DNA of 51,111 nt. It comes from Clostridia bacterium. GTDB lineage: Bacteria; Bacillota; Clostridia; Christensenellales; Aristaeellaceae. Both the position numbers and the translations under genes were made by a program. How positions within the stretch are numbered: the first letter of the stretch is position 1; every line of letters starts with the position of its first letter. The notes below the pieces were generated by a model that was given only the letters and a program-made list of their open reading frames with translations, searched no databases and was not told the origin of the DNA. Shown here in pieces: positions 1 to 51,111 of the stretch. The stretch spans positions 1 through 51,111 of the forward strand of contig JAUMVG010000019.1 of NCBI GenBank assembly GCA_030530315.1. Reading direction: 5' to 3'.

Positions 1-1
1 C

Positions 2-97
2 GAAGAGGCCGCTGCGGACGCCGAGGCTGCCACTGAAGAGGTCGTCGAGGACGCCGAGGCTGCCGTTGAGGAAGCCGCCGAAGAGCCTGCGAACTGA
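2..97 (+). CDS. C-terminal tail of an unidentified protein (partial)
   Basis: An open frame enters from the left edge and stops at 95-97. The 31 visible residues are almost only Glu, Ala, Asp and Val in a repeating pattern of the type EDAEAA. Such acidic, alanine-rich tails occur at the ends of some ribosomal and chaperone-like proteins, but nothing here identifies the gene. A good terminator follows at once, so it is the last gene of its transcript. Confidence 0.6.
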   Translation, partial: EEAAADAEAATEEVVEDAEAAVEEAAEEPAN

Positions 98-116
98 TTT
101 TATCGTTTGACAGAGA

Positions 117-147
117 GCCGTCTCCCTTCCGGGAGGCGGCCTTTTTC
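117..147 (+). terminator. Intrinsic terminator
   Basis: A 10-bp stem (117-126 with 131-140, one G-U pair) with a TTCC loop is followed by CTTTTT. It sits 20 bases after the stop codon of the partial gene. Confidence 0.85.
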
Positions 148-312
148 TGTCATTCTCCTGTCTGCTCGCATTTCCACGCCAAAGCCGGGAACTTTTTCCA
201 GCCTGCGGAAGTCAAAGCATGCAGGCACAGGCATTACAGAACTGTTAATTTCCGTTCATCCACTTAAATTATTATTCATGCGTTTTCAATGGCCTTTTGC
301 CATCATTGCCGC

Positions 313-318
313 TATAAT
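313..318 (+). promoter_or_regulatory. Possible -10 element for the Ig-like protein gene
   Basis: TATAAT lies about 100 bases upstream of the chosen start at 419 in a locally AT-rich stretch. No good -35 box is found at the right distance, so this is only a candidate. Confidence 0.35.
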
Positions 319-418
319 GGGAATATGGAAGCGGAGGTTTGACTCGCTCTATCGCCTCGCAGCGGCGGCCGGAGCCGCGCGCGGAGGTCAGATGAATAAA
401 TGCAAGGGGGAACACACG

Positions 419-1384
419 ATGGGTAACAACTGGATCAAACGCATTCTTGCGCTGGTGCTGGCGCTGATGCTGGCGGTGCCGTTCTTCGCGATGGCCGAAG
501 AGCTGGTGGAAAAGAGCGCCGCCACCAAGGACGGCTCTTCCTTCTATGTCGCCGCCAACAGCACGGTCACGCTGAACGTGGGCCAGCAGATCGCCGTGGA
601 CCCGCAGGGCCGCACCATCAAGTCTGTCAAGAGCTCCAGGAAGAAGTCCGTGTCCATCAACAAGAGCGGCGTCGTCACCGCGCTGTCCGAGGGCACCTCG
701 AAGCTGACCATCACCTATACCAACCGCACGAAGTTCGTGTTCAAGGTGAAGGTGGTCGATCCCAAGAAGCCCAGCTCCGTGTACTTCGCCGAGGGCGCCA
801 CCATCAGCATCTACGCCGGCCAGTCCAAGGCCCTGACGCCCCATCTTTCTCCCTCCACGGCGGTCACCACCTACAGCTGGAAAACCTCCAAGAAGAAGAT
901 CGTCAAGGTCTCCGGCGGCGTGATCACCGGCGTCGCCAAGGGCACCGCGAAGGTCACCGTCACCACTGCCAACAAGAAGAAGGCCACCATCACCGTCAAG
1001 GTGCTGGCCAACAAGCTGGACCACCTGAGCCCCGCCCCCACCGCCGCGGACATCAACGCCATCGGCCGCAACTGGACCGTGCGCCTGAAGTCCGTCGAGA
1101 TCCTCGGCGGCGGCAAGGTCGCCGTGGAGTTCTACCTGCTCAACGGCCTGGGCACCTCCAAGCAGGTCCAGAACCTGTACGTGGACCTGTGGATGGGCAA
1201 CATCCCGCTGGTGCGCGGCACCATCAAGAAGATCAACGTCAAGTGCGGCCACAACAGATCCAAGGTGTTCAAGGCCACCTTCAGCGGCAGCCAGGTGCTC
1301 ACCAGCAGCCTCGTGCTGCCCCAGGCGTCCAACCAGCGCTTCCGCTTCAAGGGCCTCAACGGCGTGCTGAAGTATCGCCTCTGA
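419..1384 (+). CDS. Secreted protein with bacterial Ig-like (Big_2) repeats
   Basis: The product has 321 residues. It opens with Lys/Arg followed by a leucine/alanine-rich core and an AMA-type signal peptidase site near residue 26, so it should be exported. Residues about 42-115 and 120-200 each end in the pattern GVxTxxxxGTxKxT(I/V)T, which marks tandem Big_2 Ig-like domains, usually found on surface or adhesion proteins. The last 120 residues form a separate beta-rich domain that I do not recognise. The frame is open further upstream, but ATG 419 is chosen because AAGGGGG precedes it by about 8 bases and it starts the signal peptide. There is no sortase motif or membrane anchor, so how it stays at the surface is not evident. 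Confidence 0.85.
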   Translation: MGNNWIKRILALVLALMLAVPFFAMAEELVEKSAATKDGSSFYVAANSTVTLNVGQQIAVDPQGRTIKSVKSSRKKSVSINKSGVVTALSEGTSKLTITYTNRTKFVFKVKVVDPKKPSSVYFAEGATISIYAGQSKALTPHLSPSTAVTTYSWKTSKKKIVKVSGGVITGVAKGTAKVTVTTANKKKATITVKVLANKLDHLSPAPTAADINAIGRNWTVRLKSVEILGGGKVAVEFYLLNGLGTSKQVQNLYVDLWMGNIPLVRGTIKKINVKCGHNRSKVFKATFSGSQVLTSSLVLPQASNQRFRFKGLNGVLKYRL

Positions 1385-1428
1385 GCGCAGGGCATTTGGC
1401 CCCATTCACCATACGCTGAATAACTGTC

Positions 1429-1456
1429 CGGGCCGCCCGTGGATCATGGGCGGCCC
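1429..1456 (+). terminator. GC-rich hairpin after the Ig-like gene
   Basis: GGGCCGCCC and GGGCGGCCC flank a 9-base loop 45 bases after the stop codon. No T-run follows, so it may act as an mRNA 3' end or as part of the adjacent repeat block and not as a classical terminator. Confidence 0.4.
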
Positions 1457-1576
1457 GAATGCGTCGTGCGACTTGAAAGCATCCTTGCGCGGGCGGCCCG
1501 AATGCGTCGTGCGGCTTGAAAGCATCCTTGCGCGGGCGGCCCGGATGCGTCGCGCGGCTTGAAAGCATCCTCTCAC
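1448..1576. repeat. Three tandem copies of a 43-bp repeat
   Basis: Units start at 1448, 1491 and 1534, each beginning GGGCGGCCC and containing CTTGAAAGCATCC. Units 1 and 2 differ by one base; unit 3 is more diverged at its end. The units are contiguous, without spacers. The rest of 1385-1647 holds no gene that I can support. Confidence 0.85.
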
Positions 1577-1647
1577 GGACGGGCCGATCGATTTTCACCC
1601 TGCGGGCGCCTTTTTTCGCGCCTTTGCGCCGTTTTAACCTGCCGCGC

Positions 1648-1677
1648 TTGACAAGGGCCGGCCCGCGCGGCTATAAT
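1648..1677 (+). promoter_or_regulatory. Sigma-A-type promoter of the leuS leader
   Basis: TTGACA at 1648-1653 and TATAAT at 1672-1677 are both perfect consensus boxes separated by 18 bases. Transcription would start near 1684, just before the T-box stem I. Confidence 0.9.
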
Positions 1678-1683
1678 AGGGTT

Positions 1684-1922
1684 GCTTTGATGGAACCCAG
1701 TAGGCGATTCCCGCGAGCTTCAGAGAGCTGCCCCGTGGCGCGACGCGCCCAGGCTGGAAGGCAGCGCCGCGCAGCGCCGAATCTCACTCCGGAGCGCCCC
1801 GCGTTCGCGGGCGGACGCCGCCGTTACCGGCATCGAGGGGATCCCCTTTGGGGATCAACGAGAGTGGTACCGCGAAGGACAATCGTCCTCCGTCTCTTGT
1901 GTGAGACGGAGGTTGTTTTTTG
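1684..1922 (+). promoter_or_regulatory. T-box riboswitch, leucine specific, controlling leuS
   Basis: The leader has the landmarks of a T-box: an AGTA element at 1699-1702, the specifier-loop GAA at 1779-1781 followed by CTC (a leucine codon) at 1783-1785, and the T-box core GAGTGGTACCGCG at about 1862-1874. The TGGT at 1865-1868 would pair with an ACCA tRNA 3' end, which fits tRNA-Leu with discriminator A. An intrinsic terminator follows: stem 1887-1896 with 1903-1912, then a T-rich tail to 1922. By the known mechanism, uncharged tRNA-Leu stabilises the antiterminator and lets transcription proceed to leuS. Confidence 0.93.
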
Positions 1923-1926
1923 GGAA

Positions 1927-2153
1927 GTAACTATTCAGTCTGTGGCTGAATAGTTACAGTCAGACGGGGGCGTAAACTCCCCCGCCGAGGCCACCCCCTC
2001 CAGATTTGTCTGAAATCCGAAGGATTTCCGAGCGGCAAATCTGCAAGGAAAGGATTTTTGCTCTGGTCGTCAGGCTTCCCGGCGCAAAAATTCCCCCGTT
2101 CCCGCCGTACTTGCCGCCGGTAACGATTGAATATCAGAGGGGCTTCGCCCCTC
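1927..2153. repeat. Cluster of perfect inverted repeats between T-box and leuS
   Basis: This gene-free stretch holds a perfect 12-bp inverted repeat (1927-1938 with 1946-1957), a nested palindrome (CAGATTTG 2001-2008 with CAAATCTG 2036-2043, enclosing GAAATCC/GGATTTC) and a third hairpin, GAGGGGC/GCCCCTC, at 2137-2153. All lie in the leuS transcript. The structure suggests small repetitive elements inserted in the leader; no coding potential is seen. Confidence 0.55.
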
Positions 2154-2228
2154 CAATACCTCTCCGCAAGTTAGTTGGAAGCATGGAGTGAACAGTCTTT
2201 TGGGGAAATCGGGAAATCGGGCAGCCTG

Positions 2229-2266
2229 CATGCATTCCCAATTCTCAATCCCCAATTCCCAATTGA
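2229..2266. repeat. Heptamer-type CCCAATT repeat
   Basis: Imperfect tandem units of the form CCCAATT(C) lie directly upstream of the leuS ribosome binding site. A cleaner array of the same unit occurs at 6668-6698. Confidence 0.6.
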
Positions 2267-2290
2267 ATCAAAATGTACGAGGTGCATATC

Positions 2291-4711
<2,421 letters not shown>

Positions 4712-4768
4712 CGCGCACAGCAGATTCCAGAATGATTGTCGACATGTTCCTGCGGAACTCGCCGACCC

Positions 4769-4787
4769 GGAAAACGTTCCGTTTTCC
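4769..4787 (+). terminator. Hairpin after leuS
   Basis: GGAAAACG and CGTTTTCC form a perfect 8-bp stem around TTC about 58 bases after the leuS stop. The T-rich arm is within the stem, so termination strength is uncertain. Confidence 0.4.
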
Positions 4788-5035
4788 TAGAGTGTGTTTC
4801 TAAAGTCGAGGATGTGCAGTTTCGAGTGCATCGGGCTGCAGTTCAAGGCGATTTTCGCGGTGCCGCGTCCCAATCCACGGGATTGTGACGTCGGCAGTCG
4901 GCCAAAGGCCGACCGACAAACCTTGAAGGTTTGTCGCCTTGAAGGTTTGCTGGCGGCAAATCAAGGGAAATCAACGCAGAAATGCAGTTCGAGGTGCCGA
5001 AGATGCATGATCGGGATTTTAGAAAAACACTCTAG
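4787..5035. mobile_element. MITE-like 249-bp element with terminal inverted repeats
   Basis: The 18-bp ends, 4787-4804 and the reverse complement of 5018-5035, both begin CTAGAGTGT and end TTCTAAA, differing at one or two central positions. The interior has no coding potential but holds perfect hairpins: GTCGGCC/GGCCGAC at 4897-4913 and CGACAAACC/GGTTTGTCG at 4914-4936. A non-coding body with matching termini is the layout of a miniature inverted-repeat transposable element. A target duplication is not clear; the flanks share only TC, or the CTAG itself is duplicated. Confidence 0.6.
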
Positions 5036-5057
5036 TCATGTACAATTCCAATAAAAG

Positions 5058-5099
5058 AATCGCCCCGGATTCCCATTCTTCAGGGAATCCGGGGCGATT
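5058..5099 (-). terminator. Intrinsic terminator of the minus-strand membrane gene
   Basis: A perfect 17-bp stem (5058-5074 with 5083-5099) is followed on the minus strand by CTTTTATT. It lies 40 bases beyond the stop codon of the gene at 5139-5717. Confidence 0.9.
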
Positions 5100-5138
5100 G
5101 TCGTTCAAATTGCTTTTCCGGGGCGGACGAATCCCTCG

Positions 5139-5717
5139 CTATCTCAGAACCTCCGCCAGCTTGCCCTCGGGCTCGACGCCGCTGCCATCCCGGATCAGTC
5201 GGAACATCTCCCGCCGCTGCTTTTCGCTGTAGATGCCGGCGTTCATGTGGTAGCGCTTGTTGTCCTTGGTGATGAAGGCCACCTCGTGCACGGGAAACAG
5301 CTTGTTCTTTTCCCCGGCCTGGCCGCGGTCGATGCGCTCGTAGCCCAGGTCCTCCACATAGCCGTACCTGGCGATGTTGTCCAGGCGGATGGTCTTGTCC
5401 ACGAAGCGGATGTCCAGATCCCCGGTGCGGAAGAGGAACGACGCCCGCTTCTCGCCCGCCTTCGGGCGGATGTTGGCGGGCCAGGCCATGCGCAGCCGAC
5501 CCTCGCCCACGGCCACCTGGCTGCGCACGTACATCCAGGTATAGCAGACCGCCATGGCGAATATGACGTAGGAAAAGAAGGAGAAGCTGGATAAGATGTC
5601 GGGCTCCAGCTGCCGGGTCTGCCGGTAAATCGTAAACACCACGTCGCTGAAGCACAGCAGCGTCAGCACATACAACACAATATAGCCCGCGCAGTAGGGT
5701 CGAAAGCGCTTCATCAT
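5139..5717 (-). CDS. Small membrane protein of unknown function
   Basis: The 192-residue product has two hydrophobic segments, about residues 8-29 and 43-63, and then a soluble C-terminal part of about 125 residues rich in beta-strand-like sequence, including FRTGDLDIRFVDKTIRL and an AFITKDNKRYHMN strand pair. The layout recalls bacterial proteins with two helices and a cytoplasmic PH-like or DUF domain, but I do not recognise the family. The start is set by GGGAGG 7 bases before ATG 5717. It has its own promoter and terminator, so it is a single-gene unit. Confidence 0.8.
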   Translation of the reverse strand: MMKRFRPYCAGYIVLYVLTLLCFSDVVFTIYRQTRQLEPDILSSFSFFSYVIFAMAVCYTWMYVRSQVAVGEGRLRMAWPANIRPKAGEKRASFLFRTGDLDIRFVDKTIRLDNIARYGYVEDLGYERIDRGQAGEKNKLFPVHEVAFITKDNKRYHMNAGIYSEKQRREMFRLIRDGSGVEPEGKLAEVLR

Positions 5718-5745
5718 CCATCAGCCTCCCAGGTTCATTCGCTTC

Positions 5746-5774
5746 ATTATATATCATTCCGCGGAAAAAAACAA
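5746..5774 (-). promoter_or_regulatory. Promoter of the small membrane protein gene
   Basis: On the minus strand TTGTTT (5774-5769) and TATAAT (5751-5746) are 17 bases apart, 29 bases before the start codon. The promoter lies in the 68-bp gap after the regulator gene. Confidence 0.75.
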
Positions 5775-5785
5775 GCCGGAACCGC

Positions 5786-6637
5786 TCACTTCAATCCCTT
5801 TCGGTACTGCGTGGGCGAACAGCCCATGAACCGGCAGAAGGCGGAGGAAAAGTGCTCGATGGAGGAAAAGCCCAGCCGCTCGCTGACTTCGGTGACGGAG
5901 AGCTGCGTGTGGATCAGGTACTGGGAGGCCGCCGCCATCCGCGCCTCGGTCAGCTTCTGGGAGAAGCTCTTGCCGAAGTTGTTCTGCAGAAGCCGCTGGG
6001 TCTGGCGCACGCTCAGGTTGAGCAGGCCCGCCAGCTCCCCCAACGTCAGCGTGCGGTAGCGGTAGAAGAAGGCGTCCTCGATGACGGGCATCAGCCCCGC
6101 CCGGGTCAGCGCCGGCACGCGGCTCTCCGCCGCCTGGACCGGAGCGACGTTCTGGCCGTACATCCGCGTCAGGGTCACGATGATCTGCCGCAGCAGCGCC
6201 TCGGACATCTCCCAGCTGCCGGGCTGGGGGTGCCGGTTCTCCTCCACCAGCCGGACCAGCAGCGGAAAGATGCGCCCGCCGTCCTCCCCCATCCAGAAGG
6301 GAGTGTCCGCGAACAGGGCGAAGGGGCTGCCCCCGCTCCGGGCATCGTACTCGCAGTTCAGGTACAGGCAGTACTCCGTCACCGGGTTGGCGGGATCCGA
6401 GCGCTGGGCATGCACGATGCCCGGGCCGGTGATGTACAGGGTGTCCGGCTCCACGCTGCGGCGTATGCCGTCGATGGTGACCAGGCCCCGCCCCCGCTCC
6501 GTGTAGTGGATCTCGTAGCTGGTGTTGGAATGCCTGTGCGCCGCGATGATCGGCTGCAGCTGCTCGATGCGCACGTGTACCGGCGCGATCAGCAGCGGCC
6601 CCAGCTCAAAGCTGTCCGAAAACTCATACGTTTCCAT
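5786..6637 (-). CDS. AraC-family transcriptional regulator
   Basis: The 283-residue product has an N-terminal cupin-like sensor half: HRHSNTSYEIHYTERGRG contains the His-rich metal or sugar pocket pattern. The C-terminal 100 residues form a double helix-turn-helix, with the second one ending FSSAFCRFMGCSPTQYRK, the AraC signature. It is divergent from the zinc dehydrogenase and carbohydrate genes, so it most likely senses the substrate of that locus. An in-frame TTG 21 bases upstream is possible, but ATG 6637 is preferred because GGGGGGACAGGG precedes it directly. The effector cannot be told from sequence. Confidence 0.92.
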   Translation of the reverse strand: METYEFSDSFELGPLLIAPVHVRIEQLQPIIAAHRHSNTSYEIHYTERGRGLVTIDGIRRSVEPDTLYITGPGIVHAQRSDPANPVTEYCLYLNCEYDARSGGSPFALFADTPFWMGEDGGRIFPLLVRLVEENRHPQPGSWEMSEALLRQIIVTLTRMYGQNVAPVQAAESRVPALTRAGLMPVIEDAFFYRYRTLTLGELAGLLNLSVRQTQRLLQNNFGKSFSQKLTEARMAAASQYLIHTQLSVTEVSERLGFSSIEHFSSAFCRFMGCSPTQYRKGLK

Positions 6638-6667
6638 GCCCTGTCCCCCCAATTCCAAATTTCAGAT

Positions 6668-6698
6668 CCCCAATTCCCAATTCCCAATTCCCAATTCA
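6668..6698. repeat. Tandem CCCAATT heptamer array
   Basis: About four near-perfect 7-bp units lie in the divergent regulatory region, just downstream of the regulator's predicted transcription start on the minus strand, so they are part of its 5' leader. Confidence 0.75.
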
Positions 6699-6706
6699 TT
6701 ATACCA
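6698..6706 (-). promoter_or_regulatory. Extended -10 promoter of the AraC-type regulator
   Basis: The minus strand reads TGGTATAAT, an extended -10 element, about 60 bases before the regulator start. No clear -35 box is present, which is usual for this class. Confidence 0.6.
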
Positions 6707-6796
6707 CACTTATACCTATCTGACATCTACCTTCGCCAAAACGACATATTTAACATGAAGTCGTCGGATTTATCTCTAATCCCCGCCGGCAGAATT

Positions 6797-6805
6797 TGTT
6801 ATACT
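6797..6805 (+). promoter_or_regulatory. Extended -10 promoter of the zinc dehydrogenase gene
   Basis: TGTTATACT at 6797-6805 gives an extended -10 element 40 bases before the start codon and without a good -35, the pattern of a promoter needing an activator. An inverted pair ACGAC (6741-6745) and GTCGT (6760-6764) upstream could be a regulator site; this is inference. Confidence 0.55.
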
Positions 6806-6844
6806 GTAAACAGCCCATTAACGCAAATGAGGAGGAGTACATTC

Positions 6845-7906
6845 ATGGATAAGAAGATTCTCGGCGCCATTCTGCCCGGCAACAGCACCGTTGAGCTGAA
6901 GGAATTCGACATGCCCAAGCCCGGCCACGGCCAGGTCGTGGTCAAGACGAAGGCCTCCACCATCTGCGGCTCCGATATCCGCTGCATCTACCGCGCCCAC
7001 GTGGGCAAGGGCCCCGAGGGCTACCAGCCCGGCATGATCGCGGGCCACGAGCCCTGCGGCATCATCGTCGAGGAGGGCGAGGGCCTGAAGCGCTTCAAGA
7101 AGGGCGACAGAGTGATTGTGTACCACATCTCCGGCTGCGGCGTGTGCTACGACTGCCGCCGCGGCTACTACATCTCCTGCAAGAGCCCCTACCGCGCGGC
7201 CTACGGCTGGCAGCGCAACGGCGGCATGGCGCCCTACATGCTCTGTGACGAGAAGGACCTGATCGCCCTGCCCGACGAGCTGAGCTACGAGGACGGCGCG
7301 CAGGTGGCCTGCGGCTTCGGCACCTGCTACGAGGCCCTGATGAAGATCGGCGTCTCCGGCAACGACCGCGTGCTGGTCACCGGCCTGGGCCCGGTGGGCC
7401 TGGCCACCCTGATGCTGGCCAAGGCCATGGGCTGCGACACCACCATCGGCTGCGACGTGAACGAGGAGCGCATGAAGCTGGCCAAGGACCTGGGCCTGGC
7501 GGACTACGTGTTCAATTCCAAGGACGTCGAGGCCTGCGAGAAGGCCATCATGGACGTCACCCAGGGCTACGGCTGCGAGCGCGCCATCGACTGCTCCGCC
7601 AACAACTCCGCCCGCGCGATGGCAATCCGCTGCACCCGCGAGTGGGGCAAGATGGCCATGGTCGGCGAGGGCAACGACGTCACCTTCAACCCCTCCCCGG
7701 ACATCATGCACGGCCAGAAGAGCATCTACGGCTCCTGGGTCACCTCCCTGTGGCGCATGGAGGAACTGGTGGAGCACCTGGTCCGCTGGGGCATCCATCC
7801 CGACAAGCTGATCACCCACCGCTTCGAGCTGAAGGACGTGGACAAGGCCTACGCGCTGATGGCCTCCGGCCAGTGCGGCAAGGTCGCCGTGGTCTATCCC
7901 GACTGA
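6845..7906 (+). CDS. Zinc-dependent medium-chain alcohol/polyol dehydrogenase
   Basis: The product has 353 residues. Catalytic zinc ligands are visible as C41 in STICGSD and H68-E69 in AGHEP. The structural zinc lobe is present with C98, C101, C104 and C112. The Rossmann glycine motif GLGPVG is at 180-185. This is the threonine/sorbitol dehydrogenase branch of the MDR superfamily, which oxidises secondary alcohols of sugars, polyols or amino acids with NAD(P). GAGGAGG precedes ATG 6845 by 9 bases. It is the first gene of the sugar locus and divergent from the AraC regulator. Substrate unknown; a polyol or a sugar is likely from the neighbours. Confidence 0.92.
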   Translation: MDKKILGAILPGNSTVELKEFDMPKPGHGQVVVKTKASTICGSDIRCIYRAHVGKGPEGYQPGMIAGHEPCGIIVEEGEGLKRFKKGDRVIVYHISGCGVCYDCRRGYYISCKSPYRAAYGWQRNGGMAPYMLCDEKDLIALPDELSYEDGAQVACGFGTCYEALMKIGVSGNDRVLVTGLGPVGLATLMLAKAMGCDTTIGCDVNEERMKLAKDLGLADYVFNSKDVEACEKAIMDVTQGYGCERAIDCSANNSARAMAIRCTREWGKMAMVGEGNDVTFNPSPDIMHGQKSIYGSWVTSLWRMEELVEHLVRWGIHPDKLITHRFELKDVDKAYALMASGQCGKVAVVYPD

Positions 7907-7918
7907 TAAAAACGCCCG

Positions 7919-7946
7919 CGGGCTGCTGGCACGTGCCAGCAGCCCG
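7919..7946 (+). terminator. Perfect 28-bp palindrome after the dehydrogenase gene
   Basis: CGGGCTGCTGGCAC is followed immediately by its reverse complement 12 bases after the stop codon. No T-run follows, so it may be a weak terminator or an RNA-stabilising hairpin. Confidence 0.5.
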
Positions 7947-8003
7947 CCCTGCGATTGCCGCGATCGCGGGCATGTATTATTAACACTTACTGCCCCATTT
8001 CAA

Positions 8004-8040
8004 AATAATTGTTGAATTATTCCCACCCATAGTATATAAT
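8004..8040 (+). promoter_or_regulatory. Promoter and candidate operator of the aldo/keto reductase gene
   Basis: TTGAAT (8012-8017) and TATAAT (8035-8040) are 17 bases apart. A perfect inverted repeat, AATAATT (8004-8010) and AATTATT (8015-8021) around GTTG, overlaps the -35 box and is a plausible repressor or activator site. The leader to the start codon is about 55 bases. Confidence 0.75.
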
Positions 8041-8100
8041 AATCACAGTTTTGTTGGTTTGAATTAACCGGCGCACGCGCCGAAATACGGAGGTCTGAAC

Positions 8101-9105
8101 ATGATCGATCCCAATACGGTTCCTTCCTTTAAACTGAACGACGGCGGCAGCATTCCCTGCATCGGCATGGGCACCTTCGGCTCCGACCGCGTGACTCCCG
8201 AAGAGGTCGCGGGCGCCGTGGCCGGCGGCATCCGCGTCGGCTACCGGCTGTTCGACTGCGCCGCCTGCTACGGCAACGAGGACCAGATCGGCAAGGTCTT
8301 CCGCGCCGCCTTCGACGAGGGCATCGTCGAGCGCAAGGACCTGTTCATCATGTCCAAGGTCTGGAACGACATGCACCGGGACGTGGCCGCCTCCTGCAGG
8401 AAGACCATCGCGGATCTGCAGTGCGACTACCTGGACATGTTGTTCATCCACTGGCCCTTCCCCAACTACCACGCCCCCTTCTGTGACGTGGACTCCCGCA
8501 ACCCCAACTCCAAGCCCTTCTCCGTGGCGGAGTTCCTGGACACCTACCGCCAGATCGAGGCGCTGGTGGACGCGGGGCTGGTGCGGCACATCGGCATCTC
8601 CAACATGACCATCCCGAAGCTGAACGCGGTGCTGGACAAGCTGCGCATCAAGCCTGCCGCCTGCGAATCGGAGCTGCATCCCTGCTTCCAGCAGCAGGAA
8701 CTGTTCGACTACCTGGTGGCGCGGGACATCCTGCCCATCGGCTACATGCCCCTCGGCTCGCCCCGCAGGCCGGAGCGCGACATACTGCCCGAGGACCTGG
8801 CCGACATGCAGATGCCCGAGCTGGTTGAGATCGCCAAGGCCCACAACTGCCACCCCGCCATCATCTGCCTGAAGTGGGCGCTGCAGCGCGGCCAGCTGCC
8901 GATCCCCTTCTCCGTGCACAACTACGAGGCCAACCTCCGCGCCGCCGTCACCGAAAAGCTGACGGACGAGGAGATGGCCGCCATCGCCACCCTGGAGCGC
9001 GGCAACCGCCTGGTCAAGGGCCAGGTGTTCCTCTGGCCCGGCGCGAACGACTGGCACGACCTCTGGGACGAGGACGGCGTCATCGTGAGCTGCCCCGACG
9101 CCTGA
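8101..9105 (+). CDS. Aldo/keto reductase
   Basis: The 334-residue (alpha/beta)8-barrel protein shows the full AKR tetrad: D52 and Y57 in FDCAACYGNE, K86 in SKVW and H117 in FIHWPF. The product reduces an aldehyde or ketose with NADPH or NADH, or oxidises the matching alcohol. GGAGGT lies 6 bases before ATG 8101. It has its own promoter and stands between the zinc dehydrogenase and the sugar kinase, which suggests a redox step on the sugar or polyol imported by the downstream ABC transporter. The last 25 residues, rich in Trp and Asp, extend past the barrel core. Confidence 0.93.
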   Translation: MIDPNTVPSFKLNDGGSIPCIGMGTFGSDRVTPEEVAGAVAGGIRVGYRLFDCAACYGNEDQIGKVFRAAFDEGIVERKDLFIMSKVWNDMHRDVAASCRKTIADLQCDYLDMLFIHWPFPNYHAPFCDVDSRNPNSKPFSVAEFLDTYRQIEALVDAGLVRHIGISNMTIPKLNAVLDKLRIKPAACESELHPCFQQQELFDYLVARDILPIGYMPLGSPRRPERDILPEDLADMQMPELVEIAKAHNCHPAIICLKWALQRGQLPIPFSVHNYEANLRAAVTEKLTDEEMAAIATLERGNRLVKGQVFLWPGANDWHDLWDEDGVIVSCPDA

Positions 9106-9292
9106 GCCTCGCGGCCGGCTTCCACGGGCAAGCCGTACCAATCCTGAACAACCGAGGGGAACGGGGTCCCGGGAGCGACCGTCTTCCAAGGCCTCATTCC
9201 CCTGTCGGCATCTCCCGCCGTTCTTCGCATCCCGGGAGACATCACCGCGCGGCCCGACCCCGCGTCGACCGCGCCGCCACGAGGTGAACGCC

Positions 9293-10651
9293 ATGGCCGC
9301 CATGGGCATCGACATCGGAACCACCACCATCAGCCTCGTCCTGCTGGACGAGGACAGCGGCGCGCTCGTCGCCAGCCGCACCCTCGCCCACAATGCCTTC
9401 ATCGACGACGGCTGCCCGGCGGGCAAGGTCCAGGACCCGGTGCGCATCTGGCTCCAGCTCCAGGACTGCGTCTCGGACCTGATTGCCGAACACGGCCAGC
9501 CCTCCTGCATCGGCCTCACGGGCCAGATGCACGGCATGCTGTACGTGGACCGCTGCGGCCGGGCCATCAGCCCCCTCTACACCTGGCAGGACGCCCGGAG
9601 CGCCGAGCCCGGCGCGTCCGGAGGCCCCTCCGCCGTCCGACTGCTGAAGGAGGCTGGCTGCGCCGCGGCGCCGGGCTACGGCCTGGCCACTCACTGCGCC
9701 CTGGCCCGCTCGGGCGGCGTGCCCAGGCTGGCCGCGCGGATGGCCACCGTCGCCGACTTCATCGGCATGAAGCTCACCGGCGCCTCCGAGCCTGTGCTGA
9801 CCCCGGACATGGCGGCCAGCTGGGGCGGCTTTGATTTGAAGGAGCGGACCTTCCAGGCCGACGTCCTGGAATCCCTCGGGCTGCGCCCGGAGCTGCTGCC
9901 CCGGGTGGACGCGGCCTACGGCATCCTGGGCGAGACTCCTGCGGGCGTGCCCGTGGCCTGCGCCCTGGGCGATAACCAGGCCAGTGTGATCGGCTCGGTC
10001 GCGAGCCCGGAGGACACGGTGCTCATCAACGTCGGCACCGGCAGCCAGGTCACCGTCCCGATCCGCAGCTGGGCAGACTGCGGCGATTTGTTGGAGCTGC
10101 GCCCCTGCCCCCCGGACGGCTACCTGCTGGTGGGCTGCGGCCTGTGCGGCGGGCGGGCCTACGCGATGCTGGAGCAGTTCTACCGGCTGGCCGCCGGCAC
10201 GGACGAGCCCCAGTACGACCGCATGCTGGCCCAGGCCATGGAATTCGTCGACCGCTTCGGCGCGGACGCCGCCTGGCGAGTGCGGACCACCTTTTCCGGC
10301 ACCCGGGCGGATCCCGACGCGCTGGGCGGCATTTCGGGCATCGGCATCCACAACTTCACCCCGGGAGCGCTGACGGCGGGCGTCGTTCGCGGCATCCTGG
10401 AGGAGTTGAAGGAACAATACGACGCCATGCGCGCCCTCTCCGGCATGAACGCCGCGCACCTGGTGGGTTCCGGCAACGGCCTCAGGAAGAACCCGCTGAT
10501 GCGGCGCTTCGCCGAGGCGCTGTTCGGGCTGCCGCTGTCCATTCCCGCCCACCGGGAGGAGGCCGCCTTTGGCGCGGCGCTGCACGCCATGGCCGCCGCC
10601 AGCCGGGTCGCTTCCCTGGACGAAGCCCGGTCCCTCATCCGCTACGACTGA
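9293..10651 (+). CDS. FGGY-family carbohydrate kinase, sedoheptulokinase-like
   Basis: The product has 452 residues. The ATPase phosphate-1 motif GIDIGTTT is at residues 5-12, GLTGQMHG near 72-79 and TWQDAR near 97-102. The second-half motifs ALGDNQAS and VGSGNGLRKN are in the right order. The LTGQMHG/TWQDxR combination and the ALGD(N)QAS stretch match sedoheptulokinases more closely than xylulokinases, but specificity can only be suggested. It phosphorylates a ketose or heptulose before entry into the pentose phosphate pathway. A GTG at 9284 is possible; ATG 9293 has GAGGTG 6 bases upstream and is preferred. Gene order places it between two oxidoreductases and the importer. Confidence 0.82.
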   Translation: MAAMGIDIGTTTISLVLLDEDSGALVASRTLAHNAFIDDGCPAGKVQDPVRIWLQLQDCVSDLIAEHGQPSCIGLTGQMHGMLYVDRCGRAISPLYTWQDARSAEPGASGGPSAVRLLKEAGCAAAPGYGLATHCALARSGGVPRLAARMATVADFIGMKLTGASEPVLTPDMAASWGGFDLKERTFQADVLESLGLRPELLPRVDAAYGILGETPAGVPVACALGDNQASVIGSVASPEDTVLINVGTGSQVTVPIRSWADCGDLLELRPCPPDGYLLVGCGLCGGRAYAMLEQFYRLAAGTDEPQYDRMLAQAMEFVDRFGADAAWRVRTTFSGTRADPDALGGISGIGIHNFTPGALTAGVVRGILEELKEQYDAMRALSGMNAAHLVGSGNGLRKNPLMRRFAEALFGLPLSIPAHREEAAFGAALHAMAAASRVASLDEARSLIRYD

Positions 10652-10762
10652 CAACCGCCGCGGCATCCGTGCGTCGCGGAACGCCTTTCCGGATCCGCCC
10701 CCTGTCTCGGCGCGATCATAGCAGAACGCAATCCCAAGAATACATGAAATGGAGGAAGTGTC

Positions 10763-12253
10763 GTGGGAGAAGTTATATTGACAATGAAGGGCATTGACAA
10801 ATCCTTCCCGGGCGTTCACGCCCTGGACCACGTGGATTTGGAAGTGCGCAAGGGCGAGGTACACGCGCTGATGGGCGAGAACGGCGCCGGCAAATCCACG
10901 CTGATGAAGGTGCTCACGGGCATTTACACCAAGGATTCCGGCACGATCACCTACGAGGGGCGCGAGGTGGAGTTCCACAACCCGAAGGAGGCCCAGGAGG
11001 CCGGCATCGTCATCGTTCACCAGGAGCTGAACATGATGAACCACCTGACCGTCGCCCAGAACATCTTCATCGGGCGCGAGTTCATGAAGGGCGGCCTGAT
11101 CGACGACCAGAAGATGAACGAGGAATCCCGCAAGCTGTTCTCCCAGCTGGGCATCGACATCGACCCCTCCGAGAAGATGGGCAACCTCACCGTCGGCAAG
11201 CAGCAGATGTGCGAAATCGCCAAGGCGATCTCCCATGAGGCGAAGGTCATCATCTTCGACGAGCCCTCCGCCGCGCTGACCGAGGCCGAGATCGAGGAGC
11301 TGTTCAAGATCATCCGCGACCTGCGCGCCAAGCAGCTGGGCATCGTCTACATCTCCCACCGCATGGACGAGATCAAGGTCATCACCGACCGCGTCACCGT
11401 CATGCGCGACGGCGGCTACGTGGGCACGCTGATCACCGAGGAGTGCACCAAGGACGACATCATCAACATGATGGTGGGCCGCGTCATCTACGAGGACCCC
11501 AAGACCCACTCCACCGTGCCCGACGACGCGCCGGTGGTGCTGAAGGTGGAACACCTGAACGCCGGCAAGATGGTCCGGGACGTGTCCTTCGAGCTGCGCA
11601 AGGGCGAGATTCTCGGCTTCTCCGGCCTGATGGGCGCCGGCCGCACCGAGACGGCCCGCGCGCTGTTCGGCGCGGACCCGAAGGAGTCCGGCGACATCTA
11701 CATCAACGGCAAGAAGGTGGAGATCCACTCTCCCCAGGACGCCGTCAGGAACGGCATCGGCTATCTGTCCGAGGACCGCAAGCGCTACGGCATCGTCGTG
11801 GGCAAGACCGTGGCGGAGAACTCCACCATGGCCAGCCTGAAGGACTTCGTGAAGGGCCTGTTCATCGACAAGAAGAAGGAAAACGACGCCACAAGGAAGT
11901 ACATCGACCGCCTCAAGACCAAGACGCCCAGCGTCGACCAGCTGGTGGTCAACCTCTCCGGCGGCAACCAGCAGAAGGTGGTCGTGGCAAAGTGGCTGGT
12001 GAAGAACTGCGACATACTGATCTTCGACGAGCCCACCCGAGGCATTGACGTCGGCGCCAAGAGCGAGATCTACCACCTGATGAACGAGCTGGCCGCCGAG
12101 GGCAAGTCCATCATCATGATCTCCTCTGAGATGACGGAGATCCTGCGCATGTCCGACCGCATCGTGGTGATGTGCGAGGGCCGCAAGACCGCGGAAATCG
12201 ATATCGCAGAGGCGACGCAGGAGAAGATCATGCACGCCGCGACGCTGCGATGA
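10763..12253 (+). CDS. Sugar ABC transporter ATPase, RbsA/MglA type (two nucleotide-binding domains)
   Basis: The 496-residue protein has two fused ATP-binding domains. The first has Walker A GENGAGKST at 38-46 and Walker B IIFDEPSAAL near 169-178. The second carries the degenerate P-loop GLMGAGRTE near 290-298, the signature LSGGNQQK and Walker B ILIFDEPTRGID. This dual layout is diagnostic of ribose/galactose/xylose-type (CUT2) importers. The start is a GTG at 10763 with GGAGG 7 bases ahead. It powers the two permeases encoded immediately downstream, with 14 and 12 base gaps. Confidence 0.95.
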   Translation: MGEVILTMKGIDKSFPGVHALDHVDLEVRKGEVHALMGENGAGKSTLMKVLTGIYTKDSGTITYEGREVEFHNPKEAQEAGIVIVHQELNMMNHLTVAQNIFIGREFMKGGLIDDQKMNEESRKLFSQLGIDIDPSEKMGNLTVGKQQMCEIAKAISHEAKVIIFDEPSAALTEAEIEELFKIIRDLRAKQLGIVYISHRMDEIKVITDRVTVMRDGGYVGTLITEECTKDDIINMMVGRVIYEDPKTHSTVPDDAPVVLKVEHLNAGKMVRDVSFELRKGEILGFSGLMGAGRTETARALFGADPKESGDIYINGKKVEIHSPQDAVRNGIGYLSEDRKRYGIVVGKTVAENSTMASLKDFVKGLFIDKKKENDATRKYIDRLKTKTPSVDQLVVNLSGGNQQKVVVAKWLVKNCDILIFDEPTRGIDVGAKSEIYHLMNELAAEGKSIIMISSEMTEILRMSDRIVVMCEGRKTAEIDIAEATQEKIMHAATLR

Positions 12254-12267
12254 CAGGAGGGTGACGC

Positions 12268-13239
12268 ATGGAGAATTTCAAGAACCTGCCAATCATCAAA
12301 AAGCTTGGCTTTAACCGCATCATACTGGTTTGCGTGTTGATTCTGATGTACTTCCTGTTCTCGCTGGGCAGCGGGCGCATGCTGGGCAGCGGCGACATCA
12401 AGAACGCGCTGAACATGGTGGACTACCTGGGCTTCCTGGCCCTGGGCGTCACCTTCGTCATCGCCACCGGCGGCATCGACTTTTCCATCGGCCCGGTGAT
12501 GGTGTGCGCCGGCCTGATCGCCGGCCGCCTGCTGGTCACCTTCGGCTGGCCCCTGTGGCTGGCGCTGATCATGTGCGTGGTCGTGGGCGCGATCTTCGGC
12601 GTGCTCAACGGCATCCTGGTGGCCTACATGGGCCTGCCCTCCTTCATCTCCTCCATGGCGTCGATGATGCTGGCCAAGGGCGTGGGCTCCGTGTTCACCC
12701 ACGTGCAGAACTCCAATTGGCCCGCCAGCGGCGCTGAGAACAGCTGGTACAAGTACCTGGTCACCTACAACGGCTTCCCCACCGGCCTGGTCTTCCTGCT
12801 GGTGGTGGCCATCATCTGCGCCATCCTGCTGAACAAGACCAAGATGGGCCGCTACATCCTGTGCATCGGCTCCAACCGCGAGGCCGTGCGCCTGTCCGGC
12901 GTCGACACCCGCAAGTGGGAGGCCCTGGCCTACGTGATCTGCGGTACCCTGGCGGGCATCGCGGCCATCACCTACGTGGGCGTCATCACCCAGGTTCAGC
13001 CGGGCCTCGGCGATGAGTTCAACAACAACGCCATCGCCAGCTGCGTGATGGGCGGCACCTCCATGGCGGGCGGCGTCGCCTCCATCGGCGGCACCATCAT
13101 CGGCGTGCTGATCATCTCCCTGCTGCGCGTGGGCATCCAGGCCATGGGCTTCAGGCCGGACTACCAGTACATCATCACCGGCATCATCGTGGCGCTGGCT
13201 GTGTTCGCGGACATCCGCAGCAGCAGCCGCAAGAAGTAA
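12268..13239 (+). CDS. Sugar ABC transporter permease 1, RbsC type
   Basis: The 323-residue protein has eight to ten hydrophobic segments and the CUT2 permease signature GGIDFSIGPVM near residue 70, where the family usually has GGIDLSVG. NREAVRLSGVDTRKW near 207-221 is the cytoplasmic loop that contacts the ATPase. AGGAGGG precedes the start. It pairs with a second, different permease, so the membrane channel is probably a heterodimer. Confidence 0.93.
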   Translation: MENFKNLPIIKKLGFNRIILVCVLILMYFLFSLGSGRMLGSGDIKNALNMVDYLGFLALGVTFVIATGGIDFSIGPVMVCAGLIAGRLLVTFGWPLWLALIMCVVVGAIFGVLNGILVAYMGLPSFISSMASMMLAKGVGSVFTHVQNSNWPASGAENSWYKYLVTYNGFPTGLVFLLVVAIICAILLNKTKMGRYILCIGSNREAVRLSGVDTRKWEALAYVICGTLAGIAAITYVGVITQVQPGLGDEFNNNAIASCVMGGTSMAGGVASIGGTIIGVLIISLLRVGIQAMGFRPDYQYIITGIIVALAVFADIRSSSRKK

Positions 13240-13251
13240 GGAGGCGCGATC

Positions 13252-14259
13252 ATGCAGATACAGGGAAATGAAAAGCGGGGCTTCGCCAACAACCCCATCG
13301 TCAGAGCCATCGGCCTGCAGCGCATCGTGGTCGTGCTGGCCGTCATACTGGAGGCTTTGCTGTTCAGCGTGTTGAGCCCTGCCTTCCGGCAGTACGCCAC
13401 CGTCGTCAGCATCCTCGACTACTCCTACTACATCAGCTTCATGGCCATCGGCGTCACCTTCTGCCTGATCTCCGGCGGCAACGACCTGTCCGTCGGCGCG
13501 GGCATGATCTGCTACGCCCTGGCGGGCGGCTACCTGGTGCAGCACATGGGCTGGCCCGTGTGGGGCGGCATGCTGGTCACCATCGCCATGGGCCTGTGCT
13601 TCGGCGTGCTGAACGGCGCGATGGTCGCCATCATGAACCTGCCGCCCTTCATCGCCACGCTGTGCACGATGCTGATCACCCGCGGCCTCGGCTCCATCCT
13701 CACCGGCGGCATGGCCGTCTCCTGGCCCTCCCGCAGCGGCAATGGCGGTTGGTTCCGCAGCATGTTCAAGATCATCAACAGCGGCAAGATCTTCCCGGTG
13801 GGCTTCGCCATCGTGCTGTTCTTCATCATACTGATGACGCTGGTGCTGAACAAGACCAAGGTGGGCCGCTACATCATCGCCATCGGCTCCAACAAGGAGG
13901 CTGCGCGCCTGTCCGGCGTGAACGTGATCAAGTACCAGATGATGGCCTACATCATCTCCGGCTTCTTCGCGGGCCTGGCGGGCATCGCCTACTCCGCCAC
14001 CTTCTCCTCCTCCGTGGCCCCCGGCACCGGCGCGGGCCTGGAGCTGGACGCCATCGGCGGCGCGATCATCGGCGGCACTTCGATGACCGGCGGCTCGGGC
14101 AGCGTCATCGGCACGCTGCTGGGCGTGTTCGTCATGTCGCTGCTGAAGACCGGCCTGCCCTACGTGGGCCTGCAGGCCAACTGGCAGCAGATCATCACCG
14201 GACTCGTGCTGATCGTGGCCATCTACATCGACGTGCTGAAGAACAAGAAAACCGCGTAA
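13252..14259 (+). CDS. Sugar ABC transporter permease 2, RbsC type
   Basis: This 335-residue permease is a distant paralogue of the preceding one, with matching motifs GGNDLSVGAGM near residue 81 and SNKEAARLSGVNV near 213-225. Most ribose-type importers use a homodimer of one permease. Two adjacent, diverged copies suggest a heterodimeric channel, as in some CUT2 systems of Clostridia. Start by GGAGG 8 bases upstream. Confidence 0.93.
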   Translation: MQIQGNEKRGFANNPIVRAIGLQRIVVVLAVILEALLFSVLSPAFRQYATVVSILDYSYYISFMAIGVTFCLISGGNDLSVGAGMICYALAGGYLVQHMGWPVWGGMLVTIAMGLCFGVLNGAMVAIMNLPPFIATLCTMLITRGLGSILTGGMAVSWPSRSGNGGWFRSMFKIINSGKIFPVGFAIVLFFIILMTLVLNKTKVGRYIIAIGSNKEAARLSGVNVIKYQMMAYIISGFFAGLAGIAYSATFSSSVAPGTGAGLELDAIGGAIIGGTSMTGGSGSVIGTLLGVFVMSLLKTGLPYVGLQANWQQIITGLVLIVAIYIDVLKNKKTA

Positions 14260-14293
14260 CGAGTGAGAACCATCGCGTTTTGTAAATCCCATG

Positions 14294-14322
14294 TTGACTT
14301 AAATGTGCCGGGATGATATAAT
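14294..14322 (+). promoter_or_regulatory. Separate promoter of the sugar-binding protein gene
   Basis: TTGACT (14294-14299) and TATAAT (14317-14322) with a 17-base spacer lie in the 153-bp gap before the binding-protein gene. It would give extra transcripts of the binding protein, which is normally needed in molar excess over the membrane parts. Confidence 0.88.
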
Positions 14323-14412
14323 AGTCACGGTTCGTTTGGACAATGTGAGATATTTATGATGTTAACCGCCGCGAGCGGTAAACATAGAACACATTTTGTA
14401 GGAGGTATCCCC

Positions 14413-15459
14413 ATGAAGAAAGTTTTGGCTGTTGTCCTGGCACTGATGCTGGTCTTCAGCGCCACCGCCGCGTTCGCCGCGGAGTACGAGATCGTGTCCA
14501 AGGGCTTCCAGCACCAGTACTGGCAGGCCGTCCTGGCCGGCGCCCAGCAGAAGGCTGACGAGCTCGGCGTTGAGATCAACTTCGTCGGCCCCGCCAACGA
14601 GTCCGCCTATGACGAGCAGCTGTCCCAGCTGAACTCCGCCATCAACGCCAGCCCCAAGGCCATCGGCCTGGCTGCCCTGTCCACCGAGACCTGCCTGGAT
14701 GCCATCAAGGAAGCGCAGGCTGCCGGCATCCCGATCATCGGCTTCGACTCCGGCGTGCCGGATGCTCCCGAAGGCGCTGTTCTGGCCAATTGCGCCACCA
14801 ACAACTACAATGCCGGCGCTCTGGCCGGTGAGAAGGTCTACGAAGCCATCGCCGATCGCATCGCCGCGGCTGAGGGCTCCGTCCGCATCGGCGTGTCCGC
14901 TCAGGACGCCGTCTCCGAGTCCGTCACCCAGCGTGGCCTGGGCTTCATCGACAAGATCGGTGAGCTGGCCGCTGCTGACGGCTACACCGTGAAGCTGGAA
15001 GGCAACGAGAAGTATGTCAACGATGCCAAGGTCGAGTCCGTAGACGACGGCAAGATCATCATCGAGACCCTGGTTCCCTCCCAGGTGACCTCCGAGCTGT
15101 CCGCCATCGACTGCCAGACCCTGCTGAACAAGGCTGACATCATCGCGATCTACGGCTCCAACCAGCACTCCGCTGAGGCCATCGTGACCGCCAACGAGAA
15201 CCTGCAGAAGGTCGGCACCGGCGAAGGCCAGGTCATCGCTGCGGGCTTCGACTCCGGCGCCGTCATCAAGGCCGCCGTCGCCGATGGCACCTTCCTGGGC
15301 GCCATCACCCAGGCTCCCTTCGCGATGGGCGCTGCCCTGGTTGACACCCTGGTGAAGGCCGCCAACGGCGAGGAAGTCGCCGACGTCGACACCGGCTGCC
15401 AGTGGTACACCGCTGAGAACATGGAAGACGCCGACATCGCCATCAACCTGTACGACTAA
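14413..15459 (+). CDS. Sugar-binding protein of the ABC importer, RbsB type
   Basis: The 348-residue product has a signal peptide of about 23 residues (MKKVLAVVLALMLVFSATAA) and then a periplasmic-binding-protein type I fold: KGFQHQYWQAVLAGAQQKADELG is split here as the first strand and helix, SPKAIGLAALS and GIPIIGFDSGV follow, and AAGFDSGAVIKAAV lies near the C-terminus. It binds the sugar outside the cell and delivers it to the permeases. GGAGGTATCCCC precedes ATG 14413. The signal peptide lacks a lipobox cysteine, unlike most Gram-positive binding proteins, which are lipoproteins. Base use is somewhat different from the upstream genes (more GCT and GAG), as expected for high expression. 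Confidence 0.93.
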   Translation: MKKVLAVVLALMLVFSATAAFAAEYEIVSKGFQHQYWQAVLAGAQQKADELGVEINFVGPANESAYDEQLSQLNSAINASPKAIGLAALSTETCLDAIKEAQAAGIPIIGFDSGVPDAPEGAVLANCATNNYNAGALAGEKVYEAIADRIAAAEGSVRIGVSAQDAVSESVTQRGLGFIDKIGELAAADGYTVKLEGNEKYVNDAKVESVDDGKIIIETLVPSQVTSELSAIDCQTLLNKADIIAIYGSNQHSAEAIVTANENLQKVGTGEGQVIAAGFDSGAVIKAAVADGTFLGAITQAPFAMGAALVDTLVKAANGEEVADVDTGCQWYTAENMEDADIAINLYD

Positions 15460-15502
15460 TTCGTAATCCGGTTTGACGCTGTAAGCGCCCATAAGCCAAC
15501 AA

Positions 15503-15535
15503 CGGCCTGCCCAGTAATGGGCAGGCCGATTTGTG
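15503..15535 (+). terminator. Intrinsic terminator of the sugar importer operon
   Basis: A perfect 11-bp stem (15503-15513 with 15518-15528) around GTAA is followed by ATTTGTG. It lies about 44 bases after the stop codon. Confidence 0.85.
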
Positions 15536-15548
15536 TTGAAATAAAGCT

Positions 15549-15857
15549 TTACAGTTCCAGGTTTCTTCCCATCTGCGTCGCCATCTCCAGGCGCTCCGCC
15601 AGGGGACCTGCGCCGTCGATCCGCTTCGCCAGGGCCCGATAGTCCCCGGCCAGCGCGCCGAGTTCCTCCAGCGCGTCGTCCAGTTCCTCCCGGGCGTCCT
15701 CGCCGCCCAGCTCGTCGAACAGCATCAGCGCGTCCTCAAATTCCGCGTTGAGCTCCTCCAGCGCCTCGGCCTCCCCGCCGTCCAGCGCCTCCGCCAGCGC
15801 GTCCAGCTCCGCGAGGATCTCCCGCAGCCGTTCCACGTAATTGTCCATTGCCAGCAC
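15549..15857 (-). CDS. Small acidic coiled-coil protein of unknown function
   Basis: The 102-residue product is very acidic and dominated by Leu, Ala, Glu and Asp heptads from residue 8 to 80, so a long helical hairpin or coiled coil is expected. There is no signal peptide, membrane segment or known motif. The start is GTG 15857, because AAGGAGG lies 7 bases before it while the in-frame ATG nine bases on is too distant. It has its own promoter and is isolated between two plus-strand units. Confidence 0.7.
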   Translation of the reverse strand: MLAMDNYVERLREILAELDALAEALDGGEAEALEELNAEFEDALMLFDELGGEDAREELDDALEELGALAGDYRALAKRIDGAGPLAERLEMATQMGRNLEL

Positions 15858-15878
15858 GATACCGCCTCCTTGTCCTAC

Positions 15879-15907
15879 AGTATACCGCCAAATCGCCGTT
15901 CCCGCAA
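15879..15907 (-). promoter_or_regulatory. Promoter of the small acidic protein gene
   Basis: On the minus strand TTGCGG (15907-15902) and TATACT (15884-15879) are separated by 17 bases, 22 bases before the GTG start. Confidence 0.65.
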
Positions 15908-16034
15908 GCGTCGGACGGCTGCATACCCCGCCGCAAACAAAATTTCTCCATAATCCGCAATTTTGGAAGGTAAAACGGGCACTTTGCTCGAATATTTGTA
16001 TGATGTGCTTTTCTTTCTTTATGGGGGTAAATGT

Positions 16035-16295
16035 ATGGACAAGAAGACCGCGCTGATCCGCCGCCTGCGCACGGCGGCTTCGCTGATCCTGGTGGGGCTG
16101 TACGTCCTGGGCCTGGTCGCCATGGTGGCCTTTTCCTTCCAGGCCGGGCTCATCCTGTGGGTGATCTCCACCCTCGGCGGCATCGGCCTGCTGTATTGGA
16201 TCCGCACCATGGACAAGCGGAACGCGCCGGAGGAGAACCAGAAGCCCGACGGACCGGAGCAGCCCTCCGGGGAGGCGGACGAGCCATGCGAATGA
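16035..16295 (+). CDS. Small two-helix membrane protein
   Basis: The 86-residue product has a basic start (MDKKTALIRRLR), two hydrophobic segments at about residues 15-35 and 38-56, and a hydrophilic, Pro/Glu-rich cytoplasmic tail. No family is recognised. ATG 16035 is chosen because GGGGGTAAATGT precedes it. The frame is open further upstream without a supporting ribosome binding site. Its end overlaps the start of trmB by 10 bases, so the two are probably translationally coupled. Confidence 0.75.
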   Translation: MDKKTALIRRLRTAASLILVGLYVLGLVAMVAFSFQAGLILWVISTLGGIGLLYWIRTMDKRNAPEENQKPDGPEQPSGEADEPCE

Positions 16296-16987
16296 GGCGA
16301 AAGCCCTGGACGGAGCCGGAGCTGGCCGCCAGCGCGTGCTTTGTCGAGGAACCAGCCATCCACCGGGGCCGCTGGCAGGCGCTGTTCCAGCAGGCGCGGC
16401 CCGTGCACCTGGAGATCGGCTGCGGCAAGGGCGTCTCCACCGCGCAGATGGCCCACGCCAACCCGGACATCAACTACATCGCCGTGGACGAGGTGCGCCA
16501 CGTCCTCGCGGTGGCCGTTCGCAACGCCAGGCAGGCCTATGAGGGCCGTGAGCCGGAGAACCTCCGCTTTTCCGCGGTGGACGCCATGCGCATCTACGAC
16601 ACCTTCTCCCCCGCCGACGGCATCCAGCGCATCTACATCAACTTCTGCAACCCCTGGGACGAGCGGGCCAAGCACCACAAGCGCCGCCTGACCCACCCCC
16701 GGCAGCTCTACCAGTACCGGGACTTTCTCGCCCCCGGCGGAGAGCTCTGGTTCAAGACCGACAACGACGCCCTGTTCACCGCCACCAAGCGCTATCTGGG
16801 CGAGTGCGGCTTTGAGATCCTCTACCTTACCGACGATCTTCACGCCTCGGGCTTCCAGCCGAACTACGTCAGCGAGCACGAGCAGCTGTACGTGGGCATG
16901 GGCAAGAATATCCACTTCCTGATCGCAAAGATGGTGCCGCTTTCCGGCGCCGATGATATTCACCAAACAGATGGAGGGAAACAAAAC
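16286..16987 (+). CDS. trmB: tRNA (guanine-N7-)-methyltransferase module, open into the next gene
   Basis: This 234-codon stretch encodes TrmB, which methylates G46 in the tRNA variable loop using S-adenosylmethionine. The SAM-binding motif LEIGCGKG is at residues 42-49, and the conserved PW-x(4)-HHKRRL pattern appears as NPWDERAKHHKRRLTH. There is no stop codon at its end: the frame continues through a short linker straight into the class II aldolase start at 16988. A true TrmB would be expected to end near residue 220. Either a 593-residue fusion protein is made, or the stop has been lost and the aldolase is also started internally. The upstream gene overlaps by 10 bases. Confidence 0.88.
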
Positions 16988-18067
16988 ATGAGCAGCTTCT
17001 TTGAAACCAACCGTGACCGCCTCGAAAACTTCACCCGCGTCTCCAGCAGCGTCGGCGCCCGCGCCGACTACGTACAGGGCGGCGGCGGCAACACCTCCGC
17101 CAAGCTGGACGGCGGCCTGATGGCCATCAAGGCCTCCGGCTACTGCCTGAAGGACATCCGCCCCGACGCCGCCTACGCCGTGCTGGACTACGAGGCCCTC
17201 CGCGCCTTCTACAACGGCAGCAACCCCGCCGACTTCGAGGACGTGGAGAAGGCCGGCAGCGACCAGGCCAAGGCCAACACCCGCACGATCGAGGGCCTCG
17301 CCGCGCTGCGCCCCTCGGTGGAAGCCGGCTTCCACTCCATCCTCAGCACCTACGTCGCCCACAGCCACAGCGTCTATGCCAACCTGGCCGCCTGCAGCGA
17401 AGAGCTCGCCGCCATCGCCGCCAAGGCCCTCGAGGGCGCGGACTACACCTGGGGCTGGGTCTCCTACGTGGATCCCGGCGCCCGGCTGACCTTCTCCATC
17501 CGGGACGAGCTGAAGCGCGTCAAGGAAGAGACTGGCCGCGTTCCCGCCGCCATCTTCATGCAGAACCACGGCCTGATCGTCCACAGCGACGATCCCGACG
17601 AGTGCATCCGCATCCACACCGACGTCAACAACCGCATCGCCAGGGCCTTTGGCATCGAGAACGGCGACTTCCCCGCCGTCTCCGTCCGGGAGGTGGGCGA
17701 CGGCCTGGTGGAGGCGGTGTGCCCCTACCTCGCGGAGCAGCTGTCCTCCGGCGACTTCAGCGAGAAGTTCCTGCTGGAGTCCCCGCTGTACCCCGATCAG
17801 CTGGTGTTCCTGACCGGCGCCTTCTCCTTCGGCGAGGGCAAGCCCGAGGAGGGCGCCGCCGTGGCCAACCCCAAGACCGGCGTCGTCACCTTCAACATGC
17901 CCGCCGCGAAGGCCCAGGTCATCGCCGAGACGCTGACCGCCGTCACCTTCATCTGCCGCACCATCGCCAGGAACGGCTATCACCTCTCCACCATGGGCGA
18001 GGCCGCCAAGGCCTTCATCGCCAACTGGGAGAGCGAGAAGTACCGCAAGTCCCTGGCCGGGAAATAA
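16988..18067 (+). CDS. Class II aldolase/adducin family protein
   Basis: From the internal ATG 16988 the product has 359 residues. QGGGGNTSAKL near residues 31-41 is the phosphate-binding glycine/asparagine/serine stretch of class II aldolases. HSHSVYAN near 118-125 and NHGLIV near 190-195 supply the metal-binding histidines. Related enzymes cleave or dehydrate sugar phosphates such as rhamnulose 1-phosphate and fuculose 1-phosphate. A good ribosome binding site, GGAGG, lies 10 bases before this ATG, so separate translation is likely, although the frame is open from trmB. The protein is longer than simple class II aldolases (about 215 residues) and resembles the aldolase half of the bifunctional rhamnulose-phosphate aldolase/dehydrogenases. 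It could act on the sugar of the upstream locus; this is inference. Confidence 0.82.
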   Translation: MSSFFETNRDRLENFTRVSSSVGARADYVQGGGGNTSAKLDGGLMAIKASGYCLKDIRPDAAYAVLDYEALRAFYNGSNPADFEDVEKAGSDQAKANTRTIEGLAALRPSVEAGFHSILSTYVAHSHSVYANLAACSEELAAIAAKALEGADYTWGWVSYVDPGARLTFSIRDELKRVKEETGRVPAAIFMQNHGLIVHSDDPDECIRIHTDVNNRIARAFGIENGDFPAVSVREVGDGLVEAVCPYLAEQLSSGDFSEKFLLESPLYPDQLVFLTGAFSFGEGKPEEGAAVANPKTGVVTFNMPAAKAQVIAETLTAVTFICRTIARNGYHLSTMGEAAKAFIANWESEKYRKSLAGK

Positions 18068-18073
18068 AAAGGC

Positions 18074-18113
18074 CGGGCTGCGGACCGCGCCGGTGGCACC
18101 GGTCCGCAGCCCG
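18074..18113 (+). terminator. Terminator-like hairpin after the aldolase gene
   Basis: CGGGCTGCGGACCG pairs with CGGTCCGCAGCCCG (18100-18113) as a perfect 14-bp stem, 6 bases after the stop codon. No T-run follows. Confidence 0.55.
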
Positions 18114-18145
18114 TCGCAGCCAAATGCCGATACAAAGGAGCTTCC

Positions 18146-18625
18146 ATGCACAGAGCCGCCCGCTTCCTGCTGATCCAGACCGCCGCGCTGTGGCTGTGTC
18201 TGCTCCTGGTCTGCCTCGCCGGCACGGGGCTGACCCAGGGCGAGCGCGTGGCGCTGCGCGCCCTCGAGCACCTCGGCAAGCCCTACGTGCTGGGCGCGCG
18301 GGGACCCGAGCGCTTTGACTGCAGCGGCCTGGTCATGTACTGCCTGGAGCCGGAGGGGTTCACCTTTCCGCGCCATTCCGCCGAGGAGATCGGCACCGAC
18401 GCGCGCTATCCCCTCATCACCCGCCCGTCGGCGCTGCTGACGGGCGACGTGGTGTGCTTCGACACCGTGCAGGATCGGGACCCCAGCGACCACATGGGCT
18501 TCTACATCGGCGGCAACCAGTTCGTCCACGCCTCCTCCACCGGCGAGGTCAAGATCAGCGCCCTGGAGGGCTATTATCTCGAGCGCTTTACCGGCGCGCG
18601 GCGCTATGTCAGCGTCTACCTCTGA
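18146..18625 (+). CDS. Secreted or membrane-anchored NlpC/P60 cell-wall peptidase
   Basis: The 159-residue product starts with a hydrophobic export segment (residues 5-27) and continues with an NlpC/P60 domain: the catalytic cysteine lies in FDCSGLVMYC near residue 59, and the histidine in DHMGFYIGG near 118. The family cleaves peptide cross-bridges in peptidoglycan, usually gamma-D-Glu to diamino acid bonds. It is close to the minimal size and has no extra wall-binding domain. AAAGGAG sits 5 bases before ATG 18146. It precedes the cobalamin operon by 42 bases without evident functional link. Confidence 0.88.
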   Translation: MHRAARFLLIQTAALWLCLLLVCLAGTGLTQGERVALRALEHLGKPYVLGARGPERFDCSGLVMYCLEPEGFTFPRHSAEEIGTDARYPLITRPSALLTGDVVCFDTVQDRDPSDHMGFYIGGNQFVHASSTGEVKISALEGYYLERFTGARRYVSVYL

Positions 18626-18667
18626 CGCGCCCGCCGACGCCCGAGCACCAAAGGAAAGCGACACGCC

Positions 18668-19765
18668 ATGGAACAGTTTCTTCAAAACCTGATCGACGCC
18701 ATTCCCGCGTCGGACCAATCGGCCATCGAGGCCGCCCTGGCCCGACAGGACAGCCTCGCCAAGCCGCCTCACAGTCTGGGCAAGCTGGAGGACCTCTCCG
18801 TAAAGCTGGCGGGCATGACGGGCAAGCTGTACAACCCGGTGGACCGCCGCCGGGTGCTGATCTTCGCCTCCGACAACGGCATCGTCGCCGAGGGCGTCGC
18901 CAGCTGTCCCCAGAGCGTCACCCTCAGCCAGACCATCAACTTCACCCGGGGTCTCACCGGCGTGGCCGTGCTGGCCCGCCATTTCGGGGCCGACCTGGAC
19001 GTGATGGACGTGGGCATCAACGCGGACTTCCAGCAGCCCGGCGTCCGGGATCTGAAGATCGCCCACGGCACCCGGAACTTCGCCGTGGAGCCCGCCATGA
19101 CCCGCCGGCAGGCGCTTCGAGCCATAGAGATCGGCGCGGAGGCCGCCCGGCGCGCCGTGGACGACGGCATCCAGATCGTCGGCGTGGGCGAGATGGGCAT
19201 CGGCAACACCTCCACCTCCAGCGCGGTGCTCTCCGCGCTGACGGGCCTGCCCGCCGCCCAGACGGTCAGCCGCGGCGCGGGCATCAGTGACGACGCCTTT
19301 GCCCGGAAGCTGAAGGTCATCGACAACGCCCTCGCCCGCTGGCAGCCCGATCCGGAGGACCCCGTGGACGTGCTTTCGAAGGTGGGCGGCTTCGACCTCG
19401 CCGCCATGTGCGGCGCGTTCCTCGGCGCGGCGTCCCTGCGCCTGCCCGTCGTCATCGACGGCTTCATCAGCGCCGTAGCCGCGCTCTGCGCCTTCCGCCT
19501 CGCGCCGCGGGCCGCCGCCTACATAATCCCCTCCCACGCCTCCGCGGAGCGCGGCTATCGCGTCGCCATGGAAGCCATGGGGCTGGAGCCCATGCTGCTG
19601 ATGAACATGCGCCTCGGCGAGGGCAGCGGCTGCCCCATCGCCTTTGAGATCGTTGCCGCCTCCCAGACCGTTCTCCGGGAGATGGCCACCTTCCAGGAGG
19701 CCGCCATCGACGACGGCTACCTCGAGGGCATTCGCGGCAACAAGGCCGCCTTGGGGGAAGCATGA
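18668..19765 (+). CDS. cobT: Nicotinate-nucleotide--dimethylbenzimidazole phosphoribosyltransferase
   Basis: CobT makes alpha-ribazole phosphate from nicotinate mononucleotide and the lower-ligand base. The 365-residue protein matches the family in length and motifs: KPPHSLGKLE near residues 32-41, FASDNGI near 66-72, the VGEMGIGNTS stretch near 172-181, and the terminal EGSGCPIAF with the catalytic-type glutamate. The start overlaps nothing, with a GGAAAGCG site upstream, and the stop overlaps cobU by 4 bases (ATGA). No cobalamin riboswitch is visible in the 42 bases upstream. Confidence 0.96.
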   Translation: MEQFLQNLIDAIPASDQSAIEAALARQDSLAKPPHSLGKLEDLSVKLAGMTGKLYNPVDRRRVLIFASDNGIVAEGVASCPQSVTLSQTINFTRGLTGVAVLARHFGADLDVMDVGINADFQQPGVRDLKIAHGTRNFAVEPAMTRRQALRAIEIGAEAARRAVDDGIQIVGVGEMGIGNTSTSSAVLSALTGLPAAQTVSRGAGISDDAFARKLKVIDNALARWQPDPEDPVDVLSKVGGFDLAAMCGAFLGAASLRLPVVIDGFISAVAALCAFRLAPRAAAYIIPSHASAERGYRVAMEAMGLEPMLLMNMRLGEGSGCPIAFEIVAASQTVLREMATFQEAAIDDGYLEGIRGNKAALGEA

Positions 19766-20292
19766 GCACGCTTATCTCCGGCGGCTGCAAGAACGGCAAG
19801 TCCTTCTACGCCCAGCGCATCGCCCAGCAGGGAGGCCGCCCCCTCTACTATATCGCCACAATGATCCCCCACGACGAGGAGGATCAGGCCCGCATCCGCC
19901 ACCACCGGCAGGAGCGGGCGGGCTGGGGCTTCGAGACGCTGGAATGCGGCCGGAACATCCTTGGCTGCCTCGATCGCGCCGATCCCAGGGGCTCCTTCCT
20001 GCTGGACAGCGTCACCGCGCTGCTCTCCAACGAGATGTTCGCCCCGGAGGGCATCCACACAGACACCCACCTGGCCCTGGCCGAGGACCTGGCGGAGTTC
20101 GTGCGCCGCGCGCCGAACACGGTGCTGGTCTCCGACTACATCTACTCCGACGCCATGCTCTACGACGAGCTGACCGAAGCCTACCGCGCCGCGCTGGCCC
20201 ACATCGACCGGCGGCTCGCCCGCTGCTGCGACAACGTCATCGAGGTCGTCAGCGGCCAGATCCTGCTGCACAAGGGGGTGCTGCCGCTATGA
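19762..20292 (+). CDS. cobU: Adenosylcobinamide kinase / adenosylcobinamide-phosphate guanylyltransferase
   Basis: The 176-residue CobU phosphorylates adenosylcobinamide and transfers GMP to it. The P-loop GGCKNGKS is at residues 7-14, YIATMIPHDEEDQARIRHH carries the conserved region with the guanylylated-type histidine, and LLDSVTALLSNEMF resembles the Walker B part. Start and stop overlap cobT and cobS by 4 bases each. Confidence 0.93.
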   Translation: MSTLISGGCKNGKSFYAQRIAQQGGRPLYYIATMIPHDEEDQARIRHHRQERAGWGFETLECGRNILGCLDRADPRGSFLLDSVTALLSNEMFAPEGIHTDTHLALAEDLAEFVRRAPNTVLVSDYIYSDAMLYDELTEAYRAALAHIDRRLARCCDNVIEVVSGQILLHKGVLPL

Positions 20293-21026
20293 AGCGCCTT
20301 TTCCGCGCCTTCTTCATGAGCCTGGGCATGTTCACGGCCCTGCCCTGCCCCTATCGCCCCTGGGACGAGGACGCCCGCCTGCTGATGCTGGTGTGCCTGC
20401 CCCTGGTGGGCCTGGTGGTGGGCCTTTTGTGGTTTGCCCTCGGCCTGCTGGCGCTTCGCGTGCTGCCGGCCGTCTCCGCTGCGCTGATCGCCGCGCTGCC
20501 CTGGCTGCTCACGGGCTTTATCCACCTGGACGGCTACATGGACACCTGCGACGCGCTGCTGTCCTGGCGTCCGCTGGAGCAGCGCCTGCGCATCCTGAAG
20601 GACGTTCACGTCGGCGCCTTCGCCGTCGTGGGCCTGGGCCTTCTGATGCTGTTCAGCTATGACGCAGCCCGCGCCGTGGCCGCGAAGGGCGACCTGCGCG
20701 CGCTGCTGCTGATTCCCATGGTCTCCCGGTGCGGTTCCGCGCTCTGCGTGCTCACCCTCAAGCCCATCGGCCACAGCGAGTACGCCCGCGTGGAGGGCAG
20801 CGCCGCCCAGCGCCTCGCCATATGCGCCCTCTGGCTGGCCGCCGTCGTCATCTGCGCCATCTGGCTGCGGGGGCAGGCACTGGCCCTGGTGGCGGGCACG
20901 CTGGCCTATGCCGCTGCCATGTTCTGGGCCGCCCGCACCCTCAAGGGCGTCTCCGGCGACCTGGCGGGCTTCGCCCTCACCCTCTCAGAGTGCGCCGCCC
21001 TCATCGCCCTGGCCCACATTCTATGA
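20289..21026 (+). CDS. cobS: Adenosylcobinamide-GDP ribazoletransferase (cobalamin synthase)
   Basis: CobS joins adenosylcobinamide-GDP with alpha-ribazole or its phosphate at the membrane. The 245-residue protein has six or more hydrophobic segments and the conserved metal-binding sequence FIHLDGYMDTCDAL near residues 77-90, followed by KDVHVGAFAV. It overlaps cobU by 4 bases. Confidence 0.95.
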   Translation: MKRLFRAFFMSLGMFTALPCPYRPWDEDARLLMLVCLPLVGLVVGLLWFALGLLALRVLPAVSAALIAALPWLLTGFIHLDGYMDTCDALLSWRPLEQRLRILKDVHVGAFAVVGLGLLMLFSYDAARAVAAKGDLRALLLIPMVSRCGSALCVLTLKPIGHSEYARVEGSAAQRLAICALWLAAVVICAIWLRGQALALVAGTLAYAAAMFWAARTLKGVSGDLAGFALTLSECAALIALAHIL

Positions 21027-21045
21027 TTCCCGGGAGGTAATGCCC

Positions 21046-21426
21046 ATGATACTCATCACCGGCGGCCGCTACCAGGGCAAGCTGGACTACGCCCGCAGCC
21101 GCTTCGGCCTCTCCGACGCGGACATCCAAATCTGCGGCGAGGACACCTCCGCCGTGGACCTCAGCCGACGCTGCATCGCCCGGCTGGACCTCTACGCCCT
21201 GAACCTGGTCCGCGCCGGCGCGGAGCCCGCGGAGGAACTGCTGGCCAACATCGATCGACTCCGCGACAAGGTCCTGATCACCACGGACATCTCCTGCGGC
21301 GTGGTGCCCATCGACGCCACCCTTCGCGCCTGGCGCGAGGCCTGCGGGCGCATGAACAACGCGCTGGCTGCCCGGGCGGACGAGGTCTGGCGGTTGTTCT
21401 GCGGCCTGCCCCAGAGGCTCAAATGA
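21046..21426 (+). CDS. Short CobU-like P-loop protein
   Basis: The 126-residue product starts with a P-loop, ITGGRYQGK, and ends with TDISCGVVPID...RMNNALAARADEVWRLFCGLPQRLK-like sequence, both typical of CobU. The central part that carries the guanylyl-accepting histidine is missing. It is therefore a shortened paralogue of the complete cobU two genes upstream, perhaps a kinase-only or accessory form. ATG 21046 has GGGAGG 8 bases upstream; an ATG at 21040 is too close to that site. The stop overlaps the phosphatase gene by 4 bases. Confidence 0.75.
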   Translation: MILITGGRYQGKLDYARSRFGLSDADIQICGEDTSAVDLSRRCIARLDLYALNLVRAGAEPAEELLANIDRLRDKVLITTDISCGVVPIDATLRAWREACGRMNNALAARADEVWRLFCGLPQRLK

Positions 21427-22004
21427 GGTCGCTGATCCTGCTGCGCCACAGCCTCACCGAGGGCAACGAGCGCCGGCTGTACTACGGCTCCACCGACCTG
21501 CCCCTCTCCCCCGCCGGCATCGCGCTGGCCGAGACCTCCGCCCGGGAAAGGCCCCTGCCCCCCTGTGCGCTGTACGTCACCAGCGGGCTCCGGCGCGCGG
21601 ACGAGACGCTCCTGCTGCTCACCGGTAAAGCCCCGGACCTTGTCCTCCCCGACCTTCGGGAGATGGACTTCGGGGCCTTCGAAATGCGCGGCTATGAAGC
21701 GTTGAAATCCGATCCCGACTACCAGCGCTGGATCTCGGACCTGATGGGCAGCGGCAATCTGCCCTGCCCCGGCGGCGAGTCCCAGGCCCAATTCCGGGTC
21801 CGGGCATTGCGGGGCGGAGAGGCGCTGCTGCGCCGGGAATGGCAGACCGCTCTGGCCGTCGTCCACGGCGGCGTCGTCGCCACGCTGATGGCCCGCTGGT
21901 TCCCGGAGGAACCCCGCAGCTTCTACGACTGGCAGCCCGCCCCCTGCCGCGGCTGGCGCGTGGAATTCGACGGCTTGGAACCCCGGAGCTTTCAAGTCCT
22001 GTAG
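21423..22004 (+). CDS. Histidine phosphatase family protein, probable alpha-ribazole phosphatase
   Basis: The 193-residue product has the phosphoglycerate-mutase-like active site LLRHSLTEGN (residues 6-15), where the usual RHG is RHS, plus the second histidine in VVHGGVV near 152 and ELREMDFGAFE-like sequence near 77-87. Last place in a cobT-cobU-cobS operon and the 4-base overlap point to CobC, which dephosphorylates alpha-ribazole phosphate or adenosylcobalamin phosphate. Other phosphatase roles are possible. Confidence 0.82.
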   Translation: MRSLILLRHSLTEGNERRLYYGSTDLPLSPAGIALAETSARERPLPPCALYVTSGLRRADETLLLLTGKAPDLVLPDLREMDFGAFEMRGYEALKSDPDYQRWISDLMGSGNLPCPGGESQAQFRVRALRGGEALLRREWQTALAVVHGGVVATLMARWFPEEPRSFYDWQPAPCRGWRVEFDGLEPRSFQVL

Positions 22005-22098
22005 GCCGCGTGAAAGCCCGTTCGGCAAACGGTTGTCAATGTGTCCCGCTGAATTGGCTGACCCGGAAAGCGCCCCGATTCCAAAATCCTGTACAAGT

Positions 22099-22121
22099 AA
22101 AAAAAGCCCGCCGAAGCGGGC
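22099..22121 (-). terminator. Terminator facing the minus strand
   Basis: GCCCGC/GCGGGC stem with a CGAA loop (22106-22121) is followed, reading on the minus strand, by seven T residues. It would stop any transcript leaving the phage element leftwards after it has crossed the membrane-protein gene at 22145-22498. Confidence 0.7.
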
Positions 22122-22144
22122 CGCAACAAGCGAGGAGGATTCTC

Positions 22145-22498
22145 ATGAGATTCAAGGCCATACTGGCAGACATCGCCCGCAAGCGCTATCCGCTCTCCAT
22201 ACTGATCCTGGCGGTCGGCGTGCTCGTCGTGCCGTTCACCTACCTGCTCTTCCGCTTCGGCCTGGAGCTGACCGACGGCTGGTGGCCCTTCCTCAGCATC
22301 GGCATCGGCGTCATTGCCGGCTGCGCGATGGTGGGCCTGGGCTCCCTTGTGGAGGACATCCACGACATCTCCATGCACACCATGGGCTACGACCTGGAGC
22401 TGGGCGAGCCCGAGGAGCCGGAGTACGAGGAAACTATCGAGCCGGAAACCGAAGCTCAGAGCGACGCCGAAGCGCCTGCCGAGCAGCCCAACCCCTGA
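22145..22498 (+). CDS. Small membrane protein with acidic tail
   Basis: The 117-residue product has two hydrophobic segments (about residues 16-37 and 47-67), then an acidic tail from residue 85 in which about half of the residues are Glu or Asp. GAGGAGG lies 7 bases before ATG 22145. The family is not recognised. It is the last plus-strand gene before the phage element and so marks its left border. Confidence 0.75.
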   Translation: MRFKAILADIARKRYPLSILILAVGVLVVPFTYLLFRFGLELTDGWWPFLSIGIGVIAGCAMVGLGSLVEDIHDISMHTMGYDLELGEPEEPEYEETIEPETEAQSDAEAPAEQPNP

Positions 22499-22666
22499 CC
22501 AGACCACGGAGCGCAGGCCCAGACGGCGTGCCGCCCGGCGAACCCTTTCGCCCCGACGCCAACCGCCGTGCGCTCATGGTTTGATCCATTCACTCGCGCC
22601 GTCGCGGTTTCCGCGGCGGCGTTTCACATGCCGCGCCACGCGCGAATGAGGCATGTCTTTTCCCCT

Positions 22667-22870
22667 CTACGGCTGCTTCTCCAGCTCCGGCAGCCCGGCC
22701 ACGCTGGTCAGCAGGCTCAGCAGGCCCGCCAGCAGCGACGCGGAAGCGACCATCATCCAGTTGACCTCGCTGATCGCCGCGCCGGTGCCGATCGTCGCCG
22801 CGGCGGTCTGGGCCACGGTCTTTGCGGCGCGAATGCCCGCTGCCCTGATCCATGCTCTCCAATCCCTCAT
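22667..22870 (-). CDS. Phage holin, r1t-like
   Basis: The 67-residue protein has a short amphipathic basic start, then two hydrophobic segments (about 18-35 and 38-58) joined by SEVNW. This resembles the r1t-type holins, which open the membrane for the endolysin at the end of infection. The start ATG 22870 is 4 bases beyond the stop of the preceding gene. It is the last gene of the minus-strand phage operon. Confidence 0.75.
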   Translation of the reverse strand: MRDWRAWIRAAGIRAAKTVAQTAAATIGTGAAISEVNWMMVASASLLAGLLSLLTSVAGLPELEKQP

Positions 22871-22874
22871 GCCC

Positions 22875-23090
22875 TCACACCCCCTTCAAATCCCTGATAT
22901 CGTGCTCCACCTCGGTCATCCTCCCCTCCAGCTTGAAGGTTCGATCAATGATCGAGTTGTGCTTGTCCACCTTTTCTTCCAGCCTTTGAAGCCGGAACTG
23001 CGTCAGCTTTGCGGAGGTCATCACCCCCACGAACGCCCCCAGGCCCGAGCCAAGCACCCCGATCAACGCCACAACGATCGCCTCGCTCAT
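22875..23090 (-). CDS. XhlA-like lysis-associated membrane protein
   Basis: The 71-residue protein has one N-terminal membrane segment (residues 4-26) and a C-terminal coiled coil containing LEEKVDKHNSIIDRTFKLE. The same layout is seen in XhlA-type haemolysin-like proteins that work with holins in PBSX-related phages. It overlaps nothing and precedes the holin. Confidence 0.75.
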   Translation of the reverse strand: MSEAIVVALIGVLGSGLGAFVGVMTSAKLTQFRLQRLEEKVDKHNSIIDRTFKLEGRMTEVEHDIRDLKGV

Positions 23091-23140
23091 GCTGCCGACA
23101 CTTCCTCATCTGCCTCGTTCATATCCGTCCGTCCCTTCTG

Positions 23141-23392
23141 TCATTCTTCCGATGCCTCAGGCACCGCTTCGGGCTCGGATTGGGTAAATTCGTGGTGGAT
23201 GTACTCCTTGCACCCTTCCACCGCGTCGAGTTGCTCATCGGCAATCATGACGTAGGCAGTCGCCACGTCCGGGGCATTCCAGAGGGCCTGGCATCTGCCG
23301 TGGTACTGCACCTTTGCGGCCTCAATGGACGCAATACCCTCGGCCCTGACGAAGAAATTACCGTTGATGCACTCTATGATCGCGTACTTCAT
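23141..23392 (-). CDS. Small phage protein of unknown function
   Basis: The 83-residue product is mixed alpha/beta with a WNAPDVATAYVMI core and an acidic tail. It has no recognised domain. It follows the fibre gene by 16 bases and precedes the lysis genes, a place where phages often encode tail or lysis accessories. Confidence 0.65.
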   Translation of the reverse strand: MKYAIIECINGNFFVRAEGIASIEAAKVQYHGRCQALWNAPDVATAYVMIADEQLDAVEGCKEYIHHEFTQSEPEAVPEASEE

Positions 23393-23408
23393 TTTTCATG
23401 TTCCTTTC

Positions 23409-25112
23409 TCATGCAAGCGATTTGATTTCATCCATGATGGTCGTTGCGGCGCAGTTCGTTCCCGGATTGATCGTGCCGCCAGACGCAATCGCGGCGGTCA
23501 CGCGGTAAAGCGCGTTATTGAGGATGAAGTAATCACCCGCCGCATACGCCTTGCTCGCCGTCGTGGTGGTCTCCGTCATGGCGATGATGGCGTTGAAGTT
23601 CCACGGGAGGCCCTCAATCTTCTTGCGGAGATTTTCGGGATACCGCGATACATGCCCCACTGGGACGATGGACGTTGAGACAAATTCCTCAGTGCCGTCG
23701 CCGTCGCAAATTTGAAGCTGTCGGTAGGGTTCAGCGGTTTCGGTCGTGGGCGTGGCGAGTTCGTAGACAAGGTAAACGCCGGACATGGCAGCTTTGAAAG
23801 CGACGGCATCTGTATAGGCCGAATCCAGGATATGCACATATCCGTTATTGTTGATTGCAACTCCTGTGCTCCCGTTGTTTTGATTGTAAAACGACGTTGC
23901 CACATATCGTGAACAAAATGCATTGGCGACGCCGTAATTGCCCTGGCTTTTGTTTGCCAGGGTTGCAATATCTCTCGATCTGAATTGTGATGTCAGAGTA
24001 GTTGCTTCCCACGTCAGCGTCCCCAAATCCACCACGCCATATTTCCGCTCTACCGTCCCATTCGGCAGATACCTGTCCCCATCCCAGCACAGCTTGTTGT
24101 TGCTTCCCAGCTTCGGGATGCCACGGAGCGTCAGGCCGGGGTCGAGGGAGTAATTGCCTATCGTGTCACCGCCAGCATTGCGCGTGATGTGCGCCGATAC
24201 CCCTTCCACGCTGAGGAGCTCTCCAGCATTGTACTCGTAGTAGTCCTCCGGGAACAGCTTGCGGAACCATGCCACTCCGCTGCCAGACGCGGCCTGTTCG
24301 AGGCTGTAGATGTAGTCGGCGACGGTTGCGCCGAACATCCGGGTGAGATCAAAAATCATGAGCGTGGTCTTCATGTCAACAGAATTGCCCTGCCAAATCT
24401 GAACCCTGATTCTTGCGTCAGCACTGGTAGGTTTACCCACTTTCCCGGACATATATGACGCACCGTTGAAGGCTGTACTACCATTGTTATTGTAATCGTA
24501 AACTGAATAAGTCCCCCAGGTTCCGCCATCGACCCCAGTGTAAAAAAGGTATACGTGGTCAGTATTATAAGCGTTGCGTATTGTTTGCAAGTCTCGTGTG
24601 GAATTAGAGCCCGTCGCGGCACCGGTGATAGTCCAACTGCCATCTCCGTTATTTGTATAAGTTATGCCATTTGACGTGTTGGAAGTATTGTAATTGCTTT
24701 TATTTATCAGCTGATTCCACACCATAGTCCCGCCAACAACGGCATCCAGATACTCCCTGTCTGAATCACCTCCTGTCGGGCGGAGTTTGTACGGCTCTGC
24801 GTTTTCCTCGCACTGTGTAGACAACAGCTGCCGGGCGTTACCTGAAGTCAGCGCCTCATACGCGCCGTCCCGCTTGGCGTAGTTGTCCAAATCCTGTGTG
24901 ATTGTGTCCTTTAGCTCAGAAACGTCGTCCTCAGTCTCCTGTAGATGATCGCCTAACGCGCTGACGTCGCTTGCGCTTGCCGCACCGATGTTCTCCCGCG
25001 CCTGTTCCTGCTGCGCGGTCGTGAGGGCCTGCTTCTTTGCGAATGATACGGCCTCTTTGTCCCAAATATTATACTGTACGCCATCGACAGTAATATGATC
25101 CGTATAGGCCAC
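23409..25112 (-). CDS. Phage tail fibre / receptor-binding protein
   Basis: The 567-residue protein opens with a short head domain, then a heptad-rich helical region containing ALTTAQQEQARENIGA, the motif common at the start of phage fibre shafts, to about residue 80. The rest is rich in Asn, Thr, Gly and Ser with aromatic residues, typical of trimeric adhesins. The central half is clearly lower in GC than its neighbours, a sign of module exchange of the host-binding part. The start is GTG 25112 with AGGAGGTG about 7 bases ahead. It is placed after the endolysin, not before it, which is unusual but known in Clostridia phages. Confidence 0.78.
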   Translation of the reverse strand: MAYTDHITVDGVQYNIWDKEAVSFAKKQALTTAQQEQARENIGAASASDVSALGDHLQETEDDVSELKDTITQDLDNYAKRDGAYEALTSGNARQLLSTQCEENAEPYKLRPTGGDSDREYLDAVVGGTMVWNQLINKSNYNTSNTSNGITYTNNGDGSWTITGAATGSNSTRDLQTIRNAYNTDHVYLFYTGVDGGTWGTYSVYDYNNNGSTAFNGASYMSGKVGKPTSADARIRVQIWQGNSVDMKTTLMIFDLTRMFGATVADYIYSLEQAASGSGVAWFRKLFPEDYYEYNAGELLSVEGVSAHITRNAGGDTIGNYSLDPGLTLRGIPKLGSNNKLCWDGDRYLPNGTVERKYGVVDLGTLTWEATTLTSQFRSRDIATLANKSQGNYGVANAFCSRYVATSFYNQNNGSTGVAINNNGYVHILDSAYTDAVAFKAAMSGVYLVYELATPTTETAEPYRQLQICDGDGTEEFVSTSIVPVGHVSRYPENLRKKIEGLPWNFNAIIAMTETTTTASKAYAAGDYFILNNALYRVTAAIASGGTINPGTNCAATTIMDEIKSLA

Positions 25113-25165
25113 ACACTACACCTCCTGTTGGATTTTATTGAGTATAATACCCGCACCACTGACCG

Positions 25166-25288
25166 CTACCCCTTCTTGAATATGAGCCACAGCCCACCGC
25201 AAAGGAGGAGAATGTCTCTGGCGATCCGGGCAGCCTGACAGATAATCAGGTCTGCCCGCGCCACCGCCACAAGAATCGCCCTCTCCAT
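25166..25288 (-). CDS. Very small membrane protein between endolysin and fibre
   Basis: A 40-residue frame starts 3 bases after the endolysin stop, with GAGGG 7 bases before ATG 25288. The product has one hydrophobic stretch (about 14-37) with two cysteines and ends in a basic KKG. It could be a small holin or spanin-like accessory, but its size makes any call weak. Confidence 0.45.
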   Translation of the reverse strand: MERAILVAVARADLIICQAARIARDILLLCGGLWLIFKKG

Positions 25289-25291
25289 ACG

Positions 25292-26320
25292 TCAACCCTC
25301 GATCCGGCTGTACTTGGAGGACACCCAGGCGTTCTCGCCCTTGTACACTACGAGGTACCAGTCGCGGCCCTCGACGGCCTGCGCAGCGCCCTGATACGGG
25401 AGTTTGTCACCCTTATGCGCCACGCCCAGGACGCGCGAGGAGGCCGTCCCCGGGGCGCTGCGCACGTTCAGGCTGCCGCCGGTGATTACCACCTGCTTCG
25501 ATTTCCCTATGGACGTCAGCGCCTCCCGTGTAGCATCGTCATACACCCCGGTCACCGGCAGTCCCGCCAATTTTTGGTAGGCTTTCAGCGCGTCCTCGGT
25601 CTCCTCACCGAAGTCGCCGTCCGCGCCCCACTTCGGCAGGCAGTTCGCGTTCCAAATCAGGAGCGCCCGCTGCATCTGTATCACGGCGCTGCCCTCGTCG
25701 CCCCGGCTCAGGCCCGCGGGCATCGGGGTGCTCTGGGTCGCCTCGTAGTCGAAATACTTGTCCATCAGGCCCCAGAAGTTGGGCTTCCTGCTGTACAGCT
25801 TCGACTTCACCACGCCGTAGGCCACGCCCTTGGCCTCAATGATCCACCAGTCGCCCTCCGGGTGACCCTCCTTGACCGGCTTCCACAGGTAGGCCACATG
25901 GTGGATGCTCCCCGCGCTGGAGTTCGACCAGAACACTGCCGCGCCGGGAACGCGGTGCTTCGCGGGAATCATGCCGCTGCCCCTCACCGAACACCACTCG
26001 CCGTAGTTGTGCCGCGCTTTGGAGTTGATGCACACGCCGGTGTGAAGCTCGTAGATGCCCTCGGCCATGCCGTTGCAGTCCCACACGCGGGTACACTTCT
26101 TGCGCCACTTCAGGGCGCTGGTACGCTGGCCGCCGCTGTACTGCGTGTAGTAGTAGCCGTTTTCCTTCCAACTGGCCTTGCATTTGCTCTCCGGGACCGA
26201 CAGGTCCAGGTAGCCGGTGCGCGGGTTCTGGCCGTAGCTGCCCATGATGTAGCCGTCACCCCGGTTCAGGGCGGCGACAAGTTCTTCAACGAACCGGCCA
26301 ATCGGCATTCGCTTCGCCAT
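25292..26320 (-). CDS. Phage endolysin with peptidoglycan-binding and SH3 domains
   Basis: The 342-residue protein has three parts. Residues about 5-195 form a cysteine-peptidase domain of the NlpC/P60-like kind: the probable nucleophile lies in VWDCNGMAEGIY near residue 81, and IHHVAYLW gives a histidine near 140. Residues about 205-275 are a PG_binding_1 domain with GDFGEETEDALKAYQ. Residues about 278-340 are a bacterial SH3 domain with GGSLNVRSAPGTASSRVLG. It cuts the wall at lysis; no signal peptide is present, so export depends on the holin. AGGAGGG precedes ATG 26320. Confidence 0.9.
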   Translation of the reverse strand: MAKRMPIGRFVEELVAALNRGDGYIMGSYGQNPRTGYLDLSVPESKCKASWKENGYYYTQYSGGQRTSALKWRKKCTRVWDCNGMAEGIYELHTGVCINSKARHNYGEWCSVRGSGMIPAKHRVPGAAVFWSNSSAGSIHHVAYLWKPVKEGHPEGDWWIIEAKGVAYGVVKSKLYSRKPNFWGLMDKYFDYEATQSTPMPAGLSRGDEGSAVIQMQRALLIWNANCLPKWGADGDFGEETEDALKAYQKLAGLPVTGVYDDATREALTSIGKSKQVVITGGSLNVRSAPGTASSRVLGVAHKGDKLPYQGAAQAVEGRDWYLVVYKGENAWVSSKYSRIEG

Positions 26321-26332
26321 GCTGTACCCTCC

Positions 26333-26791
26333 TTATGTCAATCCAATCGTGCCAACGATGTGGTAGTACCCGGCGGGCATACTTACCGAACCACCCATAT
26401 TCCCCCGGATGATGTTCGACCCGCCGACGGCCACCAGTGAATACTGAGCCGTGCCGTTCAGCGTCAGCGCCGTCAGGTCGGCCATGCGGACGACGGTATT
26501 CCCGGAAGGCAAGGTGAGGATCGTCGTAGCTGCCCCCGTAATCGCCGCCGTGGTCTGGATCAGCACGGACACAAAGATGTATTTGCCGACAACGACGCTG
26601 TTGTTCCTGGTCACGGTCACGCCGCTGCCGGCGGTGAAGGTGACCAGCGCCGGGTCAGCCGCCATGCCGAGCTTGGTCAGCGCCGCCGCCAACGATGCTC
26701 CAGCGATCTTGTAGGTCACGCCGTTGATCTCGAGGGCAATGACGTCTGTGCTGTTAAAGATCGTACTGGTCGGAAGTTCATTTATCTGCAT
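26333..26791 (-). CDS. Phage tail-tip or baseplate-associated protein
   Basis: The 152-residue product has an N-terminal part with IALEINGVTYKIAGASLAAAL and a beta-rich, Gly/Thr/Val-rich C-terminal half ending in YYHIVGTIGLT. Such proteins usually cap tails or fibres. Gene order, between the large tail protein and endolysin, supports that. No family is recognised with certainty. Confidence 0.6.
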   Translation of the reverse strand: MQINELPTSTIFNSTDVIALEINGVTYKIAGASLAAALTKLGMAADPALVTFTAGSGVTVTRNNSVVVGKYIFVSVLIQTTAAITGAATTILTLPSGNTVVRMADLTALTLNGTAQYSLVAVGGSNIIRGNMGGSVSMPAGYYHIVGTIGLT

Positions 26792-26808
26792 TTCCTGTTT
26801 TCCCCTCT

Positions 26809-29142
26809 TTACGCAATGCCCGTGATCAGGCCGTTGGTCACGGTCACAGTCTTGCCGTCCGCAGTCCTGAACGTGCCGGAAGCGCCCGCCGTGCCGTTAA
26901 TGCTCAGGCCGTCCACCATGAAGTCCAGCGTGCCGTTGTCAACCTGAATGGTAAATTCGCCGCCTTTCAGTGCTGCGATATAGTCCTCGGCGATTTCGAT
27001 TGTGGACACATAACCTTCACCGTTATCTTCCGTAAGGCGAATTGCGTCTGCATCCAACAGAGCGCCAGAACTCCCGCGAACCAGCGCCAACATGCCCTCT
27101 TTGAGCATCATTTCAAAGGGAGCGCCGCCGTTACGTGCCTGTACGGCATAAAACGGAGTCACCTCCGTCACGCCGTTGAACTCTGCGGGGCCGTATAGCT
27201 GCACATAGTTCCAACCAGCGCCGAGCTTTAACTTTGTATTGTCCCAGATGCCGATTTGCTGGCCGCTGGCGTTGAGTATCGCCATCTGTCCGTTGGTGTT
27301 GTTCGTACCGCCCAACGTCAGCGTGCCGCCCTTTATGGCGTTCGCGGTCACAGCGCCTTTGTTGATGGTGATGCCATCCTTGGTCCATGCGCCGATCACA
27401 GCGCCACTGGCGTCGACGATCTGTAGCACACCGTTCACGTTGTTTGTGCCGCCCAACGTCAATATTCCGCCCTTGATGGCGCTCGCAAGGATCGTACCGG
27501 CGTTTACCGTGATGCCGTCCTTGTTCCACGACCCTATCACGCTGCCGGATGCGTCAACGATTTGCAGTTCACCGTTGGCGTTGTCCAACCCGCCGAGCTT
27601 CAGCGTGCCGCCCTGGATGAAATCCGCAATCAGCTTGCCGAAACGCGCATAATCGAGGTTCAGGTACAGCTTCTTGTCCCCCGCCGCGCTGGGGCCGGGG
27701 TTCGTCGCCGCCTGTAGGGCAAGGCCCTGCTCCAGGCCGCCGTCCGTCAGCCGGTCGAAGATCTCCTGCTGGGTCAGGGCGAGGTCGAGGGCGTTCGTCG
27801 CGCTCTGCGCCGCGCTCTGTGCCGCCGCGTCGGCGTACTGCAAGGCTCGGTTGTAGTTGCGCTGGGCCGCGCCGATGTAGGGGTATTCGTCAGCCAGCTC
27901 CCCGGCCTCCGGCGCGGAGATGTCGCCCCGGAACGCGGGCCCCAGGAAGGCGCTCTCCATATACAGCGCGGAGGCCACCTCGCCGTTCGCGCCCGCCCGC
28001 ACGTAGTCGCCCAGCTCCACCGCGGGATCGTACAGCGCCCCGTTCAACTCATAGGACTGATAGGTCGCGCCGCCCAGTTTCGTCAGCAGCGCGTTCGCCA
28101 CCGCCGCGGACACCTCCGCGTCGATCACGATGCCGGTGTCATTTCCGGCGATCCGGATCTCGCCGTCCACGGTGTAGCGGATGCCGGTCACCGTGCCGCC
28201 GCCGTTCACCGCCATCTGCCCGGTCACGCCCAGCACGTCCACGGCATTCGCCGCGCTGGCCGCGTTCGCGGCCGACACGACGGGCACCAGCCGCAGCTTG
28301 CCTTGGGGCGTGATGATCCAGTTGCCGCCGTGGGCCGCCGCGATCAGGCCCAGCACCGTGTTGATGGTCGCCCCTGCCCCGAGGTCTGACACCGTGTAGA
28401 TGCTCCCCGTCTCGATCCGCGTCCGCGGGTCGAGCTCCAGGCCCATCAGCAGGAGGATGTCGTCCAGCAGCGCGTCCATCCGGCGCGGATAGCCCGCGCT
28501 GAAGTACAGCCATTCACCGGTGTTGTTGGTCATGACCTCGCCGGTGCTCGTCGTCCAGGGGACCTGCTTCAGTTCCGCGTTGCCCTTCAGCAGCGCATCA
28601 TAGCACTCCAGGGACACCACGCCGGTAATCGTGTCGCGGGTCCGATGGCTGATGTAGAAGGTGCCCGCCGTTAGCCACTCGGAGGCGGTCACGCCGTCCG
28701 TCAGCCGCATCTTCACCACGACCTCGGCGCTCTTGGCGATGACGTTCGAGGTCCGCACGCTGAACTGGCAGCTCGCGCTCACCGCGTTGCCGACGGACAG
28801 GCCGCCCTGCATCAGTCCGCGGGTGATCTGGGGCGCGGAGATGTCCGTGTATTCCACGCCGTCGATCACCGCCTTGGCCTCCAGGTACACGTCGCCGGCG
28901 CTTCCGTCGAAATGTGCGTTCTCATAGACGACGGTGTTGCCGCTGTACACGTTCACCGTCTGCTGATCACTGGAGTCAAATACCTTCTGCGTGCCGGAGA
29001 ATAGCTGGATGCGCTGGCCGGTTCCGGTCTGGTACACCTTTGACCCCCCGGAATAGGCGGAAAGGTTCTGCGTCCCGGGTGTGTAACCCGACGCACCCAT
29101 TCGGGCCGCGAGAGCCTTCCACAATGCGCTCGTCGTCTGCAT
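26809..29142 (-). CDS. Phage tail tip/spike protein with internal repeats
   Basis: The 777-residue protein shows an N-terminal region with three YSG-type strands (residues 25-75), a central part of about 300 residues resembling tail-associated structural proteins, a helical stretch near 425-480, and then three copies of a 47-residue unit beginning GGTLxLGG and containing LQIVDASG and KDGIT (about residues 500-640). The C-terminal 130 residues are beta-rich. The overall layout fits a tail-tip protein joining the tube to the host-binding apparatus. RBS GAGAGGTGA before ATG 29142. Confidence 0.75.
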   Translation of the reverse strand: MQTTSALWKALAARMGASGYTPGTQNLSAYSGGSKVYQTGTGQRIQLFSGTQKVFDSSDQQTVNVYSGNTVVYENAHFDGSAGDVYLEAKAVIDGVEYTDISAPQITRGLMQGGLSVGNAVSASCQFSVRTSNVIAKSAEVVVKMRLTDGVTASEWLTAGTFYISHRTRDTITGVVSLECYDALLKGNAELKQVPWTTSTGEVMTNNTGEWLYFSAGYPRRMDALLDDILLLMGLELDPRTRIETGSIYTVSDLGAGATINTVLGLIAAAHGGNWIITPQGKLRLVPVVSAANAASAANAVDVLGVTGQMAVNGGGTVTGIRYTVDGEIRIAGNDTGIVIDAEVSAAVANALLTKLGGATYQSYELNGALYDPAVELGDYVRAGANGEVASALYMESAFLGPAFRGDISAPEAGELADEYPYIGAAQRNYNRALQYADAAAQSAAQSATNALDLALTQQEIFDRLTDGGLEQGLALQAATNPGPSAAGDKKLYLNLDYARFGKLIADFIQGGTLKLGGLDNANGELQIVDASGSVIGSWNKDGITVNAGTILASAIKGGILTLGGTNNVNGVLQIVDASGAVIGAWTKDGITINKGAVTANAIKGGTLTLGGTNNTNGQMAILNASGQQIGIWDNTKLKLGAGWNYVQLYGPAEFNGVTEVTPFYAVQARNGGAPFEMMLKEGMLALVRGSSGALLDADAIRLTEDNGEGYVSTIEIAEDYIAALKGGEFTIQVDNGTLDFMVDGLSINGTAGASGTFRTADGKTVTVTNGLITGIA

Positions 29143-29148
29143 CCGTCG

Positions 29149-29523
29149 TCACCTCTCAGTCATGCTGAAGCTCATGCCGTCGTAGTAAGGCGCTCCCGTC
29201 TCCCGGTCGTAGCGCTGGGCCCCGAAGGGCACGGTGGACGTGTAGAACGTCTTGGCCACCGGTGCCCCCGTGGCCGGGTTGACCACCGTCGCGCTGTAGT
29301 ACGTCGTCGAGAGGTCGGCGTGGAGCTGTTGCATCAGTGCCTGGGACAGCCGCAGCATCTTCACCTCCACCTTCAGCTTCGAGGCGATCCGCGTGCGGTA
29401 CATCAGCCCGGTCTGCACGTCGCGCCCGCTGCCGTCGGCGTCAAGGTCGTTCCGGGAGATGTTCAGCTCCTCCACGCTGGCCGCGTAGTCGTGGCCGTTG
29501 ATGATCAGGACCGGCTGTGCCAT
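29149..29523 (-). CDS. Phage tail protein (distal tail or connector)
   Basis: The 124-residue product is a beta-rich protein starting LIINGHDYAASVEELNISRN and ending YYDGMSFSMTER. Proteins of this size and start follow the tape measure in many Clostridia siphophages and belong to the tail tip. It begins 5 bases after the tape measure stop. Confidence 0.7.
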   Translation of the reverse strand: MAQPVLIINGHDYAASVEELNISRNDLDADGSGRDVQTGLMYRTRIASKLKVEVKMLRLSQALMQQLHADLSTTYYSATVVNPATGAPVAKTFYTSTVPFGAQRYDRETGAPYYDGMSFSMTER

Positions 29524-29527
29524 CCCG

Positions 29528-32422
29528 TCACACTCCCTTCAGGGGCGAGGCGCTGAACATCTGCGTCCGCCGGTTGATTTCGTTGATGACCTGCTGGGCC
29601 GTCAGGGGGCTCCCCGACGCGCCACGCCGCTCCATGGCCTGGAGGGCGGCGACAATCGCCGTGGTCTGCGCCCCGATCACGCTGATGATGGTCTGGATCA
29701 GGTCCTCGTTGTTCGCGTCCAGGGTCGCCTGCATGTCCGCCGCGCTCGTGGCCGCCTGGGCCGCCACCTCGTAGGGCACGGCGTTGGTCGCCACCGTCGG
29801 CAGTTTGAAGGTGATGCTCCGCAGGGCCGTCAGCATGCCGACGGTCACCGCGCTCTGCATGGTCTGGGCCAGCTGGCTCTTGTTCAGGACCTCCGTCCGG
29901 CCGCCGACGTGCCCGACGACCTCCGGCCCGGCTTCGCCGGCGACGAACAGCGTGCCTTGTGCCCGCCGTGTGCCCGCAGCGTACTTCTGCACGCCGCTCC
30001 ACCAGGAGGCCCGTCCGCTGTTCATAATGGCTCCGCCGGAGGCAAACCGCTTCACAAGGCCGCCCGCCGTGATGATACCGCCGGTCGCAAGGCGGATGCC
30101 GAGCTTGGCCGCCGCGTTCTTCAATGCGGTTCCCACACTGTTCAGGGCCAAAGTGATTCCAACTTTGCCGTTTTTATTGCCGGTCAACCACTTGACAAGT
30201 CCGTCCTTCCAGCCGCTCGCGCGGATCAGGGCGATAATCGCGCTCAATGTGCTGTTCGTGCCGACATACTTCCCGAGCGTACTCCAGCCGCTCTTGGCAA
30301 GCTGGATCAACGCGGAAAGCGGATTGTTCGTCCCGACGAACAGGGAGAGCAGGCTCCAGCCCGACTTCACCAGCCGGATGATCGCCGCCAGCGGATTGTC
30401 CGTACCGATGAACCTCGACAGCAGCGACCAGCCCGACTTCACCAGCCGGATGATGGCCGCCAGCGGATTGTCTGTGCCCACATATTTCGTCAGCAGCGTC
30501 CAGCCATGCTTCGCCAGGCCGATCAACGCGGAAAGCGGGTTGTTCGTCCCGACGAAGCTCTGGAGGGACGTCCAACCGTTCTTTGCCAGGGCGACCCGGT
30601 TGGTGGTATCGACGCCCGGCGCAAAGATGCTCTGCAGGTATTTCAGCAGGCCGTCATTTTTACGGGTGCTGCCGTTGGCGGCGGGCAGGAAGTCCACGCC
30701 GATCTCCAGCCCCGGCACGCTGACCTGCCATCGTTCCGCGTCCAACCCGGAATGCCCCAGCAGACCCGCAAGCGCGCCGCCGACGCCCGACTTCTCCTCC
30801 CTTTCGGCCCGCTTCTCCTCGCGCCGGTTCTTCTTTCTGCCCAGGCCCAGCAGCTTCATCACGCCGCCCGCGCCAATGGTGCCGCGCAGCAGCTCCTGCC
30901 AAAGGTCGCCGCCCATGGCCTCGGCGAGGCCGCGCATCCCCTCGGAGATCAGCGCCATCAGCTTTTCACCGATCTCGACCCAGTCGATCTTTCCCAGCGC
31001 CACGCTCAGGTTCTCGCCGAAGCCCTTCCAGTCGAAATCTGCCGCCGCCTGGACCAGGAAGTCCAGCGCGCCCTCCATCAGGCCATTCAGGGCAAGCCCC
31101 AGCCCTTCCCAGTCCACGGACTCCTGCAGTCCGTTCAGCGTCCTGGCAAAGGCCGCCCCGGCTTCGCCCCACTTGAAGTTCATAACCGCCCGTTTCAAAA
31201 GCCGCAGCGGAATACCCGCCAGGGTCGCCAGCAGCGTGCCGACGCCCTCCCAGTCCACCGTCTCCGCCGCCAGGTTCAACCCGTCGGTGACGCGCTGGGC
31301 CACCTCCTCCCAGGGAATCGCCCCGAGCACCTCCGTCACCCGCTCCAGGAAGCGGTTGAATCCTTCCGAAAGCCCCAGCGCCGCCGCCGTCCAGTCAAAG
31401 GAGAGCGCGGCGGAAGCGATCATCCGCAGCTTCAACGTCATCAGCTCCGCCAGCGTCCGGCCGAACAGCTCCCAGTCGATGTCCCGCGCCAGCCCCGCCA
31501 GCGCCTCGCCGATCGCCCTCCCGACGCCCTCCCAGCGTATGCCGGTCAGCAGCAGCTCCGCGGCGTGCAGCGCCGTGCCGACGCCCGCCGCCAGCGTCCC
31601 GCCGACGCTCGTCCAGTCGACGCCATCCACCAGTCCGTTGAATATCCCGGTCAACGCGCCAATGGTTTTCGACATAACCTCGCCCACGCGCTCCCAGCGG
31701 ATCAACTCCCGGGCGCGCTCGAGGGCGCCGTTGACGCCCCGGGCGACCACCCGGCCGATCTCCTCATACTCGCCTGCGGCAAACAGTTCCCGGATCCTCC
31801 CCGCCAGCGACAGTATGCCGTCCTCGATGGGCACCGTCTCAAACGCGCTTCCGATGCCTCCGCCGCCGCTCCTGCCGCCAGAGGACCGCGACAGGATGTC
31901 CAGACTGTCGAAGGACGCCAGCTGTCGCTTCAATGACCGGGCCGCGCCGCTGCTCCTGCCCAGGCTCTTGGCATAGGCGTCCTGCCCCCGCGCCGCCCGG
32001 GTGAACACGCTCTGCCCGGAGAGCGCCGCCACGAACGCGCCGACGCGGTTCGCGCCTTCCGCCAGCCGGTCGATCAGCGACGTCAGCGCCGGCGCCACCA
32101 CCGTCATCACCGGTGCCGACGCCGCGTAGAGGCTGTTCCTCAGCCGCTCCAGCGCCCGGGACATCCCGTCGATCGCCCCATTCGCGGAGGACAGCTGCCG
32201 GGGCAGTGCCTTCATCGCGGAGGACAGCCGCTTAACCTGGCCCGCTGCCTCCGAAAGTCCCCGCAGGCTCAGCCCTGAAAAGGCCGCCCGCAGGCCGTCC
32301 CCCAAGCCCTTGGTCCGGCGGCGCAGGGACTGAATCGCCGCCGTCATCTCCTTCGACCCCGCCAGGAACTCCCCGGGGTCCAGCCGCACGCTGACGATCA
32401 TCGCGCCGCCGTCCGTTGTCAT
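29528..32422 (-). CDS. Phage tail tape measure protein
   Basis: The 964-residue protein sets tail length and follows the two chaperone genes, as expected. It begins with a helical region, then has two repeat systems. Between about residues 220 and 500 there are eleven copies of the motif [IVF]xWxx(x)G spaced about 35-45 residues apart. Between about residues 615 and 740 there are five tandem copies of a 24-residue unit starting GW(S/T) and containing VGT(N/D)NPLSA. A Gly/Ala-rich hydrophobic part and EAGPEVVGH, a signature common near the C-terminus of tape measures, follow. ATG 32422 is preceded by TGAGGTGAGG. Confidence 0.92.
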   Translation of the reverse strand: MTTDGGAMIVSVRLDPGEFLAGSKEMTAAIQSLRRRTKGLGDGLRAAFSGLSLRGLSEAAGQVKRLSSAMKALPRQLSSANGAIDGMSRALERLRNSLYAASAPVMTVVAPALTSLIDRLAEGANRVGAFVAALSGQSVFTRAARGQDAYAKSLGRSSGAARSLKRQLASFDSLDILSRSSGGRSGGGGIGSAFETVPIEDGILSLAGRIRELFAAGEYEEIGRVVARGVNGALERARELIRWERVGEVMSKTIGALTGIFNGLVDGVDWTSVGGTLAAGVGTALHAAELLLTGIRWEGVGRAIGEALAGLARDIDWELFGRTLAELMTLKLRMIASAALSFDWTAAALGLSEGFNRFLERVTEVLGAIPWEEVAQRVTDGLNLAAETVDWEGVGTLLATLAGIPLRLLKRAVMNFKWGEAGAAFARTLNGLQESVDWEGLGLALNGLMEGALDFLVQAAADFDWKGFGENLSVALGKIDWVEIGEKLMALISEGMRGLAEAMGGDLWQELLRGTIGAGGVMKLLGLGRKKNRREEKRAEREEKSGVGGALAGLLGHSGLDAERWQVSVPGLEIGVDFLPAANGSTRKNDGLLKYLQSIFAPGVDTTNRVALAKNGWTSLQSFVGTNNPLSALIGLAKHGWTLLTKYVGTDNPLAAIIRLVKSGWSLLSRFIGTDNPLAAIIRLVKSGWSLLSLFVGTNNPLSALIQLAKSGWSTLGKYVGTNSTLSAIIALIRASGWKDGLVKWLTGNKNGKVGITLALNSVGTALKNAAAKLGIRLATGGIITAGGLVKRFASGGAIMNSGRASWWSGVQKYAAGTRRAQGTLFVAGEAGPEVVGHVGGRTEVLNKSQLAQTMQSAVTVGMLTALRSITFKLPTVATNAVPYEVAAQAATSAADMQATLDANNEDLIQTIISVIGAQTTAIVAALQAMERRGASGSPLTAQQVINEINRRTQMFSASPLKGV

Positions 32423-32426
32423 AACC

Positions 32427-33002
32427 TCACCTCAATATCGCCTCAAGTCGCTCCTTCTCCGCCGCCTCCGCCTCGGTCAGGCGGCTTCTGAGCCTGCAAA
32501 TCCCGGCGTTCTGCTGCCAGAACTCCCGCTCGTGCTTCTCCAGCCGCCTGCCCCGGGCCTTCTTCTGCCGCAGGGAAAGCACCGTGGCATAGGTGCTGTC
32601 CCGAATTTCCATGAAGTAGCCCAGGAATGTCCACCAGTGCAGGTACGCCACTGACCGCACCTCAAAGCCAGCCGCCCGGTTCACCGCCGGAAAGATCAGG
32701 GGCGCGTCCTGGGTCCAATCCATCGTCCGCGGTCCAGTCCTGCCGTCGCCGCCCCGGTCGATAAACGCCACCGCCGCGTCATAGGCCGCCTGGTACAGCT
32801 CCCGGGGCATGCCGTCAAAGTCCTCGTAGAGGTTGTCCAGGCACACATAGGCCCTGTCGCCGTCCTCCAGCTCCGGGTCCTCAAAGGCGGCCAGTATGGT
32901 CAGCACCACCCGGTAATCCGTCCGGATCGCCCAGGACCGCCCTCCGAACGTCAGTGCCGTGGGCAGCTCGAAGATCCCGGCGGCCCCGGCTCCGGGCGTC
33001 AC
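32427..33002 (-). CDS. Phage Gp15-family tail assembly chaperone
   Basis: The 191-residue product has ALTFGGRSWAIRTDYRVVLTIL near its start and AYLHWWTFLGYFMEI in the middle, features of the Gp15 family encoded before the tape measure. The start is GTG 33002, which overlaps the previous stop by 4 bases (GTGA). It is the second chaperone, in the place of gpGT in lambda, here as a separate gene, not a frameshift product. Confidence 0.8.
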   Translation of the reverse strand: MTPGAGAAGIFELPTALTFGGRSWAIRTDYRVVLTILAAFEDPELEDGDRAYVCLDNLYEDFDGMPRELYQAAYDAAVAFIDRGGDGRTGPRTMDWTQDAPLIFPAVNRAAGFEVRSVAYLHWWTFLGYFMEIRDSTYATVLSLRQKKARGRRLEKHEREFWQQNAGICRLRSRLTEAEAAEKERLEAILR

Positions 33003-33463
33003 TGCTTCGCGCCCCGGGCGTACTTCGCCACCCGCTTCTTGAACTTCGCCGTCTCGGCATCGAACTGATCGGAAATGAACTTGCCCACCACGCCCAGCAC
33101 CTGTTCGCAGTAGAACGCGCCGTTCACGGGGCTGAAGGGATGCATCCTGCCGAAGAACGCCCCCGCCGCGTCTCCGCCGAACAGCTCGTTCACCGCGGCA
33201 TACAGCCGTTTCTCCGCCTCCGCGAGGGCCTCCCGACGCACCACGTCGGCTTCCCCGCCGCCGGCGTCATCAGGGATCGCCTCCAGCGGCTCGGTGATCC
33301 TGTCGAAGCTGTCCGCCAGCCGGTTGAACCGCTCCACGATACCGATGTCCGTGGGGCGGAAGGTGAACGCGCCGATCTCCTCCCCGTCCACATTCAAAAT
33401 CGGAACGCGGCGCGAGCCGTCGTCCACCGTGATCGCCAAATCCATGCGCTTCATCTCAGCCAT
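32999..33463 (-). CDS. Phage tail assembly chaperone
   Basis: The 154-residue, charged and mostly helical product lies between the tail tube and Gp15 genes, the place of gpG-like chaperones. It contains FRPTDIGIVERFNRLADSFD and a basic C-terminus. The start is ATG 33463, because GAGGAGGAAGAGAC directly precedes it; the frame is open 63 bases further upstream without support. Confidence 0.75.
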   Translation of the reverse strand: MAEMKRMDLAITVDDGSRRVPILNVDGEEIGAFTFRPTDIGIVERFNRLADSFDRITEPLEAIPDDAGGGEADVVRREALAEAEKRLYAAVNELFGGDAAGAFFGRMHPFSPVNGAFYCEQVLGVVGKFISDQFDAETAKFKKRVAKYARGAKQ

Positions 33464-33592
33464 GTCTCTTCCTCCTCGCGTCAAAATCAAATCCTCCCAA
33501 CAAACCTCAAAACGGCGGGACGCCATAATTGGCGCCCACCGTTTCTCCGACGCTTCCTCGGGCGCCGCTTTTCATGGCATCCCCGGCCGCCG

Positions 33593-34093
33593 TCACGCCT
33601 GCGCGGTAAACACGCCGGTGTCGGTCTTGAAGGTGCCCTTCGTCTTGCCGCCCACGTAGTTGACGGTGAAGGGAATCTGGTAGCCGCTGGTGTCGCCGCC
33701 GTAGCTGATAGGCACCACATAGCACGCCTGGCGATACGCCTCAAAGGTGTTCTCGCCGGTGGCGCTCTTCCACAGGTGCACCTCCACCGAGGTGGTCTTC
33801 AGGCCGTCGTCCGTGATCTGCTCGTCCACGATCTGCTGGAGCTTCTCAAACAGCGCGTCGCCCACCTTCGCATAGAAGGGCTCCGCGTCCGCGGAGGGCT
33901 CGTAGCCGTTGTGCCGGAAGGAGCTCTCCCCCAGGATGTTCCTGCTGGTCTCGGTGTCGGGGTTCAGCTCCACGTTGAACTCCTCCAGGTCCTCGCCCAA
34001 CCGGTAGTAGTCGGCGGTCTCCCCGCCGAAGGAAGCGTCGATGTAATGCGCCATGTACTTGCGCGCAATCTTGCCGTTGATGGTATCCGCCAT
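33593..34093 (-). CDS. Phage major tail tube protein
   Basis: The 166-residue protein starts MADTINGKIARKYMAHYID and is rich in beta strands and Gly/Thr in its second half (YGGDTSGYQIPFTVNYVGG). Size, sequence style and position after the tail completion gene fit the siphophage tube protein. GGAGGAGATTATC precedes the start. The 129-bp gap that follows it is the largest in the tail operon and may hold an unnoticed terminator or promoter; I see no strong hairpin. Confidence 0.82.
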   Translation of the reverse strand: MADTINGKIARKYMAHYIDASFGGETADYYRLGEDLEEFNVELNPDTETSRNILGESSFRHNGYEPSADAEPFYAKVGDALFEKLQQIVDEQITDDGLKTTSVEVHLWKSATGENTFEAYRQACYVVPISYGGDTSGYQIPFTVNYVGGKTKGTFKTDTGVFTAQA

Positions 34094-34110
34094 GATAATC
34101 TCCTCCTGTC

Positions 34111-34545
34111 TCAGTCCGTCTCATAGAGCACCCGCAGCTGAATCCGGTAACGGGCGTCCTTCGCGCCATACTCCACCGGCGCGCCGGTCAGCGCGGGCAG
34201 TATGGCCTTCACGCGCCCGCCCTCCCACTCGGGCAGGCTGCCCGCGGCGCTCCTGGCCAGGATCCAGCGCGCCACACCCTGCAGCGCGGCCAGGTTCCCG
34301 GCGTTTTGTCCGCTGTCCGTCCCGAAGGGCAGCCGCGCGTCCAGCCGGAAGTTCTGCGCCTGGCGGCGCTCCGCCCTCCGTTCGCCCAGTATGTTCTCCC
34401 GGTAGTTCATCGCAGACGCCTCGCTGATCAGCGCGTACTGCACCGGCTCGCTGCCCAGGAAGTCCACGCCGAACCGCGCGCCCGCTTCAATGGAAGGGCA
34501 CTGCCTCAGCCAATCCCTCAGGCGCTCCGCGTTGCCTCCGCTCAT
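34111..34545 (-). CDS. Phage tail terminator / minor capsid protein
   Basis: The 144-residue product starts in ATGA overlap with the previous gene and contains ERLRDWLRQCPSIE and YRIQLRVLYE, reminiscent of minor capsid or tail terminator proteins. It is encoded directly before the tail tube. An in-frame GTG 6 bases upstream is possible. Confidence 0.65.
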   Translation of the reverse strand: MSGGNAERLRDWLRQCPSIEAGARFGVDFLGSEPVQYALISEASAMNYRENILGERRAERRQAQNFRLDARLPFGTDSGQNAGNLAALQGVARWILARSAAGSLPEWEGGRVKAILPALTGAPVEYGAKDARYRIQLRVLYETD

Positions 34546-34946
34546 TCGCACTCAATCCTCCAATGCCGTCCCAACCGGCCCCGCCGGTTGTCCGATACCG
34601 CCTTCACGGTGAGGGCCGCATACCGCCGCCTCAGTTCATCGGGGCGAAGTCCCTCCTCCGTCACCTCGCCCCGCGCCACCAGGTCTCCGGGCCGCAGGGT
34701 AAAGCAGTCCCCGGAAGAGCCGTCGAACGCGGCGGGCTTTGCGTATCGCTTCCCTGAAAACCCGGCGTCCTCGGGAATGCGGATCACGCAGCGGTCTGCC
34801 GCCCGGCCGCCGCCCTCCTCCGCCGCCACTCCCCGCGCCTCAGCCCAGGAGCAGCCGGTGATCACCGTCTTCAGGTACGCGTCCTCGCCCGTCGCAGGGT
34901 CCACCACTGCGTTGTACAGGGTGATCGCCTCGTCACACAGCCTCAC
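34542..34946 (-). CDS. Phage head-tail joining protein
   Basis: The 134-residue product begins MRLCDEAITLYNAVVDPATG from a GTG start with GGGAGGTGA upstream. It is a beta-rich protein of the kind encoded between connector and tail terminator in Clostridia phages. No catalytic motif is seen. Confidence 0.65.
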   Translation of the reverse strand: MRLCDEAITLYNAVVDPATGEDAYLKTVITGCSWAEARGVAAEEGGGRAADRCVIRIPEDAGFSGKRYAKPAAFDGSSGDCFTLRPGDLVARGEVTEEGLRPDELRRRYAALTVKAVSDNRRGRLGRHWRIECE

Positions 34947-34973
34947 GCTTCGCCCTCACCTCCCTTGCGATCC

Positions 34974-35351
34974 TCACCGCACCCTCCGGCACAGCAGCGG
35001 CACGCCGCCGTCGTCCTTCTCATCCCACAGGAGCCGGGCAATCTCGCTGTTCAGCGCCGCTTCCAGCGCCTTCGCCCGCTGCGCCGGGTCTGCGTAGGTC
35101 TCCGAATAGCCGTCGCTGGTAAAGGCGGCGACCGGCGGGGCGTCCGCCTGAGCGTCCGTCGCCAGAACGCCCTCCGCCTTCACGATGCTCAGCACGCACT
35201 GCTTCACCGCGTCCGGAACCTCCGCCATCCCCTGGATCCGCCCTGCGGTCAGGTAGTCCAGCCGCTTGCGCGCCCTGAACTCCGCCAGCGCGTATTCCGC
35301 CTCGGGCAGCGTCCCGCCCATTGCCACGTACTCCTCATAGGTCAGGTACAC
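34974..35351 (-). CDS. Phage head-tail connector protein
   Basis: The 125-residue, largely helical product starts MYLTYEEYVAMGG (GTG start) and contains FRARKRLDYLTAGR, the pattern of gp6-like connectors encoded after the capsid gene. GGGGAGG precedes the start. Confidence 0.78.
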   Translation of the reverse strand: MYLTYEEYVAMGGTLPEAEYALAEFRARKRLDYLTAGRIQGMAEVPDAVKQCVLSIVKAEGVLATDAQADAPPVAAFTSDGYSETYADPAQRAKALEAALNSEIARLLWDEKDDGGVPLLCRRVR

Positions 35352-35384
35352 GCCCCTCGCCTCCCCTCATCGACCGCGCCTCGA

Positions 35385-36461
35385 TCAGCCCAGGCTGATG
35401 ATGCGCGTAATGGGAATCGCCTTGTGGGCGATGGTCCTCCTGGCCGCGCCGGTCTTGCCGTTGTTCACCAGCTCCCAGTTCGCGCCGTCCTGCAGCTCCG
35501 CGTCGGTGGGGCTGTCCTTGGCCATCACCTGCTTGGTGAAGCTGATGCCATAGGGCGCGAAGGCCTTTCTCTGGCGGGCGTACAGCGTGTCCTCGCCGCC
35601 GTGGGTCTTCGGGTCGCGGTGCACCTCGTAGGGCGTCTTCACGCCGCAGTCGGTGTACTCGATCGCGCCGTCGCCCAGCACATAGGTGGTGTACTTCATC
35701 CGGGTGTCTCCGCCCGCAGTGACCTCCTCGCAGGGCATGGCGTCGTCCACCAGCACGGTCCTGCCGTTCAGCGTCGCCAGCGTCAGGTCGCGCTCGATGC
35801 CCTCGCTGTCGGTGTACTTCATGTACGCCAGCACCTTCAGGTTCTCCAGGTTCATCGCCACCATGCTGTGCATGATCACCAGGGAGAACTTGCCCTTGTT
35901 GTCGCCGCAGGCCTTCTGAATGCCGGTGTTCAGCGTGGTGGCGTCCATGGCGCCGAGCACGCCCTCGCTGTTCGTCTTGGCGGTCACGTCGTAGGTATGG
36001 GCCGCCACAAACGCCGCGCCTTCGGCGTCGCTCATGCTGAACACGCCGTTCAGTATGGCGATGATGGTGTCCTGGTCGACCTCCTCCCAGTATTCAGAGA
36101 TCTGCTCCGCCACGTTCTCCAGGAAGTCCACGCCGCCGGTGGCGTCGCAGGAGAAATCCCGCTCGGTCCAGCCGTTGGCCCGGCCCACCACCACGCGGGA
36201 CTGGGCGAAGCTGTCGGTGACGTTCGCCGTCAGGTCCGTCTGGCCGTCGTAGTTCTGGGCGGCGGTGCCGCTGATCAGCCCCAGCATGGGCGTGGTCAGG
36301 TAGTTGCCCCCGGTCTGCTCGGCCATGGCCGCGGCCAGGTCCGGGCGGGGGCGAACGGCGCGGGAGCGGATCAGCTCGCGGCGCCGGGTGTTGGGAATGC
36401 GCTCCAGGTACTTCTGGAACACCTCCGCGTTAAACAGCTTGCCATCAAAGATACCAGGCAT
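35385..36461 (-). CDS. Phage major capsid protein
   Basis: The 358-residue product has the length and the gene neighbours (scaffold before, connector after) of a HK97-fold coat protein. Its start MPGIFDGKLFNAEVFQKY and the helix ENVAEQISEYWEEVDQDTIIAIL fit coat proteins of Clostridia siphophages. No protease gene is present, so the scaffold route of assembly is likely. Confidence 0.88.
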   Translation of the reverse strand: MPGIFDGKLFNAEVFQKYLERIPNTRRRELIRSRAVRPRPDLAAAMAEQTGGNYLTTPMLGLISGTAAQNYDGQTDLTANVTDSFAQSRVVVGRANGWTERDFSCDATGGVDFLENVAEQISEYWEEVDQDTIIAILNGVFSMSDAEGAAFVAAHTYDVTAKTNSEGVLGAMDATTLNTGIQKACGDNKGKFSLVIMHSMVAMNLENLKVLAYMKYTDSEGIERDLTLATLNGRTVLVDDAMPCEEVTAGGDTRMKYTTYVLGDGAIEYTDCGVKTPYEVHRDPKTHGGEDTLYARQRKAFAPYGISFTKQVMAKDSPTDAELQDGANWELVNNGKTGAARRTIAHKAIPITRIISLG

Positions 36462-36510
36462 TCATCTCATCCTTTCTGTCGTCCTTGTCTTCCTCCGGGC
36501 AGACGCTTCG

Positions 36511-37065
36511 TCACCGGAAGAAAATCTCCATGCTCGGGTTTTCGTTCTTCGCCTTCATCATCTCCGACAGGCTGGGGCCGCGTCCGGGGGCCGGCGTCGT
36601 CCCGGAGGGCAGCACCACTGCCGGCGTTCTGCCTGGCTTCCCCTGCGGCGCCAGGAAATACTCCTCGTAGGCCGCGCGGATGCCTGCCAGCTGTTCGGTG
36701 AGGGGTTTCGCGCCCTCTGCGCGATCCACCAGGCCGTAGACCGTCTCGAAGAACTTGGGCTTCACTTCCTTGAAGTCCGCGGACGTTCGCGCCGCCTGCA
36801 TGGCCTTGTAGGCGCTGAACTCGCCCTCCAGGGCCTTGTACTCGTCGCTCGCCTTCGGGTCGGGGGGCGTCTGTTCCTTCGCCCATGCCGCCTTGGCGCT
36901 CTCCAGCGCGTCCTGCTGGGCCTGCTGCGCTGCGCTCTTGGAGATGTAGCCATCGTCCAGCGCGCGGCCGTACAGGCTGTATACCTGCTCCGTCCGCTGC
37001 TGTGGCGTGAGGTTTTCATCCTCCATGATCTTGTTCAGTGCGTTCCTGGTGAAGATACCTGCCAT
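36511..37065 (-). CDS. Phage scaffolding protein
   Basis: The 184-residue, highly charged helical protein, with a middle rich in Ala, Gln and Lys (AAQQAQQDALESAKAAWAKEQ split by residues) and a Pro/Gly-rich tail, directly precedes the capsid gene. This is the usual form and place of a scaffold. GGAGGA is 6 bases before ATG 37065. Confidence 0.85.
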   Translation of the reverse strand: MAGIFTRNALNKIMEDENLTPQQRTEQVYSLYGRALDDGYISKSAAQQAQQDALESAKAAWAKEQTPPDPKASDEYKALEGEFSAYKAMQAARTSADFKEVKPKFFETVYGLVDRAEGAKPLTEQLAGIRAAYEEYFLAPQGKPGRTPAVVLPSGTTPAPGRGPSLSEMMKAKNENPSMEIFFR

Positions 37066-37140
37066 ATACTCCTCCTTTTTGCGGCCCTATAGGGAGTTGG
37101 GCCGTCCGCGTGTTTCTCGTCCCGCCGGACGTAATGGTAT

Positions 37141-37168
37141 GAAAAAAGCACCTCCGAAAAGGTGCTTT
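37141..37168 (-). terminator. Intrinsic terminator inside the phage morphogenesis run
   Basis: AAAGCACCT/AGGTGCTTT forms a 9-bp stem and is followed on the minus strand by six T residues. A second hairpin, AAAACCGCC/GGCGGTTTT at 37182-37203, lies just before it. The pair separates the small gene at 37205 from the scaffold and capsid genes. Confidence 0.8.
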
Positions 37169-37204
37169 GATCAGCTATGACAAAACCGCCCGAAGGCGGT
37201 TTTA

Positions 37205-37444
37205 CTATCCACATGCTACTTGTCGGTACTCCGGATACCCCAAGGTGATGAGACGCCAGGCTTTTTCTGTGGCTACTTCCTGATTGAAGGTACTGTCAGA
37301 ATCCCCTGCGCACGGCCGAACCAGCGTTATTTCCTTGGTACTCTGGTTAATGGAGATACGCCCGTCAAGGTCAAGGCTCTCACGGGAATAGGCATAGAGG
37401 ACAACATTATCATTTTGAGATATTTTTTCAAACATCCACCACAT
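37205..37444 (-). CDS. Low-GC small phage protein (moron-like)
   Basis: The 79-residue product begins MWWMFEKISQNDNVVLYAYS and ends in EYRQVACG. It is beta-rich at the start and helical later. GC content is visibly lower than in the flanking phage genes and a terminator follows at once, the mark of a moron: an added gene with independent expression. An upstream in-frame ATG would add 15 residues, but GGGGAGG supports 37444. Function unknown. Confidence 0.65.
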   Translation of the reverse strand: MWWMFEKISQNDNVVLYAYSRESLDLDGRISINQSTKEITLVRPCAGDSDSTFNQEVATEKAWRLITLGYPEYRQVACG

Positions 37445-37583
37445 TAGTTCTTGTCCTCCCCTCTCTCTTTCCCTTGAACTGCAGTCCATCAGATAGATGC
37501 CCGATTTGCAATCTCATGGCCTCATCATCATTGTACCCATTTTCCCTCATCTCTGTCAACTCCAAATACTCATGCTTCAGCAT
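37428..37583 (-). CDS. Small overlapping open frame after the portal gene
   Basis: A 51-codon frame starts at ATG 37583, overlapping the end of the small frame before it by 14 bases, and runs into the start of the moron-like gene. The product begins MLKHEYLELTEMRENGYND and looks helical. Only a weak ribosome binding site is seen, so translation would depend on coupling. Confidence 0.4.
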   Translation of the reverse strand: MLKHEYLELTEMRENGYNDDEAMRLQIGHLSDGLQFKGKREGRTRTNVVDV

Positions 37584-37683
37584 CAGCATGCCTGGCCAGG
37601 TTCACCAGCTGCCGATCCACGCAATCCGCATAGGTCCTGCCGATGGCCTCGCCGAGGTAGTCCAGATCATCGAAGCATGCCAC
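37570..37683 (-). CDS. Very small frame coupled to the portal stop
   Basis: A 37-codon frame starts with GTG at 37683, six bases after the portal stop; CAGGGGTGA inside the portal end can act as its ribosome binding site. The product contains FDDLDYLGEAIGRTYADCV. The short length limits confidence. Confidence 0.4.
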   Translation of the reverse strand: MACFDDLDYLGEAIGRTYADCVDRQLVNLARHADAEA

Positions 37684-37689
37684 AGACTA

Positions 37690-39135
37690 TCACCCCTGCG
37701 GGAACAGATCGTCGTCGCTGCCATCCGATGCGCGGGCATTTTCCTCGCGGATCTTCGCCACAGCCGCCCTTGCCTGTGCCTCGGTCTCGCCGAGATACCA
37801 CTGGCGCAGCTCCACCCTACCGAGCACGCCGCTCTCCAGCAGCATCAGCCGCTCCTGGAGCTGCTGGCCCACGTCGGTGAGGATGCTGTCGTCCCACTCA
37901 AAGGACACCGCGAACGCGCCCTCAGGGGCCAGGCCATAGGCTGTGGCGTACACATCCATTGCCCGAATCACGTCCCTCAAACACTTCTCCAGCGCCCGCT
38001 GGTTGTCCGCGACGGTGGCGTAGCTCCTCTGGCGCAGTATCCTCAGCTCCGTCGCCGTCCGCGCCTCCGCGCCGGCCTCTGACAGCGTTCCCCGGGACAG
38101 TCCGCACAGGTCCTCGATCCGCATCAGCAGCTGGTTTAGCCCGTTCACCAGGCTCCCATCCCGCAGTTCCGGGGCGAACACCCGATAGGTCTCCTCCGCG
38201 CCGGTATCCACCGCCCGGAACAGCCGCTCGTTCAGCCGGGGCAGCGCGTTCCCCGCGCCGTCGGTCCGGGGCATCAGTGCCGTGGGGTCCACGTCCACAG
38301 CCAATTCGCCGCCCTCATATTCCCACAGCAGCCGTGAGTACTGCATGTCCGCCTCCCGGATGACCTCCGCCGCCCGGGCGTACACCGATGAGCCCAGCGG
38401 ACATCCCGCGTCCACGTGGTTCGCCGCCGCGGTCCGGTACCATCCAAACAGCGCCCCGCCCGCTCCGGTGATCCGCGCCGAGCGCTTGAGCCCCGCCCAC
38501 CGGGGCACCGCCGACAGCGGCACCTCCACGCCCAAAGCATTCTCGCGGTTGGATTTGAAGGCCCGCTGGGTGATCACCACGTCCTCGCCCTCCAGGCGGT
38601 GGCGCTCCAGCCGGGTGTAGATGCTCTCTCCCTCCCGGAACACATCCGGGATGATCACGTCCGAAAGTCCCCCGCCGTCGTCAAACGCCAGTGGGCAGAT
38701 GCCCCAATCCATGGCGAAATCGAAGTAGATGTGCCCGTCCAGCGGGTTCGGCCAGGGTTTGACGATCATGCCGCCCGCGGCGCAGCCCTGCTCCAGCTTC
38801 TGCCGCAGCACTTCCATCAGCTTCCCGAACTCCGCGCTCAGGTACCTCGCCCGGGCTTCCCCGCCCGGCGCGCGACCGGGATCCGTCGCCTCGATCCTCC
38901 ACTTCATTTCCAGCACCACCTGCCGGGCGATCTCCCCGGCGATCATCGAAGCCAGGTTCAGGCTCTTCACCACCCCGGGCTTCTTCCAGGGCGCTTGGTC
39001 CCGATACATCCTGTACCACAGTTCCAGCGCGTTCACCATCTCCGGGGCCAGCGGCGTCCGAATGCCCTCCGTCTGCTCAATGCTCCTGTACGGTATCAAC
39101 CTTCCCCACATCCTTCCGAGGAATTGCCTCATCAT
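37690..39135 (-). CDS. Phage portal protein
   Basis: The 481-residue product is the DNA gate of the head. It matches SPP1/PBSX-type portals in length and layout: a hydrophilic start, a KSLNLASMIAGEIARQV helix near residues 58-74, a beta-rich wing, and a long helix near 335-420 containing RTATELRILRQRSYATVADNQRALE, the stretch that lines the channel. It follows the large terminase by 73 bases. Confidence 0.88.
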   Translation of the reverse strand: MMRQFLGRMWGRLIPYRSIEQTEGIRTPLAPEMVNALELWYRMYRDQAPWKKPGVVKSLNLASMIAGEIARQVVLEMKWRIEATDPGRAPGGEARARYLSAEFGKLMEVLRQKLEQGCAAGGMIVKPWPNPLDGHIYFDFAMDWGICPLAFDDGGGLSDVIIPDVFREGESIYTRLERHRLEGEDVVITQRAFKSNRENALGVEVPLSAVPRWAGLKRSARITGAGGALFGWYRTAAANHVDAGCPLGSSVYARAAEVIREADMQYSRLLWEYEGGELAVDVDPTALMPRTDGAGNALPRLNERLFRAVDTGAEETYRVFAPELRDGSLVNGLNQLLMRIEDLCGLSRGTLSEAGAEARTATELRILRQRSYATVADNQRALEKCLRDVIRAMDVYATAYGLAPEGAFAVSFEWDDSILTDVGQQLQERLMLLESGVLGRVELRQWYLGETEAQARAAVAKIREENARASDGSDDDLFPQG

Positions 39136-39208
39136 TTCAACGATGGCCGTAAACTCACCACCCTCCGCCGGCGCGGGAATCCCCCCGCCCCGTATTGCCT
39201 CATCCGGC

Positions 39209-40507
39209 CTACGCCCCCTTCCTGCGCCAGATGCGCTCCGTGGCGTAGCGCACGGCGTCGATGGCGTGGTCGTCGCCGTCCGGGTAGCCGCCTATCAGCT
39301 CCCCTTCCGGCGTCCGCGCATATTCGTACCGGCTGAACTCCCGCGCCGCGTGGGGGCACCGCGCCGGGTCGATCACGATCCTCCGCAGCGATTGCAGCCA
39401 CTTGAAGGAATAGCGCCGGCTGTCCGGCCCCTTCAACGCGCCGCGGCACAGGCTCCCGTAGCTTCGAAAGTCCTGAATCGACTTCTCCTCGGCGCTGTCC
39501 GCGGTGATCAAATCGCACTCCCGCACGCCCTTCTCCGCCTTCAGCGCCTGCCAGGCGTCCGCGTTCTTCTGCCGGTACGCCCGGTACTCGTCGATCACGT
39601 ACAGCGTCTGTCGACCCGCGTCATAGTGCAGCTTCACCCACTGGAAGGGATCCGGGAACCATCCCCAGTCGATACCCATCAATATGTTGTCGAACCGATC
39701 CCGCTCCGCCTCAGAGATCGCCCTCAGCTCCAGGTTCTCGAACACCTCGCCGCCGGTCCCGGTGACCTCCCCCAGGTACTCGTGCCGGTATGCCCGGGTA
39801 TTTCGCCTCTCCAGCTCCTCCGCGGCGTCGAAAAACGCCTTGCCCAGCCAGCTTCGCGGCATCTCCAGATAGCAGGACCGATGCCGCAGGGTGTCCCGGG
39901 CGGGCTGCGTCACATAGGCGTTGACCCAGCTCGACTGGCTGACGGGCGGATTGAAGCTCTTGAACACCACGAAGCGCTCCCCGCCGCGCAGCACCGACTG
40001 CTGCACGCTGCGCACCTCCTCCGGCCCGTCGAACTCGTCCAGCTCCTCGAACCACAGGTATTTCAGGTAGCCCCTCGACACCTTCACCGACTTCAGCTTC
40101 CTTGCGCTGTCCAGTCCCCGGAACAGTATCGCCTGCCCCGTAGGCACGTAGGTCGCCCGGTACGGGCTGACGCTGCACTGCCATCGCCTGGATGCCCCCA
40201 GCGCGTCGATGGCCCACAGGATCTGCTCGTACACGCTGGTGCCAATGGTGTTTCCCACCTTTCGGAACACCACCGCGTTGGCGGCGGGATCGCTCATGAT
40301 CCCCAGCACGATCTCCACCGATATGAAGCTGGATTTCCCGCTGCCCCGGCCGCCGAACAGATCATAATAGGTGTGCCTGCCCTCCGCGATATCCCAGTGC
40401 AGGCCGTAGAAGGACGGCGCGATCAGCCGGGACAGCCGAACGACCGGGGCGCTCTCCGCGCTGCCGCGGCGTGCCTTCGACCCCCGCTTCCCGCTCCGGG
40501 CATTCAT
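39209..40507 (-). CDS. Phage terminase large subunit, PBSX/SPP1-like
   Basis: The 432-residue packaging motor has an ATPase half with Walker A GGRGSGKS at 52-59 and Walker B LWFEELDE at 151-158, and a nuclease half with the first acidic residue in GIDWG near 280, another near 340 in ADSAEE, and the closing DDHAIDAVRY near the C-terminus. This set matches the PBSX/SPP1-type large terminases, which package by headful. The start overlaps the small subunit by 4 bases. Confidence 0.93.
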   Translation of the reverse strand: MNARSGKRGSKARRGSAESAPVVRLSRLIAPSFYGLHWDIAEGRHTYYDLFGGRGSGKSSFISVEIVLGIMSDPAANAVVFRKVGNTIGTSVYEQILWAIDALGASRRWQCSVSPYRATYVPTGQAILFRGLDSARKLKSVKVSRGYLKYLWFEELDEFDGPEEVRSVQQSVLRGGERFVVFKSFNPPVSQSSWVNAYVTQPARDTLRHRSCYLEMPRSWLGKAFFDAAEELERRNTRAYRHEYLGEVTGTGGEVFENLELRAISEAERDRFDNILMGIDWGWFPDPFQWVKLHYDAGRQTLYVIDEYRAYRQKNADAWQALKAEKGVRECDLITADSAEEKSIQDFRSYGSLCRGALKGPDSRRYSFKWLQSLRRIVIDPARCPHAAREFSRYEYARTPEGELIGGYPDGDDHAIDAVRYATERIWRRKGA

Positions 40508-41304
40508 CCTTCCACCTCCGTCATCGCCATCCCGGGCACTCCCGATCCGCCTCCGTCAAGGTTCTCTGCCGACCCGGATTCCTCCGTTCCCGGGCATCCC
40601 GCCGACCCGAAGGACTTCCCCGCCGCGCCTCCCCCTTCACCCGGGGCATCCGGCGGATTCCCCTCCCGGAGAATGTCGCACAGGATCTGCACCGGCTGGA
40701 CGCACTCGTCCTGGTCGCCCCTTCCGACCTCGTCGCCCCACGCCTCCGGCGCGCGCTTTTCCAGCCAGAACTTCTGGGCGCTCATGTTGGGCGGCACGTG
40801 CACGTCGTCGATGCCCGTCTCCAGCTCCTCGTATTCCCGCAGCTTTCGCCCGTTCTCGCCGTACTCCACGTGCTTCACCTTGTAGGTCTTGCGCAGCGAC
40901 TTCGTATATCCCACCGCCAGGCTGTGCAGCGCGGACTCCACCTCGGCGTTCGCCAGCTCGCCATCGTAGTTCAGCGCCTCGGCGATCTCCGGATACTGCC
41001 GTTTCCATCGGGCGAGCGTTCTGTGGGCAACGCCGCACTTCCCAGCGATCTGCCGTTCCGACAGGCCGTCCCGCGCCCATGCCCGCAGCATCGTCAGCCC
41101 GTCCGGCTGCAGCCACCTGTGATACTTGGCCCTCTCCTCCCGGTTCAGCGCCATATCCTCTGACCGACGCGCGCCGCGTTCCTCACAAGCGCTCTCCCCG
41201 CCTGTCCTCCGCCCGCCGCGCCGCTTCGGGCCCGGCCCGGTCCCTTCGTCCGCTTCGGTCGCGCCGTGAGCCATTTCCTCCAGCGCTTCCTCCTGTCCCG
41301 ACAT
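40504..41304 (-). CDS. Phage terminase small subunit
   Basis: The 266-residue product has a disordered, charged first 50 residues, then a helix-turn-helix LSERQIAGKCGVAHRTLARWK near 82-102, a central helical part that recognises DNA or the large subunit, and a Gly-rich tail. Position, overlap with terL and the HTH fit TerS, which chooses the packaging site. GGGAGG supports ATG 41304, although an internal ATG at 41154 would give a protein more typical in length. Confidence 0.85.
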   Translation of the reverse strand: MSGQEEALEEMAHGATEADEGTGPGPKRRGGRRTGGESACEERGARRSEDMALNREERAKYHRWLQPDGLTMLRAWARDGLSERQIAGKCGVAHRTLARWKRQYPEIAEALNYDGELANAEVESALHSLAVGYTKSLRKTYKVKHVEYGENGRKLREYEELETGIDDVHVPPNMSAQKFWLEKRAPEAWGDEVGRGDQDECVQPVQILCDILREGNPPDAPGEGGGAAGKSFGSAGCPGTEESGSAENLDGGGSGVPGMAMTEVEG

Positions 41305-41647
41305 TTGATCCCTCCCCTCACATGAGAATGGTGAAGTGCCCTCGGCTCCCCGTGGCCTTCCCGCCGCGTCAGGACCTCGCGCACTTCACCGATATCCATT
41401 CTACACCGCATTCCCTGTCACGTCCTGTCGACTTCGCGCCTTTCCCTCCGTCCATCGCCCTCAGCGCTTCACTCTCGCCTCGGCGCGCTCCTCCACATTA
41501 CCCATTCTACACCCTATCCCCTGTCGCCGCCTGTCGACTTCAAGTCCTCCCCACTCTTTCCTTTTCAACTCCGCACCCAACGCTCCACCCTCCACACATA
41601 ATTGCTCTCAACTCTTAACTCTTAACTCTTAACTATAAACTCTCCGT
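41305..41647 (-). promoter_or_regulatory. Non-coding region before terS with direct and inverted repeats
   Basis: No gene is seen here. It holds two copies of a 44-45 bp repeat (41392-41435 and 41497-41541) sharing CATTCTACACC and CCTGTCGACTTC, and an inverted pair GGTGAAGTGC (41330-41339) and GCACTTCACC (41381-41390). It lies between the sigma-like regulator gene and terS, so it could be the late promoter region, the activator site or the packaging start. Downstream, AACTCTT is repeated three times at 41610-41630. Confidence 0.6.
41610..41634. repeat. Tandem AACTCTT heptamers
   Basis: Three perfect 7-bp units plus AACT lie 13 bases beyond the stop codon of the sigma-like gene. The unit length equals that of the CCCAATT arrays elsewhere, although the sequence differs. 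Confidence 0.75.
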
Positions 41648-42073
41648 CTACGCCGCCCCCGGCACCTTCACGGCGTTCAGCGCCTCCCGATGCAAATGCC
41701 ATATCCGGTCCACGCTGTACAGCATGACCTGGGCGATCCGCTCCCAGCTCCAACCGTTCAGATACCGATAGGTCAGCAGGTCCCGATACCTCTGGTCCGG
41801 CACGGCGTCGATGGTCTCGCCGATCTCCCGGCTCAGCTGCGCCAGATCGTCGATCCGGCGCTCGATCTCCCTCGCCAGGTCCGCCATCCTGCAGCCGTAT
41901 TCCTCCACGCTGCTGACCTGCCGCGTCGTTCCGTGACGGCTCCCGCCCGCGCTGTAGCGGTAGTGCGTCGTGCACTGTGCCGCCAGCACCTCATAGCGCC
42001 GCCTGCGCTCCCTCAACGCCTCGATCCTCACATTCATCTGTCGCGCCTGCTGCAAATACTCCTTGGCCGTCAT
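41648..42073 (-). CDS. Phage regulator with sigma-region-4-like helix-turn-helix
   Basis: The 141-residue product has a helical first half (ARQMNVRIEALRERRRRYE) and a C-terminal HTH in YRDLLTYRYLNGWSWERIAQVM. Such small sigma-factor-like proteins (ArpU, RinA and Xpf types) switch on the late genes in phages of Gram-positive bacteria. It is the first gene of the minus-strand run, placed under the promoter at 42295-42323 and next to the operator at 42105-42117. Its place, directly before the terminase genes, matches PBSX Xpf. Confidence 0.8.
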   Translation of the reverse strand: MTAKEYLQQARQMNVRIEALRERRRRYEVLAAQCTTHYRYSAGGSRHGTTRQVSSVEEYGCRMADLAREIERRIDDLAQLSREIGETIDAVPDQRYRDLLTYRYLNGWSWERIAQVMLYSVDRIWHLHREALNAVKVPGAA

Positions 42074-42104
42074 TGAATTTCACCCCGCTTTTCGCTCTCA
42101 TTTA

Positions 42105-42356
42105 TCCACATTGTGGACTTCACGTTCTGTGTTCCGGCACGCGCTTCCCAATCCCCGGGCCAATCCCAAAGCTATCGGCTTATAACAAGCTGCAAAACCT
42201 ACTGCTTCCGGGCGGCTTCAAACCCTTCTCATCGAAAGGCGCAGTGCCATTCAAGGCTCATCCCATCGTTTTAGTTCACTTTGTGGACAAAGGGATCATA
42301 CCACACTTTTCACGCTCTGTCAACCACATTGTGGACATTTTTCTTGCATTTGTGGA
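42105..42356. promoter_or_regulatory. Four-copy operator array of the S24 repressor
   Basis: Four 13-bp sites share the half-site TGTGGA: 42105-42117 (perfect palindrome TCCACATTGTGGA), 42275-42287, 42323-42335 (perfect apart from the ends) and 42344-42356 (one good half). The last two are 21 bases apart, two helical turns, so side-by-side binding is likely. Sites 2-4 flank or overlap the two divergent promoters, the design expected for a phage repressor switch. The first site lies in the leader near the regulator start. Confidence 0.85.
42295..42323 (-). promoter_or_regulatory. Minus-strand phage promoter
   Basis: The minus strand has TTGACA (42323-42318) and TATGAT (42300-42295) 17 bases apart. 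The -35 box touches operator 3, and operator 2 lies just past the -10, so the repressor should block it. It drives the sigma-like regulator and perhaps the late genes after a leader of about 215 bases. Confidence 0.88.
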
Positions 42357-42372
42357 CAAAATATGCTATCAT
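42344..42372 (+). promoter_or_regulatory. Promoter of the phage repressor gene
   Basis: TTGCAT (42344-42349) and TATCAT (42367-42372) are 17 bases apart. Operator 4 overlaps the -35 box, which would let the repressor limit its own synthesis. Confidence 0.8.
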
Positions 42373-42390
42373 ACCCCTGAGGTGATCACC

Positions 42391-43065
42391 ATGGCGAGTT
42401 TCCAGCACAGGTTTTCCGAATTGTTGTCCCGCTCCGCGCTGAATGACAGCGCCGTCGCCGAGGCCCTCGGCGTCTCCAAGCAGACCGTCAGCGCCTGGAA
42501 GAGCGGTGACCGCACCCCCAAGCGCCCCACCGTCATCACCATCGCTTCCTACTTCAACGTCAGCGTCCCCTGGCTCCTCGGCATCTCCGACGACGATCAG
42601 GCCGGCTTCACCCGCCCGCTGCCCGCCAGCCTGCGGCCCGTGCAGTCGCTGCGCCACCAGCGCGTGCCGCTGATCGGCAGGGTGGCCGCCGGCAAGCCCA
42701 TCATGGCGGAGACTGACTACGAAACCTACGTCGATACCCCCGTGGAGTGTGACTGCGCCCTGGAGGTGGAGGGCGACAGCATGGTCCCCACCTACCTTCC
42801 CGGCGACATCCTCTACATCCGCCACCAGCCCGACGTCGTCGACGGCCAGATCGCCGTCGTCCTCATCGACGACCGCGCCGCCGTCAAGCACGTCTATCAC
42901 GATCCCGACGGCCTGACCCTCATCAGCGACAACCCGGCCTATCCCCCCATGCGCGTCAGCGGCAAAGACCACGACTATATCGCCATCTATGGCATCCCCA
43001 TGGGCTTCACCCGCATGTATAAGCACGACCCCGCCAATCTGATCCACAAGGGTTTCGACCGCTGA
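42391..43065 (+). CDS. LexA-like phage repressor with S24 self-cleavage domain
   Basis: The 224-residue product has an N-terminal XRE helix-turn-helix (VAEALGVSKQTVSAWKSGD, residues 22-40) and a C-terminal S24 peptidase domain. The cleavage bond would be A100-G101 in VAAGKP, the nucleophile is S130 in EGDSMVPTY, and the base is K166 in AAVKHVY. Proteins of this kind repress phage genes and cut themselves when RecA is activated by DNA damage, so the element should be SOS-inducible. TGAGGTGATC precedes ATG 42391. It is the only plus-strand gene of the element. Confidence 0.95.
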   Translation: MASFQHRFSELLSRSALNDSAVAEALGVSKQTVSAWKSGDRTPKRPTVITIASYFNVSVPWLLGISDDDQAGFTRPLPASLRPVQSLRHQRVPLIGRVAAGKPIMAETDYETYVDTPVECDCALEVEGDSMVPTYLPGDILYIRHQPDVVDGQIAVVLIDDRAAVKHVYHDPDGLTLISDNPAYPPMRVSGKDHDYIAIYGIPMGFTRMYKHDPANLIHKGFDR

Positions 43066-43083
43066 AAACCCAAAGCAAGCGCC

Positions 43084-43152
43084 GCTGTCTCACAAAACTG
43101 GTTCTTCACATTTTCATGAAGAACCAATATATCGCGCTGCGTAAGACAGCCG
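43084..43152. repeat. Palindromic element at the right border of the phage region
   Basis: Outer arms GCTGTCTCAC (43084-43093) and GTAAGACAGC (43143-43152) pair with one mismatch and enclose a perfect 9-bp hairpin, GGTTCTTCA/TGAAGAACC (43101-43127 region). The inner hairpin may be the terminator of the repressor gene; the whole could be a small repeat element. Confidence 0.55.
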
Positions 43153-43191
43153 TAGGTGTGCCAATTATGGCGCCCGTGTAAGCCCAGGACA

Positions 43192-43236
43192 AGCGCAGGG
43201 CGGTGATCCCGTTTCACGGAACCGCCGCCCTGCGCT
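43192..43236 (-). terminator. Hairpin after the Mur-ligase-like gene
   Basis: AGCGCAGGGCGG and CCGCCCTGCGCT form a perfect 12-bp stem with an inner CCGT/ACGG stem, 10 bases beyond the minus-strand stop codon. A T-run is lacking, so it may work in both directions only weakly. Confidence 0.45.
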
Positions 43237-43245
43237 AATCTGTCC

Positions 43246-44844
43246 CTATTCCTCTTCGTAGTCGGGAATCCGGCTCTCAAACAGCACCGTATCCCCGTCT
43301 TCGGAGATCTCCTGCAAGACCTCCGAGGCGTCGTCCATGTCGTCGGCCATGTGCAGGTTCGACCGGGAGAACCCGGACTGCACCATGCCGCGCACGATGC
43401 TCCGGGAAAAGCCCCGACGGCCCACCAGGATCACGGCATCCGCACAGTCCGCCATCACCGTACCCAGCGCGTAGTTCACGTCGGCGTCCCGGGAACCCTG
43501 GTCCCGCAGACCCGGCGTCACCACGATGCGCCGCCCCGGCATTTGGCTCAGCACCCGCAGGGCCTCGAAGGCGCTGTCCGAATCCTCGTTCAGCGTGTCG
43601 TCGATCACGTTCAACTCCCCGGGGATCAGCTGCATCCGGTGCTCGATGGGCGACAGCTTCCGCACGCCCTCGGCGATCTCCTCCATCGTCAAGCCCATCT
43701 TGTGGGCCAGCGCCGCCGCCAGCAGTATGTTCTTGATGTTGTAGCTGCCCAGCAGCCGGGTGCGGCAGTGGACGCGCTCACCGTCCGCGCACACCATGGC
43801 AAAGCCGGAGCCCTTTTCGCTGTAGGCGATCTTCTCCGCCCGCATGTAGGCGCCCTCATCGCCATCCAGTCCGATGCGGCACTTGTCGTGCCGGCACATG
43901 GCGTACAGCCGGCTGATGTAGTCGTCCCCGGAGCCAAACACGGCCAGTCCGCTCTTGGGGAGCCCCTGGATCAGCTCAAACTTCGTGCTGGCGATGTTCT
44001 CCAGGGAGCCAAAGGTGTCCATGTGCCGGGGACCGATGCTGGTCAGTATGCCATACTTCGGGTGCACCAGGTCCACCAGCTCCTTGATGTCGCCCACGTG
44101 GGTCGCGCCCATCTCCGCGATGAACACCTGGTGCTCGTCCGTCAGCTGGTCGTTCACCACGCGGGAGATGCCCATGGCGGTGTTGAAGCTGGCCGGCGTG
44201 GCCAGCACCTTGTACTTCATGGACAGCAGGTCCCGCAGTATGAACTTCACGTTCGTCTTGCCATAACTGCCGGTGATGCCGATGGTGACCAGGTCCTTGT
44301 GCTCCCGGATCTTCTTCCGGGCGCTCTTGAAGAAGCTGGCGTTCAGCCGCGTCTCGTAGGGGTCGATGAGCATCGCCGCCGCCTGCACCAGGAAGGGCAT
44401 CGCCGCAAACAGGAAATGGGCCGGGATGTGCAGCAGCTTCAGAAGCGACGCGCTCAGCAGGCACAGCGCAAACAGCACTCCCAACAGCCTGCGGATCCGC
44501 TGCGTCACCACGAAGGGCTTCTTGCTGGGCTTGCTGTAGTCCCGCCAGGCGATCCACGCCATCAATCCGCAGAACAGCAGCAGCACCGTCCAGTTCGCCA
44601 GGGCGTTCCTCGCCGCCTCGCCCGCCATGAACATCGACAGCAGCACCGGCAGGTACAGGCTGGACACCCCGCCCACGAACGCCCACAGGACGTTCTCCTT
44701 AAGGATGCGGTCCCGATTCCGCGACAGCCACAGCCGGTAGGCCGGCAGCTGATAGCGCTCCATCTGCAAAACATGAATGTAGTGCACCGACGCCGCGCAG
44801 CACGCCACCGTCAGCAGCACGACCTCCACAATCGTAAACAACAT
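43246..44844 (-). CDS. Membrane-anchored Mur-ligase family protein (MurF-like)
   Basis: The 532-residue product has four or five hydrophobic segments in its first 170 residues, then a Mur ligase core: P-loop GITGSYGKTN near residues 194-203, FIAEMGATHVGDI near 244-256 and the C-terminal domain with VIDDTLNEDSDS and TPGLRDQGS. The ATP-dependent D-Ala-D-Ala-adding enzyme MurF is the closest known type, but ordinary MurF is soluble. The membrane part suggests a variant acting on lipid-linked or wall precursors. AAGAAGG precedes ATG 44844. It is followed (minus strand) by no further gene of its operon; rimI, tsaB and tsaE precede it by 12 bases or a little more, so they are likely co-transcribed. 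Confidence 0.85.
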   Translation of the reverse strand: MLFTIVEVVLLTVACCAASVHYIHVLQMERYQLPAYRLWLSRNRDRILKENVLWAFVGGVSSLYLPVLLSMFMAGEAARNALANWTVLLLFCGLMAWIAWRDYSKPSKKPFVVTQRIRRLLGVLFALCLLSASLLKLLHIPAHFLFAAMPFLVQAAAMLIDPYETRLNASFFKSARKKIREHKDLVTIGITGSYGKTNVKFILRDLLSMKYKVLATPASFNTAMGISRVVNDQLTDEHQVFIAEMGATHVGDIKELVDLVHPKYGILTSIGPRHMDTFGSLENIASTKFELIQGLPKSGLAVFGSGDDYISRLYAMCRHDKCRIGLDGDEGAYMRAEKIAYSEKGSGFAMVCADGERVHCRTRLLGSYNIKNILLAAALAHKMGLTMEEIAEGVRKLSPIEHRMQLIPGELNVIDDTLNEDSDSAFEALRVLSQMPGRRIVVTPGLRDQGSRDADVNYALGTVMADCADAVILVGRRGFSRSIVRGMVQSGFSRSNLHMADDMDDASEVLQEISEDGDTVLFESRIPDYEEE

Positions 44845-44856
44845 ATCAGACCTTCT

Positions 44857-45345
44857 TTACTCCCGCACAAGCATCGGATCGTTCTCCGGGTTGCCCTCGG
44901 GCAGGTGCTCCAGTGCCATGATCAGCGCGTCCTCGCTGTTTTCATAGTAGCGCTTGCGGTATCCCACGTCGATGAACCCCAACTTGTGATACAGGTTCTG
45001 CGCCGCCACGTTGGAACGCCGCACCTCCAGCGTCATCCAGCTCATGCCGCTGTCCGCGGCCAGCTGGATCATCGCCCGGGTCACCTGCTCGCCGTAGCCC
45101 ATGCCCTGCCGGTCCGGGCGCACGGCGATGTTGGTGATGTGCCCCTCGTCCAGCACGAACCACACCCCGGCATAGGCAATGGCCACGCCGTCCTCCCGCA
45201 CCACCACATACCGGGCGCAGGCGTTGTCCGTCACCTCGCGGTAAAAGGAATCCTTGGACCAGGGCGTCTTGAAGCAGGCCACCTCGATAGCGTGCACCGC
45301 CTCCACGTCCTCCAGCGTCATCAGTCCCAGCGTAATCTCACTCAT
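44857..45345 (-). CDS. rimI: Ribosomal protein S18-alanine N-acetyltransferase
   Basis: The 162-residue GNAT protein has the acetyl-CoA loop VRPDRQGMGYGEQ near residues 76-88 and the C-terminal NLYHKLGFIDVGYRKRYY, typical of RimI. It acetylates a protein N-terminus, classically S18. Its place directly after tsaB and tsaE is the normal arrangement in Gram-positive bacteria and supports the call. Confidence 0.92.
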   Translation of the reverse strand: MSEITLGLMTLEDVEAVHAIEVACFKTPWSKDSFYREVTDNACARYVVVREDGVAIAYAGVWFVLDEGHITNIAVRPDRQGMGYGEQVTRAMIQLAADSGMSWMTLEVRRSNVAAQNLYHKLGFIDVGYRKRYYENSEDALIMALEHLPEGNPENDPMLVRE

Positions 45346-45387
45346 CCGATCGTCCCATTCCGTTCTCGCGAATTCCAGTCCAGCGCG

Positions 45388-46107
45388 TCATTTTTCCGCC
45401 AGCGCGGCCTTTCTCTGCCGTTCCGCCTGAGGCGCACGCAGGTAGATGGGCCTCAGCCGTCCGGCCTCCACCCAGCTCTCCGGCCGTGCCGCGGCCAGCA
45501 AGCAGGCCGCGTCCGCCCGCAGGTCCCGCAGGCTCGGCGGCGCGATCAGCGCCCGGTCTCCCAGCGCCTTTCTCACGGCTTCGCCGTGCACCGGCACGCC
45601 GTCGCCCACGAAGATCAGCCGCCGGTCCTCCGGCAGCCGCGCCAGGAACGCCTCCAGCGGCTGGGCGGCGTCCTCCAGCGCCCGCTCGGGCATGCCTCCG
45701 GACATGTCGAAGGCGGCGCAATACACCTGTCCCCGCCGGGCGTCCAGTATCGGGCAGCACAGCCCGTCAAAGCCGTAGGCGTTCATGGCCAGCGCCTCCA
45801 GGGCGTGCACCGCCGCGCAGGGCTTTCCCGCGCCGTGGGCCAGCCCCTTCGCCGCGCATACGCCGATGCGCACGCCGGTGAAGGACCCCGGGCCCGCCAC
45901 CGCCGCGAACACGTCCACGTCGGCACAGCGCAGGCCGACGGCGCTCAGCGCCTCGTCCACCGCGGGCATGATCGTCTCGGAGTGGGTCAGCCCGTGGTTC
46001 ATCGCCACCAGGTGGACGATCTTCCCCTCCTTCAGCACCGCGCAGCCCGCCACGGGGCCGGAGGTGTCGATGGCCAGCACCGTTGGCCGCATGCTCTCAT
46101 TCGCCAT
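45388..46107 (-). CDS. tsaB: tRNA t6A biosynthesis protein TsaB
   Basis: The 239-residue product has the ASKHA-type start LAIDTSGPVAGCAVL and the conserved GPGSFTGVRIGV near residues 67-78. TsaB forms the complex with TsaD and TsaE that makes N6-threonylcarbamoyladenosine at A37 of tRNAs. ATG 46107 is chosen because GGAGGG sits 7 bases ahead; it overlaps tsaE by 11 bases. The last 20 residues are basic. Confidence 0.94.
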   Translation of the reverse strand: MANESMRPTVLAIDTSGPVAGCAVLKEGKIVHLVAMNHGLTHSETIMPAVDEALSAVGLRCADVDVFAAVAGPGSFTGVRIGVCAAKGLAHGAGKPCAAVHALEALAMNAYGFDGLCCPILDARRGQVYCAAFDMSGGMPERALEDAAQPLEAFLARLPEDRRLIFVGDGVPVHGEAVRKALGDRALIAPPSLRDLRADAACLLAAARPESWVEAGRLRPIYLRAPQAERQRKAALAEK

Positions 46108-46570
46108 CGTCAACCCTCCACTCCGCCAGCGCGGCGGGATCAAATCCCGCGATGCCATCGTTTTCAAGCTCAATGCGCCGGTCTTCCTCCCCGGTGCCCC
46201 GGCTCAACCGGGCATACAGCGCCGGATGGGGAGACAAGTCCGCCATCTGCGGCCACTCCACCACCGCCACGCCGTCGCCGCCCACGAACTCGTCCAGTCC
46301 GGCGGCATAGTATTCATCCTCATCCGACAGCCGGTACAGGTCGAAGTGATAGAGCTTGTGCCCCTTCGCCTCATAGGGCACCATCAGCGTGAAGGTCGGG
46401 CTGGGCATCGGACCCGCTATGCCCATGCCCCGGGCGATTCCCCGGGCCAGCACAGACTTGCCCGCGCCCAAATCGCCCTCCAGCAGCACCGTGTCTCCGG
46501 CCGCCAGCATCGGCGCCAGCCGCGCGGCGAACCTCATCGTCTCCGCTTCCGAGCGGGTTTCATACGTCAT
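46097..46570 (-). CDS. tsaE: tRNA t6A biosynthesis ATPase TsaE
   Basis: The 157-residue P-loop protein has Walker A GDLGAGKS near residues 32-39, SPTFTLM near 57-63 and YHFDLYRL near 74-81, followed by the VVEWPQ strand, all family signatures. It drives the TsaB-TsaD cycle. The C-terminus overlaps tsaB. The 103 bases before it contain TAAAAT as a possible -10 but no convincing -35. Confidence 0.95.
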   Translation of the reverse strand: MTYETRSEAETMRFAARLAPMLAAGDTVLLEGDLGAGKSVLARGIARGMGIAGPMPSPTFTLMVPYEAKGHKLYHFDLYRLSDEDEYYAAGLDEFVGGDGVAVVEWPQMADLSPHPALYARLSRGTGEEDRRIELENDGIAGFDPAALAEWRVDDGE

Positions 46571-46673
46571 CTTCTTGCCTCGTCACATCGTATTTCAGCG
46601 GCAGGAACCTGGGAAACCGTTCGTGCTTACCACATTCTCGATTTTAGCATCCCATGTTCCGCTGTTTTTCACT

Positions 46674-47921
46674 TTACCGGATGCACACCACGCCCTCGGG
46701 CCGGATCGCCAGCACGGTGGTGGCCTTCTCGCCGAACACGCCGTCCATGGCCTTGCGATAGGTCTCCAGCATGTCAAAGGGCACGAACGCCAGGATCGTC
46801 CCCGCGAATCCGCCGCCATGGATGCGCCACGCGCCCCTGCCCTCCAGCAGCCTGCGGCTCATCTCCAGCGCCAGGGGCATCTCCTGGTTGTCGCTGGTGG
46901 CCACGTGCAGGTTCTGCAGCAGCTTCCAGCTGCTCTCGCCGGAGGCGATCACGACCTTGAAGAAGCCCTCCAGATCGTCCCTGCGCAGGGCGTCCACCGC
47001 CTGCTCCACCCGGCGGGTCTCGTCCACATAATGGAAGGCCCGCAGAATCGCCCGGTCGCTGACCCTGTTCTTCAGCGCCGGCAGCGCCTCAAACAGCCGC
47101 TCAGGCGTCACGTTCTGCAGCAGCTCCTCGCCCAGCGCCGCCGCCACCTGCTTCATCTCTGCGGGGATGGCCGCGTAGTCCGCCGTCAGGTTGCCGTGCT
47201 CGCCGCCCGCGCTCACCACGCACAGGGCATAGCCCTTCGCGCCGAAGTCATAGCGCAGCGCCTCCACGGAGGCCGGGCTCACGGCGAAGTCCATCGTCAC
47301 CAAGCCGCCCACGGCGCTGGCGGACTGATCCAGCAGGCCGCTGGGCTTGCCGAAGTACACGTTTTCCGCGTACTGGGAGATCCGCGCGTTCTCCTTGGCG
47401 TCCACGGTCCAGCCGTTGTACAGCGCATCCAGCGCCGCCACCAGCATCACCTCGAAGGCCGCCGAGGAGGACAGTCCGCTGCCCTTGAACACGGTGCTGG
47501 TCACGCTGGCGTCAAAGCCGCCCACCCTGTAGCCCAGCTGCGCGAGCCGCGCGCCCACGCCTCGGATCAGCGCGAAGGTGGTCTCCTTCTCGTCCTCATG
47601 CACGCCGTCGTCGGCCAGGTCCACCTCGAAGGGCACGTCGTAGCCCTCGGAGTACAGCACCACCTTGCCGTCGTCCCTGGGGGCGATGGCGGCCACGGTG
47701 TCCAGGTTCACAGACGCCGCCAGCACCTTGCCGTTCTGGTGGTCGGTGTGGTTGCCCACCACCTCGGTACGCCCCGGCGCGGAGACAAAGGCCACCGGCT
47801 CCCGGCCAAACTGAGCCCGGAAGCTGTTCGCCAGCTTTTCATAGCGCTCAAGCTGGTCCTGGCCCGCGTACAGCGCGTCCATGCGCGCCTTGTTTGCATT
47901 CAGCAGCGTCCTGACATCCAT
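46674..47921 (-). CDS. galK: GHMP kinase, probable galactokinase
   Basis: The 415-residue product has the galactokinase-type signature PGRTEVVGNHTDHQNGKVL near residues 49-67, where E. coli-type enzymes have GRVNLIGEHTDY, and the ATP loop GSGLSSSAAFE near 147-157, followed by a third GHMP motif, GGGFAGTILAF, near the C-terminus. It phosphorylates galactose at C1 for the Leloir pathway, though a related sugar cannot be excluded because the first motif differs at several places. Single-gene unit with its own promoter; GGGGGTAAGGTT precedes ATG 47921. Confidence 0.85.
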   Translation of the reverse strand: MDVRTLLNANKARMDALYAGQDQLERYEKLANSFRAQFGREPVAFVSAPGRTEVVGNHTDHQNGKVLAASVNLDTVAAIAPRDDGKVVLYSEGYDVPFEVDLADDGVHEDEKETTFALIRGVGARLAQLGYRVGGFDASVTSTVFKGSGLSSSAAFEVMLVAALDALYNGWTVDAKENARISQYAENVYFGKPSGLLDQSASAVGGLVTMDFAVSPASVEALRYDFGAKGYALCVVSAGGEHGNLTADYAAIPAEMKQVAAALGEELLQNVTPERLFEALPALKNRVSDRAILRAFHYVDETRRVEQAVDALRRDDLEGFFKVVIASGESSWKLLQNLHVATSDNQEMPLALEMSRRLLEGRGAWRIHGGGFAGTILAFVPFDMLETYRKAMDGVFGEKATTVLAIRPEGVVCIR

Positions 47922-47993
47922 AACCTTACCCCCTGTATAATCTGCTCGAGCTCGCGGCGCGCCTTCGCGCCACTGCCTATTTTCCTATTATCT

Positions 47994-48022
47994 ATTGTAA
48001 CCCATCCCCCTGCATTCTGCAA
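47994..48022 (-). promoter_or_regulatory. Promoter of the galactokinase-type gene
   Basis: TTGCAG (48022-48017) and TACAAT (47999-47994) on the minus strand are 17 bases apart, directly after the terminator of the gene upstream. The leader is about 65 bases. Confidence 0.72.
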
Positions 48023-48024
48023 GT

Positions 48025-48072
48025 AAAAAATCGGCCCCGTCGCGGGATAGCATCCCGCTTCGGAGCCGATTC
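48025..48072 (-). terminator. Intrinsic terminator of the large repeat protein gene
   Basis: A long, nearly perfect stem (about 48031-48048 with 48052-48070, one bulge or mismatch) is followed on the minus strand by six T residues, 16 bases beyond the stop codon. Confidence 0.9.
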
Positions 48073-48087
48073 CCCCATTCCGCGCCG

Positions 48088-51000
48088 TCAGGCCTCGGTG
48101 GAATCCACTATCGCGTACGTCGGCGGCTTGCAGTAGGGGCAAGCCTTGTAATCCCAATCCAACGCGTACTGCAGCGTCACCTTGGTACCGGCGGAGAATC
48201 CGGCATCCTTGCACTTGGCGGACTTGTGATAGTAGTTGTTGGCGCTGCCGATGTCGATGTACACATTGCTGTCGCTGGCCGCCCCGTACTCCTCCTGGGA
48301 GACCGGCGCGTCCTCGGCGCCGCCGTTGTCGTATTCATTGCTGCCCGGCGAGAGCACCGTGCACAGCGGGCAGGCCTTCATGCCGTAGGCTCTGGCCTCG
48401 GCCAGCGTGCCGGCGGTGGCGCCGGAGCCCGCGTGGGCCTTGCTGTAGTGGTAGTACTTGCCGCCCGGCGTCGCGTACACCTTCCGGCTGGCGGAGCTCA
48501 GGCAGACCGGGCAGGCCTTCTTGCCGTAGTTCAGCGCCGTCTCCAGAGCGATCTTGCTCGCGCCGGTCAAGCCGGAGCAATTCTTCTGGGAGTGGTAGTA
48601 CTTGCTTCCCAGCGTGGCGTACACCTTGATGCCGGAGGTGCCCACGGTGTAGATGTCCTCGGCGTTCTGCGCCGCCTCCCGTGCCTGCTCCAGCTTGCGC
48701 ACGCAGTTCGGGCACGGGTCAAGCCCGTAGGCCAGCGCCGAGGCCAGCGTGCCCTGCTTCGCGCCGGAGCCCGCGTCGCTCTTGCTGTAGTGGTAGTATT
48801 TGCCGCCCTTGGTGGCGTACACCTTGCGGCTGGCCGCGCCGGCGCAGTCCGGGCAGGCCTTCTTGCCGTAGTTCAGCGCCGTCTCCAGCGTCACGCGGGA
48901 GGGGCTGCCGGTCATGTTGGGGCAGTTGCTCTTGGTGTGATAGTACTTGCCCGTCACCGAGGCGTACACCCGGATGCCGGACTTGCCGGACCGATAGGTG
49001 GTGCTGCCCTGCTGGGCCACCGCGCCCGCGGCCTGCACCGCCGCCTGATACTGCGCCGCGGCGGCCTGGGCCGCCTCCGCCCGGGCCTTGCTGCTCAGGC
49101 AGTGGGGGCAGGCGGTCTGGTTCAGCATCAGCGCCTCCGCCAGGGTACGCTTCGTGCCGTTCTTCATGCCCGAGGGCGCGCACACGCTGGCCACGTGGTA
49201 GTGTTCGCCGTTCTTGGTGGAATACACCGTGCGCTTCGCCGCGCTAGCGCAGGTCGGGCAGGGTTTCTTGCCGGCGTTGATGGCCGTCTTCAGCGTGACC
49301 CGGCTGGCGTCGGTCATGCCGCTGCAAGAGCTCTTCAGGTGATAGTAGGCGCCGCTGCGGGTCGCGTACACATAGGTGTTGCTCGCCGTCGCCCTGGAGG
49401 CCGCGGTACTTTGGCGGGTGTTCGTCGTGGTCGTCCCGTTCCCGCCGTTCTGCTGCGCCTGGGCCGCCTGCTGCTGCTGTTGTTGCTGCTGCTGGGCGGA
49501 GGCGGTCTGCGCGGCGTTGTTGCCCCAGCACTTCGGGCAGCGCCTGTAGCCCGCCGCCAGCGCGTCCGCCAGGGTGCCGCTCGCCGCGCCGGTCATGCCG
49601 GAGCAGGTGGCGTAGGAGTGGTAGTACTTGCCGCCCTTGGTCGCGTACACCGTGGTGTTCGCCGCGGAGGCGCAGGTCGGGCAGGCCTTCTTGCCCGCCA
49701 GGATCATGGACTTCAGGGAATACAGCTGGGCGTCCTTCATGCCGCTGCAATTGCTGCGCGTGTGGTAGTAGGTGCCGTTCTTCGTGGCGTACACCTTCAC
49801 GTCGCCAGACGCGGTGGTCAGCGACACAGTGTTGCCGTCGCCGTCACCGGTGCCGCCTGCGTTGGCGGCATCGCCGCCGCCGGTGCCCTTCATGCACACG
49901 TCGCACTTTGTCTTGCCCATGACCATGGCCTCGGCCCGCGTGATCTGCTTTGCCTTGGTCATGCCCTGGCAGGTCTTGTCCGTGTGGTAGGACTTGCCGC
50001 CGCTGGTGCAATACACCAGCTCGCCCGCCGCCGCGCAGCAGGTCGGGCAGGCCTTCTTGCCCGCCAGCAGGGCGTCCCTCAACGCGCCCTTCGTGGCGTT
50101 CTTCATGCCGCTGCAATTGCTCTTGACGTGGAAATAGGTGCCATCCTTCGTGGCGTACACCTCCACGCCGCTCTGGTCGCGGGTGTTGGAGTCGATGAAT
50201 ACCGTGCCCACGTCGTCGGTCTCATCCAGGCTCTCCTGGGTCTTCAGGATGCACACCGGGCAGGGCGCCTTGCCCTGGCTCTCGGCGGCCTCCTTGGTGT
50301 AGACCAGCGGGTTGCGCATGTTGCTGCACCTGGAATCCAGGTGGTAGTATTTGCCGCCCACCGTGGCGTAGTAGGTCGTCGTCGTGCCGCCGCCGATGCA
50401 GTCCGGGCAGGGACTCTGGTGACGGCTGTTTTCCGCGATCTCCCGGGTCACCCGGGTGGTGGTGACGCCCTCCCCGATGCTGGGGCAGGTGTCCGTAGCG
50501 TGGTAGTACAGGCCGGTAGCCGGGCTGTAGACGAACACCGCGGTCTCGGTGCCCGTGCCGCTGCCAGAGCTGTTCAGGGGCGTCGGGGAGGGCTGAACCT
50601 CCGTGCCGGCATCCGCCGCGGCGCCATCGCCGCTGTCAACGCCCACATCCGTGCCGGCATCCGCGCCTTCGTCAGCGCCGCTGTCTTCGGGCGCGACCGT
50701 GGCAGTGCCGCCGCCGAGGTCGATGCTCGTCACCTCTTCGGGGGCCTGGGTCGCCTCCGCCGTCACCGGCGGGATGGTGATGTTGGGCTGGGCCTGGGTG
50801 TCGCCGGTGCCGCCGAACAGGCCGCGCAGCAGCAGGATCAGCGCCACGATGAACCAGATCGCCGAGGCCGCGGTCACGGCCCAGCGGATGGGCTTCTCGA
50901 ACCGGTTCCTCCGCCACAGCAGGTAGATGCCCAGCGGCGGCAGCAGGAACAGCAGCAGATAGGTCACCCAGTCGTTCTCCTCCACATAGCGCATCAGGCT

Positions 51001-51111
51001 GCTCTGCTCGGATTCATACTCGCCGTAGTCCCCGGCATCCTGGTCGGAATAGCGGTCGTTGTAATCGCCGTCGTCGCCATAGCCGTCGCTGCCGTAGTCG
51101 TCGTCGGCATA
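48088..51111 (-). CDS. Large membrane protein with 13 Ada-like Cys/His metal-binding repeats (5' end cut)
   Basis: The frame has no stop before the window edge at 51111, so the N-terminus is missing; 1007 residues are visible. The first 39 residues are extremely rich in Asp, Tyr and Gly. Two membrane segments follow (about residues 47-67 and 76-99), then an acidic, Thr/Ala-rich linker, and from about residue 185 to the end thirteen repeats of 40-65 residues. Each repeat has the pattern VYAT(x)4-YYH(x)4-C(S)GM ... GKKxCPxC: one His and three Cys, the arrangement of the Ada-type zinc site also found at the C-terminus of some secreted nucleases. Repeats 10 and 12 lack the first Cys. A run of nine Gln lies in the linker near the middle. 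The domain is known to bind zinc in relatives; the role of such a long array is not known to me. Confidence 0.88.
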   Translation of the reverse strand, partial: YADDDYGSDGYGDDGDYNDRYSDQDAGDYGEYESEQSSLMRYVEENDWVTYLLLFLLPPLGIYLLWRRNRFEKPIRWAVTAASAIWFIVALILLLRGLFGGTGDTQAQPNITIPPVTAEATQAPEEVTSIDLGGGTATVAPEDSGADEGADAGTDVGVDSGDGAAADAGTEVQPSPTPLNSSGSGTGTETAVFVYSPATGLYYHATDTCPSIGEGVTTTRVTREIAENSRHQSPCPDCIGGGTTTTYYATVGGKYYHLDSRCSNMRNPLVYTKEAAESQGKAPCPVCILKTQESLDETDDVGTVFIDSNTRDQSGVEVYATKDGTYFHVKSNCSGMKNATKGALRDALLAGKKACPTCCAAAGELVYCTSGGKSYHTDKTCQGMTKAKQITRAEAMVMGKTKCDVCMKGTGGGDAANAGGTGDGDGNTVSLTTASGDVKVYATKNGTYYHTRSNCSGMKDAQLYSLKSMILAGKKACPTCASAANTTVYATKGGKYYHSYATCSGMTGAASGTLADALAAGYRRCPKCWGNNAAQTASAQQQQQQQQQAAQAQQNGGNGTTTTNTRQSTAASRATASNTYVYATRSGAYYHLKSSCSGMTDASRVTLKTAINAGKKPCPTCASAAKRTVYSTKNGEHYHVASVCAPSGMKNGTKRTLAEALMLNQTACPHCLSSKARAEAAQAAAAQYQAAVQAAGAVAQQGSTTYRSGKSGIRVYASVTGKYYHTKSNCPNMTGSPSRVTLETALNYGKKACPDCAGAASRKVYATKGGKYYHYSKSDAGSGAKQGTLASALAYGLDPCPNCVRKLEQAREAAQNAEDIYTVGTSGIKVYATLGSKYYHSQKNCSGLTGASKIALETALNYGKKACPVCLSSASRKVYATPGGKYYHYSKAHAGSGATAGTLAEARAYGMKACPLCTVLSPGSNEYDNGGAEDAPVSQEEYGAASDSNVYIDIGSANNYYHKSAKCKDAGFSAGTKVTLQYALDWDYKACPYCKPPTYAIVDSTEA

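Follow-up and report, generated by a model that had tools for sequence, protein, structure and literature searches.

A membrane-anchored protein of uncultured Clostridia carries 13 repeats that, by sequence comparison through an intermediate family, are distant Ada-type zinc domains, arranged as six pairs and one single repeat. Together, the conserved array and a divergently encoded CapA-family partner point to an undescribed two-protein envelope structure or sensor. The window, here meaning the whole stretch of 51,111 nucleotides that was analyzed, is the complete contig C79 of a 3.58-Mb genome assembly with 144 contigs from an uncultured member of the Clostridia. At its edge, a minus-strand frame of 1,007 codons plus stop is open at the contig end. 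Among the named relatives, the L127 locus (RUG14645) is nearest, at 96% identity in its best segment. In the L127 array protein (L127:5578-9015, 1,145 residues), against which the full array length was estimated, repeat 1 lies at residue 332 compared to 194 in the window protein; therefore, ~138 residues are absent from the latter. Recovery of this missing 5′ end, proposed in an earlier note on this DNA, succeeded in part. The start of the gene sits on contig C58 of the same genome, which begins inside the absent part; over its opening 3 kb, which span the array start and a divergent capA gene, this contig agrees with L127 at 94%; ~175 bases between C79 and C58, estimated by comparison with L127, are uncovered. 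The array is real, conserved and under selection (dN 0.018, dS 0.170 and dN/dS ~0.10 between the window and L127 arrays). Its features, in order of position, are as follows.

48026..48071, minus strand: terminator-like inverted repeat, then a run of T, behind the array gene (read by eye)
48088..51111, minus strand: array gene, truncated on its 5′ side by the edge of the contig, 1,007 of ~1,145 codons visible
48124..48264, minus strand: repeat 13, single and C-terminal
48358..48624, minus strand: pair 6, repeats 11 (48496-48624) and 12 (48358-48480), the latter with His as second ligand
48697..48969, minus strand: pair 5, repeats 9 (48838-48969) and 10 (48697-48822), the latter with Asp as second ligand
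49093..49371, minus strand: pair 4, repeats 7 (49240-49371) and 8 (49093-49227)
49522..49794, minus strand: pair 3, repeats 5 (49663-49794) and 6 (49522-49650), the modeled pair
49888..50160, minus strand: pair 2, repeats 3 (50032-50160) and 4 (49888-50016)
50245..50532, minus strand: pair 1, repeats 1 (50392-50532) and 2 (50245-50373)
50536..50820, minus strand: poorly conserved stalk, residues 98-192, mean pairwise identity 0.32
50821..50988, minus strand: membrane hairpin, residues 42-97, two hydrophobic stretches with LLPPLGIYLLWRR
50992..51111, minus strand: acidic Asp/Tyr tail as far as the contig covers it, residues 1-40

Repeat number, ligands and pairing

The repeats of the window protein measure ~44 residues, some with small insertions, and follow the pattern H-x4-[C/D/H] ... 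C-x2-C with the ligand order H-C-C-C. They account for 13 aromatic-His motifs (YYH, YFH, SYH or HYH) and 13 C-x2-C motifs. The earlier note had counted at least 13 copies, and a hidden Markov model (HMM) trained on 29 single-domain proteins, all from other families, detected 13 of 13 at 10.9-45.6 bits, above the maximum of 7.6 bits reached by 200 shuffles of the window protein, seven of which nevertheless gave a match with an i-E under 0.01. The estimate of about 50 Cys/His ligands also proved accurate, with 50 canonical Cys or His among 52 ligand positions; D779 and H893, the second ligands of repeats 10 and 12, complete the set. Across 32 aligned proteins (31 named loci and the window), 1,662 of 1,664 ligand cells hold C, H or D, the exceptions being F in repeat 7 and Y in repeat 12, once each. 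Ligand changes are confined to the second position, mostly in repeats 9-12, and the interchange of C, H and D at this position speaks for a metal site. All four metal-ligand positions of the repeats stand in the Ada order, and the metal is probably zinc. Since neither Pfam nor NCBIfam yielded a family over the cut-off for the window protein, nor Pfam a match for the full-length ortholog L074, no catalytic domain was seen in the array, in agreement with the earlier reading. The repeats themselves lack Pfam, NCBIfam or PDB matches above chance level.

Repeat number is nearly constant. HMM detection counted 13 in 29 of 32 complete proteins from the named loci, with L119 (12), L110 (11) and L124 (6) as exceptions. 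For L119, the aligned sequence of L080, which is the same contig, has every ligand of the thirteenth repeat, and L110 retains the pair spacing. In the 29 proteins, repeats within a pair are spaced by a median of 48 aa (47-50 aa in 152 of 174 cases), as opposed to 55-132 aa between pairs. Odd and even repeats, moreover, differ in type: for 453 ordered pairs of distant species, parity was preserved by the best match in 4,842 of 5,436 cases and by the best match off the same position in 3,871 of 5,436, the latter versus ~45% by chance, counts that are not independent because the sequences are related. The signal is weaker in the window protein alone, where parity is kept in 8 of 12. Position-by-position identity of the repeats is only partial, with same-position best matches for 10, 5, 7, 8 and 9 of the 13 window repeats in five species. 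Both the pairing and the fixed number go beyond the earlier note, as does the CapA neighbor, which lies past the contig edge.

AlphaFold2 predicted one pair (repeats 5-6) with a pLDDT of 93.9 and a pTM of 0.82. A model of the whole ectodomain (818 residues; mean pLDDT 71.6, pTM 0.31), in which a strand-strand-strand-helix element recurs, contains a stretch with pLDDT < 50 in five of six inter-pair linkers. These models support an arrangement of predicted rigid pairs on flexible linkers; at this pTM, they support no overall shape or length. The earlier suggestion of a cell-surface rod is thereby modified: rigidity is predicted within a pair, while the order between pairs is unpredicted, so that a bead chain fits better. 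Foldseek searches returned a single, unrelated match for the pair model (E 6.7) and, for the ectodomain model, N-Ada entries in the top two places at nonsignificant values (E 4.7 and 5.6).

Kinship with Ada and with single-domain proteins

The kinship with Ada noted earlier is borne out via an intermediate family rather than directly. A profile of the repeats and their single-domain kin matched a second C-terminal domain family, A7, at 97.1% (E 6e-11), and A7, which is of the H type, matched the N-terminal domain of Escherichia coli Ada (1adn) at E 3.5e-6; the direct comparison of repeats and Ada was weak (75.8% over 17 columns). The 11 members of A7 derive from a PF02805 search of 79 genomes, and their carriers, judged by their starts only, are lipoprotein-like, with one MBL-like. 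In that search, 14 of 79 genomes passed the Pfam cut-off, one with a full Ada domain (114 bits). A PF02805 search of the window's genome gave no match. Formal membership in Ada_Zn_binding was rejected, as Pfam listed just one of 13 repeats, at E 0.1, and none over the cut-off. The repeats are, in sum, Ada-like in origin and not Ada domains by family rules. With the N-terminal domain of Ada (PF02805; 1adn, 1u8b and 1zgw), they share the four-ligand order and a like end, A-x-x-x-G-x-x-PC-x2-C. Unlike Ada, the array comprises 13 copies and has His in place of the nucleophile Cys: F-H of the repeat aligns to F-C on the Ada side, and the first ligand is His in all 13 × 32 cells. The Cys at this position of Ada is the methyl acceptor. 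Pfam and NCBIfam scans of the array, furthermore, found neither a methyltransferase nor a DNA-binding domain.

Among 393 Clostridia genomes, 56 matched the repeat profile at E 1e-4, the window's own included; the other 55 had one or two domain matches apiece. At E 0.1 or better, the window's genome has 32 domain matches. Every one of 29 outside proteins read has a single domain. Scans of ten of these identified two Endonuclea_NS_2, two ComEC-type MBL, two DUF4236 and one choline-binding-repeat protein. The domain had been described as usually occurring once at the end of a secreted nuclease, which agrees with the secreted-type Endonuclea_NS_2 proteins and extends to those of the ComEC-type MBL; both share the domain with the array, but as a single C-terminal copy. 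The array layout is shared by L144 (DUF4236, membrane hairpin and single domain), whose hairpin is homologous to that of the array (hhalign 97.5%, E 6.5e-12). L144 amounts to the array protein with just one copy of the domain, and it lacks the Asp/Tyr tail. The array N terminus did not match DUF4236 significantly (12.7%), and a Pfam scan of 14 sequences did not find this domain there.

The proposed search for the same layout in Clostridia located the array in named relatives, which are metagenome-assembled genomes mostly from rumen and gut, judging by their titles. Within the family of the window's genome, the whole array protein has matches (E 0.001) in 56 of 100 genomes. One uncultured Clostridia family has turned a domain present singly at the termini of secreted-type proteins into a long array of strictly fixed count. 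The openings of the abstracts retrieved in our literature searches describe neither such an array nor a function for it, and, so far as these searches can tell, the architecture is undescribed; the earlier note had likewise known of no function.

A divergently encoded CapA-family partner

A capA gene lies divergently beside the array in 35 of 35 named loci with enough upstream DNA; the sample comprised 38 named array loci, and in the remaining three the sequence ahead of the array frame is 487, 142 and 1 bases long. Other neighbors in the 38 loci are mutY (31), tsaE (13) and galK (11). As mutY is also conserved, synteny alone is not specific. Invariant stretches of considerable length occupy the intergenic region between array and capA in 14 close relatives (by eye), including a promoter-like TTGACA - 17 - TATGCT directed toward the array (by eye).

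The partner encoded in the window's genome matched PGA_cap (PF09587) at E 3.8e-49 (167.9 bits; cut-off 27). We take the canonical CapA positions to be GD, N-x-E, ANNH and HWG. None of the 36 partners (35 named and our own) retains the canonical residue at GD, N-x-E, the second N of ANNH or HWG, and 30 of 35 have lost the first H of GxHPH; the H of ANNH and the second H of GxHPH are kept in 34 of 36 and 32 of 35, respectively. By comparison, eight other CapA proteins (three paralogues from the same genome, three beside other array types and two from loci with the array undetected) keep the canonical residue at seven positions (GD 7/7 with one gap, others 8/8). In a tree with midpoint rooting only, a single branch (100/100) set all 36 partners apart, and the motif loss, therefore, counts as one change, kept since. 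This pattern suggests that CapA activity was lost, making the partner a probable pseudoenzyme derived from a capsule-type enzyme; the array would have arisen alongside this change. Supply of metal to CapA by the array is weakened as an idea by the same lost positions.

The partners share a short N-terminal (cytosolic) motif with the consensus GLRIGNYRITPLG. Its profile matched 15 of 100 family genomes (E 1e-4) belonging to six genera, and the same 15 give the best array matches. Because both sets may mark one lineage, their overlap supports but does not prove dependence; with the motif loss on one branch and the 15 genomes in six genera of one family, both links are perhaps the history of a single lineage.

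CapA is not a general neighbor of other array types. Among nine loci with arrays of more divergent sequence (L082-L089 and L091), it was found in three (L084, L085 and L086), that is, three of eight testable loci, L087 having only ~0.6 kb upstream; nor was it found beside the five-repeat C10 paralogue of the window's genome. A poly-γ-glutamate synthase of the PgsBCA type was also rejected. The partner has the PGA_cap domain in common with CapA/PgsA (PF09587) but differs in its four lost canonical positions, and CapC (PF14102) was found in none of 41 genomes (one of 14 controls, Bacillus subtilis), so a poly-γ-glutamate capsule is not a likely explanation.

Topology and possible roles

The visible N-terminal stretch is rich in Asp and Tyr, as first described, and the segment before the hairpin carries a net charge of −33 to −58 across 30 orthologs, including one truncated by the end of its contig. 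Hydrophobic peaks at residues ~48-66 and ~77-95 of the window protein correspond to the two membrane segments of the earlier note; two full passes are uncertain because the first segment is short and holds ‘PP’. Most likely, the tail is cytoplasmic, a location for which its acidic character and the absence of a signal argue. Against this, the loop between the hydrophobic segments is positive, and the positive-inside rule would put both ends outside; a re-entrant first segment would reconcile the two. The array is probably extracytoplasmic; proteins that share its domain begin, as read by eye, with signal-peptide-like sequences or are secreted-type enzymes. Ectodomain net charge ranges from +68 to −43 across orthologs. 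Hence, charge-driven polymer binding is not conserved, and polyanion binding by the array was rejected.

We favor, with a probability of roughly 40%, a membrane-anchored, zinc-stapled bead chain that forms, with the pseudo-CapA, a non-catalytic envelope assembly serving as tether or scaffold. Its outer part would consist of six rigid zinc-domain pairs and an end domain on flexible linkers, with zinc in a structural role, holding ~45-residue domains together outside the cell, and the acidic tail staying in the cytoplasm. The array protein would work with the divergently encoded CapA-family protein, possibly in physical contact, as a tether or scaffold rather than an enzyme with a metal supply. 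The constant number, the pairs and the invariant ligands, alongside variable charge and linkers, fit a structural chain in which metal holds each domain. The loss of most canonical metallophosphoesterase positions from the partner is consistent with scaffolding or binding and would make the assembly, by implication, non-catalytic. More speculative, and in our view rather doubtful, is the extended version of a two-protein Clostridia envelope apparatus in which a CapA that lost its catalytic positions became the fixed partner of a 13-domain zinc-stapled chain, the repeat number sets reach or valency across the cell wall and the tail reports or anchors inside.

The main rival, which we consider unlikely, is an envelope signal receptor whose zinc domains bind or sense metal, oxidant or a ligand outside and relay this via the hairpin to the acidic tail inside the cell. 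The conserved acidity of the tail fits such a device. So do three membrane-type genes of the same genome that carry one to three domain copies and lie directly behind ECF sigma genes, all three of the latter with Sigma70_r2 and Sigma70_r4_2 above cut-off; two of the three membrane-type proteins match DUF4179 weakly, below cut-off. That the constant neighbor of the 13-repeat array is capA and not a regulator counts weakly against a receptor, the more so as one ECF-like ORF was seen by eye ~3.3 kb from the array at the L077 locus. A surface zinc buffer or redox store, as the earlier note had considered, would keep zinc or thiols at the cell surface in the 13 metal sites of each molecule and could draw on the practically invariant ligands. 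In metallothionein-like stores, repeat number is free to vary and sites are flexible. A store should, thus, tolerate changes in number and mixing of repeats, whereas the array has a fixed number and its odd repeats are distinct from its even ones; the well-packed pair model, for its part, would suggest structural sites. With most canonical positions lost, CapA is no obvious client, and no Zur-like site was recognized by eye in the conserved intergenic region. We therefore regard storage as improbable and as one of the less supported parts of the earlier note.

Binding or processing of extracellular nucleic acids, as in Ada and the secreted-type nucleases, seems about as improbable. Single copies of the domain on Endonuclea_NS_2 and ComEC-type MBL proteins, and an MBL-LTD gene adjoining the five-repeat C10 paralogue, would be in keeping with it. 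However, His replaces the methyl-acceptor Cys throughout the aligned arrays, the charge of the ectodomain varies, with negative values in several species, and the constant partner is CapA, not a nuclease. If the pairing of array and CapA holds true, it would constitute a testable envelope complex and provide a first function for repeats unrecognized by Pfam and NCBIfam.

Array-type domains elsewhere in the genome

At three loci of the genome that encodes the 13-repeat array, one to three copies of its domain occur on membrane-type genes directly after ECF sigma factor genes, and the encoded proteins are likely anti-sigma-type sensors:
L010:3450-4741, ECF sigma factor gene and membrane-type domain gene
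L011:4418-6568, a second such pair
L011:6878-9051, a third such pair

Two large proteins of the same genome, in which no Pfam family scored above cut-off, carry the domain immediately after a signal-peptide-like start:
L009:6293-8779, 828 aa
L011:1639-4350, 903 aa

The genome also encodes a paralogue whose acidic tail and hairpin resemble those of the array, adjoined by an MBL-LTD lipoprotein-like gene:
L007:8169-11238 (contig C10), array paralogue with five repeats

The array and capA promoter region

Long invariant stretches across 14 close relatives mark the region between the array and the CapA-family gene, located in the nearest named relative (RUG14645) at:
L127:5230-5577, divergent promoter region

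Other genes of the window

Phage-type genes (39212-43062) lie alongside bacterial genes:
39212-40507, Terminase_3, phage-type
40507-41304, HTH protein, phage-type
41977-43062, S24 repressor-like, phage-type

The window also encodes:
43246-44844, MurF-like ligase (TIGR01143)

The ligase scored 211 bits against TIGR01143, below the cut-off of 288.6, and has a hydrophobic part at its N-terminal end.
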